DNA from: Candidatus Methanimicrococcus labiotermitis
GTDB taxonomy: Archaea; Halobacteriota; Methanosarcinia; Methanosarcinales; Methanosarcinaceae
Reading direction: 5' to 3'
DNA: 43,757 bases
NCBI GenBank assembly: GCA_009784005.1
Contig: WRCE01000014.1
Coordinates: 1 to 43,757 of the forward strand
In this document: positions 1 to 43,757 of the stretch, piece by piece
Layout of the letters: every line of letters begins with the position of its first letter
How positions within the stretch are numbered: position 1 is the first letter of the stretch
The notes under the pieces: generated by a model
What the model was told of the DNA's origin: nothing
Seen by the model: only the letters and a program-made list of their open reading frames with translations
The model's database searches: none
Made by a program: the position numbers and the translations under genes

Positions 1-910
1 GCAAGCCTCGGCAAAGTCGGGTCATACGGTGTCGAATTCAAAACATAGCCGGCAGGAACAGGCGCGTCAGTCGCCGTCACTGTATAACCGGCCCAAATGT
101 TTGTTAATGCACGGTCGTAAGCGTCAAGATGAGTCGGCGTGGCGCCGGCGAGGTAATATTCGATGTTGATCGTAACGGTGTCGGCTAAATCTTCATCGAG
201 GTAAACCTTCAAAAGGCTGTTATTATCAGCCGCAATCACAGACGCAAGCCTCGGCAAAGTCGGGTCATACGGCGTGGCGTTCAAGATATAGCCGGCAGGG
301 ACAGGCGCGTCAGTCGCCGTCACTGTATAACCGGCCCAAATGTTTGTTAAAGCACGGTCGTAAGCGCTGAGATGAGTCGGCGTGGCGCCGGCGAGGTAAT
401 ATTCGATGTTGATCGTAACGGTTGCAGTCGGATCTGCATCGAGGTAAACCTTCAAAAGGCTGTTGTTATCAGTCGCAATCAAAGACGCAAGCCTCGGCAA
501 AGTCGGGTCATACGGTGTCGAATTCAAGACATAGCCGGTAGGAACGGGTACTTGAGCGGAAGTCACTTCAGAACCGGCCCAAACATCTAAAGTCCTGTCA
601 TAAGCAGTAAGACGAGTCGGCGTAGCCCCCGCAAGATAATATTCAACGTTGATCGTAACGTTGTCACTTCGATTCTCATCCAAATATACCTTCACTGTAC
701 TGCTGTGGTTTGCAATAATCCCTGCAATGGGTGCGGGAAGACCCGGGTCAAACGGAGCGACGGTGGTGGTCAAAACATAACCTGCAGGAACAACGATGTC
801 AGAGACGTTAACAAGACCGCCGGCCCATGTCGTGAAAGTCGTGTCATAAGCGGCAAGACGAGTCGGCGTAGCGCCGGCAAGATAATATTCAATATTAACT
901 GTGACGGTCG
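1..910 (-). repeat. 243-bp tandem protein repeats in the adhesin
   Basis: The same block recurs at positions 1, 244 and 487, an exact 243-bp (81-codon) period, with a more diverged fourth unit reaching about 910. Each unit reads as a MucBP-like module with a conserved EYYLAGATPT start, a WAG motif and PAGY in the middle. The two leftmost units are almost identical at DNA level, which suggests recent duplication or gene conversion. The array continues beyond the window. Confidence 0.9.
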
Positions 911-3900
911 TGGGATCCATGATCCAATTTGCCGTCAGCGACAAATTACCGTAAGCGCCGATAGGAATTGAGTAACCTGTCTGAGGTGTGCTCGGGGGCG
1001 TGAAACCGCTGTCATAAAGGACTGTCCAGCCCTCAAAAGTAAATCCGGGCTTTGAGGGATTACCGATGGCTTTTGGCAAGTCATCTACTCTGTAAATACT
1101 CGGATTGCCGACCGCGTTGGTTCCGCCATCCAAATAATAAGTGATGTCATACTCAGGCACAATCTCGTTATAAATAACGACAGTCTCCGCCACTTGGTCA
1201 AGCACTCTCTCGGGCGCGGGGTTTCCGATGGTTCCCAACTGCGTGGTATTTATGTATTCAAAACTGAAGAAAGTGACGGCGTCATCGCCTATGGGCAGCA
1301 CATAACCCGCCGGCGCCGCCAATTCGACAAGCGCGAAAACGACTCTTTGTGTTCGAATAATACCGTTGGAACCGGAGAAAGTGTAGGTGCCGTCGGCCGC
1401 CGTCGTTCCGGTACCAACGTAGTAGAAAGTCCGGGTACCGAATGTGCGGCTTTGAGCGAGACCGGCAGGTGCAGTCGGATGCGTGCCGGGGTAATTCCAA
1501 TCCGCATAAAGGACGAACTCCGCGCCGCTCAACGACGCATTCGTATCTTCGTCCAACTTATTCAGCGTAAAAGAGGTCTGGCCCGCGCCGCCGGCGCCGC
1601 CGCCGATGCTTTGAATAATACTGTCGCCCGCGACATGACTTTGGAAGTCATTGCCGCGAATCGAAATCGAGTTAGAATAATCAACCCTTTCCCCAACCTC
1701 GCCTCTGACCAAGGCTCTGTAAGTCAGCCTCAGCGATTTGCCGTCAGGAACCATCAATGTAATTTTTTGTTCGCTGTGCTTGATGAGCGTATAATCTACG
1801 TCCTCTGTTAATCTGACCCAATTGCCTGATCCGGGAGACGTTTCCGCATCCAATTGTATAGTACTGAAATAGAAGACAAGCGACGGGCTCATATCATCGA
1901 TAACATCGTATATGCCCGACCCGTCTACAGTAAGCGTCAGAGCCTGCGGATTAATATAAATGAGCGCAGAAGCAGTGTTACCGGCAAACGTCAGTGACTT
2001 TTGCGCGGGATTCACGCCGTATACAATAGAGTAGTGGTTTGTGTAGTCTTGACCGTTGAGCCTGATCGTGGCAGTGTTATCGATTTCAGACTCGCCCAGA
2101 GTTAAACCGGAATCGTCATTAACTTTCATCCGGTAGACGAGTTCATAGGTACGGAATTCAGTTGCAATGTTTGTCAAATCGACGCTGAACGACGTAGGAG
2201 TTGTCGTAATCTGAGACCCGGAGAGTGTGACGACATTGCTGCCTGTGTTGCCGTAAATGTAACTGCTTGGGAAATTATCGGGATTCGGCTGCGTCACCAG
2301 ATAAACAGTATTATTCACCAGCGACATTCTGGGGTCAAATGTGTCGGTAAACAAGGCTTGATTACGCACTTCCATATTACGGAAATCCAAACGGACGCGG
2401 TAATCAACGTATTCATTGCCTTTGTCATACCATGCACCATACTTTTGAAGAGTATAAAATTGTACGATATGGCCTGAACCGACATGTGATTGACTTGGCG
2501 GGACGCCATACATAATATAGGCATAACTGGTGATATAGCCCCCAATGCGTCCGAGATTTGAGGCGGAGAGTGATTGTTTTATCCAATGTTCTAAAGTCTC
2601 TCCCCCAATCATCGTGTCTAACGGAATCTTATATGTAACCGTGAGAACCGTATCCTCATTGTACGGGAAATAGCTGGTTACGGCGTTTGTGCCGATCCCG
2701 AAACTGTTAATGAAAAAGATATCCCATTGGTCTACGGTTCCGACATTGCTGGCATAGTTGTAATCTACGCCATTCTGCAACGTAACCTCAGGATTACTTC
2801 CCACTCGAGCTTTTATTTCAAAGTCTTTGATATTTGTTCCGTAAGTTGCCGGAAGATAAAGAGGCGTAAAAGTTGTTGTTGTGGTGGTGGTACCGGTAAC
2901 ACTCGTCGGATATCGGATGTGGATATTGTTGGTACGCAGATTGAAACTATTGCCGTACATCTCTCCGGGAACCCTGTATGTAACAGTATATTCTATTTCG
3001 CGTGTTGAAGACAACAATCTGTTTCCATGCGTTATACTGAGGCCCTTGGGAATTTTATTCTTTGTTACTGTAAAGGCCGGATCATTCGGAAGGTTGATTG
3101 CCGCCGTGTTTGAATAAATCCAATTTGTATCGCTGGAGATAGATGTTTGGTATATCATCTCAACATAATACACGGTTGTTGCGGGACTTGGGATCAGGTA
3201 CGTAAAACCGGATCCGCTACTGGACGTCGGGGCGACCGAAATGTTGTTGTAACCCGAAATCGGATTCCTGTTTATATCCATGAGTGTCACGAGCAATTCT
3301 TGTCCGGGGGCGCCCATAAGCCCTGTCACGCCCTGCCCGTAAGTATCCGTGATGGTTCTTCCGCTTAGGGGGTCTCTACCGTTGCCGATAAGTGTCATCC
3401 ATGTGATATCATAGTTCGTATAGATCGTTTGTGATGCGTTGTTGGCCGGTACATTCGCGAAATCCTTGCTGATGAAGGTTTCTTGATGATGGCTCCAGAC
3501 ATGCATGTCGTCACAAAGCTTCTCTCCGGCGACAGGGTCGTTGATGTAGACGTACGCGTGATTGTGCAGAAATAATGCATAGTTCATGCGCGCTGACGAC
3601 AAGGTGGCCCAATTGTCAGGAGTTGGCGCATTGCGGTTAACAAGTTTGGTGATGTTCACCGTATATTCAACTGTAATTGTGTCACCCTTGTTGAGTGTAC
3701 CCGAAGGGAAATTGACAGTAAAGTTCGCGTCGTTTGCCGCCCACGTGACCGTCGCCGGTTGGGAGGGGCCGTTGTTGACTTTATAGGTTGCGGCGAATCC
3801 GTCAGCTTTCAAAAAGCTGCCGATATTTGTCTGTATGGCAGTCGGAGCCGAAATTCGAGTAGAATAAGGCCTATCACGAAGTATAATGTCATTCATGTTC

Positions 3901-4895
3901 ACGTTGTTGTCCATGACGGTTGTCGTGATGGTGTATGTGACAGTATTGGTAGCTTTGTCATAGCTTTCCGCTTTGTTGACCACCAGCGGGATAGTTTCAA
4001 GATCGATGTGTATATCTCCGCCGGGGAACGGCAAGTCAACATATTCTCCGCCGAAAATAATCGGCATTTCCATTGTAAAGCTCGCGATGGGATACGCCGC
4101 TCTGTACTCAGAGTTCAGCCTGAAAGTAATCAACCCTGATGGCGCAATCGAGTAGGAGATAGCTTCTAAGTTGTTAGCGCTTGAAATGAATCCGGTGGTT
4201 GTACCGGGAAATGTAATATCGCTCGGCATCTGATAAGTATAATCTGTGTTGGCGGCCATGCGCATGCTGGTTGTGTTCTCTGTAAATGTCATTTCCACCA
4301 AATACGTTTTACCGGAAATGAGCGGTAACTGAGGCGTCACAGGATAGACAATAACGTCTGACGTGTCCTTTATGGTAATGCTTCTCAGGATAGGTGTCAG
4401 GTCATAGGGATCGCCGCTCGTCGGCATGATACCCATAAAAGAGCCTAAAGCGGACATGCCCATCCAATCCATTTCTTCACGAGAGATTCCGCCGGCGCCC
4501 GCGTTTTCGTCGTCGAAATTGAAATCATTTGAAGAAGAAAAGAGGGAATCGAAATTATTGAAGTCATTAAAGCCATTGAAGTCATTAAAGCCGTTGAAGT
4601 CATTAAAGCCGTTGAAGTCATTAAAGCCGTTGAAGTCATCAAAGCCATTGAAGTCATCAAAGCCATTGAAGTCATCAAAGCCATAAAAATCCGAGTCGGA
4701 CGGGGGCGACGAGTCGTCGGCAGCAACAAGGCTGACCGGGACGAGTGAAAATAGAAAAGCAGAAATGACCAAAAGAGTCAGAATTTTGTGCCCCGATATT
4801 TTTCCGTTTCTTTGCGTTAAACCGGAAATATATCTCTTAACAGGGCTTGCGATCTTGTTTTGTACAACTAGTAAAGAAGGAACTGTTCCATACAT
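1..4895 (-). CDS. giant secreted adhesin-like surface protein (C-terminus beyond window)
   Basis: An open frame runs without a stop from the ATG at 4895-4893 to the left edge, giving about 1,631 residues; the C-terminus is missing. A GGTGG ribosome site lies 8 nt before the ATG. A long basic N-region is followed by a hydrophobic segment at about residues 36-58 ending in VAA, read as a signal peptide. Next comes a run of F/N/D/G repeats (about 70-112). The middle ~900 residues are beta-rich and resemble bacterial adhesin stalk domains. A SpaA/Cna-B-like domain lies near 1107-1195, with the typical Lys in its first strand and Glu before APAGY, so an isopeptide bond is possible. An InlB-type (Listeria-Bacteroides) repeat follows near 1246-1326, then four MucBP-like units of about 81 residues. 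The architecture suggests cell-surface attachment. The anchor type cannot be judged because the end is absent. The domain names are my assignments from sequence patterns. Confidence 0.85.
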   Translation of the reverse strand, partial: MYGTVPSLLVVQNKIASPVKRYISGLTQRNGKISGHKILTLLVISAFLFSLVPVSLVAADDSSPPSDSDFYGFDDFNGFDDFNGFDDFNGFNDFNGFNDFNGFNDFNGFNDFNNFDSLFSSSNDFNFDDENAGAGGISREEMDWMGMSALGSFMGIMPTSGDPYDLTPILRSITIKDTSDVIVYPVTPQLPLISGKTYLVEMTFTENTTSMRMAANTDYTYQMPSDITFPGTTTGFISSANNLEAISYSIAPSGLITFRLNSEYRAAYPIASFTMEMPIIFGGEYVDLPFPGGDIHIDLETIPLVVNKAESYDKATNTVTYTITTTVMDNNVNMNDIILRDRPYSTRISAPTAIQTNIGSFLKADGFAATYKVNNGPSQPATVTWAANDANFTVNFPSGTLNKGDTITVEYTVNITKLVNRNAPTPDNWATLSSARMNYALFLHNHAYVYINDPVAGEKLCDDMHVWSHHQETFISKDFANVPANNASQTIYTNYDITWMTLIGNGRDPLSGRTITDTYGQGVTGLMGAPGQELLVTLMDINRNPISGYNNISVAPTSSSGSGFTYLIPSPATTVYYVEMIYQTSISSDTNWIYSNTAAINLPNDPAFTVTKNKIPKGLSITHGNRLLSSTREIEYTVTYRVPGEMYGNSFNLRTNNIHIRYPTSVTGTTTTTTTFTPLYLPATYGTNIKDFEIKARVGSNPEVTLQNGVDYNYASNVGTVDQWDIFFINSFGIGTNAVTSYFPYNEDTVLTVTYKIPLDTMIGGETLEHWIKQSLSASNLGRIGGYITSYAYIMYGVPPSQSHVGSGHIVQFYTLQKYGAWYDKGNEYVDYRVRLDFRNMEVRNQALFTDTFDPRMSLVNNTVYLVTQPNPDNFPSSYIYGNTGSNVVTLSGSQITTTPTSFSVDLTNIATEFRTYELVYRMKVNDDSGLTLGESEIDNTATIRLNGQDYTNHYSIVYGVNPAQKSLTFAGNTASALIYINPQALTLTVDGSGIYDVIDDMSPSLVFYFSTIQLDAETSPGSGNWVRLTEDVDYTLIKHSEQKITLMVPDGKSLRLTYRALVRGEVGERVDYSNSISIRGNDFQSHVAGDSIIQSIGGGAGGAGQTSFTLNKLDEDTNASLSGAEFVLYADWNYPGTHPTAPAGLAQSRTFGTRTFYYVGTGTTAADGTYTFSGSNGIIRTQRVVFALVELAAPAGYVLPIGDDAVTFFSFEYINTTQLGTIGNPAPERVLDQVAETVVIYNEIVPEYDITYYLDGGTNAVGNPSIYRVDDLPKAIGNPSKPGFTFEGWTVLYDSGFTPPSTPQTGYSIPIGAYGNLSLTANWIMDPTTVTVNIEYYLAGATPTRLAAYDTTFTTWAGGLVNVSDIVVPAGYVLTTTVAPFDPGLPAPIAGIIANHSSTVKVYLDENRSDNVTINVEYYLAGATPTRLTAYDRTLDVWAGSEVTSAQVPVPTGYVLNSTPYDPTLPRLASLIATDNNSLLKVYLDADPTATVTINIEYYLAGATPTHLSAYDRALTNIWAGYTVTATDAPVPAGYILNATPYDPTLPRLASVIAADNNSLLKVYLDEDLADTVTINIEYYLAGATPTHLDAYDRALTNIWAGYTVTATDAPVPAGYVLNSTPYDPTLPRL
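4561..4686 (-). repeat. 18-bp coding minisatellite (7 units)
   Basis: Seven 18-bp units lie head to tail inside the adhesin gene and encode a hexapeptide made of D/N, F, N, G and F just after the signal peptide. Third-position changes (att/atc, ccg/cca) keep the peptide constant, so the protein repeat is probably selected. It may form a flexible linker near the cell wall side. Confidence 0.9.
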
Positions 4896-5349
4896 AATTT
4901 ATTCCACCACAATCAAAACCTAATAATAAAATACCCATAATAAAACGTTTTTTTGATATTATAACATTATATTCATAAGAATATAGATGAATAATGAACG
5001 AACTATCTGCTTTAAGATATTTATATTTTTTGAGCAAATTATTCGAATCTTTATTTATGTGAAAATAAATTTCAAATAAAATTCATTTCGATTCCATATG
5101 ATTTTTGAGAAATAATTAATTTTATACAATTCATTGAAATTTGATGAGCAAAAACCCTCAAATTTAGAACAAAAGCACACTATATAATTAAAAATATATT
5201 CTAAAAACCAAAGAATTCGACCTATTTTATATATTCTAAATTAAAAAAGGAACGGACTTATTATCGTAATTTTGTCCTAAAAGAGCAAATTTTCAATAAC
5301 TATATTTTAACAATAATAAAATAACAGATTTTACAACAACCATATTTTA

Positions 5350-5420
5350 ACAATTGTTTAACAATTATTTGACAATTACTTGACAATTACTTGACAATTA
5401 CTTGACAAATAATTGACAAT
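5350..5420. repeat. 11-bp tandem repeat
   Basis: About six degenerate units of the motif acaattacttg lie in the spacer left of the pyrophosphatase gene. They are AT-rich and non-coding, and differ in motif from the other spacer repeats of this window. Confidence 0.7.
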
Positions 5421-5460
5421 AAAAAAAATCGTTTTATCCTGTAAAATATTCCAAAAAAAA

Positions 5461-5618
5461 GGCGATTCATATCGCAACAAAATAAAAAAAAGAAAGGGGA
5501 CTGAAAGTCCCCCCGGAGACAATCCGGGGTGCCGCAGGCACCCCTAAAACTCAAACTGACTCCAATCCTTAAGGAAAAATCGTGACCGGAGCAAAGCGTA
5601 GGCCACGATTTTTTTTTC
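5461..5618 (+). ncRNA. candidate structured small RNA (chained hairpins plus terminator)
   Basis: Within AT-rich DNA a GC-rich patch forms a 5-bp stem (5462-5475), then GGGGACT/AGTCCCC (5496-5512), CCCCGGA/TCCGGGG (5511-5529) and GGGGTGCC/GGCACCCC (5526-5544). The last three overlap, so alternative pairings exist. A 10-bp stem at 5575-5613 is followed on the plus strand by a run of nine T. This looks like a short plus-strand transcript ending in a terminator. I see no clear promoter, and the same stem also lies in the 3' region of the minus-strand pyrophosphatase gene, so it may instead be a 3'-UTR structure. Confidence 0.35.
5575..5613 (-). terminator. hairpin terminator, possibly bidirectional
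   Basis: Ten-base arms AAAAATCGTG and CACGATTTTT flank a 19-nt loop directly after the pyrophosphatase stop codon at 5620. T-rich sequence follows the stem mainly on the plus strand. The loop contains GGAGCAAAGCG, which recurs in the terminator hairpin at 39322. Confidence 0.6.
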
Positions 5619-5619
5619 T

Positions 5620-7665
5620 TTAGATAAGGCCGCCCAACAATCCGCCGCTAATGAAAAGCGTTGCGAAAAGGATGGCGACCATGTTAACGACTTTAATCAA
5701 AGCGTTCAGGCCGGGGCCGGATGTGTCTTTGGCGGGGTCGCCGACGGTGTCGCCGACAACGGCCGCTTTGTGAGCCTCAGAACCTTTGCCGCCGTAAAGA
5801 CCGGATTCGATTAACTTTTTACCGTTATCCCAAGCGCCGCCGGCATTGTTCAGCGTCATGGCAAGCATCAGGCCGACGACAATGATACCGATCAAAAGAC
5901 CGGCGAGGGCTTCGGCGCCGAAAACGATACCGACGAAAATCGGAACAATGATGGCGAGAATTCCCGGAACAACCATTTCGCGAAGAGCGGCGGTTGTCAC
6001 GATATCGACACATTTGCCGTATTCGGGCTTAGCGGTTCCGTCCATAATACCCGGGATTTCCCGGAACTGGCGGCGAACTTCGTCAACGACTTTCATGGCG
6101 GCTTTGCTGACAGCGCGCATTGTGACGGACGAGAAGATGAACGGCAAAAGACCGCCGATCAAAAGACCGACCAAAACGAGCGGGTTGTCAATGGAAAGCG
6201 CGCCCGCGCCCAAATCAACTCTTAACTTATAGTCAGCGAACAACGCAAGCGCACCAAGCGCGGCCGAGCCGATCGCATATCCTTTTGTGACAGCCTTTGT
6301 CGTGTTTCCGACAGCGTCAAGCTCATCAGTCACAACTCTGACGGATTCGGGCTGGTGAGACATTTCAGAAATGCCGCCGGCGTTGTCCGTAATCGGGCCG
6401 TAGCAGTCCAAAGCCACAATCATACCGGTGGTAGAAAGCATGGCGACAGCCGCAATGGCGATACCGTAAAGGCCAAGTGTCGCGTCAGCGGCGCCGCCGA
6501 CAGCGAAGAAGGAAATCAAAATACCGGCAACGATTGCGATAACCGGAAGAGCCGTGCTTTCAAAACCGAAAGACAAACCGGAAATGACGTTGGTACCGGC
6601 GCCTGTCTTGGAAGCGGCGGCGATTTCTTTCACCGGGCGGTATTTGGTCGCCGTGTAATATTCCGTAAAGACGACCATCAAAACCGTAATTGTCATACCG
6701 ACAAGAGCGGCGATGAAGAACCTGTAGTCTCCAATCAAATACTCGGTGATGAAAAAGAACACGACAGCGCTGATAACGGTAGCCGCGGCAACGCCTTTGT
6801 ACAAAGCGTTCATGATATTCTTACTCTTGCCGAGACGGACGAAGAACAAAGAAACGATGGTAATGAAAATAGCCGCCGCGCCGAGCATCAGCGGGTAGAG
6901 AATGGCATTGGGAATCGTGGTCAAAATGAGTGAACCAAGAAGCATTGACGCAAGCAAAGTCACAGCGTAAGTTTCAAACAAGTCCGCGCCCATACCGGCA
7001 CAGTCACCGACGTTGTCACCGACGTTGTCAGCGATAACGGCAGGGTTTCTCGGGTCGTCTTCGGGAATGCCCGCTTCGACTTTACCGACAATGTCTGCGC
7101 CGACGTCAGCCGCTTTTGTGTAAATTCCGCCGCCAACTCTGGCGAACAGGCTGATCAAACTGGCACCGAAACCAAAGCCGATGACTAAGTCAACGTCACC
7201 GTAAAGGATGTAAAACATACTGACACCGATAATAGAAAGGCCGACAACAGCCAATCCCGTCACGGCGCCGCCGCGGAAAGCGACGTTTAAAGCGTGTTCG
7301 AGACCTCTTTTAGCAGCAGCGGCCGTTCTGACATTGGCGCGAACAGACACGTTCATGCCGATGTAGCCGGCAGCCGCCGAAGAAAGCGCGCCGAAAACAA
7401 AGCCGACAGCGACTTTGACGCTGTAATAATCTTCTTTCGGCAAAAGCGCGACAATTAATATTGTCAAGAAAATCGCGACAACCGCGATTGTTTTGTATTG
7501 GCGGTTCAAGTAAGCCATCGCTCCTTCCTGAATGGCCGCCGCAATATCTTGCATCTCTTTTGACCCTTTGTCCTCGCTGAGAACCTTTCTGGCCAAAAGG
7601 GCTGCGAAAAGAAGGCTGATAACACCGGAAATCGGCGCCAGCCAAATTAAGTATCCCAAATCCAT
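5620..7665 (-). CDS. hppA: membrane-bound ion-translocating pyrophosphatase
   Basis: The 681-residue product has about 16 membrane helices and the family's catalytic loops. The [11 protein letters not shown] substrate motif lies at 187-197 and the [12 protein letters not shown] acid cluster at 213-224; a second Asp-rich site is near the C-terminus. It hydrolyses pyrophosphate to phosphate and pumps H+ or Na+ out of the cytoplasm. The diagnostic segment GNTTKAVTK (453-461) has Lys457 and Thr460; family knowledge links Lys/Thr here to K+-independent, usually H+-pumping, enzymes, whereas K+-dependent enzymes have Ala. A GAGAGGT ribosome site precedes the ATG. It is monocistronic by context and is flanked left by a terminator hairpin. 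Family assignment is very secure; the ion pumped is an inference. Confidence 0.97.
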
Positions 7666-7740
7666 TGTATACCTCTCTTTGTACCCGTATTGTTTACGTA
7701 TTTTTATGTTGAATATGTTGAATATGAATAAGCGTTATCG

Positions 7741-7790
7741 AATTAAGTGAAATTAAGTGAAATTAAGTGAAATTAAATGAAATTAAATGA
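7741..7790. repeat. 10-bp tandem repeat, 5 units
   Basis: Five contiguous copies of aattaagtga/aattaaatga lie about 75 bp upstream of the pyrophosphatase start. Confidence 0.85.
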
Positions 7791-8147
7791 AACGATATTC
7801 AAAGGTTAAATTAATGCAAATTGACATTGACATAAGTTAAGCAATTTTACAAAAATGATAATGATAACCTCTCAGCAACTCGCTTCCCGCGTCCGGAACA
7901 GTCGATGCCGAAATATAAAACCGCCCTCGAATTCTTAAACCACAGAATATGAAACAAGACGATAATATGGAATGAGGAATAGCCTAATCATATATAAAAA
8001 TTATTCATAAATCAAGGGAAAACGGCTGTTATCATTGCGAAAACAAATGAACGGCGTTGTAATCGCGCTGAAACAGAACTAACAGAACTGACAGAACTAA
8101 CAGAACTCTACCGGAATGAAACGAAAAAAGAATTGAGAAACCGAAAA

Positions 8148-8340
8148 TCAAACACAAAAAACCACATTAACCACCTCCATTTTCGGAGTTGGGCGATGCG
8201 AAGCAGCGCACAAATACGAAAATGGAGATTTCTGCCAAAAAATAACGAGAAATAACAATCTGTAATTTTTTTGAAAGTGTAATTTTTTTGAAAATGTAAT
8301 TTTTTTTGAAAAACACAAGCAGAAAACAAAAAACAGAAAA
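8148..8340. repeat. dispersed structured repeat, copy 1
   Basis: A core of about 150 bp matches two copies at 20097-20460. It contains the inverted pair CTCCATTTTCG / CGAAAATGGAG (arms near 8175 and 8217), enclosing a smaller hairpin GCG-TGC-gaa-GCA-CGC, and then runs of T preceded by tgtaat. A-rich simple sequence follows. No transposase or target-site duplication is visible. Confidence 0.85.
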
Positions 8341-8421
8341 GGGAAAAACAGAAAAAGAAAAAACAGAAAAAGAGAAAAAGAGAAAAACACTGAAACTTAT
8401 TTCAATAAAAAATGAAATAAA

Positions 8422-8883
8422 TCAGCACTCGCTCTTTCTGATTTGAAGAACGCCTGCTTCGATTTCATTCGGCACATTCGCCAAAAAGACGATGGTGCGA
8501 ATGCCGGCATCTTGCGCTTTTAAAATCATGTCAATTCTTTCAGGCTCCAATTCCTTGGTGCCGCTTAAAACGCAGAAAGCTTTGATTTCGCCGGTATCGA
8601 CGAAGTAATCAAAACAGCAGCCGGAAATTTTCAAGAAGCCGACAACGGTTTTCAATTCATCCCACGAATCGGTCAAGTGAACATTGCGGGCGCCGCCGTT
8701 TTGGACATACCAGTCGCGGGTAATGCTCGGATAAGCGGCGTGCTGGCTGTTGATATCATCTAAAATCTTTTGGATTTTTTCAGCGTCCCTTGAGACGGAA
8801 TAAAAACGCCAGTGATTGTCTGTAAAATACCGCTCGGCCAAAACGCCGAAAATCTTCATCTTGTCTTGGTAGTCAATTCTCAT
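8422..8883 (-). CDS. hypothetical protein, 153 aa
   Basis: The frame is supported by an AGGTGA ribosome site 5 nt before the ATG and by coding-like composition. The soluble, acidic product has no signal peptide or membrane helix. It has a paired Cys at about residue 89 (CCF) and a C-terminal segment with alternating hydrophobics that may be a Rossmann-like half. I do not recognise the family. The neighbours are the pyrophosphatase on one side and the DHPS-like gene on the other, both separated by long repeat-bearing spacers, so no operon partner gives a clue. Confidence 0.75.
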   Translation of the reverse strand: MRIDYQDKMKIFGVLAERYFTDNHWRFYSVSRDAEKIQKILDDINSQHAAYPSITRDWYVQNGGARNVHLTDSWDELKTVVGFLKISGCCFDYFVDTGEIKAFCVLSGTKELEPERIDMILKAQDAGIRTIVFLANVPNEIEAGVLQIRKSEC

Positions 8884-9453
8884 TCTGTCACCTGAAAAAT
8901 ATCAAAATACAAAGAAGTCAAATGAATGATGTATTACATTATTTCATTATTTCATTATTTCAATTTTGGTTAATAGCAGTTATGCAGTTAAGCAATTAAG
9001 CAGTTATCAAGTGATTATCAATTATTTTTCAAATTATTAATATCCTCCCCCGAAACAGCGATTTTGAGGGGAATTTGATACCTCATGAATTTTCCGTCTC
9101 GAAGATATCTCAAAGATATCACGAAGGTATCTCAAAGGTATCTCAATGGTATCTCAAAGGTATCTCAATGGTATCTCAAAGGTATCTCAAAGGTATCTCA
9201 AAGGTATCTCAATGATATCACAAAGATCTCAAAGATATCACAATGATATCACAAGGTATCTCAATGGTATCTCAAAGGTATCTCAAAGATATCTCAAAGA
9301 TATCTCAATGGTATCTCAAAGGTATCTCAATGATATCACAAAGTATCTCAATGATATCACAAAGACCTCAAAGGTATCTCAAAGATATCACAAAGACCTC
9401 AAAGGTATCTCAAAGATATTATTCAATACTCAACGGATTTGACCGCCATTGGT
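8884..9453. other. 570-bp spacer with a long minisatellite
   Basis: The right two thirds are one minisatellite (9098-9422). The left part has short direct repeats (ttatttca at 8938-8961; gcagttaag at 8970-9010) and the upstream region of the 153-aa gene. No gene is supported. Confidence 0.7.
9098..9422. repeat. 10-11 bp minisatellite, about 30 units
   Basis: Units of the type aaggtatctca and aagatatcaca alternate over 325 bp. The near 11-bp period keeps several reading frames open on the plus strand, but the resulting peptide is only a repeat translation. The array lies immediately 3' of the DHPS-like gene. Confidence 0.9.
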
Positions 9454-11379
9454 TTAAAACACATCATCCTGAGAATAACTTCTCCCGAAAATGATGGCGA
9501 GCTCTGCTTTTTGAAGTTCTCTGCCCAAATATCCGGCATGGCTCAACTCTGAAATCAAACCGTTGTCTAAAACTGTCTCAAGCATAAAGGCAGAATCTGT
9601 TCCGACGATAATCATTTTCGGATGGACCGCAACGATAACTCTTTGACCCGGCGTGCCTGCCGATTTCAATTTCTCAATTTCATCACGGCTCAGCAGACCG
9701 GAGAAATCATCCGATAAACGGGAAACGGATGTCACGCCGATGATAAAATTGCCGGCCTTGTCCGGTTTCCAGCCCCATTTCGTATCGGCCTTAAAAGACG
9801 GGCTCAATTTACCGGATAAAACGAAACACGAAGGCAGGGGCGTTATATCAGCGGATGAGGCGGGACAAGGCGCCGACACTCCCTCCACTTTTGCGTCCCC
9901 TATTTTTGATTCTCCGGATATGACTTCCCCCGTTATTATCTCCCTCGTATTTGTTTCTCCCGTTATTATCTCTTCATCTCTCAAATGTAAAAAGTCAAAC
10001 GCGCCGCCCTTGGAAATCAAAGAGAAATTGAAATCAGGCCGCTTCCTCTTTTCTTTCAGAACCAGTAAATCGGTTCCCAAGTCTTTGGGAGAAGAGCGCA
10101 AAAGGTTTGAAAGAAGCATCATGTCGGCGGCCGTCCTCAATTCGCGAACGGAGCCTTTGCCTTTGTCGCCGGCGTTCGGCGTAAAGAGGATGCTGCCGCC
10201 GCAATCATTCGAAAGCGCTGCCAAAAGTGCGTTCATGCCCACAGAATCGGCGTCAAACAATTCCGTGACGTTGCCCGCGCCGAATAAAATCGGGATATCG
10301 GGATGTTTTTTGTGAAAAGCGAAATAATCGGAAATCGAAGAGGTCATTCCGCAACCGGGAGGCGCCAAAATGATATCCGCGATAATTTTCAAAAAGCCGA
10401 GAGCCCGAGCCGAAACAATATTGGCTTCCAGTGATTCAAGTCTGTTTTTCTCGGAAAATAAATCAGGAATGATAACGACCGCTGTATTTTTTAAAAAAAC
10501 GGACGGGTCGGAAATTTCGAGAGAGGGATTAGCGCCGGATTCGCTGAATTTGCAGAATTTGACGGTTTTGCCGGATTCGACGGTTTTGCCGGATTCGACA
10601 GATTTACCGGATTCGTTGAATTCACTGAAAAGGCGGCTGAATTCTGAGAGGCTGTTCCCGTCTAAACTCAAAACCAAATCCGCGCCCGCCGAAATCCCCG
10701 CGATGATTTGCCGGAATTCGCCGGCATCAACGCTGACGGGAACAAAAGAGACGGATTTCGCGTGAGAAACGATATCAAAAACAACTTTTTCGTCGGCGTC
10801 GGGAGAAAAGCCCAAGTCAATCATATCGGCGCCTTCGCCGATTAAATGGTTGATTTCAGCTTCCAATTCCGAAAGGGTGAGCGATTCGGCTTGAACGATT
10901 TCAGCCAAAACTTTCATTCGGGTGTCGCCGCCGATCGAAACCGGCACCGGGAGACGGGGCGCGTTTCGAGTGCCGATGTGAAAAGCGGGCGCTTCATTTT
11001 CGGCGGCTTTTGCCAGCGTTTCTTGAGCCTTTTTCGCTTTTTCCATGAAAATCAGCTCGCACGCGGGTATCGTTTTTGAGAAAACGCCGGAAAGGAGAAC
11101 ATATGTCAAATCCGAGGCATGCTTGGGCCCCAAATAAACGGGACAGCCGATTACAACTTCCGCCCGCGAAAAATCAAATTTGGACAAACCCGAAACCAAA
11201 ACGGCGCCGTATTTGTTTTTAGAAAGCGGCGATGACATAAACCCCGCCGTTAACTTTTTCGGCGTAATAAGCGAAGCCGTAGCTGCCGGCAACTCTAAAA
11301 CATCAACATCCGAAAAACCGGAAACAGCCTTTGAAACCTTATCAAACGCCAGCCGGCCGGTAACAATGAGTATTTTCAT
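9454..11379 (-). CDS. dihydropteroate synthase-like protein of methanogens
   Basis: The 641-residue product matches what I know of the methanogen DHPS-related family, linked to tetrahydromethanopterin biosynthesis. An N-terminal domain of about 135 residues precedes a pterin-binding-like barrel that starts near 137 and includes a GADMIDLG segment near 182, the typical strand of DHPS enzymes. The barrel is interrupted at 252-275 by a low-complexity ESGK-type repeat, and a second Thr/Glu/Gly-rich stretch lies at 465-495. A GGAGAT ribosome site precedes the ATG. The natural substrate is not proven for this group, so the name stays general. It appears monocistronic. Confidence 0.85.
   Translation of the reverse strand: MKILIVTGRLAFDKVSKAVSGFSDVDVLELPAATASLITPKKLTAGFMSSPLSKNKYGAVLVSGLSKFDFSRAEVVIGCPVYLGPKHASDLTYVLLSGVFSKTIPACELIFMEKAKKAQETLAKAAENEAPAFHIGTRNAPRLPVPVSIGGDTRMKVLAEIVQAESLTLSELEAEINHLIGEGADMIDLGFSPDADEKVVFDIVSHAKSVSFVPVSVDAGEFRQIIAGISAGADLVLSLDGNSLSEFSRLFSEFNESGKSVESGKTVESGKTVKFCKFSESGANPSLEISDPSVFLKNTAVVIIPDLFSEKNRLESLEANIVSARALGFLKIIADIILAPPGCGMTSSISDYFAFHKKHPDIPILFGAGNVTELFDADSVGMNALLAALSNDCGGSILFTPNAGDKGKGSVRELRTAADMMLLSNLLRSSPKDLGTDLLVLKEKRKRPDFNFSLISKGGAFDFLHLRDEEIITGETNTREIITGEVISGESKIGDAKVEGVSAPCPASSADITPLPSCFVLSGKLSPSFKADTKWGWKPDKAGNFIIGVTSVSRLSDDFSGLLSRDEIEKLKSAGTPGQRVIVAVHPKMIIVGTDSAFMLETVLDNGLISELSHAGYLGRELQKAELAIIFGRSYSQDDVF
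10553..10622 (-). repeat. 18-bp coding repeat in the DHPS-like gene
   Basis: Roughly four 18-bp units (ccggattcgacggttttg type) encode hexapeptides of the ESGKTV kind within the barrel region. This is an in-frame expansion of the same style as the spacer minisatellites. Confidence 0.8.
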
Positions 11380-11457
11380 GAAATCTCCGTCTTTTGGATA
11401 CCATTCAAACCTTTTTGATATCAGATAATCTTGGTAATCTTGGATTTAAGATAATAT

Positions 11458-11643
11458 GAAAAGGAAATTAATAAACTTTTCAAGCAACGAGAAGGAAATT
11501 AATAAACTTTTCAAGCAACGAGAAGGAAATTGATAAACATTTCAAGCAACGAAAAGGAAATCAATAAACTATTCAAGCAACGAAAAGGAAATCAATAAAC
11601 TTTTCAAGCAACGAAAAGGAAATCAATAAACTTTTCAAGCGCT
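11458..11643. repeat. 31-bp tandem repeat, 6 units
   Basis: Six head-to-tail 31-bp units begin gaaaaggaaattaataaac. They have no spacers between them, so this is not a CRISPR array. It lies just upstream of the DHPS-like gene. Confidence 0.92.
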
Positions 11644-11671
11644 TGCAAACGAGGAAAAAATAAGAAAAAGG

Positions 11672-11724
11672 GAACGCCGTTTTTCCCGAAAAACCATTTC
11701 GGTTTTTTTCGAAATTCGGCGTTC
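11672..11724 (-). terminator. hairpin terminator for the 566-aa gene
   Basis: GAACGCCG (11672-11679) pairs with CGGCGTTC (11717-11724), and an inner stem pairs CGAAAAACC with GGTTTTTTTCG. On the minus strand it is followed by a T-rich tract, as expected for termination after the gene ending at 11864. Confidence 0.75.
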
Positions 11725-11863
11725 GTGTTCAGCGATTTTTATTTCGGTTTAGACAGATTTCTTCAATCCGGTTCAAGACAGATTTCTTCAATTCCGGTAT
11801 TTCGGCTTTGAATTTCTGTCTTTAACGGCTTTGTCCTTGATCTTTGTCTTACGGTTTTGTTTT

Positions 11864-13564
11864 TTATGCCCAGTCAAAAGATTGGACAGCTTTGATTCGG
11901 GATTCCGAATTCAAATACGTCAATTCTAAAAAGTCGCCTTCGTTGATTAAGACAACACGCGAGTCAGTTGCTGCGGATATGGCGTAGTAGATTGCGTTGC
12001 CGCTGAGCTTGACGTAATAGTGGGAATTGCCGTCAATCACAGCGACTCTGACATCTTCAACAGTTCCCGTGATTTGCGTGGTTTCCGATGGGGCGGATAT
12101 GCCCAGCGAATCCAATTTTCGGATGTAATCCTCTTCACAAAGGAGGACGGATGTTCCCGTTCCGACGATTTGGTACTGCTCCACGTTCACCATCGCGTAT
12201 TGCTTAACGAGGTTGGAGTTGTCTTTCATCGCCATGAAGTATGTCGGCTGTCCGTGGACGTTTAAGAGCAGCGGGAATGTCGCGATGTATCTCAGGTGCT
12301 GAAGCGCGCCTTCCGCCGACGCCATTGCCGAATACTCGTGAGCGCCTGCGATTTGGTAGTATTTGGACTCTTTGGTGCGCTGGTTAATCCAGACGAAACC
12401 GACGTTGGACTCATCGCCGCCGACGGAAGTGATGCCGGTATACATGTAAACGTCATCATTCATCGCCAAATAATTGTAGCCGTCCGTTGTCATCGTAACG
12501 CCCCTTTGGCCGAATATGGAGTTCAAAAACCCGCTGCCGTAGGCGCCGTAGTAATCGTACTGACGAATCAAAAGCTCGGCGCGGTAAACATTGTCCACCC
12601 ACTCCGGCACTTCCGAGAGAGAATAAAAGGCATGAGCGCCGGTCACTGCGTCAACGAGAACAATACCGTCGATATCGGTGCCGCCGAAAATGCCGATCTT
12701 TTTGACGACTTTCGGGCAAATCCAATACGGGTGCCCGTCTTCATCAATTTCCATAATCGGCCTTTCAAACATGTATGTCGGGTAGTTGAAACGGATGTGG
12801 CGGTCGAGTTTTCTGAAGAACAATTCGGATTGCGAATACTTAATACCGTTTCCTTCGCCCATCCGGACAACCTGCGCTTCCTGCGTCACCATGTCAATAG
12901 TGATATACGCCGGAATTCCTTCCTGATAATTGTTGAACCATTTGAAAATGTCGCCGTAAAGCAGCGGCGTGACTCGAACAGGCCGCCCGTTGTAGTTGAC
13001 CTGTACATAATCCCTTGACACTTCGAATTGCGATACCATATCCGCGAGCTCACCCATCTTCCTGTCACCGAGACGCTGAGCGGAGGCACGGTCAAGCCAC
13101 GGGATTTGGTCAAAGGAGAGTTCATCAATGTCTTCCTCAAAATTGCCCGGCTGGATATCAATCAAGCGGGTATAAGCGTCGGCGTGGAAAATCGGGCTTG
13201 ATGCCACGCTGCCGAAAATAACAATCGCCAAAAGAGCGCCCGCGATGTAGAGCGGAATTTTCTTCTCTTTTAATTTGGCCTTGGTCAAATACGGGTCTTT
13301 TTCAACATTAGAATAATCGTCCTCACGCTCCGTTGTGAAAACCACCCGTCCGTTTTCGTCCACCGTCTTTCGAAAGCCCAGATTTTTCATGTTCAGCATC
13401 GTTTGAACAACGAAATAAATGACGACCAAAGTAATCAGAAAGAAGTAGAAGTCAACCGACTGGTAATTTATAGCGGGGAGCGTAAAATAAAAATAAAACG
13501 AACCGAAAATCGCTGTCGCAATCATGCTGACAATGACTTGGGTTTTGTTATCCATCTTTTTCAT
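11864..13564 (-). CDS. large membrane-anchored protein of unknown function
   Basis: The 566-residue product has three predicted membrane helices near 9-29, 38-58 and 104-122, then a long outer domain of about 440 residues rich in aromatic residues. The helix-3 to ectodomain layout suggests a protein facing the outside of the cell. A GTDIDGIVLVDAVTG segment near the middle looks like a beta-propeller or periplasmic-type sensor strand, but I do not recognise the family. GGAG lies 9 nt before the first ATG, which supports this start over the Met at residue 4. It ends in a strong terminator and diverges from the AAA+ ATPase gene. Confidence 0.85.
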   Translation of the reverse strand: MKKMDNKTQVIVSMIATAIFGSFYFYFTLPAINYQSVDFYFFLITLVVIYFVVQTMLNMKNLGFRKTVDENGRVVFTTEREDDYSNVEKDPYLTKAKLKEKKIPLYIAGALLAIVIFGSVASSPIFHADAYTRLIDIQPGNFEEDIDELSFDQIPWLDRASAQRLGDRKMGELADMVSQFEVSRDYVQVNYNGRPVRVTPLLYGDIFKWFNNYQEGIPAYITIDMVTQEAQVVRMGEGNGIKYSQSELFFRKLDRHIRFNYPTYMFERPIMEIDEDGHPYWICPKVVKKIGIFGGTDIDGIVLVDAVTGAHAFYSLSEVPEWVDNVYRAELLIRQYDYYGAYGSGFLNSIFGQRGVTMTTDGYNYLAMNDDVYMYTGITSVGGDESNVGFVWINQRTKESKYYQIAGAHEYSAMASAEGALQHLRYIATFPLLLNVHGQPTYFMAMKDNSNLVKQYAMVNVEQYQIVGTGTSVLLCEEDYIRKLDSLGISAPSETTQITGTVEDVRVAVIDGNSHYYVKLSGNAIYYAISAATDSRVVLINEGDFLELTYLNSESRIKAVQSFDWA

Positions 13565-13961
13565 TTTTATGTACTCCGTTGCGGTTTCAATAACATTTTA
13601 GTTTGGATGAGAAATCCCGGTGAATGAAAGCGGGAATATAATAAAAAGGCTTCTTTTTGTCCATTTCAATTTCAGATTTTAAAACCCATTTGTCATTATT
13701 TCTCAAATAATTTTTTTAGGTTTATAACTCTATTCGGATAAGTTTAATAGCCTTATGAAAATATAAGCCCTTGATGTTCATATTTCACAGCTGAATTCAT
13801 TGTTGAGTTCATTGTTGATTAAATCATTGGTCTCATCGTTGTTGATTACAGCGTTGTTGATTAACGTTGTTGATTAACGCTATTGATTGACAGTGTTGTT
13901 GATCCAATCACTGAACCGTTTGTGAATTTTTTATCTCATAAAAACGTAATGAGTTGATATA
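13565..13961. other. 397-bp divergent promoter region
   Basis: The region separates two divergent genes and should hold both promoters. From about 13797 to 13905 there is a degenerate repeat based on gttgttgattaac. A TTTTTTATC stretch at 13927-13935 lies about 30 nt before the AAA+ start and may be its TATA box, giving a very short or absent leader. Confidence 0.55.
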
Positions 13962-15089
13962 ATGCGCGCCCCTCAAAAATCAAGTTCAAAAATGAATTTT
14001 GATGATAACCCCTATTTTGAAGGTTCCGGTACCGAATTCGCCCGCGAGGTCGTTTTGAAACCGGCAGGGTACCCGCTCATCGGGCTCATTGACGATGACC
14101 CGTTCATTGATGACACGGATTTGTTTGAAGCTTACATCCGTGACCAGTGGGAAGGCTGGGAAGTTCGGGAAGGCATGTATCTCTTTGACCGCGAACTGTT
14201 CAAAGGATTTGCCTACCGCGTTGTTTATGTTTTCCCCGAAGGTTTTGCCATCGGTCCCGAAACGAAAGTGATGATTGCGCCGTCGGCGTCAAAAACCGAA
14301 TCCGCCGAAAAGCAGCAAAAAGCGCTCATCCCGTTTGACGATGTCATCGGCCAAGAGGCCGCCAAAAAGAAGTGCCGCCTCATCGAGCGCTTTTTGGATG
14401 ACCCCGAAGCGTTCGGGAAATGGGCGCCGCGCAATGTTTTATTCCACGGCCCGTCAGGCACCGGCAAAACAATGCTGGCAAAAGCGCTGGCAAGCAAAGC
14501 GGATGTTCCGCTCATTCCCGTCAAAGCGACGCAGCTGATTGGCGAATATGTCGGCGAAGGGTCGCGCCAGATTCATGATTTATATGACCGCGCCGAAGAG
14601 CTGGCGCCGTGTATCATTTTCATCGACGAAATCGACGCGATTGCGCTTGACCGCAAGTTTCAGGAACTTCGCGGCGACGTCGTGGAAATTGTCAACGCGC
14701 TGATTGCCGAAATGGACGGTTTGTCCGAGCGAAAAGGCGTTTGCACAATCGGTTCCACCAACCGCGTCCAATCACTTGACCCCGCTGTCAGAAGCCGCTT
14801 TGAAGAAGAAATCGTCTTTGTCCTGCCCGACACGGAAGAAGTGGAACAGATCCTGACTTTGAACTTGAAAACATTCCCCCTCCCTGTTGACCCCGCGTTC
14901 AACGTCAAGCGTTTCTCAAGAGAAGCCGCCGGCCTTTCCGGCCGCGACCTGACGGATAAAGTCTTAAAAACGGCGCTGCACCGCGCAATAATCGAAGATG
15001 AAACCTATGTGAAAGCGGAATACTTCGACAACGCTCTTTCCGAGCTGAAAAAGGCGGGCCCTGATGACTGTCAGCAATTCTATGCTTAA
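13962..15089 (+). CDS. AAA+ ATPase, short proteasome-activator-like type
   Basis: The 375-residue soluble protein has one AAA module: Walker A GPSGTGKT at 163-170, Walker B IIFIDEID at 218-225, and arginine-finger candidates Arg277 and Arg279 in the DPAVRSRF segment. The N-terminal 120 residues are not the coiled-coil/OB domain of PAN, so it is one of the short euryarchaeal AAA ATPases resembling 26S regulatory subunits. It probably remodels or unfolds a protein partner by ATP hydrolysis. The start at 13962 has no strong ribosome site; Met11 is an alternative. The last seven codons and stop form the first unit of a tandem repeat that continues downstream. Confidence 0.9.
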   Translation: MRAPQKSSSKMNFDDNPYFEGSGTEFAREVVLKPAGYPLIGLIDDDPFIDDTDLFEAYIRDQWEGWEVREGMYLFDRELFKGFAYRVVYVFPEGFAIGPETKVMIAPSASKTESAEKQQKALIPFDDVIGQEAAKKKCRLIERFLDDPEAFGKWAPRNVLFHGPSGTGKTMLAKALASKADVPLIPVKATQLIGEYVGEGSRQIHDLYDRAEELAPCIIFIDEIDAIALDRKFQELRGDVVEIVNALIAEMDGLSERKGVCTIGSTNRVQSLDPAVRSRFEEEIVFVLPDTEEVEQILTLNLKTFPLPVDPAFNVKRFSREAAGLSGRDLTDKVLKTALHRAIIEDETYVKAEYFDNALSELKKAGPDDCQQFYA

Positions 15090-15153
15090 TTGTCAGCAAT
15101 TATGCATAACTGTCAGCAGTTCTATGCTTAACTGTCAGCAATTCTATGCTTAA
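15068..15153 (+). repeat. 22-bp tandem repeat starting inside the ATPase 3' end
   Basis: Units at 15068-15089, 15090-15109, 15110-15131 and 15132-15153 share ctgtcagcaattctatgcttaa; units 1 and 4 are identical. The first unit contains the ATPase's last codons and its TAA stop (15087-15089), so the downstream copies are amplified gene ends. Confidence 0.95.
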
Positions 15154-15251
15154 CGATTATTAAAATTAAAACAGCAGACGCGGATTTTTCCTTTTGCCTT
15201 TGTCTTTTGCCTTAATTTTTGAGGCGCATGGAAAAACCGCCGATGCTTTCG

Positions 15252-15279
15252 TGAGCGCCTTTGGCGCTCATCTGTTTTT
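15252..15279 (+). terminator. hairpin terminator after the AAA+ gene
   Basis: TGAGCGCC and GGCGCTCA form a perfect 8-bp stem with a TTT loop, followed by tctgttttta on the plus strand. Confidence 0.8.
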
Positions 15280-15345
15280 ATTAAAAATTCTGACTTGTTG
15301 AACGGAGTGGCTGACGCATCCTGCCTTTCTTATGGTGTTTTTGTG

Positions 15346-15860
15346 TTTGGCAACTGACCAATTGGCAACTGACCAATTGGCAACTGACCATTTGACAACT
15401 GACCAATTGGCAACTGACCAATTGGCAACTGTCCAATTGGCAACTAACCAATTGGCAACTGACCATTTGGCAACTGTCCAATTGGCAATCTGTCCACTTG
15501 GCACCTGCCCACTTGGCACCTGCCCACTTGGTACCTGCCCACTTGGCAACTGACCACTTGGCAACAGACCAATTGGCAACAGACCAATTGGCAATCTGTC
15601 CAATTGGCAATCTGTCAATTGGCAATCTGTCCAATTGGCAATCTGTCCAATTGGCAATCTGTCCAATTGGCAATCTGTCCAATTGGCAACTGACCAATTG
15701 GCAACTGACCAATTAGCAATCTGACCAATTGGCAATCTGTCCAATTGGCAATCTGCCCACTTGGCACCTGCCCACTTGGCACCTGCCCGCTTGGCACCTG
15801 CCAGCTTGGCACCTGCCAGCTTGGCAACTATCCTATCCACTTGGCAATCTGCCAACTTGG
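15346..15860. repeat. 15-16 bp satellite, about 33 units
   Basis: Over 500 bp of units of the type ccaattggcaactga, shifting to ccaattggcaatctgt and cccacttggcacctg sub-families, form blocks of like units. The unit holds the palindromic core CCAATTGG. Open frames exist on both strands only because the repeat lacks stops; they encode Trp/Asn/Gln-rich monotony without a ribosome site. Confidence 0.93.
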
Positions 15861-15995
15861 CAACTGCCCTGTCAATTCTCTTTCAAACCTGTGAAAAAAG
15901 AGGCGTGCCGCTATTTAAATATTGAAAAAAGAAAAAAAGGAAAAAAAGAAAAGAAAAAAGGAAAAGAGGGTTTTCCGAAATTTTCTTTCCGATGG

Positions 15996-16757
15996 TTAGT
16001 GATGTTCTTCTTCGTTGATGACTTCAACAACGGGGCTGTCGAGATATTCTTTGCCGTCGATGAAAATCGATTTCCAGTACTTGAACACCTTGGAGTCAAA
16101 CTCCAAAATGAAAGCGTGGCAAATCAATTCAAAGATAAAGAAGTATGTCAAAGCCAAGTGCAGCCAGCGGGCGAATTGAAGACCGTTCATATTCAGAATC
16201 GGTGAGAACCAGCCGAAAATTGTTGTCAGCCAGTAGGCGATCGGGAGACCGAAAAAGGCCCAATCGACCTTGTAAAGAACGATTCCGGTAATGAAGATCA
16301 GGAAGATACACATACCTTCAACCACGATGAAAATTTTAAACATCGGGTGAAGTTTTGTCTTGTAGTGGCCCGTCGCTTGGTTGTAAACCGTAAACGCGGG
16401 ATACTTTTCCTGCTTGCCGAAGAAGTTGAGAATCATCCCCTTCAAACGGCGGAAGTCTTCCATGTTGAAGATATAACTGTAGTAGAAGTGCCGGACAATG
16501 CCTTTGATGCCGCCTTCCTGCCATCCGTGTGAAAGAATTCCGTACGGAACCAAACACCAGTTGGTCAAAATCAAGACCGGGACCATAATCATATGCAAAA
16601 GCCGGGCATTATGGAATGTCATAATGTCCCAGCCGAAGTAAATGACAAGGCCGGTAAAGATAAGGACCAGCATCGCAATGGCGTGGAAAGTGTGCGTCCA
16701 GCGCTCAAGCCAGTTGTAGCGTTCGACGGTTTTGGTTTTCTGTGCGTTTGATGACAT
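15996..16757 (-). CDS. vhtC: methanophenazine-reducing hydrogenase, cytochrome b subunit
   Basis: The 253-residue integral membrane protein is the b-type cytochrome of the Vht/Vho hydrogenase. It has about five helices and conserved His in them (His22, His25, His55, His200, His214) as haem-ligand candidates. It takes electrons from the small subunit and reduces methanophenazine in the membrane. The ATG lies 14 bp after the vhtA stop, with GGGGG 8 nt upstream, so it is translated from the vhtGAC mRNA. The C-terminus is His/Glu-rich. A vhtD protease gene, which follows vhtC in some Methanosarcina operons, is not present here. Confidence 0.93.
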   Translation of the reverse strand: MSSNAQKTKTVERYNWLERWTHTFHAIAMLVLIFTGLVIYFGWDIMTFHNARLLHMIMVPVLILTNWCLVPYGILSHGWQEGGIKGIVRHFYYSYIFNMEDFRRLKGMILNFFGKQEKYPAFTVYNQATGHYKTKLHPMFKIFIVVEGMCIFLIFITGIVLYKVDWAFFGLPIAYWLTTIFGWFSPILNMNGLQFARWLHLALTYFFIFELICHAFILEFDSKVFKYWKSIFIDGKEYLDSPVVEVINEEEHH

Positions 16758-16771
16758 TTAGAAAACCCCCA

Positions 16772-18565
16772 TCACAACAAATCATAACTTCTCGGAGCAT
16801 TCTTTCCTGTTGCATCAATTGTGTGAACGGAGCAGGCGATACACGGGTCGTAGGAACGGCCGACGTGGAGGATGGCAATCGGATTGGAGAAATCCGCGCC
16901 GCCGATGTTGTCAACGCCTGAGATGGCATTGCCGACAAGAGCCTGTTCAACGGGACACGGGAGACCGTTTTCGTCACGCGGGCCCAAGTTCCAAGTACTC
17001 GGAACAATTGCTTGATAATTCTTGACTTTGCCTTTGGCGTCGCCGCTGATCCAGTGACCGAGCGCGCCGCGGGGCGCTTCCCAAATACCGATACCTTGAC
17101 GGTTTCTGGCAGCTCTCAGGTCAAGAGGTGTCGCGAACGGCTTTGCCGGGTCGATATCGGTCAGCCAATTGACAATTTCATAAGCGAGGATAGCCGTTTC
17201 GTGCATTCTGGCAAGCATTCTGGTGTAGACGTTTGCCGGGGAAAGACCTGCGCTTGCGTAAGCCTGAGCAATACCTGTCACCAACGGGTCCTGAGCCACA
17301 ATCATACGCGCCAGCGGGCCGACTTCTGCGGCAATGCCGTCGTAGCGCGGCGCTTTCATCCAGCTGTATTTCTCAGTCGGACCGGCGTTCAAGTCAATCT
17401 TGTTGTGGTCGGCGAGCGGAACGGTTGTACCGTCATACGGGTGTCTGGAAGGCACAGAGTCCTCATAAAAGGCGCACTGAATGCTTTCTGTAATTTTGGT
17501 GGTGTCCAAGTCCTCAAACTTCAAATCGCCGGAAACGACGCCTGATGAAAAGAATCTTTCACCGGTGGGGCTTTCGGGGGTGTAACCGTCTTGGCCGCGT
17601 TTGTAGTAGGCGCCGTAAGAGAGGAAGCAGATTTTGTCAGGGTCGGTGTAGCCGCCGAGTTTGTCAAGTCTTAAACTGGCCGGAAGGCCGAGGATCTTTT
17701 CACCGATAAGTTCGGAACCAAACGCCGCGTAGAGTTCAACATCTTTCCAGCCGTTTTCGCGGGAGAAGTCGTTGTCTGTTGTCTTGCTGACCAAACTCGC
17801 CAAGTGGTCCGTCACGAATTTAACGGCCGCGTCGGGTGACTTTGCATAGGCCGTGTTCTGAACCCATGTTTCAAGCGGAACGCCGAGCGTGTAATTTTGG
17901 ACGAATTCCAAGACTTTCAAATAGTGAGCCGCCGCTTTTGTGATTTCACCGAGTCCGGGGTCGCATGTCACGCCGCCGGCAACGGTAACTGCCTGATGGG
18001 GCATTTTGCCGCCAAAGAGGGCGATTGCTTCTTGAAGTCTCTTCTTTTCGGGGATAGCGTTTAAGTAGCCGCTGCCGACCGGAACGGGGACGCCGTCAAT
18101 CTTGTAGCTGAGCGGCGCGAATCTGCCGAGAAGTTCTTTCCAAATGGCTTCGCCGGTTGCGCCCAAACTAAGTTCGGGACCGGTCAAAACGTCTCTGTAT
18201 CTCGGGTTGGCCAAGTCGGGGCCGAATAAAATGTAGATGTGCGTCGCGTGGCTGGCAATGGTGTTGCTTGCCTGAATAAAGTTTCTGACGGCCAGCGCGT
18301 TTTGAGGAACGCTTTCGGCAACGCCGTAAAGGTCGTCAAGCGCGTTTGTCGCGGTCATTGAGTGTGAAATCGGACAGACACCGCAGATTCTGGCAACGTG
18401 AAGGGACGCGTCTCTGGGGTCTTTGCCCTGGAGCATGCGTTCAAAGCCGCGGAAAAGCATACCGCCGCTCTGCGCGGAAGTGATAATGCCATTGGCGTCA
18501 ACTTCAGCCATGACTTTCATGTGGCCTTCAATTCTTGTTAAGGGGTCAACTGTAACTTTAACCAT
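16772..18565 (-). CDS. vhtA: methanophenazine-reducing hydrogenase, large [NiFe] subunit
   Basis: The 597-residue catalytic subunit binds the Ni-Fe centre. The L1 motif RICGVCP has Cys61 and Cys64; the L5 motif DPCIACSVH has Cys575 and Cys578 with His581. Sixteen residues follow His581, the usual tail removed by a maturation endopeptidase after nickel insertion, so this is the precursor form. It oxidises H2 outside the cell membrane after export with the Tat-bearing small subunit. The AAGGAGAAGTGAT ribosome site overlaps the end of vhtG; the two genes are 6 bp apart. All four metal-binding Cys are present, so it should be active. Confidence 0.97.
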
Positions 18566-18571
18566 TTTTCA

Positions 18572-19720
18572 TCACTTCTCCTTGTTAATTCTGCGAACAG
18601 CATGCACACCGGCCGCAACGACAGCCGCGCCGACCGCAAGAGCCGAGATTGTGCCGAGGTTAACGCCGAACAAGACGCCCGCGCTTTCCGTTTCAACATA
18701 GAAGGGCATGGCGCCGTTGGGGAAAATAGGCTCAACACAAGCGATACACGGACCGCCGACCTGCATACACATGCTCGTACCGTTGTTCCATTTACGCAGC
18801 GCGCAGTCTGAGTGGACGTACGGCGCTTTACAGCCGATTTTCCAGAGACAGCCGCCTTCAGCGAATCTCTTGTCAAGGACACCGCGGTCATAGAATCCGC
18901 GGCGCGGACAGTTGTCGTGAAGCGTGGCATTCGGCGGGTAAAAGACTTTGGGTCTGCCGATTGAATCCAAAACGCCTTTGAGGTCGGATACGTCAATCTT
19001 TCCGAGGAGAACGGCCGCGACGGTCAAGAAGAACCAGTCGGGGTGGATCGGACATCCGGGTAAGTTGATAACGGGTTTGTTAAGGCCGAGAACTTGCATC
19101 ATACCGCCTTTTTTGTTCTCGGTTTGGTTAACGCCCATGAAGTCACAGTACTTTCTGGTGGCGCAATCTGTGATTGTAATGCCGCCGTATGTAGCGCAGG
19201 TACCAAGCGCGATAATTGCGTCAGCCTTTTTAGCCGTCTTTGCAAAGATGTCTTTGAAGGTGTGGTTACCAATCATGTTAATTTTGCCGGTTCCGTCAGG
19301 ACCGTTACCGATAGAACCTTCGACAACCAAAATGTAGCCGCCTTCTTCGGCAAGCTCTTCAAGCAAGATTTCGGCGTTTAAATCGGATGTACCGACTAAC
19401 TTGCCGTCAACGAAAATACCCTGCTGCGCCAACAGCGTTTCATGGAAAACCAAGCTGATGTTCAAGGCGCTGAGAGCGTCAACGAAATCGGGCGCGGTCG
19501 CATTTAATGCGGATACAGAGCAGCCTGTACATTCTGCACCGTGAAGCCAAAGAACTTTTGTTTCTGAAAATTCTAACGCTTTTACAAGCTGATTCCCGTA
19601 AATTGAAACAAAAGAGGTTGCTCCAAGGGCAGCTACCGCCTTTAGAAAAGTACGGCGGTCGACCTTGAGAATGTCAAGGTTCTTGAATTGTTCAATCATA
19701 TTCAATTTTTCACTAGCCAT
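18572..19720 (-). CDS. vhtG: methanophenazine-reducing hydrogenase, small Fe-S subunit
   Basis: The ATG at 19720 is preferred because GAGGG lies 7 nt upstream; an upstream GTG at 19744 would add eight residues. The 382-residue product has a twin-arginine signal (RRTFLK near 22-27) that exports the folded VhtGA pair. Cys64 and Cys67 (CTGC) start the proximal cluster, and later Cys-rich segments (GCPIHPDW, CLWKIGC, CMQVGGPCIAC) bind the medial and distal clusters. A C-terminal membrane helix near 345-370 anchors it to VhtC. It is the first gene of the vhtGAC operon and diverges from hypC across an 865-bp region. Confidence 0.96.
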   Translation of the reverse strand: MASEKLNMIEQFKNLDILKVDRRTFLKAVAALGATSFVSIYGNQLVKALEFSETKVLWLHGAECTGCSVSALNATAPDFVDALSALNISLVFHETLLAQQGIFVDGKLVGTSDLNAEILLEELAEEGGYILVVEGSIGNGPDGTGKINMIGNHTFKDIFAKTAKKADAIIALGTCATYGGITITDCATRKYCDFMGVNQTENKKGGMMQVLGLNKPVINLPGCPIHPDWFFLTVAAVLLGKIDVSDLKGVLDSIGRPKVFYPPNATLHDNCPRRGFYDRGVLDKRFAEGGCLWKIGCKAPYVHSDCALRKWNNGTSMCMQVGGPCIACVEPIFPNGAMPFYVETESAGVLFGVNLGTISALAVGAAVVAAGVHAVRRINKEK

Positions 19721-19779
19721 TTGAAAACCCTCTACTGTAAACACTATAAAGATAGTAGCTTTTGACTATATCCTACATG

Positions 19780-19791
19780 CTCTATATATAC
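19780..19791 (-). promoter_or_regulatory. TATA box of vhtGAC
   Basis: On the minus strand a TATATATA element sits about 65 nt upstream of the vhtG ATG, preceded by a purine-rich segment that fits a BRE. The predicted leader is about 40 nt and carries the GAGGG site. Confidence 0.65.
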
Positions 19792-19937
19792 GTTTTCCAC
19801 ATTTGTAATTAAAAAACGTGCGAGATTAAACCGAAAAACAGCAAAAATATATCGGTAAAATGAATAATTTTTAAGAGTTACCAAATGATTCCGGCGAAAT
19901 AAATAAAGATTTCAAAATAAAAGATTAACACAAAAAC

Positions 19938-20130
19938 GATGAATAAAAAAACAATGAACAAAAAAACAAAACAAAAAACAATGAACAAAAAAACAAAACA
20001 AAAAACAATGAACAAAAAAACAATGAACAAAAAAACAAAACAAAAAACAATGAACAAAAAAACAATGAACAAAAAAACAATGAACAAAAAACAATGAACA
20101 AAAAACAAACACAAAAAACAAACACAAAAA
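19938..20130. repeat. A-rich minisatellite
   Basis: Units such as caatgaacaaaaaaa and caaaacaaaaaa are repeated over about 190 bp between the vht and hyp operons, passing without a break into copy 2 of the dispersed repeat. Confidence 0.85.
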
Positions 20131-20278
20131 ACCACATAAACCGACCTCCATTTTCGGAGTTGGGCGATGCGAAGCAGCGCACAAATACGAAAATGGAGAT
20201 TTCTGCCAAAAATTAAATGAGAAATAACTATCTGTAATTTTTTTTGAAAATGTAATTTTTTGAAAAACACAAGCAGAA
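20097..20278. repeat. dispersed structured repeat, copy 2
   Basis: This is the first of two tandem 182-bp units. The core from about 20130 to 20270 matches 8160-8325 with few changes, including the CTCCATTTTCG / CGAAAATGGAG stem and its inner hairpin. Confidence 0.9.
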
Positions 20279-20460
20279 AACAAAAAACAAACACAAAAAA
20301 CAAACACAAAAAACCACATAAACCGACCTCCATTTTCGGAGTTGGGCGATGCGAAGCAGCGCACAAATCCGAAAATGGAGATTTCTGCCAAAAATTAAAT
20401 GAGAAATAACTATATGTCGTTTTTTAGAAAATGTAATTTTTTTAAAAACAAATTCAGACA
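20279..20460. repeat. dispersed structured repeat, copy 3
   Basis: The second tandem unit is exactly 182 bp after copy 2. In this copy the base before the right arm changes so that the stem lengthens to 13 bp (CTCCATTTTCGGA / TCCGAAAATGGAG), which favours a structured element. Its right end is more diverged. Confidence 0.9.
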
Positions 20461-20585
20461 TGAACAACAGGCTTATTTATAGAATGGAAGAAACGACACA
20501 TTATTAAATTAAATAATCAAAGACAAAAACTAAAATGAACAACTAAAATAATACTATAATCAAATTTCAAAAGAGGGAAATAAAA

Positions 20586-20858
20586 ATGTGTATTGCGATT
20601 CCGGGAAAAATATCAAAAATAATTTCGGAAAACAAAGCGGAAGTGGACTTCGGCGGCGTTTTTCGAGAAGTCAACTTAGACCTGCTCGGCGGCGCATCTG
20701 AAATAACTGTCGGCAGCCACGTTCTTGTCCATGTCGGCTATGCGATATCGGTCATAACAGAAGAAGAAGCCCGACTGACAATCGAAGCTTTTGATGAGCT
20801 TCTCGCCGCGAATGAGGCTCTTGATGAAGAGAGAGCCCGAATCGAGAATCAGGGATGA
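20586..20858 (+). CDS. hypC: hydrogenase maturation chaperone HypC
   Basis: The 90-residue protein starts with Met-Cys (MCIAIPGKI), the hallmark of HypC/HybG; Cys2 binds the iron of the Fe(CN)2CO unit together with HypD and hands it to the hydrogenase large subunit. GAGGG lies about 9 nt before the ATG. It is the first gene of hypCDABE-cutA. The length is normal and no feature is missing. The likely client here is VhtA, encoded divergently. Confidence 0.96.
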   Translation: MCIAIPGKISKIISENKAEVDFGGVFREVNLDLLGGASEITVGSHVLVHVGYAISVITEEEARLTIEAFDELLAANEALDEERARIENQG

Positions 20859-20861
20859 AAG

Positions 20862-20965
20862 CATTGGTTTGAAGCAGCTAAACAGTTAAGCTGTGGTTTG
20901 AACAGTTAAACAGTTAAGCAGTGGTTTGAAGCAGTTATGAAAGCAGTGATTAAAAGCAGTAGCAG
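20862..20965. repeat. short degenerate repeats between hypC and hypD
   Basis: Copies of gtggtttgaagcagtta and aacagttaagc are arranged in tandem over about 100 bp. Confidence 0.75.
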
Positions 20966-20980
20966 GAAACAGTGATAATT

Positions 20981-22075
20981 ATGGCACGAACAGACCCGTT
21001 TTTAGAAAATCCGGTGGAAATACAGAAGAAATTGGTGGCCGCCATTGCCGCCGACCCGAAACCCGCGCGCATTATGCATATCTGCGGCACCCACGAGCGA
21101 ACGATTGCGAAATACGGTATTCGCAGTCTTCTTCCGGCAGGCATTGAAGTTCTCAGCGGGCCGGGGTGTCCGGTTTGCGTGACGCCTGATGACGACATCG
21201 ACACGGCGATCCTGTTGGCGAAAAAAGGATTGACGGTGATTACATTTGGTGACATGCTTCGTGTCCCGGGAACGGAAGAGAGTTTATTCGATGCCCGCGC
21301 CGAAGGCGCCGATGTCCGTATGGTTTACTCCATTGACGATGCCGTCAAAATCGCGAAAGAGCATCCCGAAAAGGAATTCGTCTTTTTCTCAATCGGTTTT
21401 GAAACAACGATCCCGACAACGGCCGCCGCCGTTTTGCGCGGTTTCCCGCCCAACTTTTCGATTTATACATCATTAAAACTGACGCCTCCGGCGATTGCTC
21501 TTCTGGTTTCGGATATTAACGTTGACGCTTTTATCGCGCCCGGTCATGTCGCCGTCATTACGGGAACCGTGCCTTACAACGATTTCGCGAGAGCCGGATA
21601 TCCGTTCGCTGTCGCCGGTTTTGAATCGTATGACATTCTGCTCGGTATCAAAATGCTTACAGACCAATTGAAAAAAGGAACATCCTTTGTCGAAAACGCA
21701 TACGTCCGCGCTGTCAAAGCCGAAGGGAACGTGATTGCTCAAAAAATGATGAGTGATGTGTTTGACGTCTCCGACGTTGAATGGAGAGGACTGGGCATCA
21801 TCCCCGGCTCCGGCTTGGTTTTAAAAGAGAAATACAAAGAATACGACGCCGGCATCAAATACAAAGAATTGTACGCCCCCGCCCTTGAAAAAATCCGAGA
21901 AATCCGCGCCAAGAAGAAGAAAAACTGCATTTGCGCCGCCATATTAACCGGCAAAGCAACGCCCGCCGACTGCCCGATGTTTGGAAAAACCTGCAAGCCC
22001 GCAAATCCCGTCGGCCCCTGCATGGTCAGCGACGAAGGCATGTGCCACAGTTGGTATAAGTATTGCCGCGACTGA
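20981..22075 (+). CDS. hypD: hydrogenase maturation protein HypD
   Basis: HypD is the 4Fe-4S scaffold on which HypC, HypE and cyanide/CO ligands assemble the iron unit. The family motifs are present: HICGTHE near residue 31, GPGCPVC near residue 64, and a C-terminal Cys cluster (CPMFGKTC ... CMVSDEGMC) that binds the Fe-S cluster. The ATG at 20981 with GTGAT just upstream is preferred; a GTG at 20972 would add three residues. The product has 364 residues, the normal length. The gene ends in TGA, and a purine-rich repeat begins right at the stop codon. Confidence 0.96.
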   Translation: MARTDPFLENPVEIQKKLVAAIAADPKPARIMHICGTHERTIAKYGIRSLLPAGIEVLSGPGCPVCVTPDDDIDTAILLAKKGLTVITFGDMLRVPGTEESLFDARAEGADVRMVYSIDDAVKIAKEHPEKEFVFFSIGFETTIPTTAAAVLRGFPPNFSIYTSLKLTPPAIALLVSDINVDAFIAPGHVAVITGTVPYNDFARAGYPFAVAGFESYDILLGIKMLTDQLKKGTSFVENAYVRAVKAEGNVIAQKMMSDVFDVSDVEWRGLGIIPGSGLVLKEKYKEYDAGIKYKELYAPALEKIREIRAKKKKNCICAAILTGKATPADCPMFGKTCKPANPVGPCMVSDEGMCHSWYKYCRD

Positions 22076-22200
22076 AAAGGGAAGAACGAAAAGGAAAGAC
22101 CGAAAAGGAAAACCGAGACGGGAAGACTGAAAAGGGAAGACTGAAAAAGGAAGACCGAACAGGAAGACCGAAAAGGGAAGAACGAAAGGGGAAGAGGGAA
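22070..22200 (+). repeat. purine-rich minisatellite after hypD
   Basis: About nine units of the type gaccgaaaagggaa / gactgaaaagggaa follow. The first contains the hypD stop (gactgaaaagggaaga), so the array grows out of the gene end. It fills nearly all of the hypD-hypA gap and ends with the hypA ribosome site. Confidence 0.85.
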
Positions 22201-22205
22201 AACAA

Positions 22206-22574
22206 ATGCACGAATATTCATTGGCCATCGGTTTGATGGACAGCGTTTTGACGGCAGCTGAAGAAAATAACGCGTCCGTTGTCAATCACATCAATGTCAA
22301 GGTCGGCAAAGCCGCGCATGTCAACCCGACACAGCTGGAATTTTGTTTAAAATCAATCGCAGATGGAACAATTGCCGAAAACGCGCAATATTCTTTTGAA
22401 GCCGTCGACCCCGAAATCAAATGTGACTGCGGTTATGCCGGAAAACCCGATGAAACCGATGACGGATTGGACATTTTGGAATACATAATCTCTTTAAAAT
22501 GCCCGCTTTGCGGCAAAAATGCCGAAATGGCCGGCGGAACGGAACTGTCGGTCGAATCCATTGACATAGACTGA
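22206..22574 (+). CDS. hypA: nickel-insertion protein HypA
   Basis: The 122-residue protein has the invariant N-terminal Met-His-Glu; His2 is the nickel ligand. A zinc site is formed by Cys73, Cys75, Cys99 and Cys102. The first pair is Cys-X-Cys rather than the usual Cys-X-X-Cys, a mild variation. HypA delivers Ni2+ with HypB to the hydrogenase large subunit. GAGGGAAAAC lies before the ATG. The last 49 bp of the gene are duplicated immediately downstream. Confidence 0.95.
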   Translation: MHEYSLAIGLMDSVLTAAEENNASVVNHINVKVGKAAHVNPTQLEFCLKSIADGTIAENAQYSFEAVDPEIKCDCGYAGKPDETDDGLDILEYIISLKCPLCGKNAEMAGGTELSVESIDID

Positions 22575-22621
22575 AATGGCCGGCGGAACGAAACCGGCAA
22601 TCGAATCCATTGACATAGACT
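22524..22621 (+). repeat. 49-bp tandem duplication of the hypA 3' end
   Basis: The block starting gaaatggccggcggaac occurs at 22524 (inside hypA) and at 22573 (after its stop), both ending in gacatagact followed by gaaatg; a third start of the motif is seen at 22622. The copies differ at a few positions only. The duplication creates an ATG at 22625 that is in frame with hypB. Confidence 0.95.
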
Positions 22622-22705
22622 GAAATGCAGGAAAATCATAAACGAAATTATAATAATCAAACTTTAAACAGAAACAAAATAAAAAAACAACAGGAAGACA
22701 AAGAA

Positions 22706-23398
22706 ATGTGGAATATATTGTTAGCGGAAGGGCACATCATTAACATCGGTCATGATGTTTTTAAGGAAAACAGAAAGCTGGCCGACAAAAACAGAGAGAA
22801 ATTGAAAAAGGAAGGCGTTTTTTCCGTTAATATCATGGGCGCGATCGGCTCGGGCAAAACGACTCTGATTGAAGAAGCCATCAAAGCGCTCGGCTCAAAA
22901 TACAAAGTCGCTGTCATTGCCGGCGATGTGATTGCGGATATGGATGCCGCCCGCTTCCTTAAACTCGGCGTCTTAACCATTCCCGCCAACACGGGAAAAG
23001 AATGCCATCTGGACGCGCATATCGTCAGCGACCTGCTCAAAAAGAATGATTTGAACAGCTATGATGTCTTATTCATCGAAAACGTCGGCAACCTGATTTG
23101 CCCCACCGATTTTGATTTGGGCGAAGACATGAAAATCGTCGTTGTCAGTGTCAGCGAAGGCGATGACATCGTTTTAAAACACCCCGTCATTTTCAAAACA
23201 TCCGATTTGGCCGTTATCAACAAAATCGACATTGCAGAAGCCGTTGATGTGAATCCTGACACGATGGTTCGCGACGTCAAATCGCTGAACCCGAAAATCC
23301 CAGTTCTGCTGACCTCAAAGAGACGGGAAGAAACCGTCAAAGAATGGGTGACGGCGATTGAAAACGCAATGCTTGAAAAGAAGGCCGGCAAAAGGTAA
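22706..23398 (+). CDS. hypB: nickel-insertion GTPase HypB
   Basis: The 230-residue GTPase has a P-loop GAIGSGKTT near residue 44, the ENVGNL switch segment typical of HypB and a base-recognition NKID motif. A Cys-His pair in the TGKECH segment is the conserved dimer metal site. It hydrolyses GTP while loading nickel onto the large subunit with HypA. I place the start at the ATG at 22706, where AGGAAG lies upstream and family alignments begin; an ATG at 22625 would add 27 atypical Lys/Asn/Gln-rich residues and lies in the duplicated hypA end. No His-rich nickel store is present. Confidence 0.93.
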   Translation: MWNILLAEGHIINIGHDVFKENRKLADKNREKLKKEGVFSVNIMGAIGSGKTTLIEEAIKALGSKYKVAVIAGDVIADMDAARFLKLGVLTIPANTGKECHLDAHIVSDLLKKNDLNSYDVLFIENVGNLICPTDFDLGEDMKIVVVSVSEGDDIVLKHPVIFKTSDLAVINKIDIAEAVDVNPDTMVRDVKSLNPKIPVLLTSKRREETVKEWVTAIENAMLEKKAGKR

Positions 23399-23401
23399 CC
23401 G

Positions 23402-23530
23402 GTTAAGAAGCGATTGAAAACCGATTGAAAAAACGATTGAAAAACCGAATTGAAGAAACATTGAAAACCGATTGAAAAAACGATTGAAAACCGATTGAAA
23501 AAACGATTGAAAACCGATTGAAGCAAACAA
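23402..23530 (+). repeat. minisatellite between hypB and hypE
   Basis: About eight units based on cgattgaaaaaa / ccgattgaaaa. The motif resembles gcgattgaaaacgc within the last codons of hypB, so it may derive from the gene end. Confidence 0.85.
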
Positions 23531-23554
23531 TTAAAGAATACCGGAAGGAAGAAA

Positions 23555-24616
23555 ATGGCAAAAGAGAACAGAATTTCAATGGAGCACGGCGCCGGCGGGC
23601 AGCTCATGCAGTCTTTGATCGGAGAAATCATTTTAAAGAATTTGACAAACACGAAAGCGGGGACTGTCGGTTTGGAATCTTTGGATGACGGGGCGACAAT
23701 TGCGCTGGACCGCTCGTTTTTGTCTGACAATCCAAACGCCGAGCTTGTTATGACAACCGACAGCCATGTCGTTAAACCGATTTTTTTCCCGGGCGGTGAC
23801 ATCGGAAAGGTGGCCGTCTGCGGCGCTGTGAATGATTTAGCCGTCATGGGCGCCAAGCCCCTTGCCGTCAGCAGCGGCATGATTATCCCGGAAGGGTTCA
23901 GTATTACTGATTTGGAAAAAATTGTTCAGTCGATGGATGCCGCGCTCAATGAAATCGGCGTTCCGCTGATTACGGGAGACACAAAAACCATTGAAGGAAC
24001 GGCGTTAGACTCAATTATCATCAATATTGCCGCAATCGGTATCTGTGATGCGCCCGTTCGGGACTGCGGCCTTCGCGCCGGCGATAAAATAATCGTGTCA
24101 GGCTTCATTGCCGACCACGGCATGGCGCTTTTGACCAAACGCGAAGGATTTGAGTTTAACTCTGATTTAGAATCCGACACGGCGCCTCTTTGGAAAATGA
24201 TTGAACCGATTCTTGACGTTAAGACGGCAGACGGGAAACGGGCTGTGACGGCTATGAAAGACCCGACCCGCGGCGGCGTTGCCGATGCTTTGAATGAGAT
24301 GGCGCAGAAAAGCAAAGTTTGTATTCGAGTCTATGAGGAAAAGCTTCCGATTCGCGAAACAGTTCACGTCTCATGTGAAATGCTGGGTTTGGACCCGCTT
24401 GAAATTGCCAACGAGGGAAAAGCAATTATAGGCGTACATCATGATTGTGCTGAATATGTTTTAGGACTGCTTAAACAGCATTCCTACGGAAGAGACGCCG
24501 CCGTCATCGGTGAGGTTGTCGACGAAAAACCCGGCAAAGTGATATTGGTTTCCGCTCTTGGCAGTACCCGTTATGTGGATGTGCCGACGGGGGACCCGAT
24601 TCCGCGCGTCTGTTAA
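23555..24616 (+). CDS. hypE: hydrogenase maturation protein HypE
   Basis: The 353-residue AIR-synthase-like ATPase dehydrates the carbamoyl group on its C-terminal Cys to a thiocyanate, which supplies the cyanide ligands. The N-terminal HGAGGQLM motif and the C-terminal PRVC ending with Cys353 are both present, so it should be functional. GGAAGGAAG lies before the ATG. Its partner HypF, the carbamoyltransferase, is not in the window. The gap to the next gene, cutA, is 52 bp with no terminator, suggesting one transcript. Confidence 0.97.
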   Translation: MAKENRISMEHGAGGQLMQSLIGEIILKNLTNTKAGTVGLESLDDGATIALDRSFLSDNPNAELVMTTDSHVVKPIFFPGGDIGKVAVCGAVNDLAVMGAKPLAVSSGMIIPEGFSITDLEKIVQSMDAALNEIGVPLITGDTKTIEGTALDSIIINIAAIGICDAPVRDCGLRAGDKIIVSGFIADHGMALLTKREGFEFNSDLESDTAPLWKMIEPILDVKTADGKRAVTAMKDPTRGGVADALNEMAQKSKVCIRVYEEKLPIRETVHVSCEMLGLDPLEIANEGKAIIGVHHDCAEYVLGLLKQHSYGRDAAVIGEVVDEKPGKVILVSALGSTRYVDVPTGDPIPRVC

Positions 24617-24668
24617 AAACGCGCAAAAAACGCACAAAACGAACAATCGACAATGGGGAAGAGGAATT

Positions 24669-25013
24669 ATGACAAACGAAAACAATGATTACATTTTGGT
24701 TTATGCCGTCTTCCCGACAAAAAAAGAAGCAGAGCTGATCGCGGAATTCCTGATCGAAAATAAATAGATTGTGTGCGCAAACATCCGAAAGCACAAAGCA
24801 ATCTATATTTGGAAAGGAGAAATATACAAAGAAAAGGAGTACAGAGCCCTTTTTAAGACGCGAGAGGATAAGTGGGAAGAAATCAAAGAAACCATTTTGA
24901 AAAAGCATACCTACGAAGCGCCGGTGATTTTAAAAATCCGTATTGAAGACGCAAACGAGAGCTTCAAAAACTGGGCGGATGAAAACTTAATTGACCGCGC
25001 ATTCGGTTTTTAA
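24669..25013 (+). CDS. cutA: CutA-family protein with one in-frame UAG (possible pyrrolysine)
   Basis: The reading frame has a GAGGAATT ribosome site, an ATG at 24669 and a TAA at 25011-25013; it covers 115 codons, the normal CutA length. Codon 33 is TAG (24765-24767). Both sides are clearly CutA: the first 32 residues form strand 1 and helix 1, and after the TAG come CANI, the IYIWKGEI strand, LFKTRED, and the HTYEAPVI motif. No other stop or frameshift is seen. The TAG falls where CutA proteins usually have Leu, one base from TTG. CutA is a small trimeric divalent-metal-binding protein of uncertain role. Either UAG is read as pyrrolysine, or this is a recent nonsense pseudogene. It closes the hyp operon. 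Confidence 0.85.
24765..24767 (+). other. in-frame UAG codon in cutA
   Basis: The codon replaces a usually conserved Leu at the end of helix 1. The only start-like codon nearby on the 3' side (GTG at 24771) lacks a ribosome site, so separate translation of the second half is unlikely. All 30 complete genes of the window end in TAA (18) or TGA (12). Confidence 0.9.
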
Positions 25014-25027
25014 TATTTTAAAAAAAG

Positions 25028-25056
25028 AAAGGCAAAGAATTTCTTTGCCTTTTTTT
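25028..25056 (+). terminator. terminator of the hyp-cutA operon
   Basis: AAAGGCAAAG and CTTTGCCTTT form a stem 15 bp after the cutA TAA, followed by seven T on the plus strand. Confidence 0.88.
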
Positions 25057-25436
25057 ATAAATCCGAACCGTTCTAATCCTGTTTTGTTTTATAAGTCCGA
25101 TTCTATCTTATTCAATTTTATAAGCCGGATTCATCCTTATTCTGTATTATAAGTCCGATTCTACCTTATTCTGTTTTATAAGCCCGATTCATCCTTATTC
25201 TGTTTTGTTTTATAAGTCCGATTCTATCTTATTCAATTTTATAATCCAGATTCATCCTTATTCTGTATTATAAGTCCGATTCTACCTTATTCTGTTTTAT
25301 AAGCCCGATTCATCCTTATTCTGTTTTATAAGCCCGATTCATCCTTATTCTGTTTTATAAGTCCGATTCTACCTTATTCTGTTTTATAAGTCCGATTCGT
25401 CCGATTCGTCCTTATCTTCCTTATTCTGTTTTCCGC
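25057..25436. repeat. 29-bp minisatellite with higher-order period
   Basis: About 12 units of ttattctgttttataagcccgattcatcc type fill the convergent gap. Variants alternate, and a block of four variants is itself repeated (about 25090-25200 and 25207-25320). The motif resembles the 3' end of the minus-strand gene that stops at 25437 (ttacaagttcaattcttt against ttataagtccgattctac). No gene lies in this 380-bp gap. Confidence 0.9.
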
Positions 25437-27197
25437 TTACAAGTTCAATTCTTTGCCTTTGGGGTATTTGATGGTGTAAACCGTTTTGAAAACTTGGGAG
25501 TCTCCCGGCTGCATTTCAAATTCCCACGCCAAGACGCCGACATCCTCGTTATTGAAAGACGGGGCGGTTGTGTCTTTTGACAGCTCGACCGCGACTTCTT
25601 TGTATGTTGAAATCGGGTAGCGGTCTTTTAAGATCATTTTGATTTTGCGGTTTTGATTGTTCTTCACGGTCATCCGGTAAGCGAATTCTTGTTTGACATC
25701 GCCGCCCAAAAAGCCGCTGCTGCTGTACTCCTTCATCTTCTCGCGCTTGACAGAGACGCGGCGGTCCGTTCCAAGCGTCAGCGAAAGGATTTTTTGAGCG
25801 GACTGCGCGTCGATGTACGTTTCGCCGATAAAAGTCCCGCCGTATGTCACGTTGGCATTGCCGCTGAGCAGGTTCAGCTTTTCCCAATTCGCGATGTCCG
25901 CGAGCAGATAGGTTTCGTGGTCCATCTGCGGGGCGCAGTAATACTTAAATTCAGCCGGTACTTCCTGTTTTTTAAGCTCAATGATTTGCTCTTTGCCGTT
26001 TCCGGGAATCGAATAAGGCAAGTCGATTTCAAAAGAAATGTTCAGCATATCTTCTGATTGTTTGATGAAATCACCCATGCCGCTCTTCAGCGCAACGACG
26101 TAGACGCCGCCGGAAGCTTCGGGGCCATATGTATAAACAGCGGAAGACGCGTCTATGAATTCGACGTTTTTAATCATAGACTGATCAAGCGAAGCGTAAT
26201 AAGAAGCGTTGGCGACAACACCGTCAATGATATAAAGCGGCGCAGCCGGCGCGGACGGCAGGAAGTCAGCGGTTTCTTCGGGACAAGCAACGCATTGGCT
26301 CATCTCTTCGTAAGAATAAGTATTTTGAGCAATCGGCATGGCCGGCGATTTTCGCTTCAGCGACAGCGGCGCCGACGCGGACAAATACTCGGGGACCGGC
26401 TCGGTATAACGCAAAAACCACGCGCTGAAGAGCGGCGCAGCTTTTCCCGCGCTCGGGGCGGCGGTTGATAACGTCACTTTGACTTTTTCCCAATCAATGC
26501 CCGTCACCTGACGCACTTTGGCTTTGGAAGTGATTTGAACGGGTTTGTCGGCATCGGCAACGATGTCGTGGTACGGGTACCAGCCGGCATTGTTCGTAAA
26601 ATAAGTGATTTCCAAATCACATTCGTTGTCGGCGGGGGAGGAGAGGGACAATCTCAAAAGGCCCGATGTCTTGTTATTTTTCAGCGACTTTTGGTCAAAC
26701 TGAGCGGACAGGTCACGAATCATGTCATTCATCTTGTCCGCTTTTTCGCGGTCGGTAAACAATATTTCTTCGAGTTCGCAGGCTTTGGATTTGTAGTAAT
26801 CCATCGTCTGCATCAGCTCATCGACAAAGACGCCGGATTTTTTGAAAACCTTTTGATCAATACTGTTCTGCAAAAAAGAAAGCATGTTTTGATGGATGCT
26901 GATTTGTGTATAAAGCCGGCTCAAATCCTTTTGCTTTTCATTGATTTCATCCTTCAATTTTTGAGCTTCTCCGCTCAGCGCATTTTCTGCCAAATAATCA
27001 ACGGAAAACTCAAAAGACGAAACAATGACGCCGTTCGCCGTTTTAATTTTAAGAGTGTTTTGGTCGATATGCGGGCTTAAACCGCCGACCTGTATTTCAT
27101 TGGTCCCTTTCAGTAAACTCGCTTTTGCCGAATGCGTCAGCTCGGCGCCCCTGAAATAAATAATCGTGTCTTTAATTTGAGATTGAATTTTATCCAT
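25437..27197 (-). CDS. MuiA-like DUF4139 protein with TonB-plug-like insert
   Basis: The 586-residue protein fits the mucoidy-inhibitor MuiA family (DUF4140/DUF4139): an N-terminal beta domain, a coiled coil at about 72-175, then a C-terminal beta domain (about 190-586) ending in a TVYTIKYPKG strand. Inserted at 319-372 is a segment that reads like the plug of a SusC/TonB-dependent receptor, with LYIIDGV, a DAS motif, YG and GGVYVV in the right order. No signal peptide is visible. The combined layout resembles Bacteroidota proteins, suggesting lateral transfer. A GGAGG ribosome site lies 8 nt before the ATG. The function is unknown; the family name comes from a bacterial mucoidy phenotype. 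Confidence 0.85.
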   Translation of the reverse strand: MDKIQSQIKDTIIYFRGAELTHSAKASLLKGTNEIQVGGLSPHIDQNTLKIKTANGVIVSSFEFSVDYLAENALSGEAQKLKDEINEKQKDLSRLYTQISIHQNMLSFLQNSIDQKVFKKSGVFVDELMQTMDYYKSKACELEEILFTDREKADKMNDMIRDLSAQFDQKSLKNNKTSGLLRLSLSSPADNECDLEITYFTNNAGWYPYHDIVADADKPVQITSKAKVRQVTGIDWEKVKVTLSTAAPSAGKAAPLFSAWFLRYTEPVPEYLSASAPLSLKRKSPAMPIAQNTYSYEEMSQCVACPEETADFLPSAPAAPLYIIDGVVANASYYASLDQSMIKNVEFIDASSAVYTYGPEASGGVYVVALKSGMGDFIKQSEDMLNISFEIDLPYSIPGNGKEQIIELKKQEVPAEFKYYCAPQMDHETYLLADIANWEKLNLLSGNANVTYGGTFIGETYIDAQSAQKILSLTLGTDRRVSVKREKMKEYSSSGFLGGDVKQEFAYRMTVKNNQNRKIKMILKDRYPISTYKEVAVELSKDTTAPSFNNEDVGVLAWEFEMQPGDSQVFKTVYTIKYPKGKELNL

Positions 27198-27666
27198 AGT
27201 ATACTCCTCCGATTTAAATTATAATGACATAAAAAAGCAAGGGACATCGTGTCTTGCATGCCGGCGTTCTTTGCCCTTCTTGGCCCGCGGCGCCGCTCCC
27301 GGTCGAATATCCGGCGGTTGCCCGCGAAATATTCACAATAATTCTCATTTGACAGTCAGCAGTAACATTATCCACGGTTCCGAGATTTAAAACTTCGCTT
27401 TGATTCAGCCGATTGCTTTTCGGAAGGAGAAAGGGCAGAAGGATAGAGATTCAGAGTGACAGAGGGGCAGAAGGACAGAGGGCAGAAAGACAGAGGGCAG
27501 AAGGACAGAGGTTAGAATGATTGAGGGTCAAATGACACAGTTTCAGAATAACGCGTTTTCAGAATGAAACGGCTTCAAAATGACACGGTTTCAGAATGAA
27601 GCGGCTTTGGGAAATCCGGCCTGTTTTAAACGGCCGGCCCCGAAAAACACCGCTTTATCCATTTAT
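27198..27666. other. 469-bp spacer with repeats and a GC-rich patch
   Basis: It contains a GC-rich stretch at about 27258-27330 without an obvious reading frame, a gacagagggcagaag repeat (27425-27512) and a gaatgacacggtttca-type repeat (27530-27605). No gene is supported. Confidence 0.65.
27425..27605. repeat. two adjacent short tandem arrays
   Basis: The first array has 16-bp units around ggcagaaggacagag; the second has 15-16 bp units around cagaatgaaacggctt. They lie immediately 3' of the chagasin-like lipoprotein gene. Confidence 0.8.
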
Positions 27667-28551
27667 TCAGTCATATTCAATGACCGGCCCGAAATGAAAG
27701 ATGTCATAGCTGACGCTGACAATTTCAAGAGTCATATTGTCATGGACACGAACGCCGTAAACGGCAGTTTCGGTGGTGCTGCCGGCTTCAAATGTTCTCA
27801 AATAACCGAATGTCACGTTTGCTGACCCCGCTTCCTGTCCTTTGAATTCAAAGGTGCGCGTCCCGGGGGCGCCGATTAAACCGATTGCCGGCGCGTTGAA
27901 ATCATTCTTTGTCATGTTCAAGATGCCCGCGGGCGCGTCGCTGACCGTCCAGTCATAGCCCGTTGTCGGATTTGACCCGAACTCGATTTTCAAAACTGAG
28001 CCGTTGTTTTCAAGAACGGTGTTTTTGGGAAGCGGAGAGAGGCTTTCTTTTGGAGAAGACACGGAAAGAATCGCCATGGACTTGTCATCTTTGACTTCAA
28101 TGACATAAGTCATATTTTCAACGGCAGCGCCGTCATCAAAACTTGCAACGTAAATGAAGTTCAGCGCAACAATGCCGGCTTGGTTTCCTTCAAAGAACCA
28201 ATACTGAGTGCCGAAAGCGTCAAGCGTATATGGTGTAATGGCACCGCTCGAAGTTTCATTCAAAATGCCCGTCCGGTTTTCCGTCACCGTCCAATTGCAG
28301 CCGACGGATGCCGAGTGTGTCGTGAATTCAAAGTTCAAAACAGTGTTGTTACCGGAAAGCGTCGCGTTTTTGAAGAAATGCAAGACGCTCGGGTCCTCTG
28401 TATTATTACCGTCGGTTGTATTGTTGCCATCCGTTGTGTTGTTGCCGTCGGTTGTATTGTTGCCGGCCGTTGTATTGCCGCCGAGACAGCCCGACAGCGC
28501 GACCGCCAAAATCAAGCCGATGAATATCAATAATTTTACTGAATTTTTCAA
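27667..28551 (-). CDS. chagasin-like lipoprotein, two I42-type domains
   Basis: The start is a TTG at 28551 with GAGGGGAT just upstream; no in-frame ATG precedes the signal. The N-terminus has a lipobox (LSGC, Cys22), so the protein is a surface lipoprotein. An Asn/Thr/Gly repeat with many N-glycosylation sequons spans about 25-52. Two related beta domains follow. The second has the NPTTGYDW loop (194-201), GAPG near 227 and a YLRTF loop, in the order of the three inhibitory loops of chagasin (MEROPS I42). The first domain is degenerate at the NPTTGY site. A role in blocking cysteine proteases of the host or of other microbes is a family-based inference. Confidence 0.85.
   Translation of the reverse strand: MKNSVKLLIFIGLILAVALSGCLGGNTTAGNNTTDGNNTTDGNNTTDGNNTEDPSVLHFFKNATLSGNNTVLNFEFTTHSASVGCNWTVTENRTGILNETSSGAITPYTLDAFGTQYWFFEGNQAGIVALNFIYVASFDDGAAVENMTYVIEVKDDKSMAILSVSSPKESLSPLPKNTVLENNGSVLKIEFGSNPTTGYDWTVSDAPAGILNMTKNDFNAPAIGLIGAPGTRTFEFKGQEAGSANVTFGYLRTFEAGSTTETAVYGVRVHDNMTLEIVSVSYDIFHFGPVIEYD
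28400..28475 (-). repeat. 18-bp coding repeat (Asn-Thr-rich)
   Basis: Four units encode a hexapeptide of N, N, T, T, D/A and G after the lipobox, forming a likely glycosylated linker. Confidence 0.85.
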
Positions 28552-28713
28552 AATATCCCCTCAAGAGTCAATAAATTTATAAAGAAGCCGGCGGCTGCCG
28601 ATAAAGAAATAAACCGGCGCATCGGCATAATATTAATTGAATTTATTAATTGGATTTATAAATTGAATTCGTAATATATCAATCAATCGTATCTGAAAAA
28701 ATAAAAAAGACAG

Positions 28714-28734
28714 AGGGCGTCTTAAAAACGCCCT
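28714..28734 (-). terminator. terminator downstream of proS
   Basis: AGGGCGT and ACGCCCT form a stem with a 7-nt loop, followed on the minus strand by a T-rich tract. The proS repeat array lies between the stop and this hairpin. Confidence 0.75.
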
Positions 28735-28738
28735 GTGA

Positions 28739-28920
28739 ATACGCCTTGTTAAAACGCCTTGTTAAAACGCTTTGTTAAAACGCCTTGTTGAAACGCCTTG
28801 TTGAAACGCCTTGTTAAAACGCTTTGTTAAAACGCCTTGTTGAAACAGCTTATTGAAACAGCTTATTGAAACAGCTTATTGAAACAGCTTGCTAAATGCG
28901 CCTTGTTGAAACACTCTGTT
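28739..28920. repeat. minisatellite after proS
   Basis: Roughly 13 units of ttgttaaaacgcc / ttgttgaaacgcc / ttattgaaacagc type extend up to the proS stop codon. Confidence 0.88.
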
Positions 28921-28932
28921 GACGCCGGCGGC

Positions 28933-30420
28933 TCAGTACATCTTGGCGATGCAAATTTTTTTCTCGGATTCACTGCCGCAAACAGGGCATTTGCCTGTTC
29001 TGACAGCTGTTTCCGCGTATGGCGTTCCGAGAATGCCGGCATTCGTCTCTTCTTCGATCTTCATGCCGCACGCGTCGCTGCCGCACCACGAAATTTCGGC
29101 AACGCCTTTTCCGCTTCCGATGATTGCCGTCACTTCCGCCAGCGTTTCGCAAGGCGTGATCATGGCTTTCATCTTTTCTTCGGCTTTGTTGTAAAGGTCG
29201 TCGCCCATTTGCTTTAACTCGGACAAAACGGTTTCTTCGATGCCGTTGAGCGAAACGAATTGTTTCTCGCCTTTGTCGCGGCGGACCAAAACGGCTGAAT
29301 TCTTTTCTAAATCCCTCGGGCCGATTTCAATACGCAGGCAGCTGCCTTTCAGCTCCCATTTGTAATATTTCGCGCCGGGGCGAAGGTCGCTTGCATCCAT
29401 TTCAACGCGAAGGCCCTGCGCTTTTAAAACGGAAACGACATTTTCACAGGCGGCCATAACGGCCTCTGTTGTGTCTTTGAATAAAACGGGAATGACGACA
29501 ATTTGGACAGGCGCGACCGCGGGCGGCAAAACCAATCCTTTGTCGTCGCCGTGAGCGGAAATAACGGCGGCAATCGACCGCTCGGAAATACCGTAACAGG
29601 TCTGGTTGGCGTATTCCTGAGCGCCGTCGGCGTTTTCGTACATAATGTCATAGGTTTTCGCGAAGTTCGTTCCCAAGTGGTGAGCGGTGCCGATTTGAAG
29701 CGTCTTGCCGTCAGGCATAATCGTGTCAAGCGCAATCGTATAGTCGCCGCCGGGGAACTTATCCCAGTCGGGGCGTTTGGAAATGAGGAACGGAACAGAG
29801 AGGCGGCGGTAAATGTCCGCGTACAAGCCGACAGCTTCGTCCACCTGTTTTTCAGCGTCCTCCCACGTGGCGTGAACGGTATGCGCTTCCTTAAATGACG
29901 TGATTTCGCGCAAGCGAATCAGCGGGCGGGTGTGTTTCGTTTCATGGCGGAACGTGTTGACCACCTGATACAGTTTCAGCGGCATGTCGGCGTGGGAGCG
30001 AATCCATAGCTTATACATCGGATAGATAGCCGTCTCGCTGGTCGGGCGCAGCGCCAGCCGGATATCAAGAGGCGTAACGCCGCCGTGCGTGACCCAAAAG
30101 ACTTCGTCTTCAAAACCTTTGATGTGGTCAGCCTCTTTCATGAACTCGGTTTCGGGGATAAGCAGCGGGAAAAGCGTTTCTTCGTGTCCCGAATTGTCCA
30201 TCACGTCGCGGATGATATTGTAAACGCGTTTTCGGATACCGAAACCAAAGGGGTGCCAAACGTAAAGGCCCTTCACGGGATAGCGGACATCCATGACACA
30301 GCCGATATCAAGAATCGTATTGAACCATTCGCTGAACTCCGATTTTGGAGGCAGAACGGCTTCCTTTCCCGCTTCCTTTCCGGCGTCATTTTTGCCGGCA
30401 TTTTTCTGATTTTCTGTCAT
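28933..30420 (-). CDS. proS: prolyl-tRNA synthetase, archaeal/eukaryotic type
   Basis: The class II synthetase charges tRNA-Pro with proline. It lacks the bacterial editing insertion and has the archaeal C-terminal zinc domain with two Cys pairs (CGSDAC and CPVC), ending in AKMY as in archaeal homologues. Motif 2 is the [11 protein letters not shown] segment. I choose the ATG at 30420 (495 residues), where GAGTGAC lies upstream; an ATG at 30450 would add ten residues but has no ribosome site. The N-terminal 20 residues are Lys/Gly/Ala-rich. Confidence 0.95.
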
Positions 30421-30464
30421 AAAGTCACTCTTATTCGATAAGTTTTGCATGGTAATAGAAATGA

Positions 30465-30558
30465 AAAAAAATAAAGAAATTAACGATTAACGAAATTAAC
30501 GATAAACGAAATTAACGATAAACGAAATTAACGATTGATGAAATTACGATTAACGAAA
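30465..30558. repeat. 16-bp tandem repeat between proS and the Dabb gene
   Basis: About five units of attaacgataaacgaa type fill the 138-bp gap and touch the stop codon of the Dabb gene. Confidence 0.85.
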
Positions 30559-30861
30559 TTAATATTCAAAATCAATGGCAGTCCTTCCGTTATTGACTTT
30601 TTTGACAAACGCGGCAACCTCCGCGTGAAGCGGATTTTTCTGATAGGCGTACAGCGCGTCTTCCGATTCAAAATCGGCAATTAAAACGACGTCGTCGTTG
30701 CCTTCGATTTTCAAGGAGTTCAGTTCCACGCGAATGCTTTTGATTTCGGGAATCAGACCGTAAAGCCCTTCTAATTTCTCTTTGATGAGAACGGCGTTTT
30801 CACCGGCAGTCTTTCCTTCAGCTTCAGCTTTCAGCTTCCACAAAACAATATGTTGTATCAT
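30559..30861 (-). CDS. Dabb (stress-responsive A/B barrel) family protein
   Basis: The 100-residue soluble protein has the Dabb pattern: an N-terminal MIQHIVLWK strand, a central helix, and a YQKNPLH segment typical of this dimeric ferredoxin-like barrel. Members are small stress-linked or catalytic proteins of mostly unknown function. It starts 26 bp after the stop of the MFS gene on the same strand, so the two probably share an mRNA. No clear ribosome site is seen. Confidence 0.85.
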   Translation of the reverse strand: MIQHIVLWKLKAEAEGKTAGENAVLIKEKLEGLYGLIPEIKSIRVELNSLKIEGNDDVVLIADFESEDALYAYQKNPLHAEVAAFVKKVNNGRTAIDFEY

Positions 30862-30887
30862 GCTTTGACAAAACGGGGTTTTTGTAT

Positions 30888-32354
30888 TTATAAGATTTCA
30901 CAATCTTTGTCTTCGCGCGTTGTCGGCCCTCTCAAATAGGATAAAACGGCGCCGGCAAGACAAAGACATGTACTGATGTAAAACGTCGTTCGTATCGCCT
31001 GCAAGAAGAGAGGAACGGTATCAGGGCGCAGCATTTCCGTGCTGCCGAGGAAAACGGATATCGAACACATCGCAATCGCCATGGACAAGACCATCCCCGT
31101 TTGCCGCATCACGGCAAGCGATGCGCTGGCGCTGCTGTAGTCTTTTCGCCCGACGCAATTCATGATCGTTGATGTGTTGGGAGACGCGAAAAAGGCAAAA
31201 CCGATGCCGAGCAAAACCTGATAAAAAATCAGGTGAGACAGCGGCGTTTCCGCCGTCAGCGTTGACAGCAGGAAAAGACCGGCGGCAAGCAGCAGCATTC
31301 CGAATGTGGATAAATAGCGGCTGTCCATCTTGTCAGAAAGTTTGCCGATAAACGGCGAAAATGCGGCCTGAAAAGCCGGCTGCGCCAATAAGATCAATCC
31401 TGCCATATCGGACGGATAATGCAAGACGCGCTGCAGGTAAAGACTGAGGAAAAAGACAACGGCGTAAGTGCCGGCGTAATTCAAAAAAGCGGCAAAATTG
31501 GAACGGGCAAAGTGCTTGTTCGTGAAGAACAGGCGAATCCGCATCACCGGAAACTCCTGATTCTTAACGTAATGAATGAAAATCGGAAGAGAAATCAATC
31601 CGAGCGCCACGCTGCCAAACGCCCACGTCGCGGGCAGATTGCTGAGCCCGAAAAGCAAGAAGAAAATCGTAATCATATACAAAAGAGCGCCTTTGTAATC
31701 GAAAGTTTCTCCTTTGCCTTCAATGTATTCCGTTTTCAAATATTTGTAAACGATCAGTGTGCCGAGAACAGCCAGCGGAATAAGCAGAACAAAAACACTT
31801 CGCCAGCCGAAATTGGCCGTCATGAAACCGCCGGCGACAGGCCCCAGCGATGAACCGAGATAAACGACGGCGACGTTGATGCCAAAAACGGAGCCTCTTT
31901 GAGAAGGCGGATAAATGGAACTGAGAATCGGCAGAGACGTGCCAAAAACACAAGCCATTGCCAAACCGTCACAGGCGCGCAGCAGGATAAGAATTCCGAA
32001 TGAAGGAGAAAACGGCGCCAAAATAGCCGAAACGGCCGCGATGGTCATGCCGATTAAAAATATCTTTTTACGGCCGACCAAGTCGGCAAGGCGCGCCATC
32101 GGCACCAAAAAAAGAACAGAAGAGAAAAGGTAAACCGTTGACACCCACCCCAGCGCGTGGGCGCTCACGCCGAACTCGACACCGATTGCGGGAAGAGACA
32201 GATTCAGCATAGACATACCAAACGGCGTCATAAAAGACGCCAAAGAGATCCCTATGAGAACCATCTTTTTTTGAGAGGGCGTCAGCTGTAAGGGAACATT
32301 ATCGGATGCCGAATGAACTGCCGCTGAAGAACTGACTGATGCCGTACCGGTCAT
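30888..32354 (-). CDS. MFS multidrug-type transporter, DHA2-like
   Basis: The protein has about 14 hydrophobic segments, a motif A in the loop after helix 2 (ARLADLVGRKK) and a motif C in helix 5 (GSSLGPVAGG), both features of drug:H+ antiporters of the DHA2 family. The substrate is unknown. I take the ATG at 32354 (488 residues), which places helix 1 about 30 residues from the start; a TTG at 32411 would add 19 residues and has GAGGT farther upstream, so the start is uncertain. It forms a likely operon with the Dabb gene. Confidence 0.88.
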   Translation of the reverse strand: MTGTASVSSSAAVHSASDNVPLQLTPSQKKMVLIGISLASFMTPFGMSMLNLSLPAIGVEFGVSAHALGWVSTVYLFSSVLFLVPMARLADLVGRKKIFLIGMTIAAVSAILAPFSPSFGILILLRACDGLAMACVFGTSLPILSSIYPPSQRGSVFGINVAVVYLGSSLGPVAGGFMTANFGWRSVFVLLIPLAVLGTLIVYKYLKTEYIEGKGETFDYKGALLYMITIFFLLFGLSNLPATWAFGSVALGLISLPIFIHYVKNQEFPVMRIRLFFTNKHFARSNFAAFLNYAGTYAVVFFLSLYLQRVLHYPSDMAGLILLAQPAFQAAFSPFIGKLSDKMDSRYLSTFGMLLLAAGLFLLSTLTAETPLSHLIFYQVLLGIGFAFFASPNTSTIMNCVGRKDYSSASASLAVMRQTGMVLSMAIAMCSISVFLGSTEMLRPDTVPLFLQAIRTTFYISTCLCLAGAVLSYLRGPTTREDKDCEIL

Positions 32355-32444
32355 AAAACCAAACCAACCCGAGACACCGCATACAAAAACGCGGAATCGG
32401 TGAAAATTCAAAGATAAACAAACCTCTTCGTATGAAAGAGAGGA

Positions 32445-32605
32445 TAGAATAAAAAGAAAACGTAATAGAATAAAAAGAAAACGGATTGGAATAAAAAAAC
32501 GGATTGGAATAAAAACGGATTGGAATAAAAACGGATTGGAATAAAAATAGGATAAAAAGATAGGAAAAAAAGATAGGATAAAAAAATAGAATAAAAAGAA
32601 AACGG
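32445..32605. repeat. 16-bp minisatellite
   Basis: Units based on aataaaaacggattgg and aaaaagataggat alternate over 160 bp. Confidence 0.85.
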
Positions 32606-32640
32606 CTTTTGACCGGATTCTTTTAATTATTCAATGATGG

Positions 32641-32666
32641 GAAATACAGAAAAACAACTGTATTTC
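32641..32666 (-). terminator. hairpin after the two-helix membrane protein gene
   Basis: GAAATACAG and CTGTATTTC form a perfect 9-bp stem with an 8-nt loop, 16 bp after the stop. No T-run follows, so termination is only likely. Confidence 0.5.
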
Positions 32667-32682
32667 GCTCACCCGAGCGCCT

Positions 32683-33510
32683 TCACACATCCATGCGCCT
32701 TAAGAACAAGGACAGGAGCAAAACGAGGAAGATAATAAAACCAACCGCGATCAGCGCCAGCAGGAAGGTTTGATCGAACGGGAAAACAGCTTCCAGTTCG
32801 GCGAATTGGATGAAGACAAACAGCGCCAGCAGCAGCACAATCAATACAAGAGAAACGAAAATCGTCACTCTTTCGATAATCGGAAGCGACGGTGCCTTTT
32901 TCTCGGCGCCGTATTTATCGGATTTGGGAGGCGAAGACTGCGGCTTGGGTTTACCGGCTTTGGATTCCCAGCCGTTTTTAATGCCGAACGCGGGCTTGGC
33001 TTTCTTTTTCGTTTCATCCTCTTCGTCATCGTAAACAAGCTGCGCTCTTCCGGAATCGGCGCTTGTGATTGGCCCTTCCGATTTGTAAACATCGCCGGCG
33101 GGATTGTCGGTCAAGCGAAGACCGGACAAGTCGCCGCCTGCCGAGAGCGTTGATTTGCGGGACAAATCGGCGCCGACGGATAATTTAAATCCTTTCTTTT
33201 GAGCGCCGTAGCCCGTCACCACATAGAACATGCCTTCGGTGGCGGAAGACGAATTATAAGGAATGCGGATAACGATTTTGATATACTCGTTGTTTTGAAT
33301 GCGGTGCTTGCTCGGCACCAAAATTAAATAATCGCGAATAGAGTCATCGGGCAAAAACGTAATATGCGTCGGCGATGCAAAGTTCTTGACAAAAATTTGG
33401 AATTCGCGGCCCTCGCCTTTATGAAGCGGCACCTCGATGGTGTCGTATTTGAACTCGATCGAATCTAAAGACGTGCGGCCGATGTAAATGTCTTGAAGAA
33501 CTTCTTTCAT
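32683..33510 (-). CDS. unknown protein with two C-terminal membrane helices
   Basis: The 275-residue protein has an N-terminal beta domain (about 1-110), a charged, proline-containing linker (about 110-210) and two C-terminal helices near 213-235 and 247-268. It resembles conserved archaeal proteins of unknown function in which an Ig-like domain is tethered by a helical hairpin. No signal peptide is visible, so the beta domain may face the cytoplasm or be exported without one. GGAGGG lies 5 nt before the ATG. Confidence 0.8.
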   Translation of the reverse strand: MKEVLQDIYIGRTSLDSIEFKYDTIEVPLHKGEGREFQIFVKNFASPTHITFLPDDSIRDYLILVPSKHRIQNNEYIKIVIRIPYNSSSATEGMFYVVTGYGAQKKGFKLSVGADLSRKSTLSAGGDLSGLRLTDNPAGDVYKSEGPITSADSGRAQLVYDDEEDETKKKAKPAFGIKNGWESKAGKPKPQSSPPKSDKYGAEKKAPSLPIIERVTIFVSLVLIVLLLALFVFIQFAELEAVFPFDQTFLLALIAVGFIIFLVLLLSLFLRRMDV

Positions 33511-33529
33511 TAAATCCCTCCGAAACCGT

Positions 33530-33592
33530 CATGTGTGAAATATGTGTGAAATATGGATGAAATATATGTAAAATGTATGTGAAATATACGAA
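33530..33592. repeat. short repeat upstream of 33510
   Basis: Five degenerate units of atgtgtgaaat type lie just upstream of the preceding gene's start. Confidence 0.7.
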
Positions 33593-33707
33593 AATGGCTT
33601 AATTTTAGAATTGAGCCTTATTATAACTTTATGTGTTAATAAAATTATTCATCAGCACATTTGAAAAGAAACGAAAATGAAGAGAAAAGATAAGCCGATA
33701 TCTCAAA

Positions 33708-33795
33708 AAATGTCAAAAACCGATGTCTCAAAAAATATCAAAACCGACATCACAAAAAATATCAAAACCGACATCACAAAAAATATCAAAAAACA
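33708..33795. repeat. 22-24 bp tandem repeat after the Trm112-like gene
   Basis: About four units of accgacatcacaaaaaatatcaa type, the last lying 15 bp from the stop of the Trm112-like gene. It produces a short repeat-encoded open frame on the plus strand that is not a gene. Confidence 0.85.
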
Positions 33796-33806
33796 CGTGA
33801 TAACCG

Positions 33807-33995
33807 TCAGAACTCATCCCGAAGTTCCGGCGGCAGCATGTTCGCGATTTTGTCTTCAATCGGATAATAAATGTCACAAGCCGAACAATAAAGATTACCG
33901 GAAATGATTTCAAAATCCGTCTCCTCTTTGGGCTTTGCGGCAAGCGTCCCCCGGCAGACGGGGCAAACCATAATGGAAAGCGTTTCTTTTTTCAT
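33807..33995 (-). CDS. Trm112-family zinc-ribbon protein
   Basis: The 62-residue protein has CPVC near residue 11 and CSAC near residue 37, followed by YPIEDKIANML, the pattern of Trm112-like proteins. These bind and activate methyltransferases that act on tRNA, rRNA or release factor. The length is normal for archaeal and bacterial members. No ribosome site is seen before the ATG. The zinc-ligand Cys are all present. Confidence 0.88.
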   Translation of the reverse strand: MKKETLSIMVCPVCRGTLAAKPKEETDFEIISGNLYCSACDIYYPIEDKIANMLPPELRDEF

Positions 33996-34015
33996 AATTT
34001 TTCAAACCGACTTGT

Positions 34016-34066
34016 TTTTCAAACAACCGTATTTCAAACAACCGTATTTCAAACAATCGTATTTCT
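34016..34066. repeat. 18-bp repeat, 3 units
   Basis: Three copies of tttcaaacaaccgta type lie between marC-like and Trm112-like genes; the motif partly resembles the sequence at the marC-like stop (ttcaaacgatatcgg). Confidence 0.75.
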
Positions 34067-34087
34067 AACAGCCTCATCCCTAAATAT

Positions 34088-34750
34088 TCAAACGATATCG
34101 GCAAGTGGCGTAAAGAAAGCCTGAAGCAGTTCAAGGAGATAGTTATGAAGACCGTTCATAACCATACCGACGGCGATCGCTGTCAGAAGCAATCCCAGCA
34201 AACGCGTGATGACAAGCATGCCGGTATAACTGATGTAGCGGCTGATTATTTCAGATGAACGGAACATGATGTAGGAGATTGCGTAAACGGCGGCAATCGC
34301 CGCAATCATGGCTGCCATACTCGCAAGCGTTGAGGCGAGGCCCGATAAAACGATAACTGTGGAAATTGTACCCGGGCCGCAGAGAAGCGGGATTGCGATT
34401 GGGAATATCCAGAAATCTTTATCGGTGGATTCTGAGATTTCTGTTTGTGAGACGATTGGATTGACTTTTGCCGTCATCATGTTAAAACCGACAGTAATCA
34501 AAATCAGGCCGCCGGCAATTCGAAGAGCGTCAATGCTGATATTGAACAGCTGGAGAATAAATAATCCGGCGGCGGCAAAGAAAATGGAGAGGGCAGCCGC
34601 CAAAAAGACGGACTTCTTGGCGTAAATGTTCTTGGACTTTTTAGAGTAGCCGCTTGTCATAGACATAAAAGTAAACAAGCCGTTGAGAGGGCTGACAATA
34701 ACAAAGACGGCGGTAAACGCAAATATAAAAAACGCAACCAAATTATCCAT
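34088..34750 (-). CDS. MarC-family integral membrane protein
   Basis: The 220-residue protein has six membrane helices and the MarC/UPF0056 signature, with a SPLNGLFTF segment in helix 1 and PLLCGPGTIS in helix 4. The family's substrate is not settled; E. coli MarC is no longer thought to confer antibiotic resistance. An AGGTGA ribosome site lies before the ATG. The gene is probably transcribed alone. Confidence 0.92.
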   Translation of the reverse strand: MDNLVAFFIFAFTAVFVIVSPLNGLFTFMSMTSGYSKKSKNIYAKKSVFLAAALSIFFAAAGLFILQLFNISIDALRIAGGLILITVGFNMMTAKVNPIVSQTEISESTDKDFWIFPIAIPLLCGPGTISTVIVLSGLASTLASMAAMIAAIAAVYAISYIMFRSSEIISRYISYTGMLVITRLLGLLLTAIAVGMVMNGLHNYLLELLQAFFTPLADIV

Positions 34751-34868
34751 TCGCTGTCACCTTAAAAACTTTGAAAATTACGCTCATTTCGCTCTTTTCA
34801 CTCTTTTTTTTGAGGAGAGCTTTGCTGTTATATAAACGTATGGCGGAATTGAAAAGGGGACCCGCCGG

Positions 34869-36077
34869 TTACAAATCAACCGGGCAGGAACACATTTCAA
34901 TGAGCGCGACTTCACCGGAGTGGGAGCCGCGGGCGATTAAGACGTCGTTTTCTTGGATTCTGATTTTGCCGCTGACGGAATAAATCCAGCGGGTTTCTCT
35001 TTTGATGGCCAAAATATGAATGCCGGTTTCGGTTTCAAGGCGAAGTTCCTTTAGTGTTTGCCCGATGATGGGCGAACAGTCGGCGACTTCGATTTTGATG
35101 ATAACTTCATCGGATTCGCGAACGGCCAAGGCGATGATCGGGTGAAGGCCTATTTCGCGAATGACCGGGTCAGCGATATCGGCGGCGGCGTTTGAAATCT
35201 TTTCAGACGCGCTGGCGAAGATCAGAAGGCCTTTGTAATCCGTTAAGTCCTCGCCCTCAGCCGCCGATGAGGCCGCTTCCAAAACCAAGTCCTGCACTTC
35301 ATACTTCATTTCATCCAAATGCTGTTCAATCGCCCGGACTTCATGCGCGATGTCTTTGTTGTTGAGCAAAAGCGCGGAGTAAGCCAAGCCGACGGAAAGC
35401 TCGCACATGTTTTTCATTTCAACAATGATATCAATGGAGCGGTCAAATTCGGCGGGTTCGTTGTAGTCGATGACTTTTCGAGGCGTGTAAATTTTGTTTG
35501 TCGCCTTTTGGAAGAAAATCGGCACGCCCTCGTCGTGTCCGCGAGCGATGAGAACGTCTCCCGAACGAAGGCTTGTCTCGCCGTTGGGCGCGTAAATCCA
35601 CTCGGCGTTGCGGCGAATCGCGATAACCCACATGCCGGTCTCCACGTCCAAATCCAAATCGCCGATCTTACGGCCGGCCATCTCGGATTCTTCGTTGAGG
35701 CGGACTTTGACAATCGTTTCATTCGCGTTGCGGAGAGCGACTTTCAGACGGTCGGGGATGGAGATGTCCATCAGCATGCACTTTGAAATCTCCATCGCGG
35801 CGTTGGCGATGTACTCGGATGCGGCGGCAACTTCGAGAACGCCGAGAAGCTGTTCGGCTTCTTCGATGCGGCGCGTGCTTAAAATGGCGCCGATTTTAAT
35901 TTGATAGTCAAGCATGTCCATGGTTTCTTCCAAATGCATGACCTCTTCGGCGATGTCTTCATCGTCATAAATCATTGCCGAGTAAGCCAAATCAACCATC
36001 AGCTCCGACGTATCTTTCATTTCGATGAGCAACTCCTTTAAGTTGCGCGGCGTATACTTATAGCGATTCTTTACCAT
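34869..36077 (-). CDS. PhoU/TrkA-C regulator of cation transport
   Basis: The 402-residue soluble protein contains two tandem copies of a PhoU-like helical domain (about 10-100 and 210-310), each followed by a TrkA-C (RCK_C) domain (about 115-190 and 320-400). RCK_C domains bind small ligands and gate K+ or other cation channels. No membrane helix is present. It lies downstream of two MgtE-type genes on the same strand, a pairing seen in other euryarchaea, so it probably regulates that transporter. The internal duplication is clear from the repeated DVLIARG segments. Confidence 0.9.
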   Translation of the reverse strand: MVKNRYKYTPRNLKELLIEMKDTSELMVDLAYSAMIYDDEDIAEEVMHLEETMDMLDYQIKIGAILSTRRIEEAEQLLGVLEVAAASEYIANAAMEISKCMLMDISIPDRLKVALRNANETIVKVRLNEESEMAGRKIGDLDLDVETGMWVIAIRRNAEWIYAPNGETSLRSGDVLIARGHDEGVPIFFQKATNKIYTPRKVIDYNEPAEFDRSIDIIVEMKNMCELSVGLAYSALLLNNKDIAHEVRAIEQHLDEMKYEVQDLVLEAASSAAEGEDLTDYKGLLIFASASEKISNAAADIADPVIREIGLHPIIALAVRESDEVIIKIEVADCSPIIGQTLKELRLETETGIHILAIKRETRWIYSVSGKIRIQENDVLIARGSHSGEVALIEMCSCPVDL

Positions 36078-36364
36078 ATATCAACGGACCATCCTACTTT
36101 TGTATTTCCATAAATTTCCGTTTCGCGACGGGCTAAGTCTTTAGATTTCCCTTCATTTTTCGTTTTATTGAAATTCGTTTTTTTGAATTCGTTTTTTTGA
36201 ATTCGTTTTTATTGTATTTGCTTTATGAATTTTGTTTTGAATTTTTTGAATGTTTTGAATTTTTTAATTTTTTTTGAATGTTTTGAATTTTTTAAATTTT
36301 TTTGAATTTTTTAAATTTTTTTGAATTTTGTATTCATTGAATGAATCAGTGTGATGCTTTAAAT
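36078..36364. repeat. T-rich repeat tract in the gap before the PhoU/TrkA gene
   Basis: From about 36165 to 36335 the spacer is made of units such as gaattttttgaatgtttt and gaattcgttttt. The remaining ends carry no gene. Confidence 0.75.
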
Positions 36365-36928
36365 TTAAAGAACGGCGAGGCCGAAAACAACGATTGCGAT
36401 CATAATGCCGACGACGCCGACCAAGTCGCCCGTACTGGCGACAACGGGAATAACGATGTCATCGGGGTCCAGCCCCACTCTGTGAGACAGGAAAGAAAGA
36501 CCGATAGACACCGCGTAAACAATAAAAATGTCTAAAACGACGACGATAAAACTGATACCGAAGATCAATTCGATTGACGTGCCGTAGCCGAGGAATGAAT
36601 TGATGCCATAGACGACAATGGTGACAAAAACGGATGAAATGGCGGCGACGATGATTGCGGCAATCACGCTGTTGCGGACAATGGGGTTGTTGTAAAGACC
36701 GGTGCCTAAACCGAGGTGAAAGGCGGAGGATAAACGGGCGCTTAGCATGCTGCCGGTATCGCCGCCGATTTTAAGCAAAACCGGCAGAAGTATCAAAAGC
36801 GTCGGGTATTCAATGAGAATGTCCTCCTGAAAACCGAGGAGCAGGCCGACGGTAATAGCCATAAAACAAGTGAGAATGAGAATCGGAAGGCCGCCTTTGA
36901 CAAGGCCTTTAACGGTGTAATAACTCAT
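36365..36928 (-). CDS. MgtE-type divalent cation transporter, half protein B
   Basis: The 187-residue protein has five membrane helices and the MgtE/SLC41 signature with a conserved acidic turn (GLDPDDIVIPVV) near 153-164. Unlike bacterial MgtE it lacks the cytoplasmic N and CBS domains. Its ATG overlaps the stop of the preceding gene (ATGA), showing translational coupling. The two half proteins probably form a heterodimeric pore for Mg2+ or another divalent ion. Confidence 0.9.
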   Translation of the reverse strand: MSYYTVKGLVKGGLPILILTCFMAITVGLLLGFQEDILIEYPTLLILLPVLLKIGGDTGSMLSARLSSAFHLGLGTGLYNNPIVRNSVIAAIIVAAISSVFVTIVVYGINSFLGYGTSIELIFGISFIVVVLDIFIVYAVSIGLSFLSHRVGLDPDDIVIPVVASTGDLVGVVGIMIAIVVFGLAVL

Positions 36929-37542
36929 AAGAACAACACCAGCCTGGCGAATACGAAAATCATCATGACCGCGAGGATGTCGCCGATAGTCGCAATAGAA
37001 GGCGTGACAATGTTGTCGGGGTCAAATCCAAAACGGAAAGCTCCAACCGCCAAGAAAACCGTAATGAATGAAAGAATAAGGCCTGAGAAAAAGCCGGACA
37101 TCAGGGCAATAAGAATCAGTTTCAAAAGGCCGGCGCTTCCGAATCCCAATAAAACGGACACATAGTGCCCTAAAAATCCCAAAAAGATTGAAATGATAAC
37201 AGTCAACACCATGGAGCCGATGATGTTATTTGTCAGCTCGCGGTTTTTAAAATCAATTTTAGTAATCAAACCCATGTGGATGGCGCTTCCGAGCCGAGAA
37301 CCGAGCGTGGATGAAATGTTGCCGCGAAGGCCCATCACGCCGGGAATAATGACAATAAGACCCGGGATCAATTCCAATTCCGAGGTCATGCCCGACAAAA
37401 TCACGCCGGAAACAATGCCGCCGACCACCGCAATGAGTTCAAAAGGCAGCGCCTCTTTGACAATAGAAGAAACGCTGGCGTACTCACCGAGGTACTGGCC
37501 GACATATTCGGATTCGGTATCATCGCGTTCGCGGTGTGGCAT
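36925..37542 (-). CDS. MgtE-type divalent cation transporter, half protein A
   Basis: The 205-residue partner has the same five-helix core with a GFDPDNIVTPSIATIGD signature near 170-186. An extra N-terminal acidic stretch of about 25 residues precedes helix 1. It is the first gene of a three-gene set with half protein B and the PhoU/TrkA-C regulator. A TATA box about 28 nt upstream of the ATG and lack of a ribosome site suggest a leaderless mRNA. Confidence 0.9.
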   Translation of the reverse strand: MPHRERDDTESEYVGQYLGEYASVSSIVKEALPFELIAVVGGIVSGVILSGMTSELELIPGLIVIIPGVMGLRGNISSTLGSRLGSAIHMGLITKIDFKNRELTNNIIGSMVLTVIISIFLGFLGHYVSVLLGFGSAGLLKLILIALMSGFFSGLILSFITVFLAVGAFRFGFDPDNIVTPSIATIGDILAVMMIFVFARLVLFL

Positions 37543-37565
37543 AACTACGAATAAAGAGACAACTA

Positions 37566-37574
37566 CATATAAAT
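37566..37574 (-). promoter_or_regulatory. TATA box of the mgtE-type operon (leaderless)
   Basis: ATTTATATG on the minus strand is centred about 28 nt from the ATG, so transcription should begin at or next to the start codon. Confidence 0.65.
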
Positions 37575-37599
37575 CCTGCCTTATTCATTATAAAAATTG

Positions 37600-37690
37600 A
37601 AATAAAAACGATCGAAATGAAGACGAAATGAAGACGAAATAAAACGAAATAAGACGAAAATAAGACGAATAAGACGAATAAGACAAATCA
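37600..37690. repeat. short repeat upstream of the mgtE-type operon
   Basis: About eight units of gaaataagac / gaatgaagac type lie between the operon and the tRNA genes. Confidence 0.8.
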
Positions 37691-37751
37691 TAGATGGTTT
37701 ATGATTATTTGAGAAACCTATTTATATGAAGTTTCCGTTTTTTTCGAAGTT

Positions 37752-37825
37752 GGGCTCGTGGTCTAGATGGTCATGACACCGCCTTTACACGGCGGAGGTC
37801 CTGAGTTCGAATCTCAGCGGGCCCA
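37752..37825 (+). tRNA. tRNA-Val (anticodon UAC)
   Basis: A 74-nt cloverleaf: acceptor GGGCTCG pairs with CGGGCCC, the anticodon stem CCGCC/GGCGG holds the loop tttacac with TAC, and the T-arm contains GTTCGAATC. The discriminator is A; CCA is not encoded. Confidence 0.96.
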
Positions 37826-37894
37826 CATTCATTATCGGCATAACAGAAATGTATAAAAACAAAAACAACTTTAATCAGCAATCAAGTCTTTCTT

Positions 37895-37968
37895 GGGCTC
37901 GTGGTCTAGATGGTTATGACGTCGCCCTCACATGGCGGAGGTCCTGAGTTCGAATCTCAGCGGGCCCA
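37895..37968 (+). tRNA. tRNA-Val (anticodon CAC)
   Basis: A second 74-nt cloverleaf, 69 bp after the first and nearly identical in acceptor, D and T arms. The anticodon loop ctcacat gives CAC. CCA is not encoded. The pair probably arose by tandem duplication. Confidence 0.96.
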
Positions 37969-37999
37969 TCACTTGTCTGACAGTTTGTCAAATGATTTA

Positions 38000-38130
38000 T
38001 CAAATGACTCTCAAATGACGATTTTTCGATAAACGATTTTTCAATAAACGATTTTCAATTAACGATTTTCAATATGCGATTGTCAATTAACGATTGTCAA
38101 TTAACGATTTTCAATAAACGATTTGTCAAA
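38000..38130. repeat. 15-bp repeat after the tRNA pair
   Basis: About eight units of cgattttcaataaa / cgattgtcaattaa type lie between the second tRNA and the acidic membrane protein gene. Confidence 0.85.
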
Positions 38131-38212
38131 AACGACGATCGAAAAACTCAACTTTTTTCCGCTGTATTCCAAAACCGCCGCTGAGTCATAACGCCGCGAT
38201 TGAAGCGAATTG

Positions 38213-38220
38213 TTTTATAC
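38213..38220 (+). promoter_or_regulatory. TATA box of the acidic membrane protein gene
   Basis: TTTTATAC lies about 27 nt before the ATG at 38243, and no ribosome site is present, so the mRNA is probably leaderless. Confidence 0.55.
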
Positions 38221-38242
38221 AAACAGTACTATCTCTTCTGTT

Positions 38243-39205
38243 ATGGATTTAACAGCACTCTACCCGGTACTTATTATTTTGGGGTTCATCCTCCTGTTCA
38301 TCATCGTGGTCATCGGCGCGTTCCTTATCGGAAAGCAGAAATACAACGCGAACAACGGCATCGTCAATGAGAAGAAAGTGAAAGAGGAAAAAGTGAAAGA
38401 GGAAAAGGTCAAGGAGAAAAAGTCCAATTCCGACATCAAACTCAGCGAAAAAGATGCCGCCGCCATAGCCGCCTTTAACAAAAGCGGCAAAGAAGGAACC
38501 GATGACGGCAATGAGTATGAAAGGGATGTCAGCACGCTGAAAGAAGAAGCGGCAAGGAACAAAAAAGTGATCGAAGGCCCGGTCATCATTGTCAATGATA
38601 ACGAACAAAATGAACAAAGCGAACCTGCCAAAAAAGCAGAAGTCGAAGAAATCATTGAATGGAAGCCGCCGGCTGAAGAAAATAACAGCGCCGCCGAAAG
38701 CAACACCGCCGAAAGCAACGCCGCCGAAAGCAACACCGCCGCCATCCCCGATAAACCGGCCGGCGATGAATGGAACGATGAGGATTTGGAACTCTTTGAA
38801 GCCCGAACATATGCTTTTGATGAAGAAACGCAGTCCGGCTATATGAAAGAAAGGGAACAAAAAAAGGACGGGGCAGATGAAGAGGCGGAAATGGCCTTTG
38901 TCCATCGCGAACGCCGCGAACAAATCCATGACCCTGCCGATGACGAAGGCGTTCAGGTCTTTGAAACGTTTGAAAAAGACAAGCCCGCGGAAACGCCTTC
39001 AAAAGCCGCTCAGGAAGAAGCGAAGAGAAACAATTCCAAATACGCTTACTTTGATTCCGTGATGGAAAAAGAACAAACGGAAAAAGAAAGCACAGACTGG
39101 CAGCCGCCTCAGAAAAGAGATGAGTCGGCCCCCGCCGAAGGAAAATCGGAAAGTAAGCCGAAAAAGTCGATGCAATATATTGAATTGGATTTAGAAGACA
39201 AATAA
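38243..39205 (+). CDS. membrane-anchored, highly acidic protein of unknown function
   Basis: I take the ATG at 38243; a TTG at 38210 would add 11 residues. The 320-residue product has one membrane helix near residues 8-30, followed by a Lys/Glu repeat (VKEEKVKEEK) and a long low-complexity region rich in Glu, Asp, Lys, Asn and Ala, with an AESNTAESNA repeat in the middle. The orientation with basic residues after the helix suggests a cytoplasmic tail. No enzymatic domain is recognised. It could be a scaffold or cell-division-type bitopic protein, but that is a guess. Confidence 0.8.
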   Translation: MDLTALYPVLIILGFILLFIIVVIGAFLIGKQKYNANNGIVNEKKVKEEKVKEEKVKEKKSNSDIKLSEKDAAAIAAFNKSGKEGTDDGNEYERDVSTLKEEAARNKKVIEGPVIIVNDNEQNEQSEPAKKAEVEEIIEWKPPAEENNSAAESNTAESNAAESNTAAIPDKPAGDEWNDEDLELFEARTYAFDEETQSGYMKEREQKKDGADEEAEMAFVHRERREQIHDPADDEGVQVFETFEKDKPAETPSKAAQEEAKRNNSKYAYFDSVMEKEQTEKESTDWQPPQKRDESAPAEGKSESKPKKSMQYIELDLEDK

Positions 39206-39221
39206 TTCTAATCAGATACTA

Positions 39222-39310
39222 AAAAACGAATAATACAAATAAAAAACGAATAATACGAATCAAAAACGAAGAAAACAAATCAAAAACGAAGAAAAAGAAA
39301 ATCAAAACAA
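39222..39310. repeat. 15-bp repeat after the acidic protein gene
   Basis: About five units of aaaaacgaataatacaaat / aaaaacgaagaaaa type start shortly after the stop codon. Confidence 0.8.
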
Positions 39311-39321
39311 AAAAAAAGAAT

Positions 39322-39359
39322 GGAGCAAAGCGTTAAAAACAGCAACCTGCGCTTTGCTC
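39322..39359. terminator. bidirectional hairpin terminator between convergent genes
   Basis: GAGCAAAGCG and CGCTTTGCTC form a perfect 10-bp stem, extended by GAATG/CATTC. T-runs flank it on both sides. The arm sequence also occurs in the loop of the hairpin at 5575-5613. Confidence 0.75.
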
Positions 39360-39373
39360 TGACATTCGTTTTT

Positions 39374-39441
39374 ACAATACTTTTTTCATGATTTCCAATG
39401 CTTTTTTACAATACTTTTTCCATGATTTCCAATGCTTTTGT
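39374..39441 (-). repeat. 34-bp tandem duplication of the aminotransferase 3' end
   Basis: The 34-bp block acaatactttttccatgatt... occurs at 39408-39441, covering the last codons of the aminotransferase, and again at 39374-39407 directly after its stop, with two mismatches. Confidence 0.95.
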
Positions 39442-40518
39442 GATGTTTTCCATGGAAGAAGCGTATGAAATACGAATGTGGTCTTTTCCGTTATCTCCAA
39501 AAGCCGTCCCGGGCGTGATGACGACGTCATTTTTCAAGAGATTTGCCGCGGCCTCATCGCAGTTCGCGACTTCAGGGAAAGCGTAGAAAGCGCCTTTAGG
39601 CATAACGCAATTGATACCCATGTCGTTTAAACGGTTAACTAAGAAATCGCGTCTCTTTCTGAACTCGTTTTTCATCGTGACAACAGAGTCTTGAGGGCCG
39701 GTCACCGCTTCATAAGCGGCTTTTTGGCCGATAGAACTGGCGCAAGCCTGTAAATACTGATGAACTTTTAAAATTTCGCCGACATACGGGCCCTTGGCAG
39801 CCAAATAGCCGATGCGCCAGCCGGTCATGGAATAGCTTTTTGAAAAAGCGTTGACTGTCACGACATTGTCAGTAAACTGAGCGGGGCTGACATGTTCTCC
39901 CTCATAAATGAAGTATTCGTAAACCTCGTCGGAAATCAGCGTGATGTTCTTATCGGTCGCGATTTCAGCCAGCGCTTTGATATCTTCTTTGGAAGAGACG
40001 GCGCCTGTCGGATTACCGGGGGAATTGATAATGACGGCTTTGGTCTTGGGGGTTATTTTTTCAAGTATATCATTCACATCGGGCGTCAAATCTTCCTGCA
40101 TTTTGAAACTGACATCTTTGCCGCTGAGGAGGTTCACAATGGATTTGTAAGCCAAAAAACCGGGGTTGGGAATCAAAACTTCATCGCCCGGGTTGATGAG
40201 CGCGGACGCGGTAATATAAAGCGCTTCAGACGCGCCCGAAGTAACCATAACCTGATCGGGTTTCACTTCAAAATGATTGTCGCGCTTAAATTTATCGCAA
40301 AGAGCGGTACGAAGCTCGGGAATGCCCAAGCCCTGCGTGTAGCCGGTAAATCCCTCGTTGATGGCTTTAATCGCGGCCGCCTTAATATTGGCCGGCGTAT
40401 CAAAGTCCGGCTGCCCGATACCGAGATTAATGGCGTTGGGGCCGGCGGCTTCAAAAAGCTTTCGGATACCGGATATGTTTACGCTCATTACGCCTTTAGA
40501 AAACTGACTGTCAGACAT
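39406..40518 (-). CDS. class I PLP-dependent aminotransferase
   Basis: The 370-residue enzyme belongs to the aspartate-aminotransferase I-gamma-type group. Lys227 in SKSYSMTGWR forms the Schiff base with PLP, Arg235 is the phosphate/substrate-binding partner, and the SPGNPTG motif (166-172) holds the cofactor-binding Asn. It transfers an amino group between an amino acid (Asp, Ala or an aromatic one) and a 2-oxo acid; the specificity cannot be read from sequence. GGAG lies 7 nt before the ATG. The length is slightly short but complete. Confidence 0.93.
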   Translation of the reverse strand: MSDSQFSKGVMSVNISGIRKLFEAAGPNAINLGIGQPDFDTPANIKAAAIKAINEGFTGYTQGLGIPELRTALCDKFKRDNHFEVKPDQVMVTSGASEALYITASALINPGDEVLIPNPGFLAYKSIVNLLSGKDVSFKMQEDLTPDVNDILEKITPKTKAVIINSPGNPTGAVSSKEDIKALAEIATDKNITLISDEVYEYFIYEGEHVSPAQFTDNVVTVNAFSKSYSMTGWRIGYLAAKGPYVGEILKVHQYLQACASSIGQKAAYEAVTGPQDSVVTMKNEFRKRRDFLVNRLNDMGINCVMPKGAFYAFPEVANCDEAAANLLKNDVVITPGTAFGDNGKDHIRISYASSMENITKALEIMEKVL

Positions 40519-40549
40519 TTTTTCTCCTCATAATTTAGATGTATGTAAT

Positions 40550-40710
40550 GACTAATGGAAATTATAAATGACAAATAATAAATGAATGATAAATGAATGT
40601 AAGTGAATGATAAATAAATGTAAGTGAATGATAAATGGATGTAAATGAATGATAAATGAATGATAAATGAATGTAAGTGAATGATAAATGAATGTAAATA
40701 AATGAAAAAT
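40550..40710. repeat. minisatellite between hxlB and the aminotransferase
   Basis: About ten units of gaatgataaat / gaatgtaagt type fill the 203-bp gap. Confidence 0.88.
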
Positions 40711-40728
40711 GGAGTAATAAATTACTCC
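40711..40728 (-). terminator. palindrome spanning the hxlB stop codon
   Basis: GGAGTAAT and ATTACTCC form an 8-bp stem with a 2-nt centre, overlapping the last codons and TAA of hxlB. It could be an end-of-gene hairpin or an inverted copy of the gene end. Confidence 0.35.
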
Positions 40729-41324
40729 GTGTTAGCGTGTCTGGCTTTCATTTCGTCTTCGGTAACACCGGTCAGCTCAATCAGCTGCATAATGACCGAA
40801 TCCAAAAAGATGAGCGCCAGTATCTCAAAAGCCGTACCCATTGGTGTTTTAGACGCAGTTGCGCCGGAAACAGGGGAGGCGGACAGCACGACATTCAAAG
40901 CCGGAAGTTCTTTTAAATCAGAACCGTCTTTGGAGGTCAAAGCGATAACTGAAGCGCCGACGCTTTTGCATTTTTTTGCAACTTCCACAACGGACTTCGT
41001 GTTGCCCGAACCGGAAACAGCCACGAGGACATCACCGCTTTGAACGGCGGGCGTCACGGTGTCACCGATAACGTAAGCTTTGAATCCCATGTGCATCAAG
41101 CGCATGGCGAATGCGCGCCCCATGAGACCGGAACGGCCGGCGCCGGTAATAAAAACCGCGCACCCTTTCTCTTTGGCCGCCTGCAAAACCGCCAGCATAC
41201 CGGAAACGTCTTTTAAAGAGACAGCGTCCGCCACTGTTTCAATTTGTTCAGCCAACATTTTCATCGTTGAAGTAACAACATCCGTTGATGCCGATTCGGC
41301 ATCTTTATGACAACCGTCTGACAT
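40722..41324 (-). CDS. hxlB: 6-phospho-3-hexuloisomerase (SIS domain)
   Basis: The 200-residue SIS-domain protein has GAGRSG at 61-66, SGSGNT at 104-109 and PMGTAFE at 161-167, the set typical of PHI. It converts 3-hexulose 6-phosphate and fructose 6-phosphate. In archaea it works in the ribulose monophosphate route that makes pentoses or fixes formaldehyde, usually with 3-hexulose-6-phosphate synthase; that gene is not next door here. GGTGGAG lies before the ATG. Confidence 0.93.
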   Translation of the reverse strand: MSDGCHKDAESASTDVVTSTMKMLAEQIETVADAVSLKDVSGMLAVLQAAKEKGCAVFITGAGRSGLMGRAFAMRLMHMGFKAYVIGDTVTPAVQSGDVLVAVSGSGNTKSVVEVAKKCKSVGASVIALTSKDGSDLKELPALNVVLSASPVSGATASKTPMGTAFEILALIFLDSVIMQLIELTGVTEDEMKARHANTE

Positions 41325-41400
41325 GATTTCTCCACCTTAAATAATAAATTAATCTTAAATAATTAGTACCGTTTTAATTTATCTCATATGTCTCATATAA

Positions 41401-41742
41401 ATGAACTGCTTTGTAGGGATGAAAATGAAAATTAAAAAAATAATCAAAAAGATAAAGAAATTCGACAAAAAGCTGAAGAACGGCATTTTAGGGAAAAAGA
41501 CAAAATCTCCGCCCGCGGCAACGCCGGTCAAAGAGATTAAAGAGATTAAACCGCTGCCGTTCGTATCAGTCTTCGCATCCGTTAAAGTTCAAAAAGGGCA
41601 GCAATCCGCCTTTTTGATGGCCGGCAGCGATGTTTCAAAAATCAATTCCGACGTCTATACGCCGCTGTATCCCGAACCTGAAAACATGACAGTTGACGCA
41701 TCCGTCAAAATCGAATTAAAAAATCAGGATTTCTTTCGTTAA
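41401..41742 (+). CDS. small basic hypothetical protein
   Basis: The frame gives 113 residues with a very Lys-rich N-terminal third (KKIIKKIKKFDKKLK) and a more ordinary C-terminal part with DASVKIELKNQ. Start choice is uncertain: the ATG at 41401 has an AT-rich element about 25 nt upstream (leaderless), while the ATG at 41425 has GGG nearby. No domain is recognised. Basic residues suggest nucleic-acid or membrane contact. The gene stands alone between hxlB (divergent) and a repeat region. Confidence 0.5.
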   Translation: MNCFVGMKMKIKKIIKKIKKFDKKLKNGILGKKTKSPPAATPVKEIKEIKPLPFVSVFASVKVQKGQQSAFLMAGSDVSKINSDVYTPLYPEPENMTVDASVKIELKNQDFFR

Positions 41743-41835
41743 CAAACAAACGCTTGAAAATTATTAAAAAATGAAAAGTAGGTTTGTACGCCTTTCATTT
41801 TCATTTCTTCTGTTTTTGCTTCTTCGCTTTTCACT

Positions 41836-41990
41836 TTTTAGAGTTTCACTTCTTCAAGTTTCACTTCTTCAAGTTTCACTTCTTAAGTTTCACTTCTTCA
41901 AGTTTCACTTCTTAAGTTTCACTTCTTCAAGTTTCACTTCTTAGAGTTTCACTTCTTTGAGTTTCGTTTCTTAGAGTTTCACTTCTTCGA
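41836..41990. repeat. 15-16 bp minisatellite
   Basis: About ten units of agtttcacttcttca and agtttcacttctta type, on the plus strand. Confidence 0.9.
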
Positions 41991-42063
41991 AACAACAAAA
42001 ACAAAAAAACCAATAACCAAACAAACCTAAAAAACCAAATAACCAAAAAAAAGTCAAAAAAAA

Positions 42064-42082
42064 AGCCGGCGAAATGCCGGCT
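42064..42082 (-). terminator. strong terminator of the small membrane protein gene
   Basis: AGCCGGC and GCCGGCT form a stem with a 5-nt loop, followed on the minus strand by nine T and a further T-run. Confidence 0.9.
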
Positions 42083-42141
42083 CGCTTTACTTGTATGATT
42101 AAACAATTCAATTGATGATTGTATTAATTCTGTCGGGATGT

Positions 42142-42594
42142 TTACTTACCCAAGTAAGCATATTCCGGCTTCGGTGTTAATGTACGAATGCCTCTTGAAA
42201 AGACATATTCCAAGAAAACCAACACAATGAATACAAGGGGCAGGATGGCGTTCAAAATTGTCGCAAAGCCCATGTTACCGATGGACTCGGGCAGCAATTG
42301 GACAGCAAGCACCAGATAGGTCACAACAAAGAGGACGATGAATAATACTTCATAAATCGCAAGCCACTTCATACCTTCGGGATTCATATTCAGGTAATAA
42401 TAAATAGCAACCAATGTCGCAATGTTGCCGATAACAGCCAATCCGATAAATAAAAGAATCCACGGCATTGCTTCGGCATATGACATGAAAACGTGTTCTC
42501 TCACCAATAAGTTATACAAAACGATTAATAAAAACACAGCAAAGAGCCAAAGCGAATAAATTGATGTAATTTTCCTTTGAATTGTTCGTACCAT
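42142..42594 (-). CDS. small four-helix membrane protein, unknown function
   Basis: The 150-residue protein has four predicted helices (about 13-30, 43-66, 78-100 and 110-132) and short loops. The N-terminus is basic and inside by the positive-inside rule. No family is recognised. AAGGTTG lies before the ATG, and a clear TATA box is found about 110 nt upstream, so it is transcribed alone with a leader of about 90 nt. Confidence 0.8.
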   Translation of the reverse strand: MVRTIQRKITSIYSLWLFAVFLLIVLYNLLVREHVFMSYAEAMPWILLFIGLAVIGNIATLVAIYYYLNMNPEGMKWLAIYEVLFIVLFVVTYLVLAVQLLPESIGNMGFATILNAILPLVFIVLVFLEYVFSRGIRTLTPKPEYAYLGK

Positions 42595-43124
42595 AATTCA
42601 ACCTTCATTTTTATGTTCAATGTTGTTCGTTTTAAATAATTATTCTTTTAAAAATTTAAAAACACTTTTAAAACAATCGACCGGTCAGATTATACTTTAC
42701 ATATTTTATATATACCCGCATATTGAATACTTTCAAGCACATATATGGCGCGGACCAATCAATGTTATTGACTGTAAATGTAATTGACTTTATAGTTTTT
42801 GAGCTGCCATTTTCGAAATGACATAAAACGACATGTAATAATTAAACAATTATTTATAAATAGATTATGGTATTACTTTTTATTTAAATTCTTTTTTTAT
42901 TTCCATTCATTTAATTAGTTTTCACGTAATAATATATTAATGAACTTAACTTAATCTTCTCTCTTTACTTTTCTATGTCACATTTTTCTGTATTAGTTTC
43001 ACCGTGCAGTAATTAAGTTTATCTTACATGTCAATAAATGTCATACAAGCAACATATAACGCCGAAATAAATAAAATAAGATTGAAGTCAGCCTGTTTTT
43101 ATAAAAACAAATAAGGAAACTGTT
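42595..43124. other. 530-bp AT-rich divergent promoter region
   Basis: It carries the promoter of the small membrane protein gene at 42705-42714 and the uvrA promoter zone on the right. The centre (42840-43010) is very AT-rich and without repeat structure or gene. Confidence 0.6.
42705..42717 (-). promoter_or_regulatory. TATA box of the small membrane protein gene
   Basis: On the minus strand GGG followed by TATATATAAA forms a good BRE/TATA pair; the predicted start lies about 25 nt downstream. Confidence 0.65.
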
Positions 43125-43757
43125 ATGAAAGAATTAATAATTAAAGGCGCCCGAGAACACAATTTAAAAAACATCTCGGTCAGCATTCCGAAAAATCAAC
43201 TAACCGTCATTACCGGCGTGTCGGGCTCAGGTAAATCGACATTGGCATTTGACACGATTTACGCGGAAGGCCAGCGCCGCTATGTGGAATCGCTGTCCTC
43301 TTACGCCCGCCAGTTTTTGGGTATCATGGATAAGCCGGACGTGGACAGCATTGACGGTCTGTCGCCGGCGATTTCAATCGAACAAAAAACAACGTCCAAA
43401 AATCCGCGAAGTACGGTCGGCACCGTCACGGAAATCTATGATTATTTCCGTCTCCTTTTCGCCCGCGTCGGCACGCCTTATTGCCCCGACCACGATCTCA
43501 AAATCGAGTCCCAATCCCCCGAAATAATTGCCGATTTGATTTTTGCCGAATTTGAAGGCAATGTGACTGTATTGGCCCCGATTGTCCGTAAAAAGAAGGG
43601 AACATATCAGCAATTGATCAAAGATTTGAATGCCGAAGGAGTGACGCGGGTCCGGGTCAATGGCGAAATTTACCGCACGGACGAGGAAATCGAACTGGAA
43701 CGCTACAAAATGCATGACATTGATATTGTGATCGACCGCATTGACGCGGACGATGAA
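43125..43757 (+). CDS. uvrA: excinuclease ABC subunit A (start only)
   Basis: The first 211 residues of UvrA, the damage-recognition ATPase of bacterial-type nucleotide excision repair, run off the right edge. The Walker A motif GVSGSGKST is at 31-39, followed by the [16 protein letters not shown]-loop region near 51-65 and the SIEQK segment. UvrABC in methanogens is generally regarded as acquired from bacteria. AAGGA lies 9 nt before the ATG. Confidence 0.97.

Follow-up and report, generated by a model that had tools for sequence, protein, structure and literature searches.

Archaea with a 'Pyl code', in which every TAG codon is pyrrolysine (Pyl), are said to have been described by Kivenson et al. 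(Science, 2025). In the methyltransferases MtmB, MtbB and MttB the position of the UAG codon is conserved and the Pyl is catalytic. Thg1 of Methanosarcina acetivorans provides the precedent for a Pyl protein that is not a methyltransferase, and readthrough of UAG as Pyl needs no PYLIS element, proceeding with 20-30% efficiency in foreign genes (PMC2933860), in keeping with the first-pass annotation of the locus described here, which had supposed decoding without a dedicated insertion element. A survey of four methanogens yielded 321 candidate ORFs (PMC1242214), and no earlier report of a CutA with pyrrolysine was found in the literature searched.

The gene considered here is a cutA in a 43,757-nucleotide stretch of DNA (the window) from a Methanimicrococcus species, a methylamine-using member of the Methanosarcinaceae. 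The preferred reading, with a probability of about 0.8 and drawn from sequence, is that UAG is read as Pyl throughout this genome and hardly used as a stop, and that the TAG at codon 33 of cutA is near-neutral and would be read through.

The cutA frame and its place in the hyp operon

The features of the locus are as follows.

20586-20858, plus strand: hypC (PF01455)
20972-22075, plus strand: hypD (PF01924)
22206-22574, plus strand: hypA (PF01155)
22625-23398, plus strand: hypB (TIGR00073)
23555-24616, plus strand: hypE (TIGR02124)
24661-24664, plus strand: ribosome binding site GAGG, with the ATG 4 nt further on, seen in the sequence
24669-25013, plus strand: cutA with in-frame TAG, 114 amino acids and then TAA, Pfam CutA1 match spanning the TAG
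24764-24807, plus strand: predicted RNA hairpin with the UAG in its 5' arm (folding z -2.85 and -3.6 in two runs)
24765-24767, plus strand: in-frame TAG, codon 33, predicted pyrrolysine
about 25028-25056, plus strand: terminator-like hairpin and then a T run, seen in the sequence
25437-27197, minus strand: DUF4139/DUF4140 protein, a downstream neighbour kept in the genus mates G010, G011 and G012

Translated with TAG as a residue, the frame contains the single TAG at codon 33 and the terminal TAA. The Pfam CutA1 profile (PF03091) covers residues 9-105 across the TAG with 90.7 bits (E 5e-26, cut-off 22.4), a whole-genome search with the CutA1 profile gives this copy 91.3 bits, and the match to NF041095 reaches 104.8 bits, below the strict cut-off of 120. 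Profile and alignment place coding, homologous sequence on either side of the TAG, bearing out the first-pass description of one CutA frame broken by TAG alone, and the ribosome site and 3' terminator that it had listed are both visible. The AlphaFold model is an ordinary CutA fold (pLDDT 91.7) with CutA structures as its best PDB matches (TM 0.83-0.87 on the query), and codon 33 is predicted to lie in the loop between a helix (residues 18-30) and a strand (residues 36-48). Reinitiation was considered at the GTG at 24771, two codons past the TAG, and rejected; this codon is without an obvious ribosome site, as the earlier statement that no restart codon with a ribosome site follows implies, and the product would miss strand 1 and helix 1.

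The order hypCDABE-cutA is kept in four genus mates (G010, G011, G013 and G014), and on a contig of the nearest relative, G012, cutA adjoins the same DUF4139 neighbour. On this synteny with the hyp genes the window cutA is the positional orthologue. Imperfect tandem repeats (TTATAAGTCCGATTCTATCTTATTC...) occupy window positions 25060-25436, between cutA and the DUF4139 gene.

Decoding capacity and genome-wide use of TAG

Contig 11 of the same genome carries a gene for tRNA-Pyl (pylT, anticodon CUA) followed by those for PylS, PylB, PylC and PylD, all present and intact, the four proteins scoring 660, 450, 424 and 264 bits, respectively, and all above their NCBIfam cut-offs. The pyl genes that the first-pass annotation had proposed to look for elsewhere in the genome are all found, and with a complete cluster and a tRNA-Pyl(CUA) the cutA UAG can be decoded. 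PylS is over its cut-off in five of the six Methanimicrococcus genomes, and tRNA-Pyl is present in G012, a genome 66% complete. A duplicate release factor was rejected as a contributor; the two eRF1_1 proteins in each genome are taken by length to be one aRF1 and one Pelota, indicating no special factor. A PYLIS-like signal was likewise set aside since the cutA hairpin is absent from the homologues of relatives and RNA structure at the other TAG sites of the genome gives no consistent ranking as structured. The cutA hairpin is probably due to chance.

The gene immediately before pylT, read from the same strand, is a squalene-cyclase-like (toroid) gene with a weak Pfam match (L061 12157-13014, minus strand, contig 11). 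In all six Methanimicrococcus genomes this gene shows a TAG, then QL(P/T/A)A and then TGA or TAA, so that the TAG stands five codons before the TGA or TAA, and tRNA-Pyl follows the gene in the five genomes whose sequence extends far enough. The 15 nt ACGCTTTAGCAGCTG around the TAG are the longest invariant block of the gene and its flank, the next being 8 nt. Outgroup toroid proteins have mostly Gly at this site, or else His, Arg or Ala, with several more residues after it. This TAG could encode a conserved Pyl close to the C terminus, serve as a conserved UAG stop or belong to an element that contains it by chance, making the gene a candidate conserved Pyl protein or a candidate regulated UAG beside the pyl cluster; as a lead it may be worth more than cutA.

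Stop usage was sampled in 488 kb (29% of the genome) holding 326 gene-like ORFs, which end in TGA (176), TAA (142) or TAG (8). As 8.3% of the stop triplets in these 488 kb are TAG, about 27 TAG ends are expected. In six of the eight cases the frame goes on past the TAG as a long coding extension; these are mtbB, mttB and the genes for a METTL5-like methyltransferase, an M50 protease, an RHS giant and one adhesin-like protein. The other two are a low-complexity ORF and the toroid gene upstream of pylT, leaving at most 1-2 genuine TAG stops in the 326 genes. Further TAG-interrupted genes are those for CutA, AroC and a second adhesin-like protein. At least six non-methyltransferase genes besides cutA thus carry an in-frame TAG (AroC, METTL5-like, M50 protease, RHS giant and the two adhesin-like genes). 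The RHS-type giant is predicted to be 3060 amino acids long with its TAG at codon 1718 (L067 4323-13505, minus strand, contig 4). The same scan for TAA and TGA in the 488 kb returns ten matches, all of them adjacent in-frame genes or low-complexity or repeat tails, and no genuine interrupted gene. With cutA and the two methyltransferases left out, interruptions by TAG and by TAA or TGA therefore stand at six to none, which argues against decay or sequencing error, both of which would favor TAA and TGA together over TAG.

This count bears directly on the reading that base 24766 is a sequencing or assembly error and that the true codon is TTG (Leu). The TAG is one base from TTG and comes from a single draft genome, but errors would yield TAA or TGA at least as often and none is seen in the 488 kb against at least six independent TAGs, and the nearest relative has CTT rather than TTG at codon 33. 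An error at this base is thus very unlikely.

The chorismate synthase gene aroC is single-copy and has its TAG at codon 66, the profile match running across it with 456 bits (L076 1249-2364, plus strand, contig 16). Among 106 Methanosarcinaceae genomes aroC shows two TAGs, the second at another position in the distant relative G024, and one TAA, the TAA being in the sister genome G012. Aromatic amino acid synthesis is reported missing in most of this gut clade (PMC11362671), and with the TAA of the sister this makes AroC an imperfect witness; as sole proof of decoding it was set aside because of that TAA.

Across the 149 Radical SAM matches of the genus there is one internal stop, a TAG, and small samples from four further genomes (G010, G032, G024 and G074) likewise avoid TAG as a stop. 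In Methanimicrococcus the triplets TAG/CTA reach 0.12-0.22 of their expected number in every frame, compared with 0.40-0.53 in other Methanosarcinaceae, a 5-fold against an about 2-fold depletion, and part of the rarity of TAG as a stop is therefore not due to decoding. UAG as a sense codon for pyrrolysine is the best reading for the source organism, and cutA is perhaps one of some 30 TAG-containing genes in the genome. With TAG as a sense codon, standard gene calling truncates real genes such as cutA, aroC and those for proteases and adhesins.

Codon 33 in relatives and the second cutA copy

Codon 33 is Leu in all five genus orthologues (CTT, CTT, TTG, TTG and TTG), and Leu occupies the site in at least 90% of 34 CutA family sequences, in agreement with the first-pass remark that the TAG sits at a usually-Leu position. 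Conservation of the TAG, which the same annotation had proposed to check by alignment, is not seen; no relative has a TAG at this site of its cutA. Among 100 Methanosarcinaceae genomes cutA shows two internal TAGs and one TGA, the latter in a truncated match. An independent TAG occurs in the cutA of the distant Methanosarcinaceae genome G032, at a variable position close to the C terminus (L039 5594-5889, plus strand). All the TAGs inspected closely (cutA, the G032 cutA, the linker of the M50 protease and the G024 AroC) are unconserved, as a rare and almost neutral sense codon should be.

A second, uninterrupted cutA is located on contig 13, away from any hyp context (L033 5276-5617, minus strand), and among the six genus genomes is present in this one only. 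It has Lys (AAA) at the site of codon 33, which suggests that a long lysine-type side chain is tolerated there. The steps of the preferred reading, readthrough of a near-neutral TAG, would then be that a point mutation of a Leu codon (TTG differs from TAG by a single base) gave the TAG in the hyp-operon cutA; that Pyl-tRNA(CUA) competes with the release factor at UAG across the genome with no dedicated signal; and that readthrough would give full-length CutA with Pyl in the loop that joins helix 1 to strand 2, at a site accepting a long lysine-type side chain so that the change is near-neutral, with a truncated CutA of 32 residues perhaps also made. Insertion of Pyl into CutA and its efficiency are deduced from the gene and its genome rather than from the protein.

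A Pyl that is functional and selected in CutA, for example by acting as a ligand for metal or as an electrophile, or by switching the CutA level according to pyrrolysine supply, might be suspected from the placement of the gene in a hydrogenase-maturation operon and from the UAG within a predicted hairpin. The site however is a loop and not an invariant motif, none of the five genus orthologues has the TAG, that of G032 arose independently at a different and variable position, and the hairpin is neither shared by relatives nor matched by consistent structure at other TAG sites. The Pyl is probably not functional, codon 33 looks near-neutral, and selection for Pyl here is barely credible. Hardly more plausible is that the UAG acts as a gauge of pyrrolysine supply, full-length CutA being made from the hyp operon only when Pyl is available and the paralogue serving as the constitutive form; were this so, metal handling and hydrogenase maturation would be tied to methylamine use.

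The intact paralogue also means that the hyp-operon cutA is possibly dispensable, and so keeps alive the reading of a fresh pseudogene, in which a recent nonsense mutation inactivates this copy, the paralogue masks the loss and readthrough is incidental. The lack of the TAG in any relative fits such an origin, as do the 13 nonsynonymous against 12 synonymous changes inferred on the window branch after the TAG. Against it, dN/dS between the window copy and G012 comes to 0.05 for the part preceding the TAG and 0.15 for the part following it, values which, like the 0.15 and 0.36 of the same two parts in the uninterrupted pair of G012 and the paralogue, are calculated with dS near saturation. By this comparison the window cutA shows no relaxation of constraint confined to the part downstream of the TAG, and the gene has no indel and no other stop, so that the downstream decay raised in the first-pass annotation is not observed. 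By protein distance the paralogue falls outside the pair of window copy and G012, at a poorly supported fork, implying that the two copies have probably coexisted for long, and decay predicts the opposite of a genome whose interruptions are TAG only, with no TAA or TGA. Synteny with the hyp genes and purifying selection on either side of the TAG argue against an old pseudogene, and a fresh one is weakened to the point of being unlikely.

The first-pass annotation had offered a new Pyl protein or a fresh pseudogene. Its premise that the UAG is decodable stands with the full pyl set, its second branch is weakened as set out above, and the notion of a special Pyl protein is not supported, since the TAG is unconserved, other ordinary genes carry TAG and TAG is hardly a stop. 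The better reading is that drift placed a genome-wide sense codon in cutA.

Comparison with known systems

CutA is added to the few ordinary proteins for which pyrrolysine is predicted, and is most likely a new example of known decoding rather than a new kind of protein. The wider meaning is that TAG behaves as a sense codon genome-wide in Methanimicrococcus, an abundant genus of arthropod-gut methanogens. The mtbB and mttB genes of the source genome carry an in-frame TAG, and the cutA UAG would be decoded by the same tRNA-Pyl and PylS as those of MtmB, MtbB and MttB; the difference is that their UAG keeps its position around a catalytic residue, whereas that of CutA is not conserved. Thg1 is similar in that a single lineage with pyl genes acquired an amber codon in a conserved housekeeping gene and the Pyl is not expected to be necessary for activity, and differs in that its Pyl has been physically observed, while CutA is known from its gene. 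The 'Pyl code' archaea resemble this genome in hardly ever ending genes with TAG, in carrying in-frame TAG across unrelated genes and in having a complete pyl cluster; the case of Methanimicrococcus differs in being drawn from sequence.
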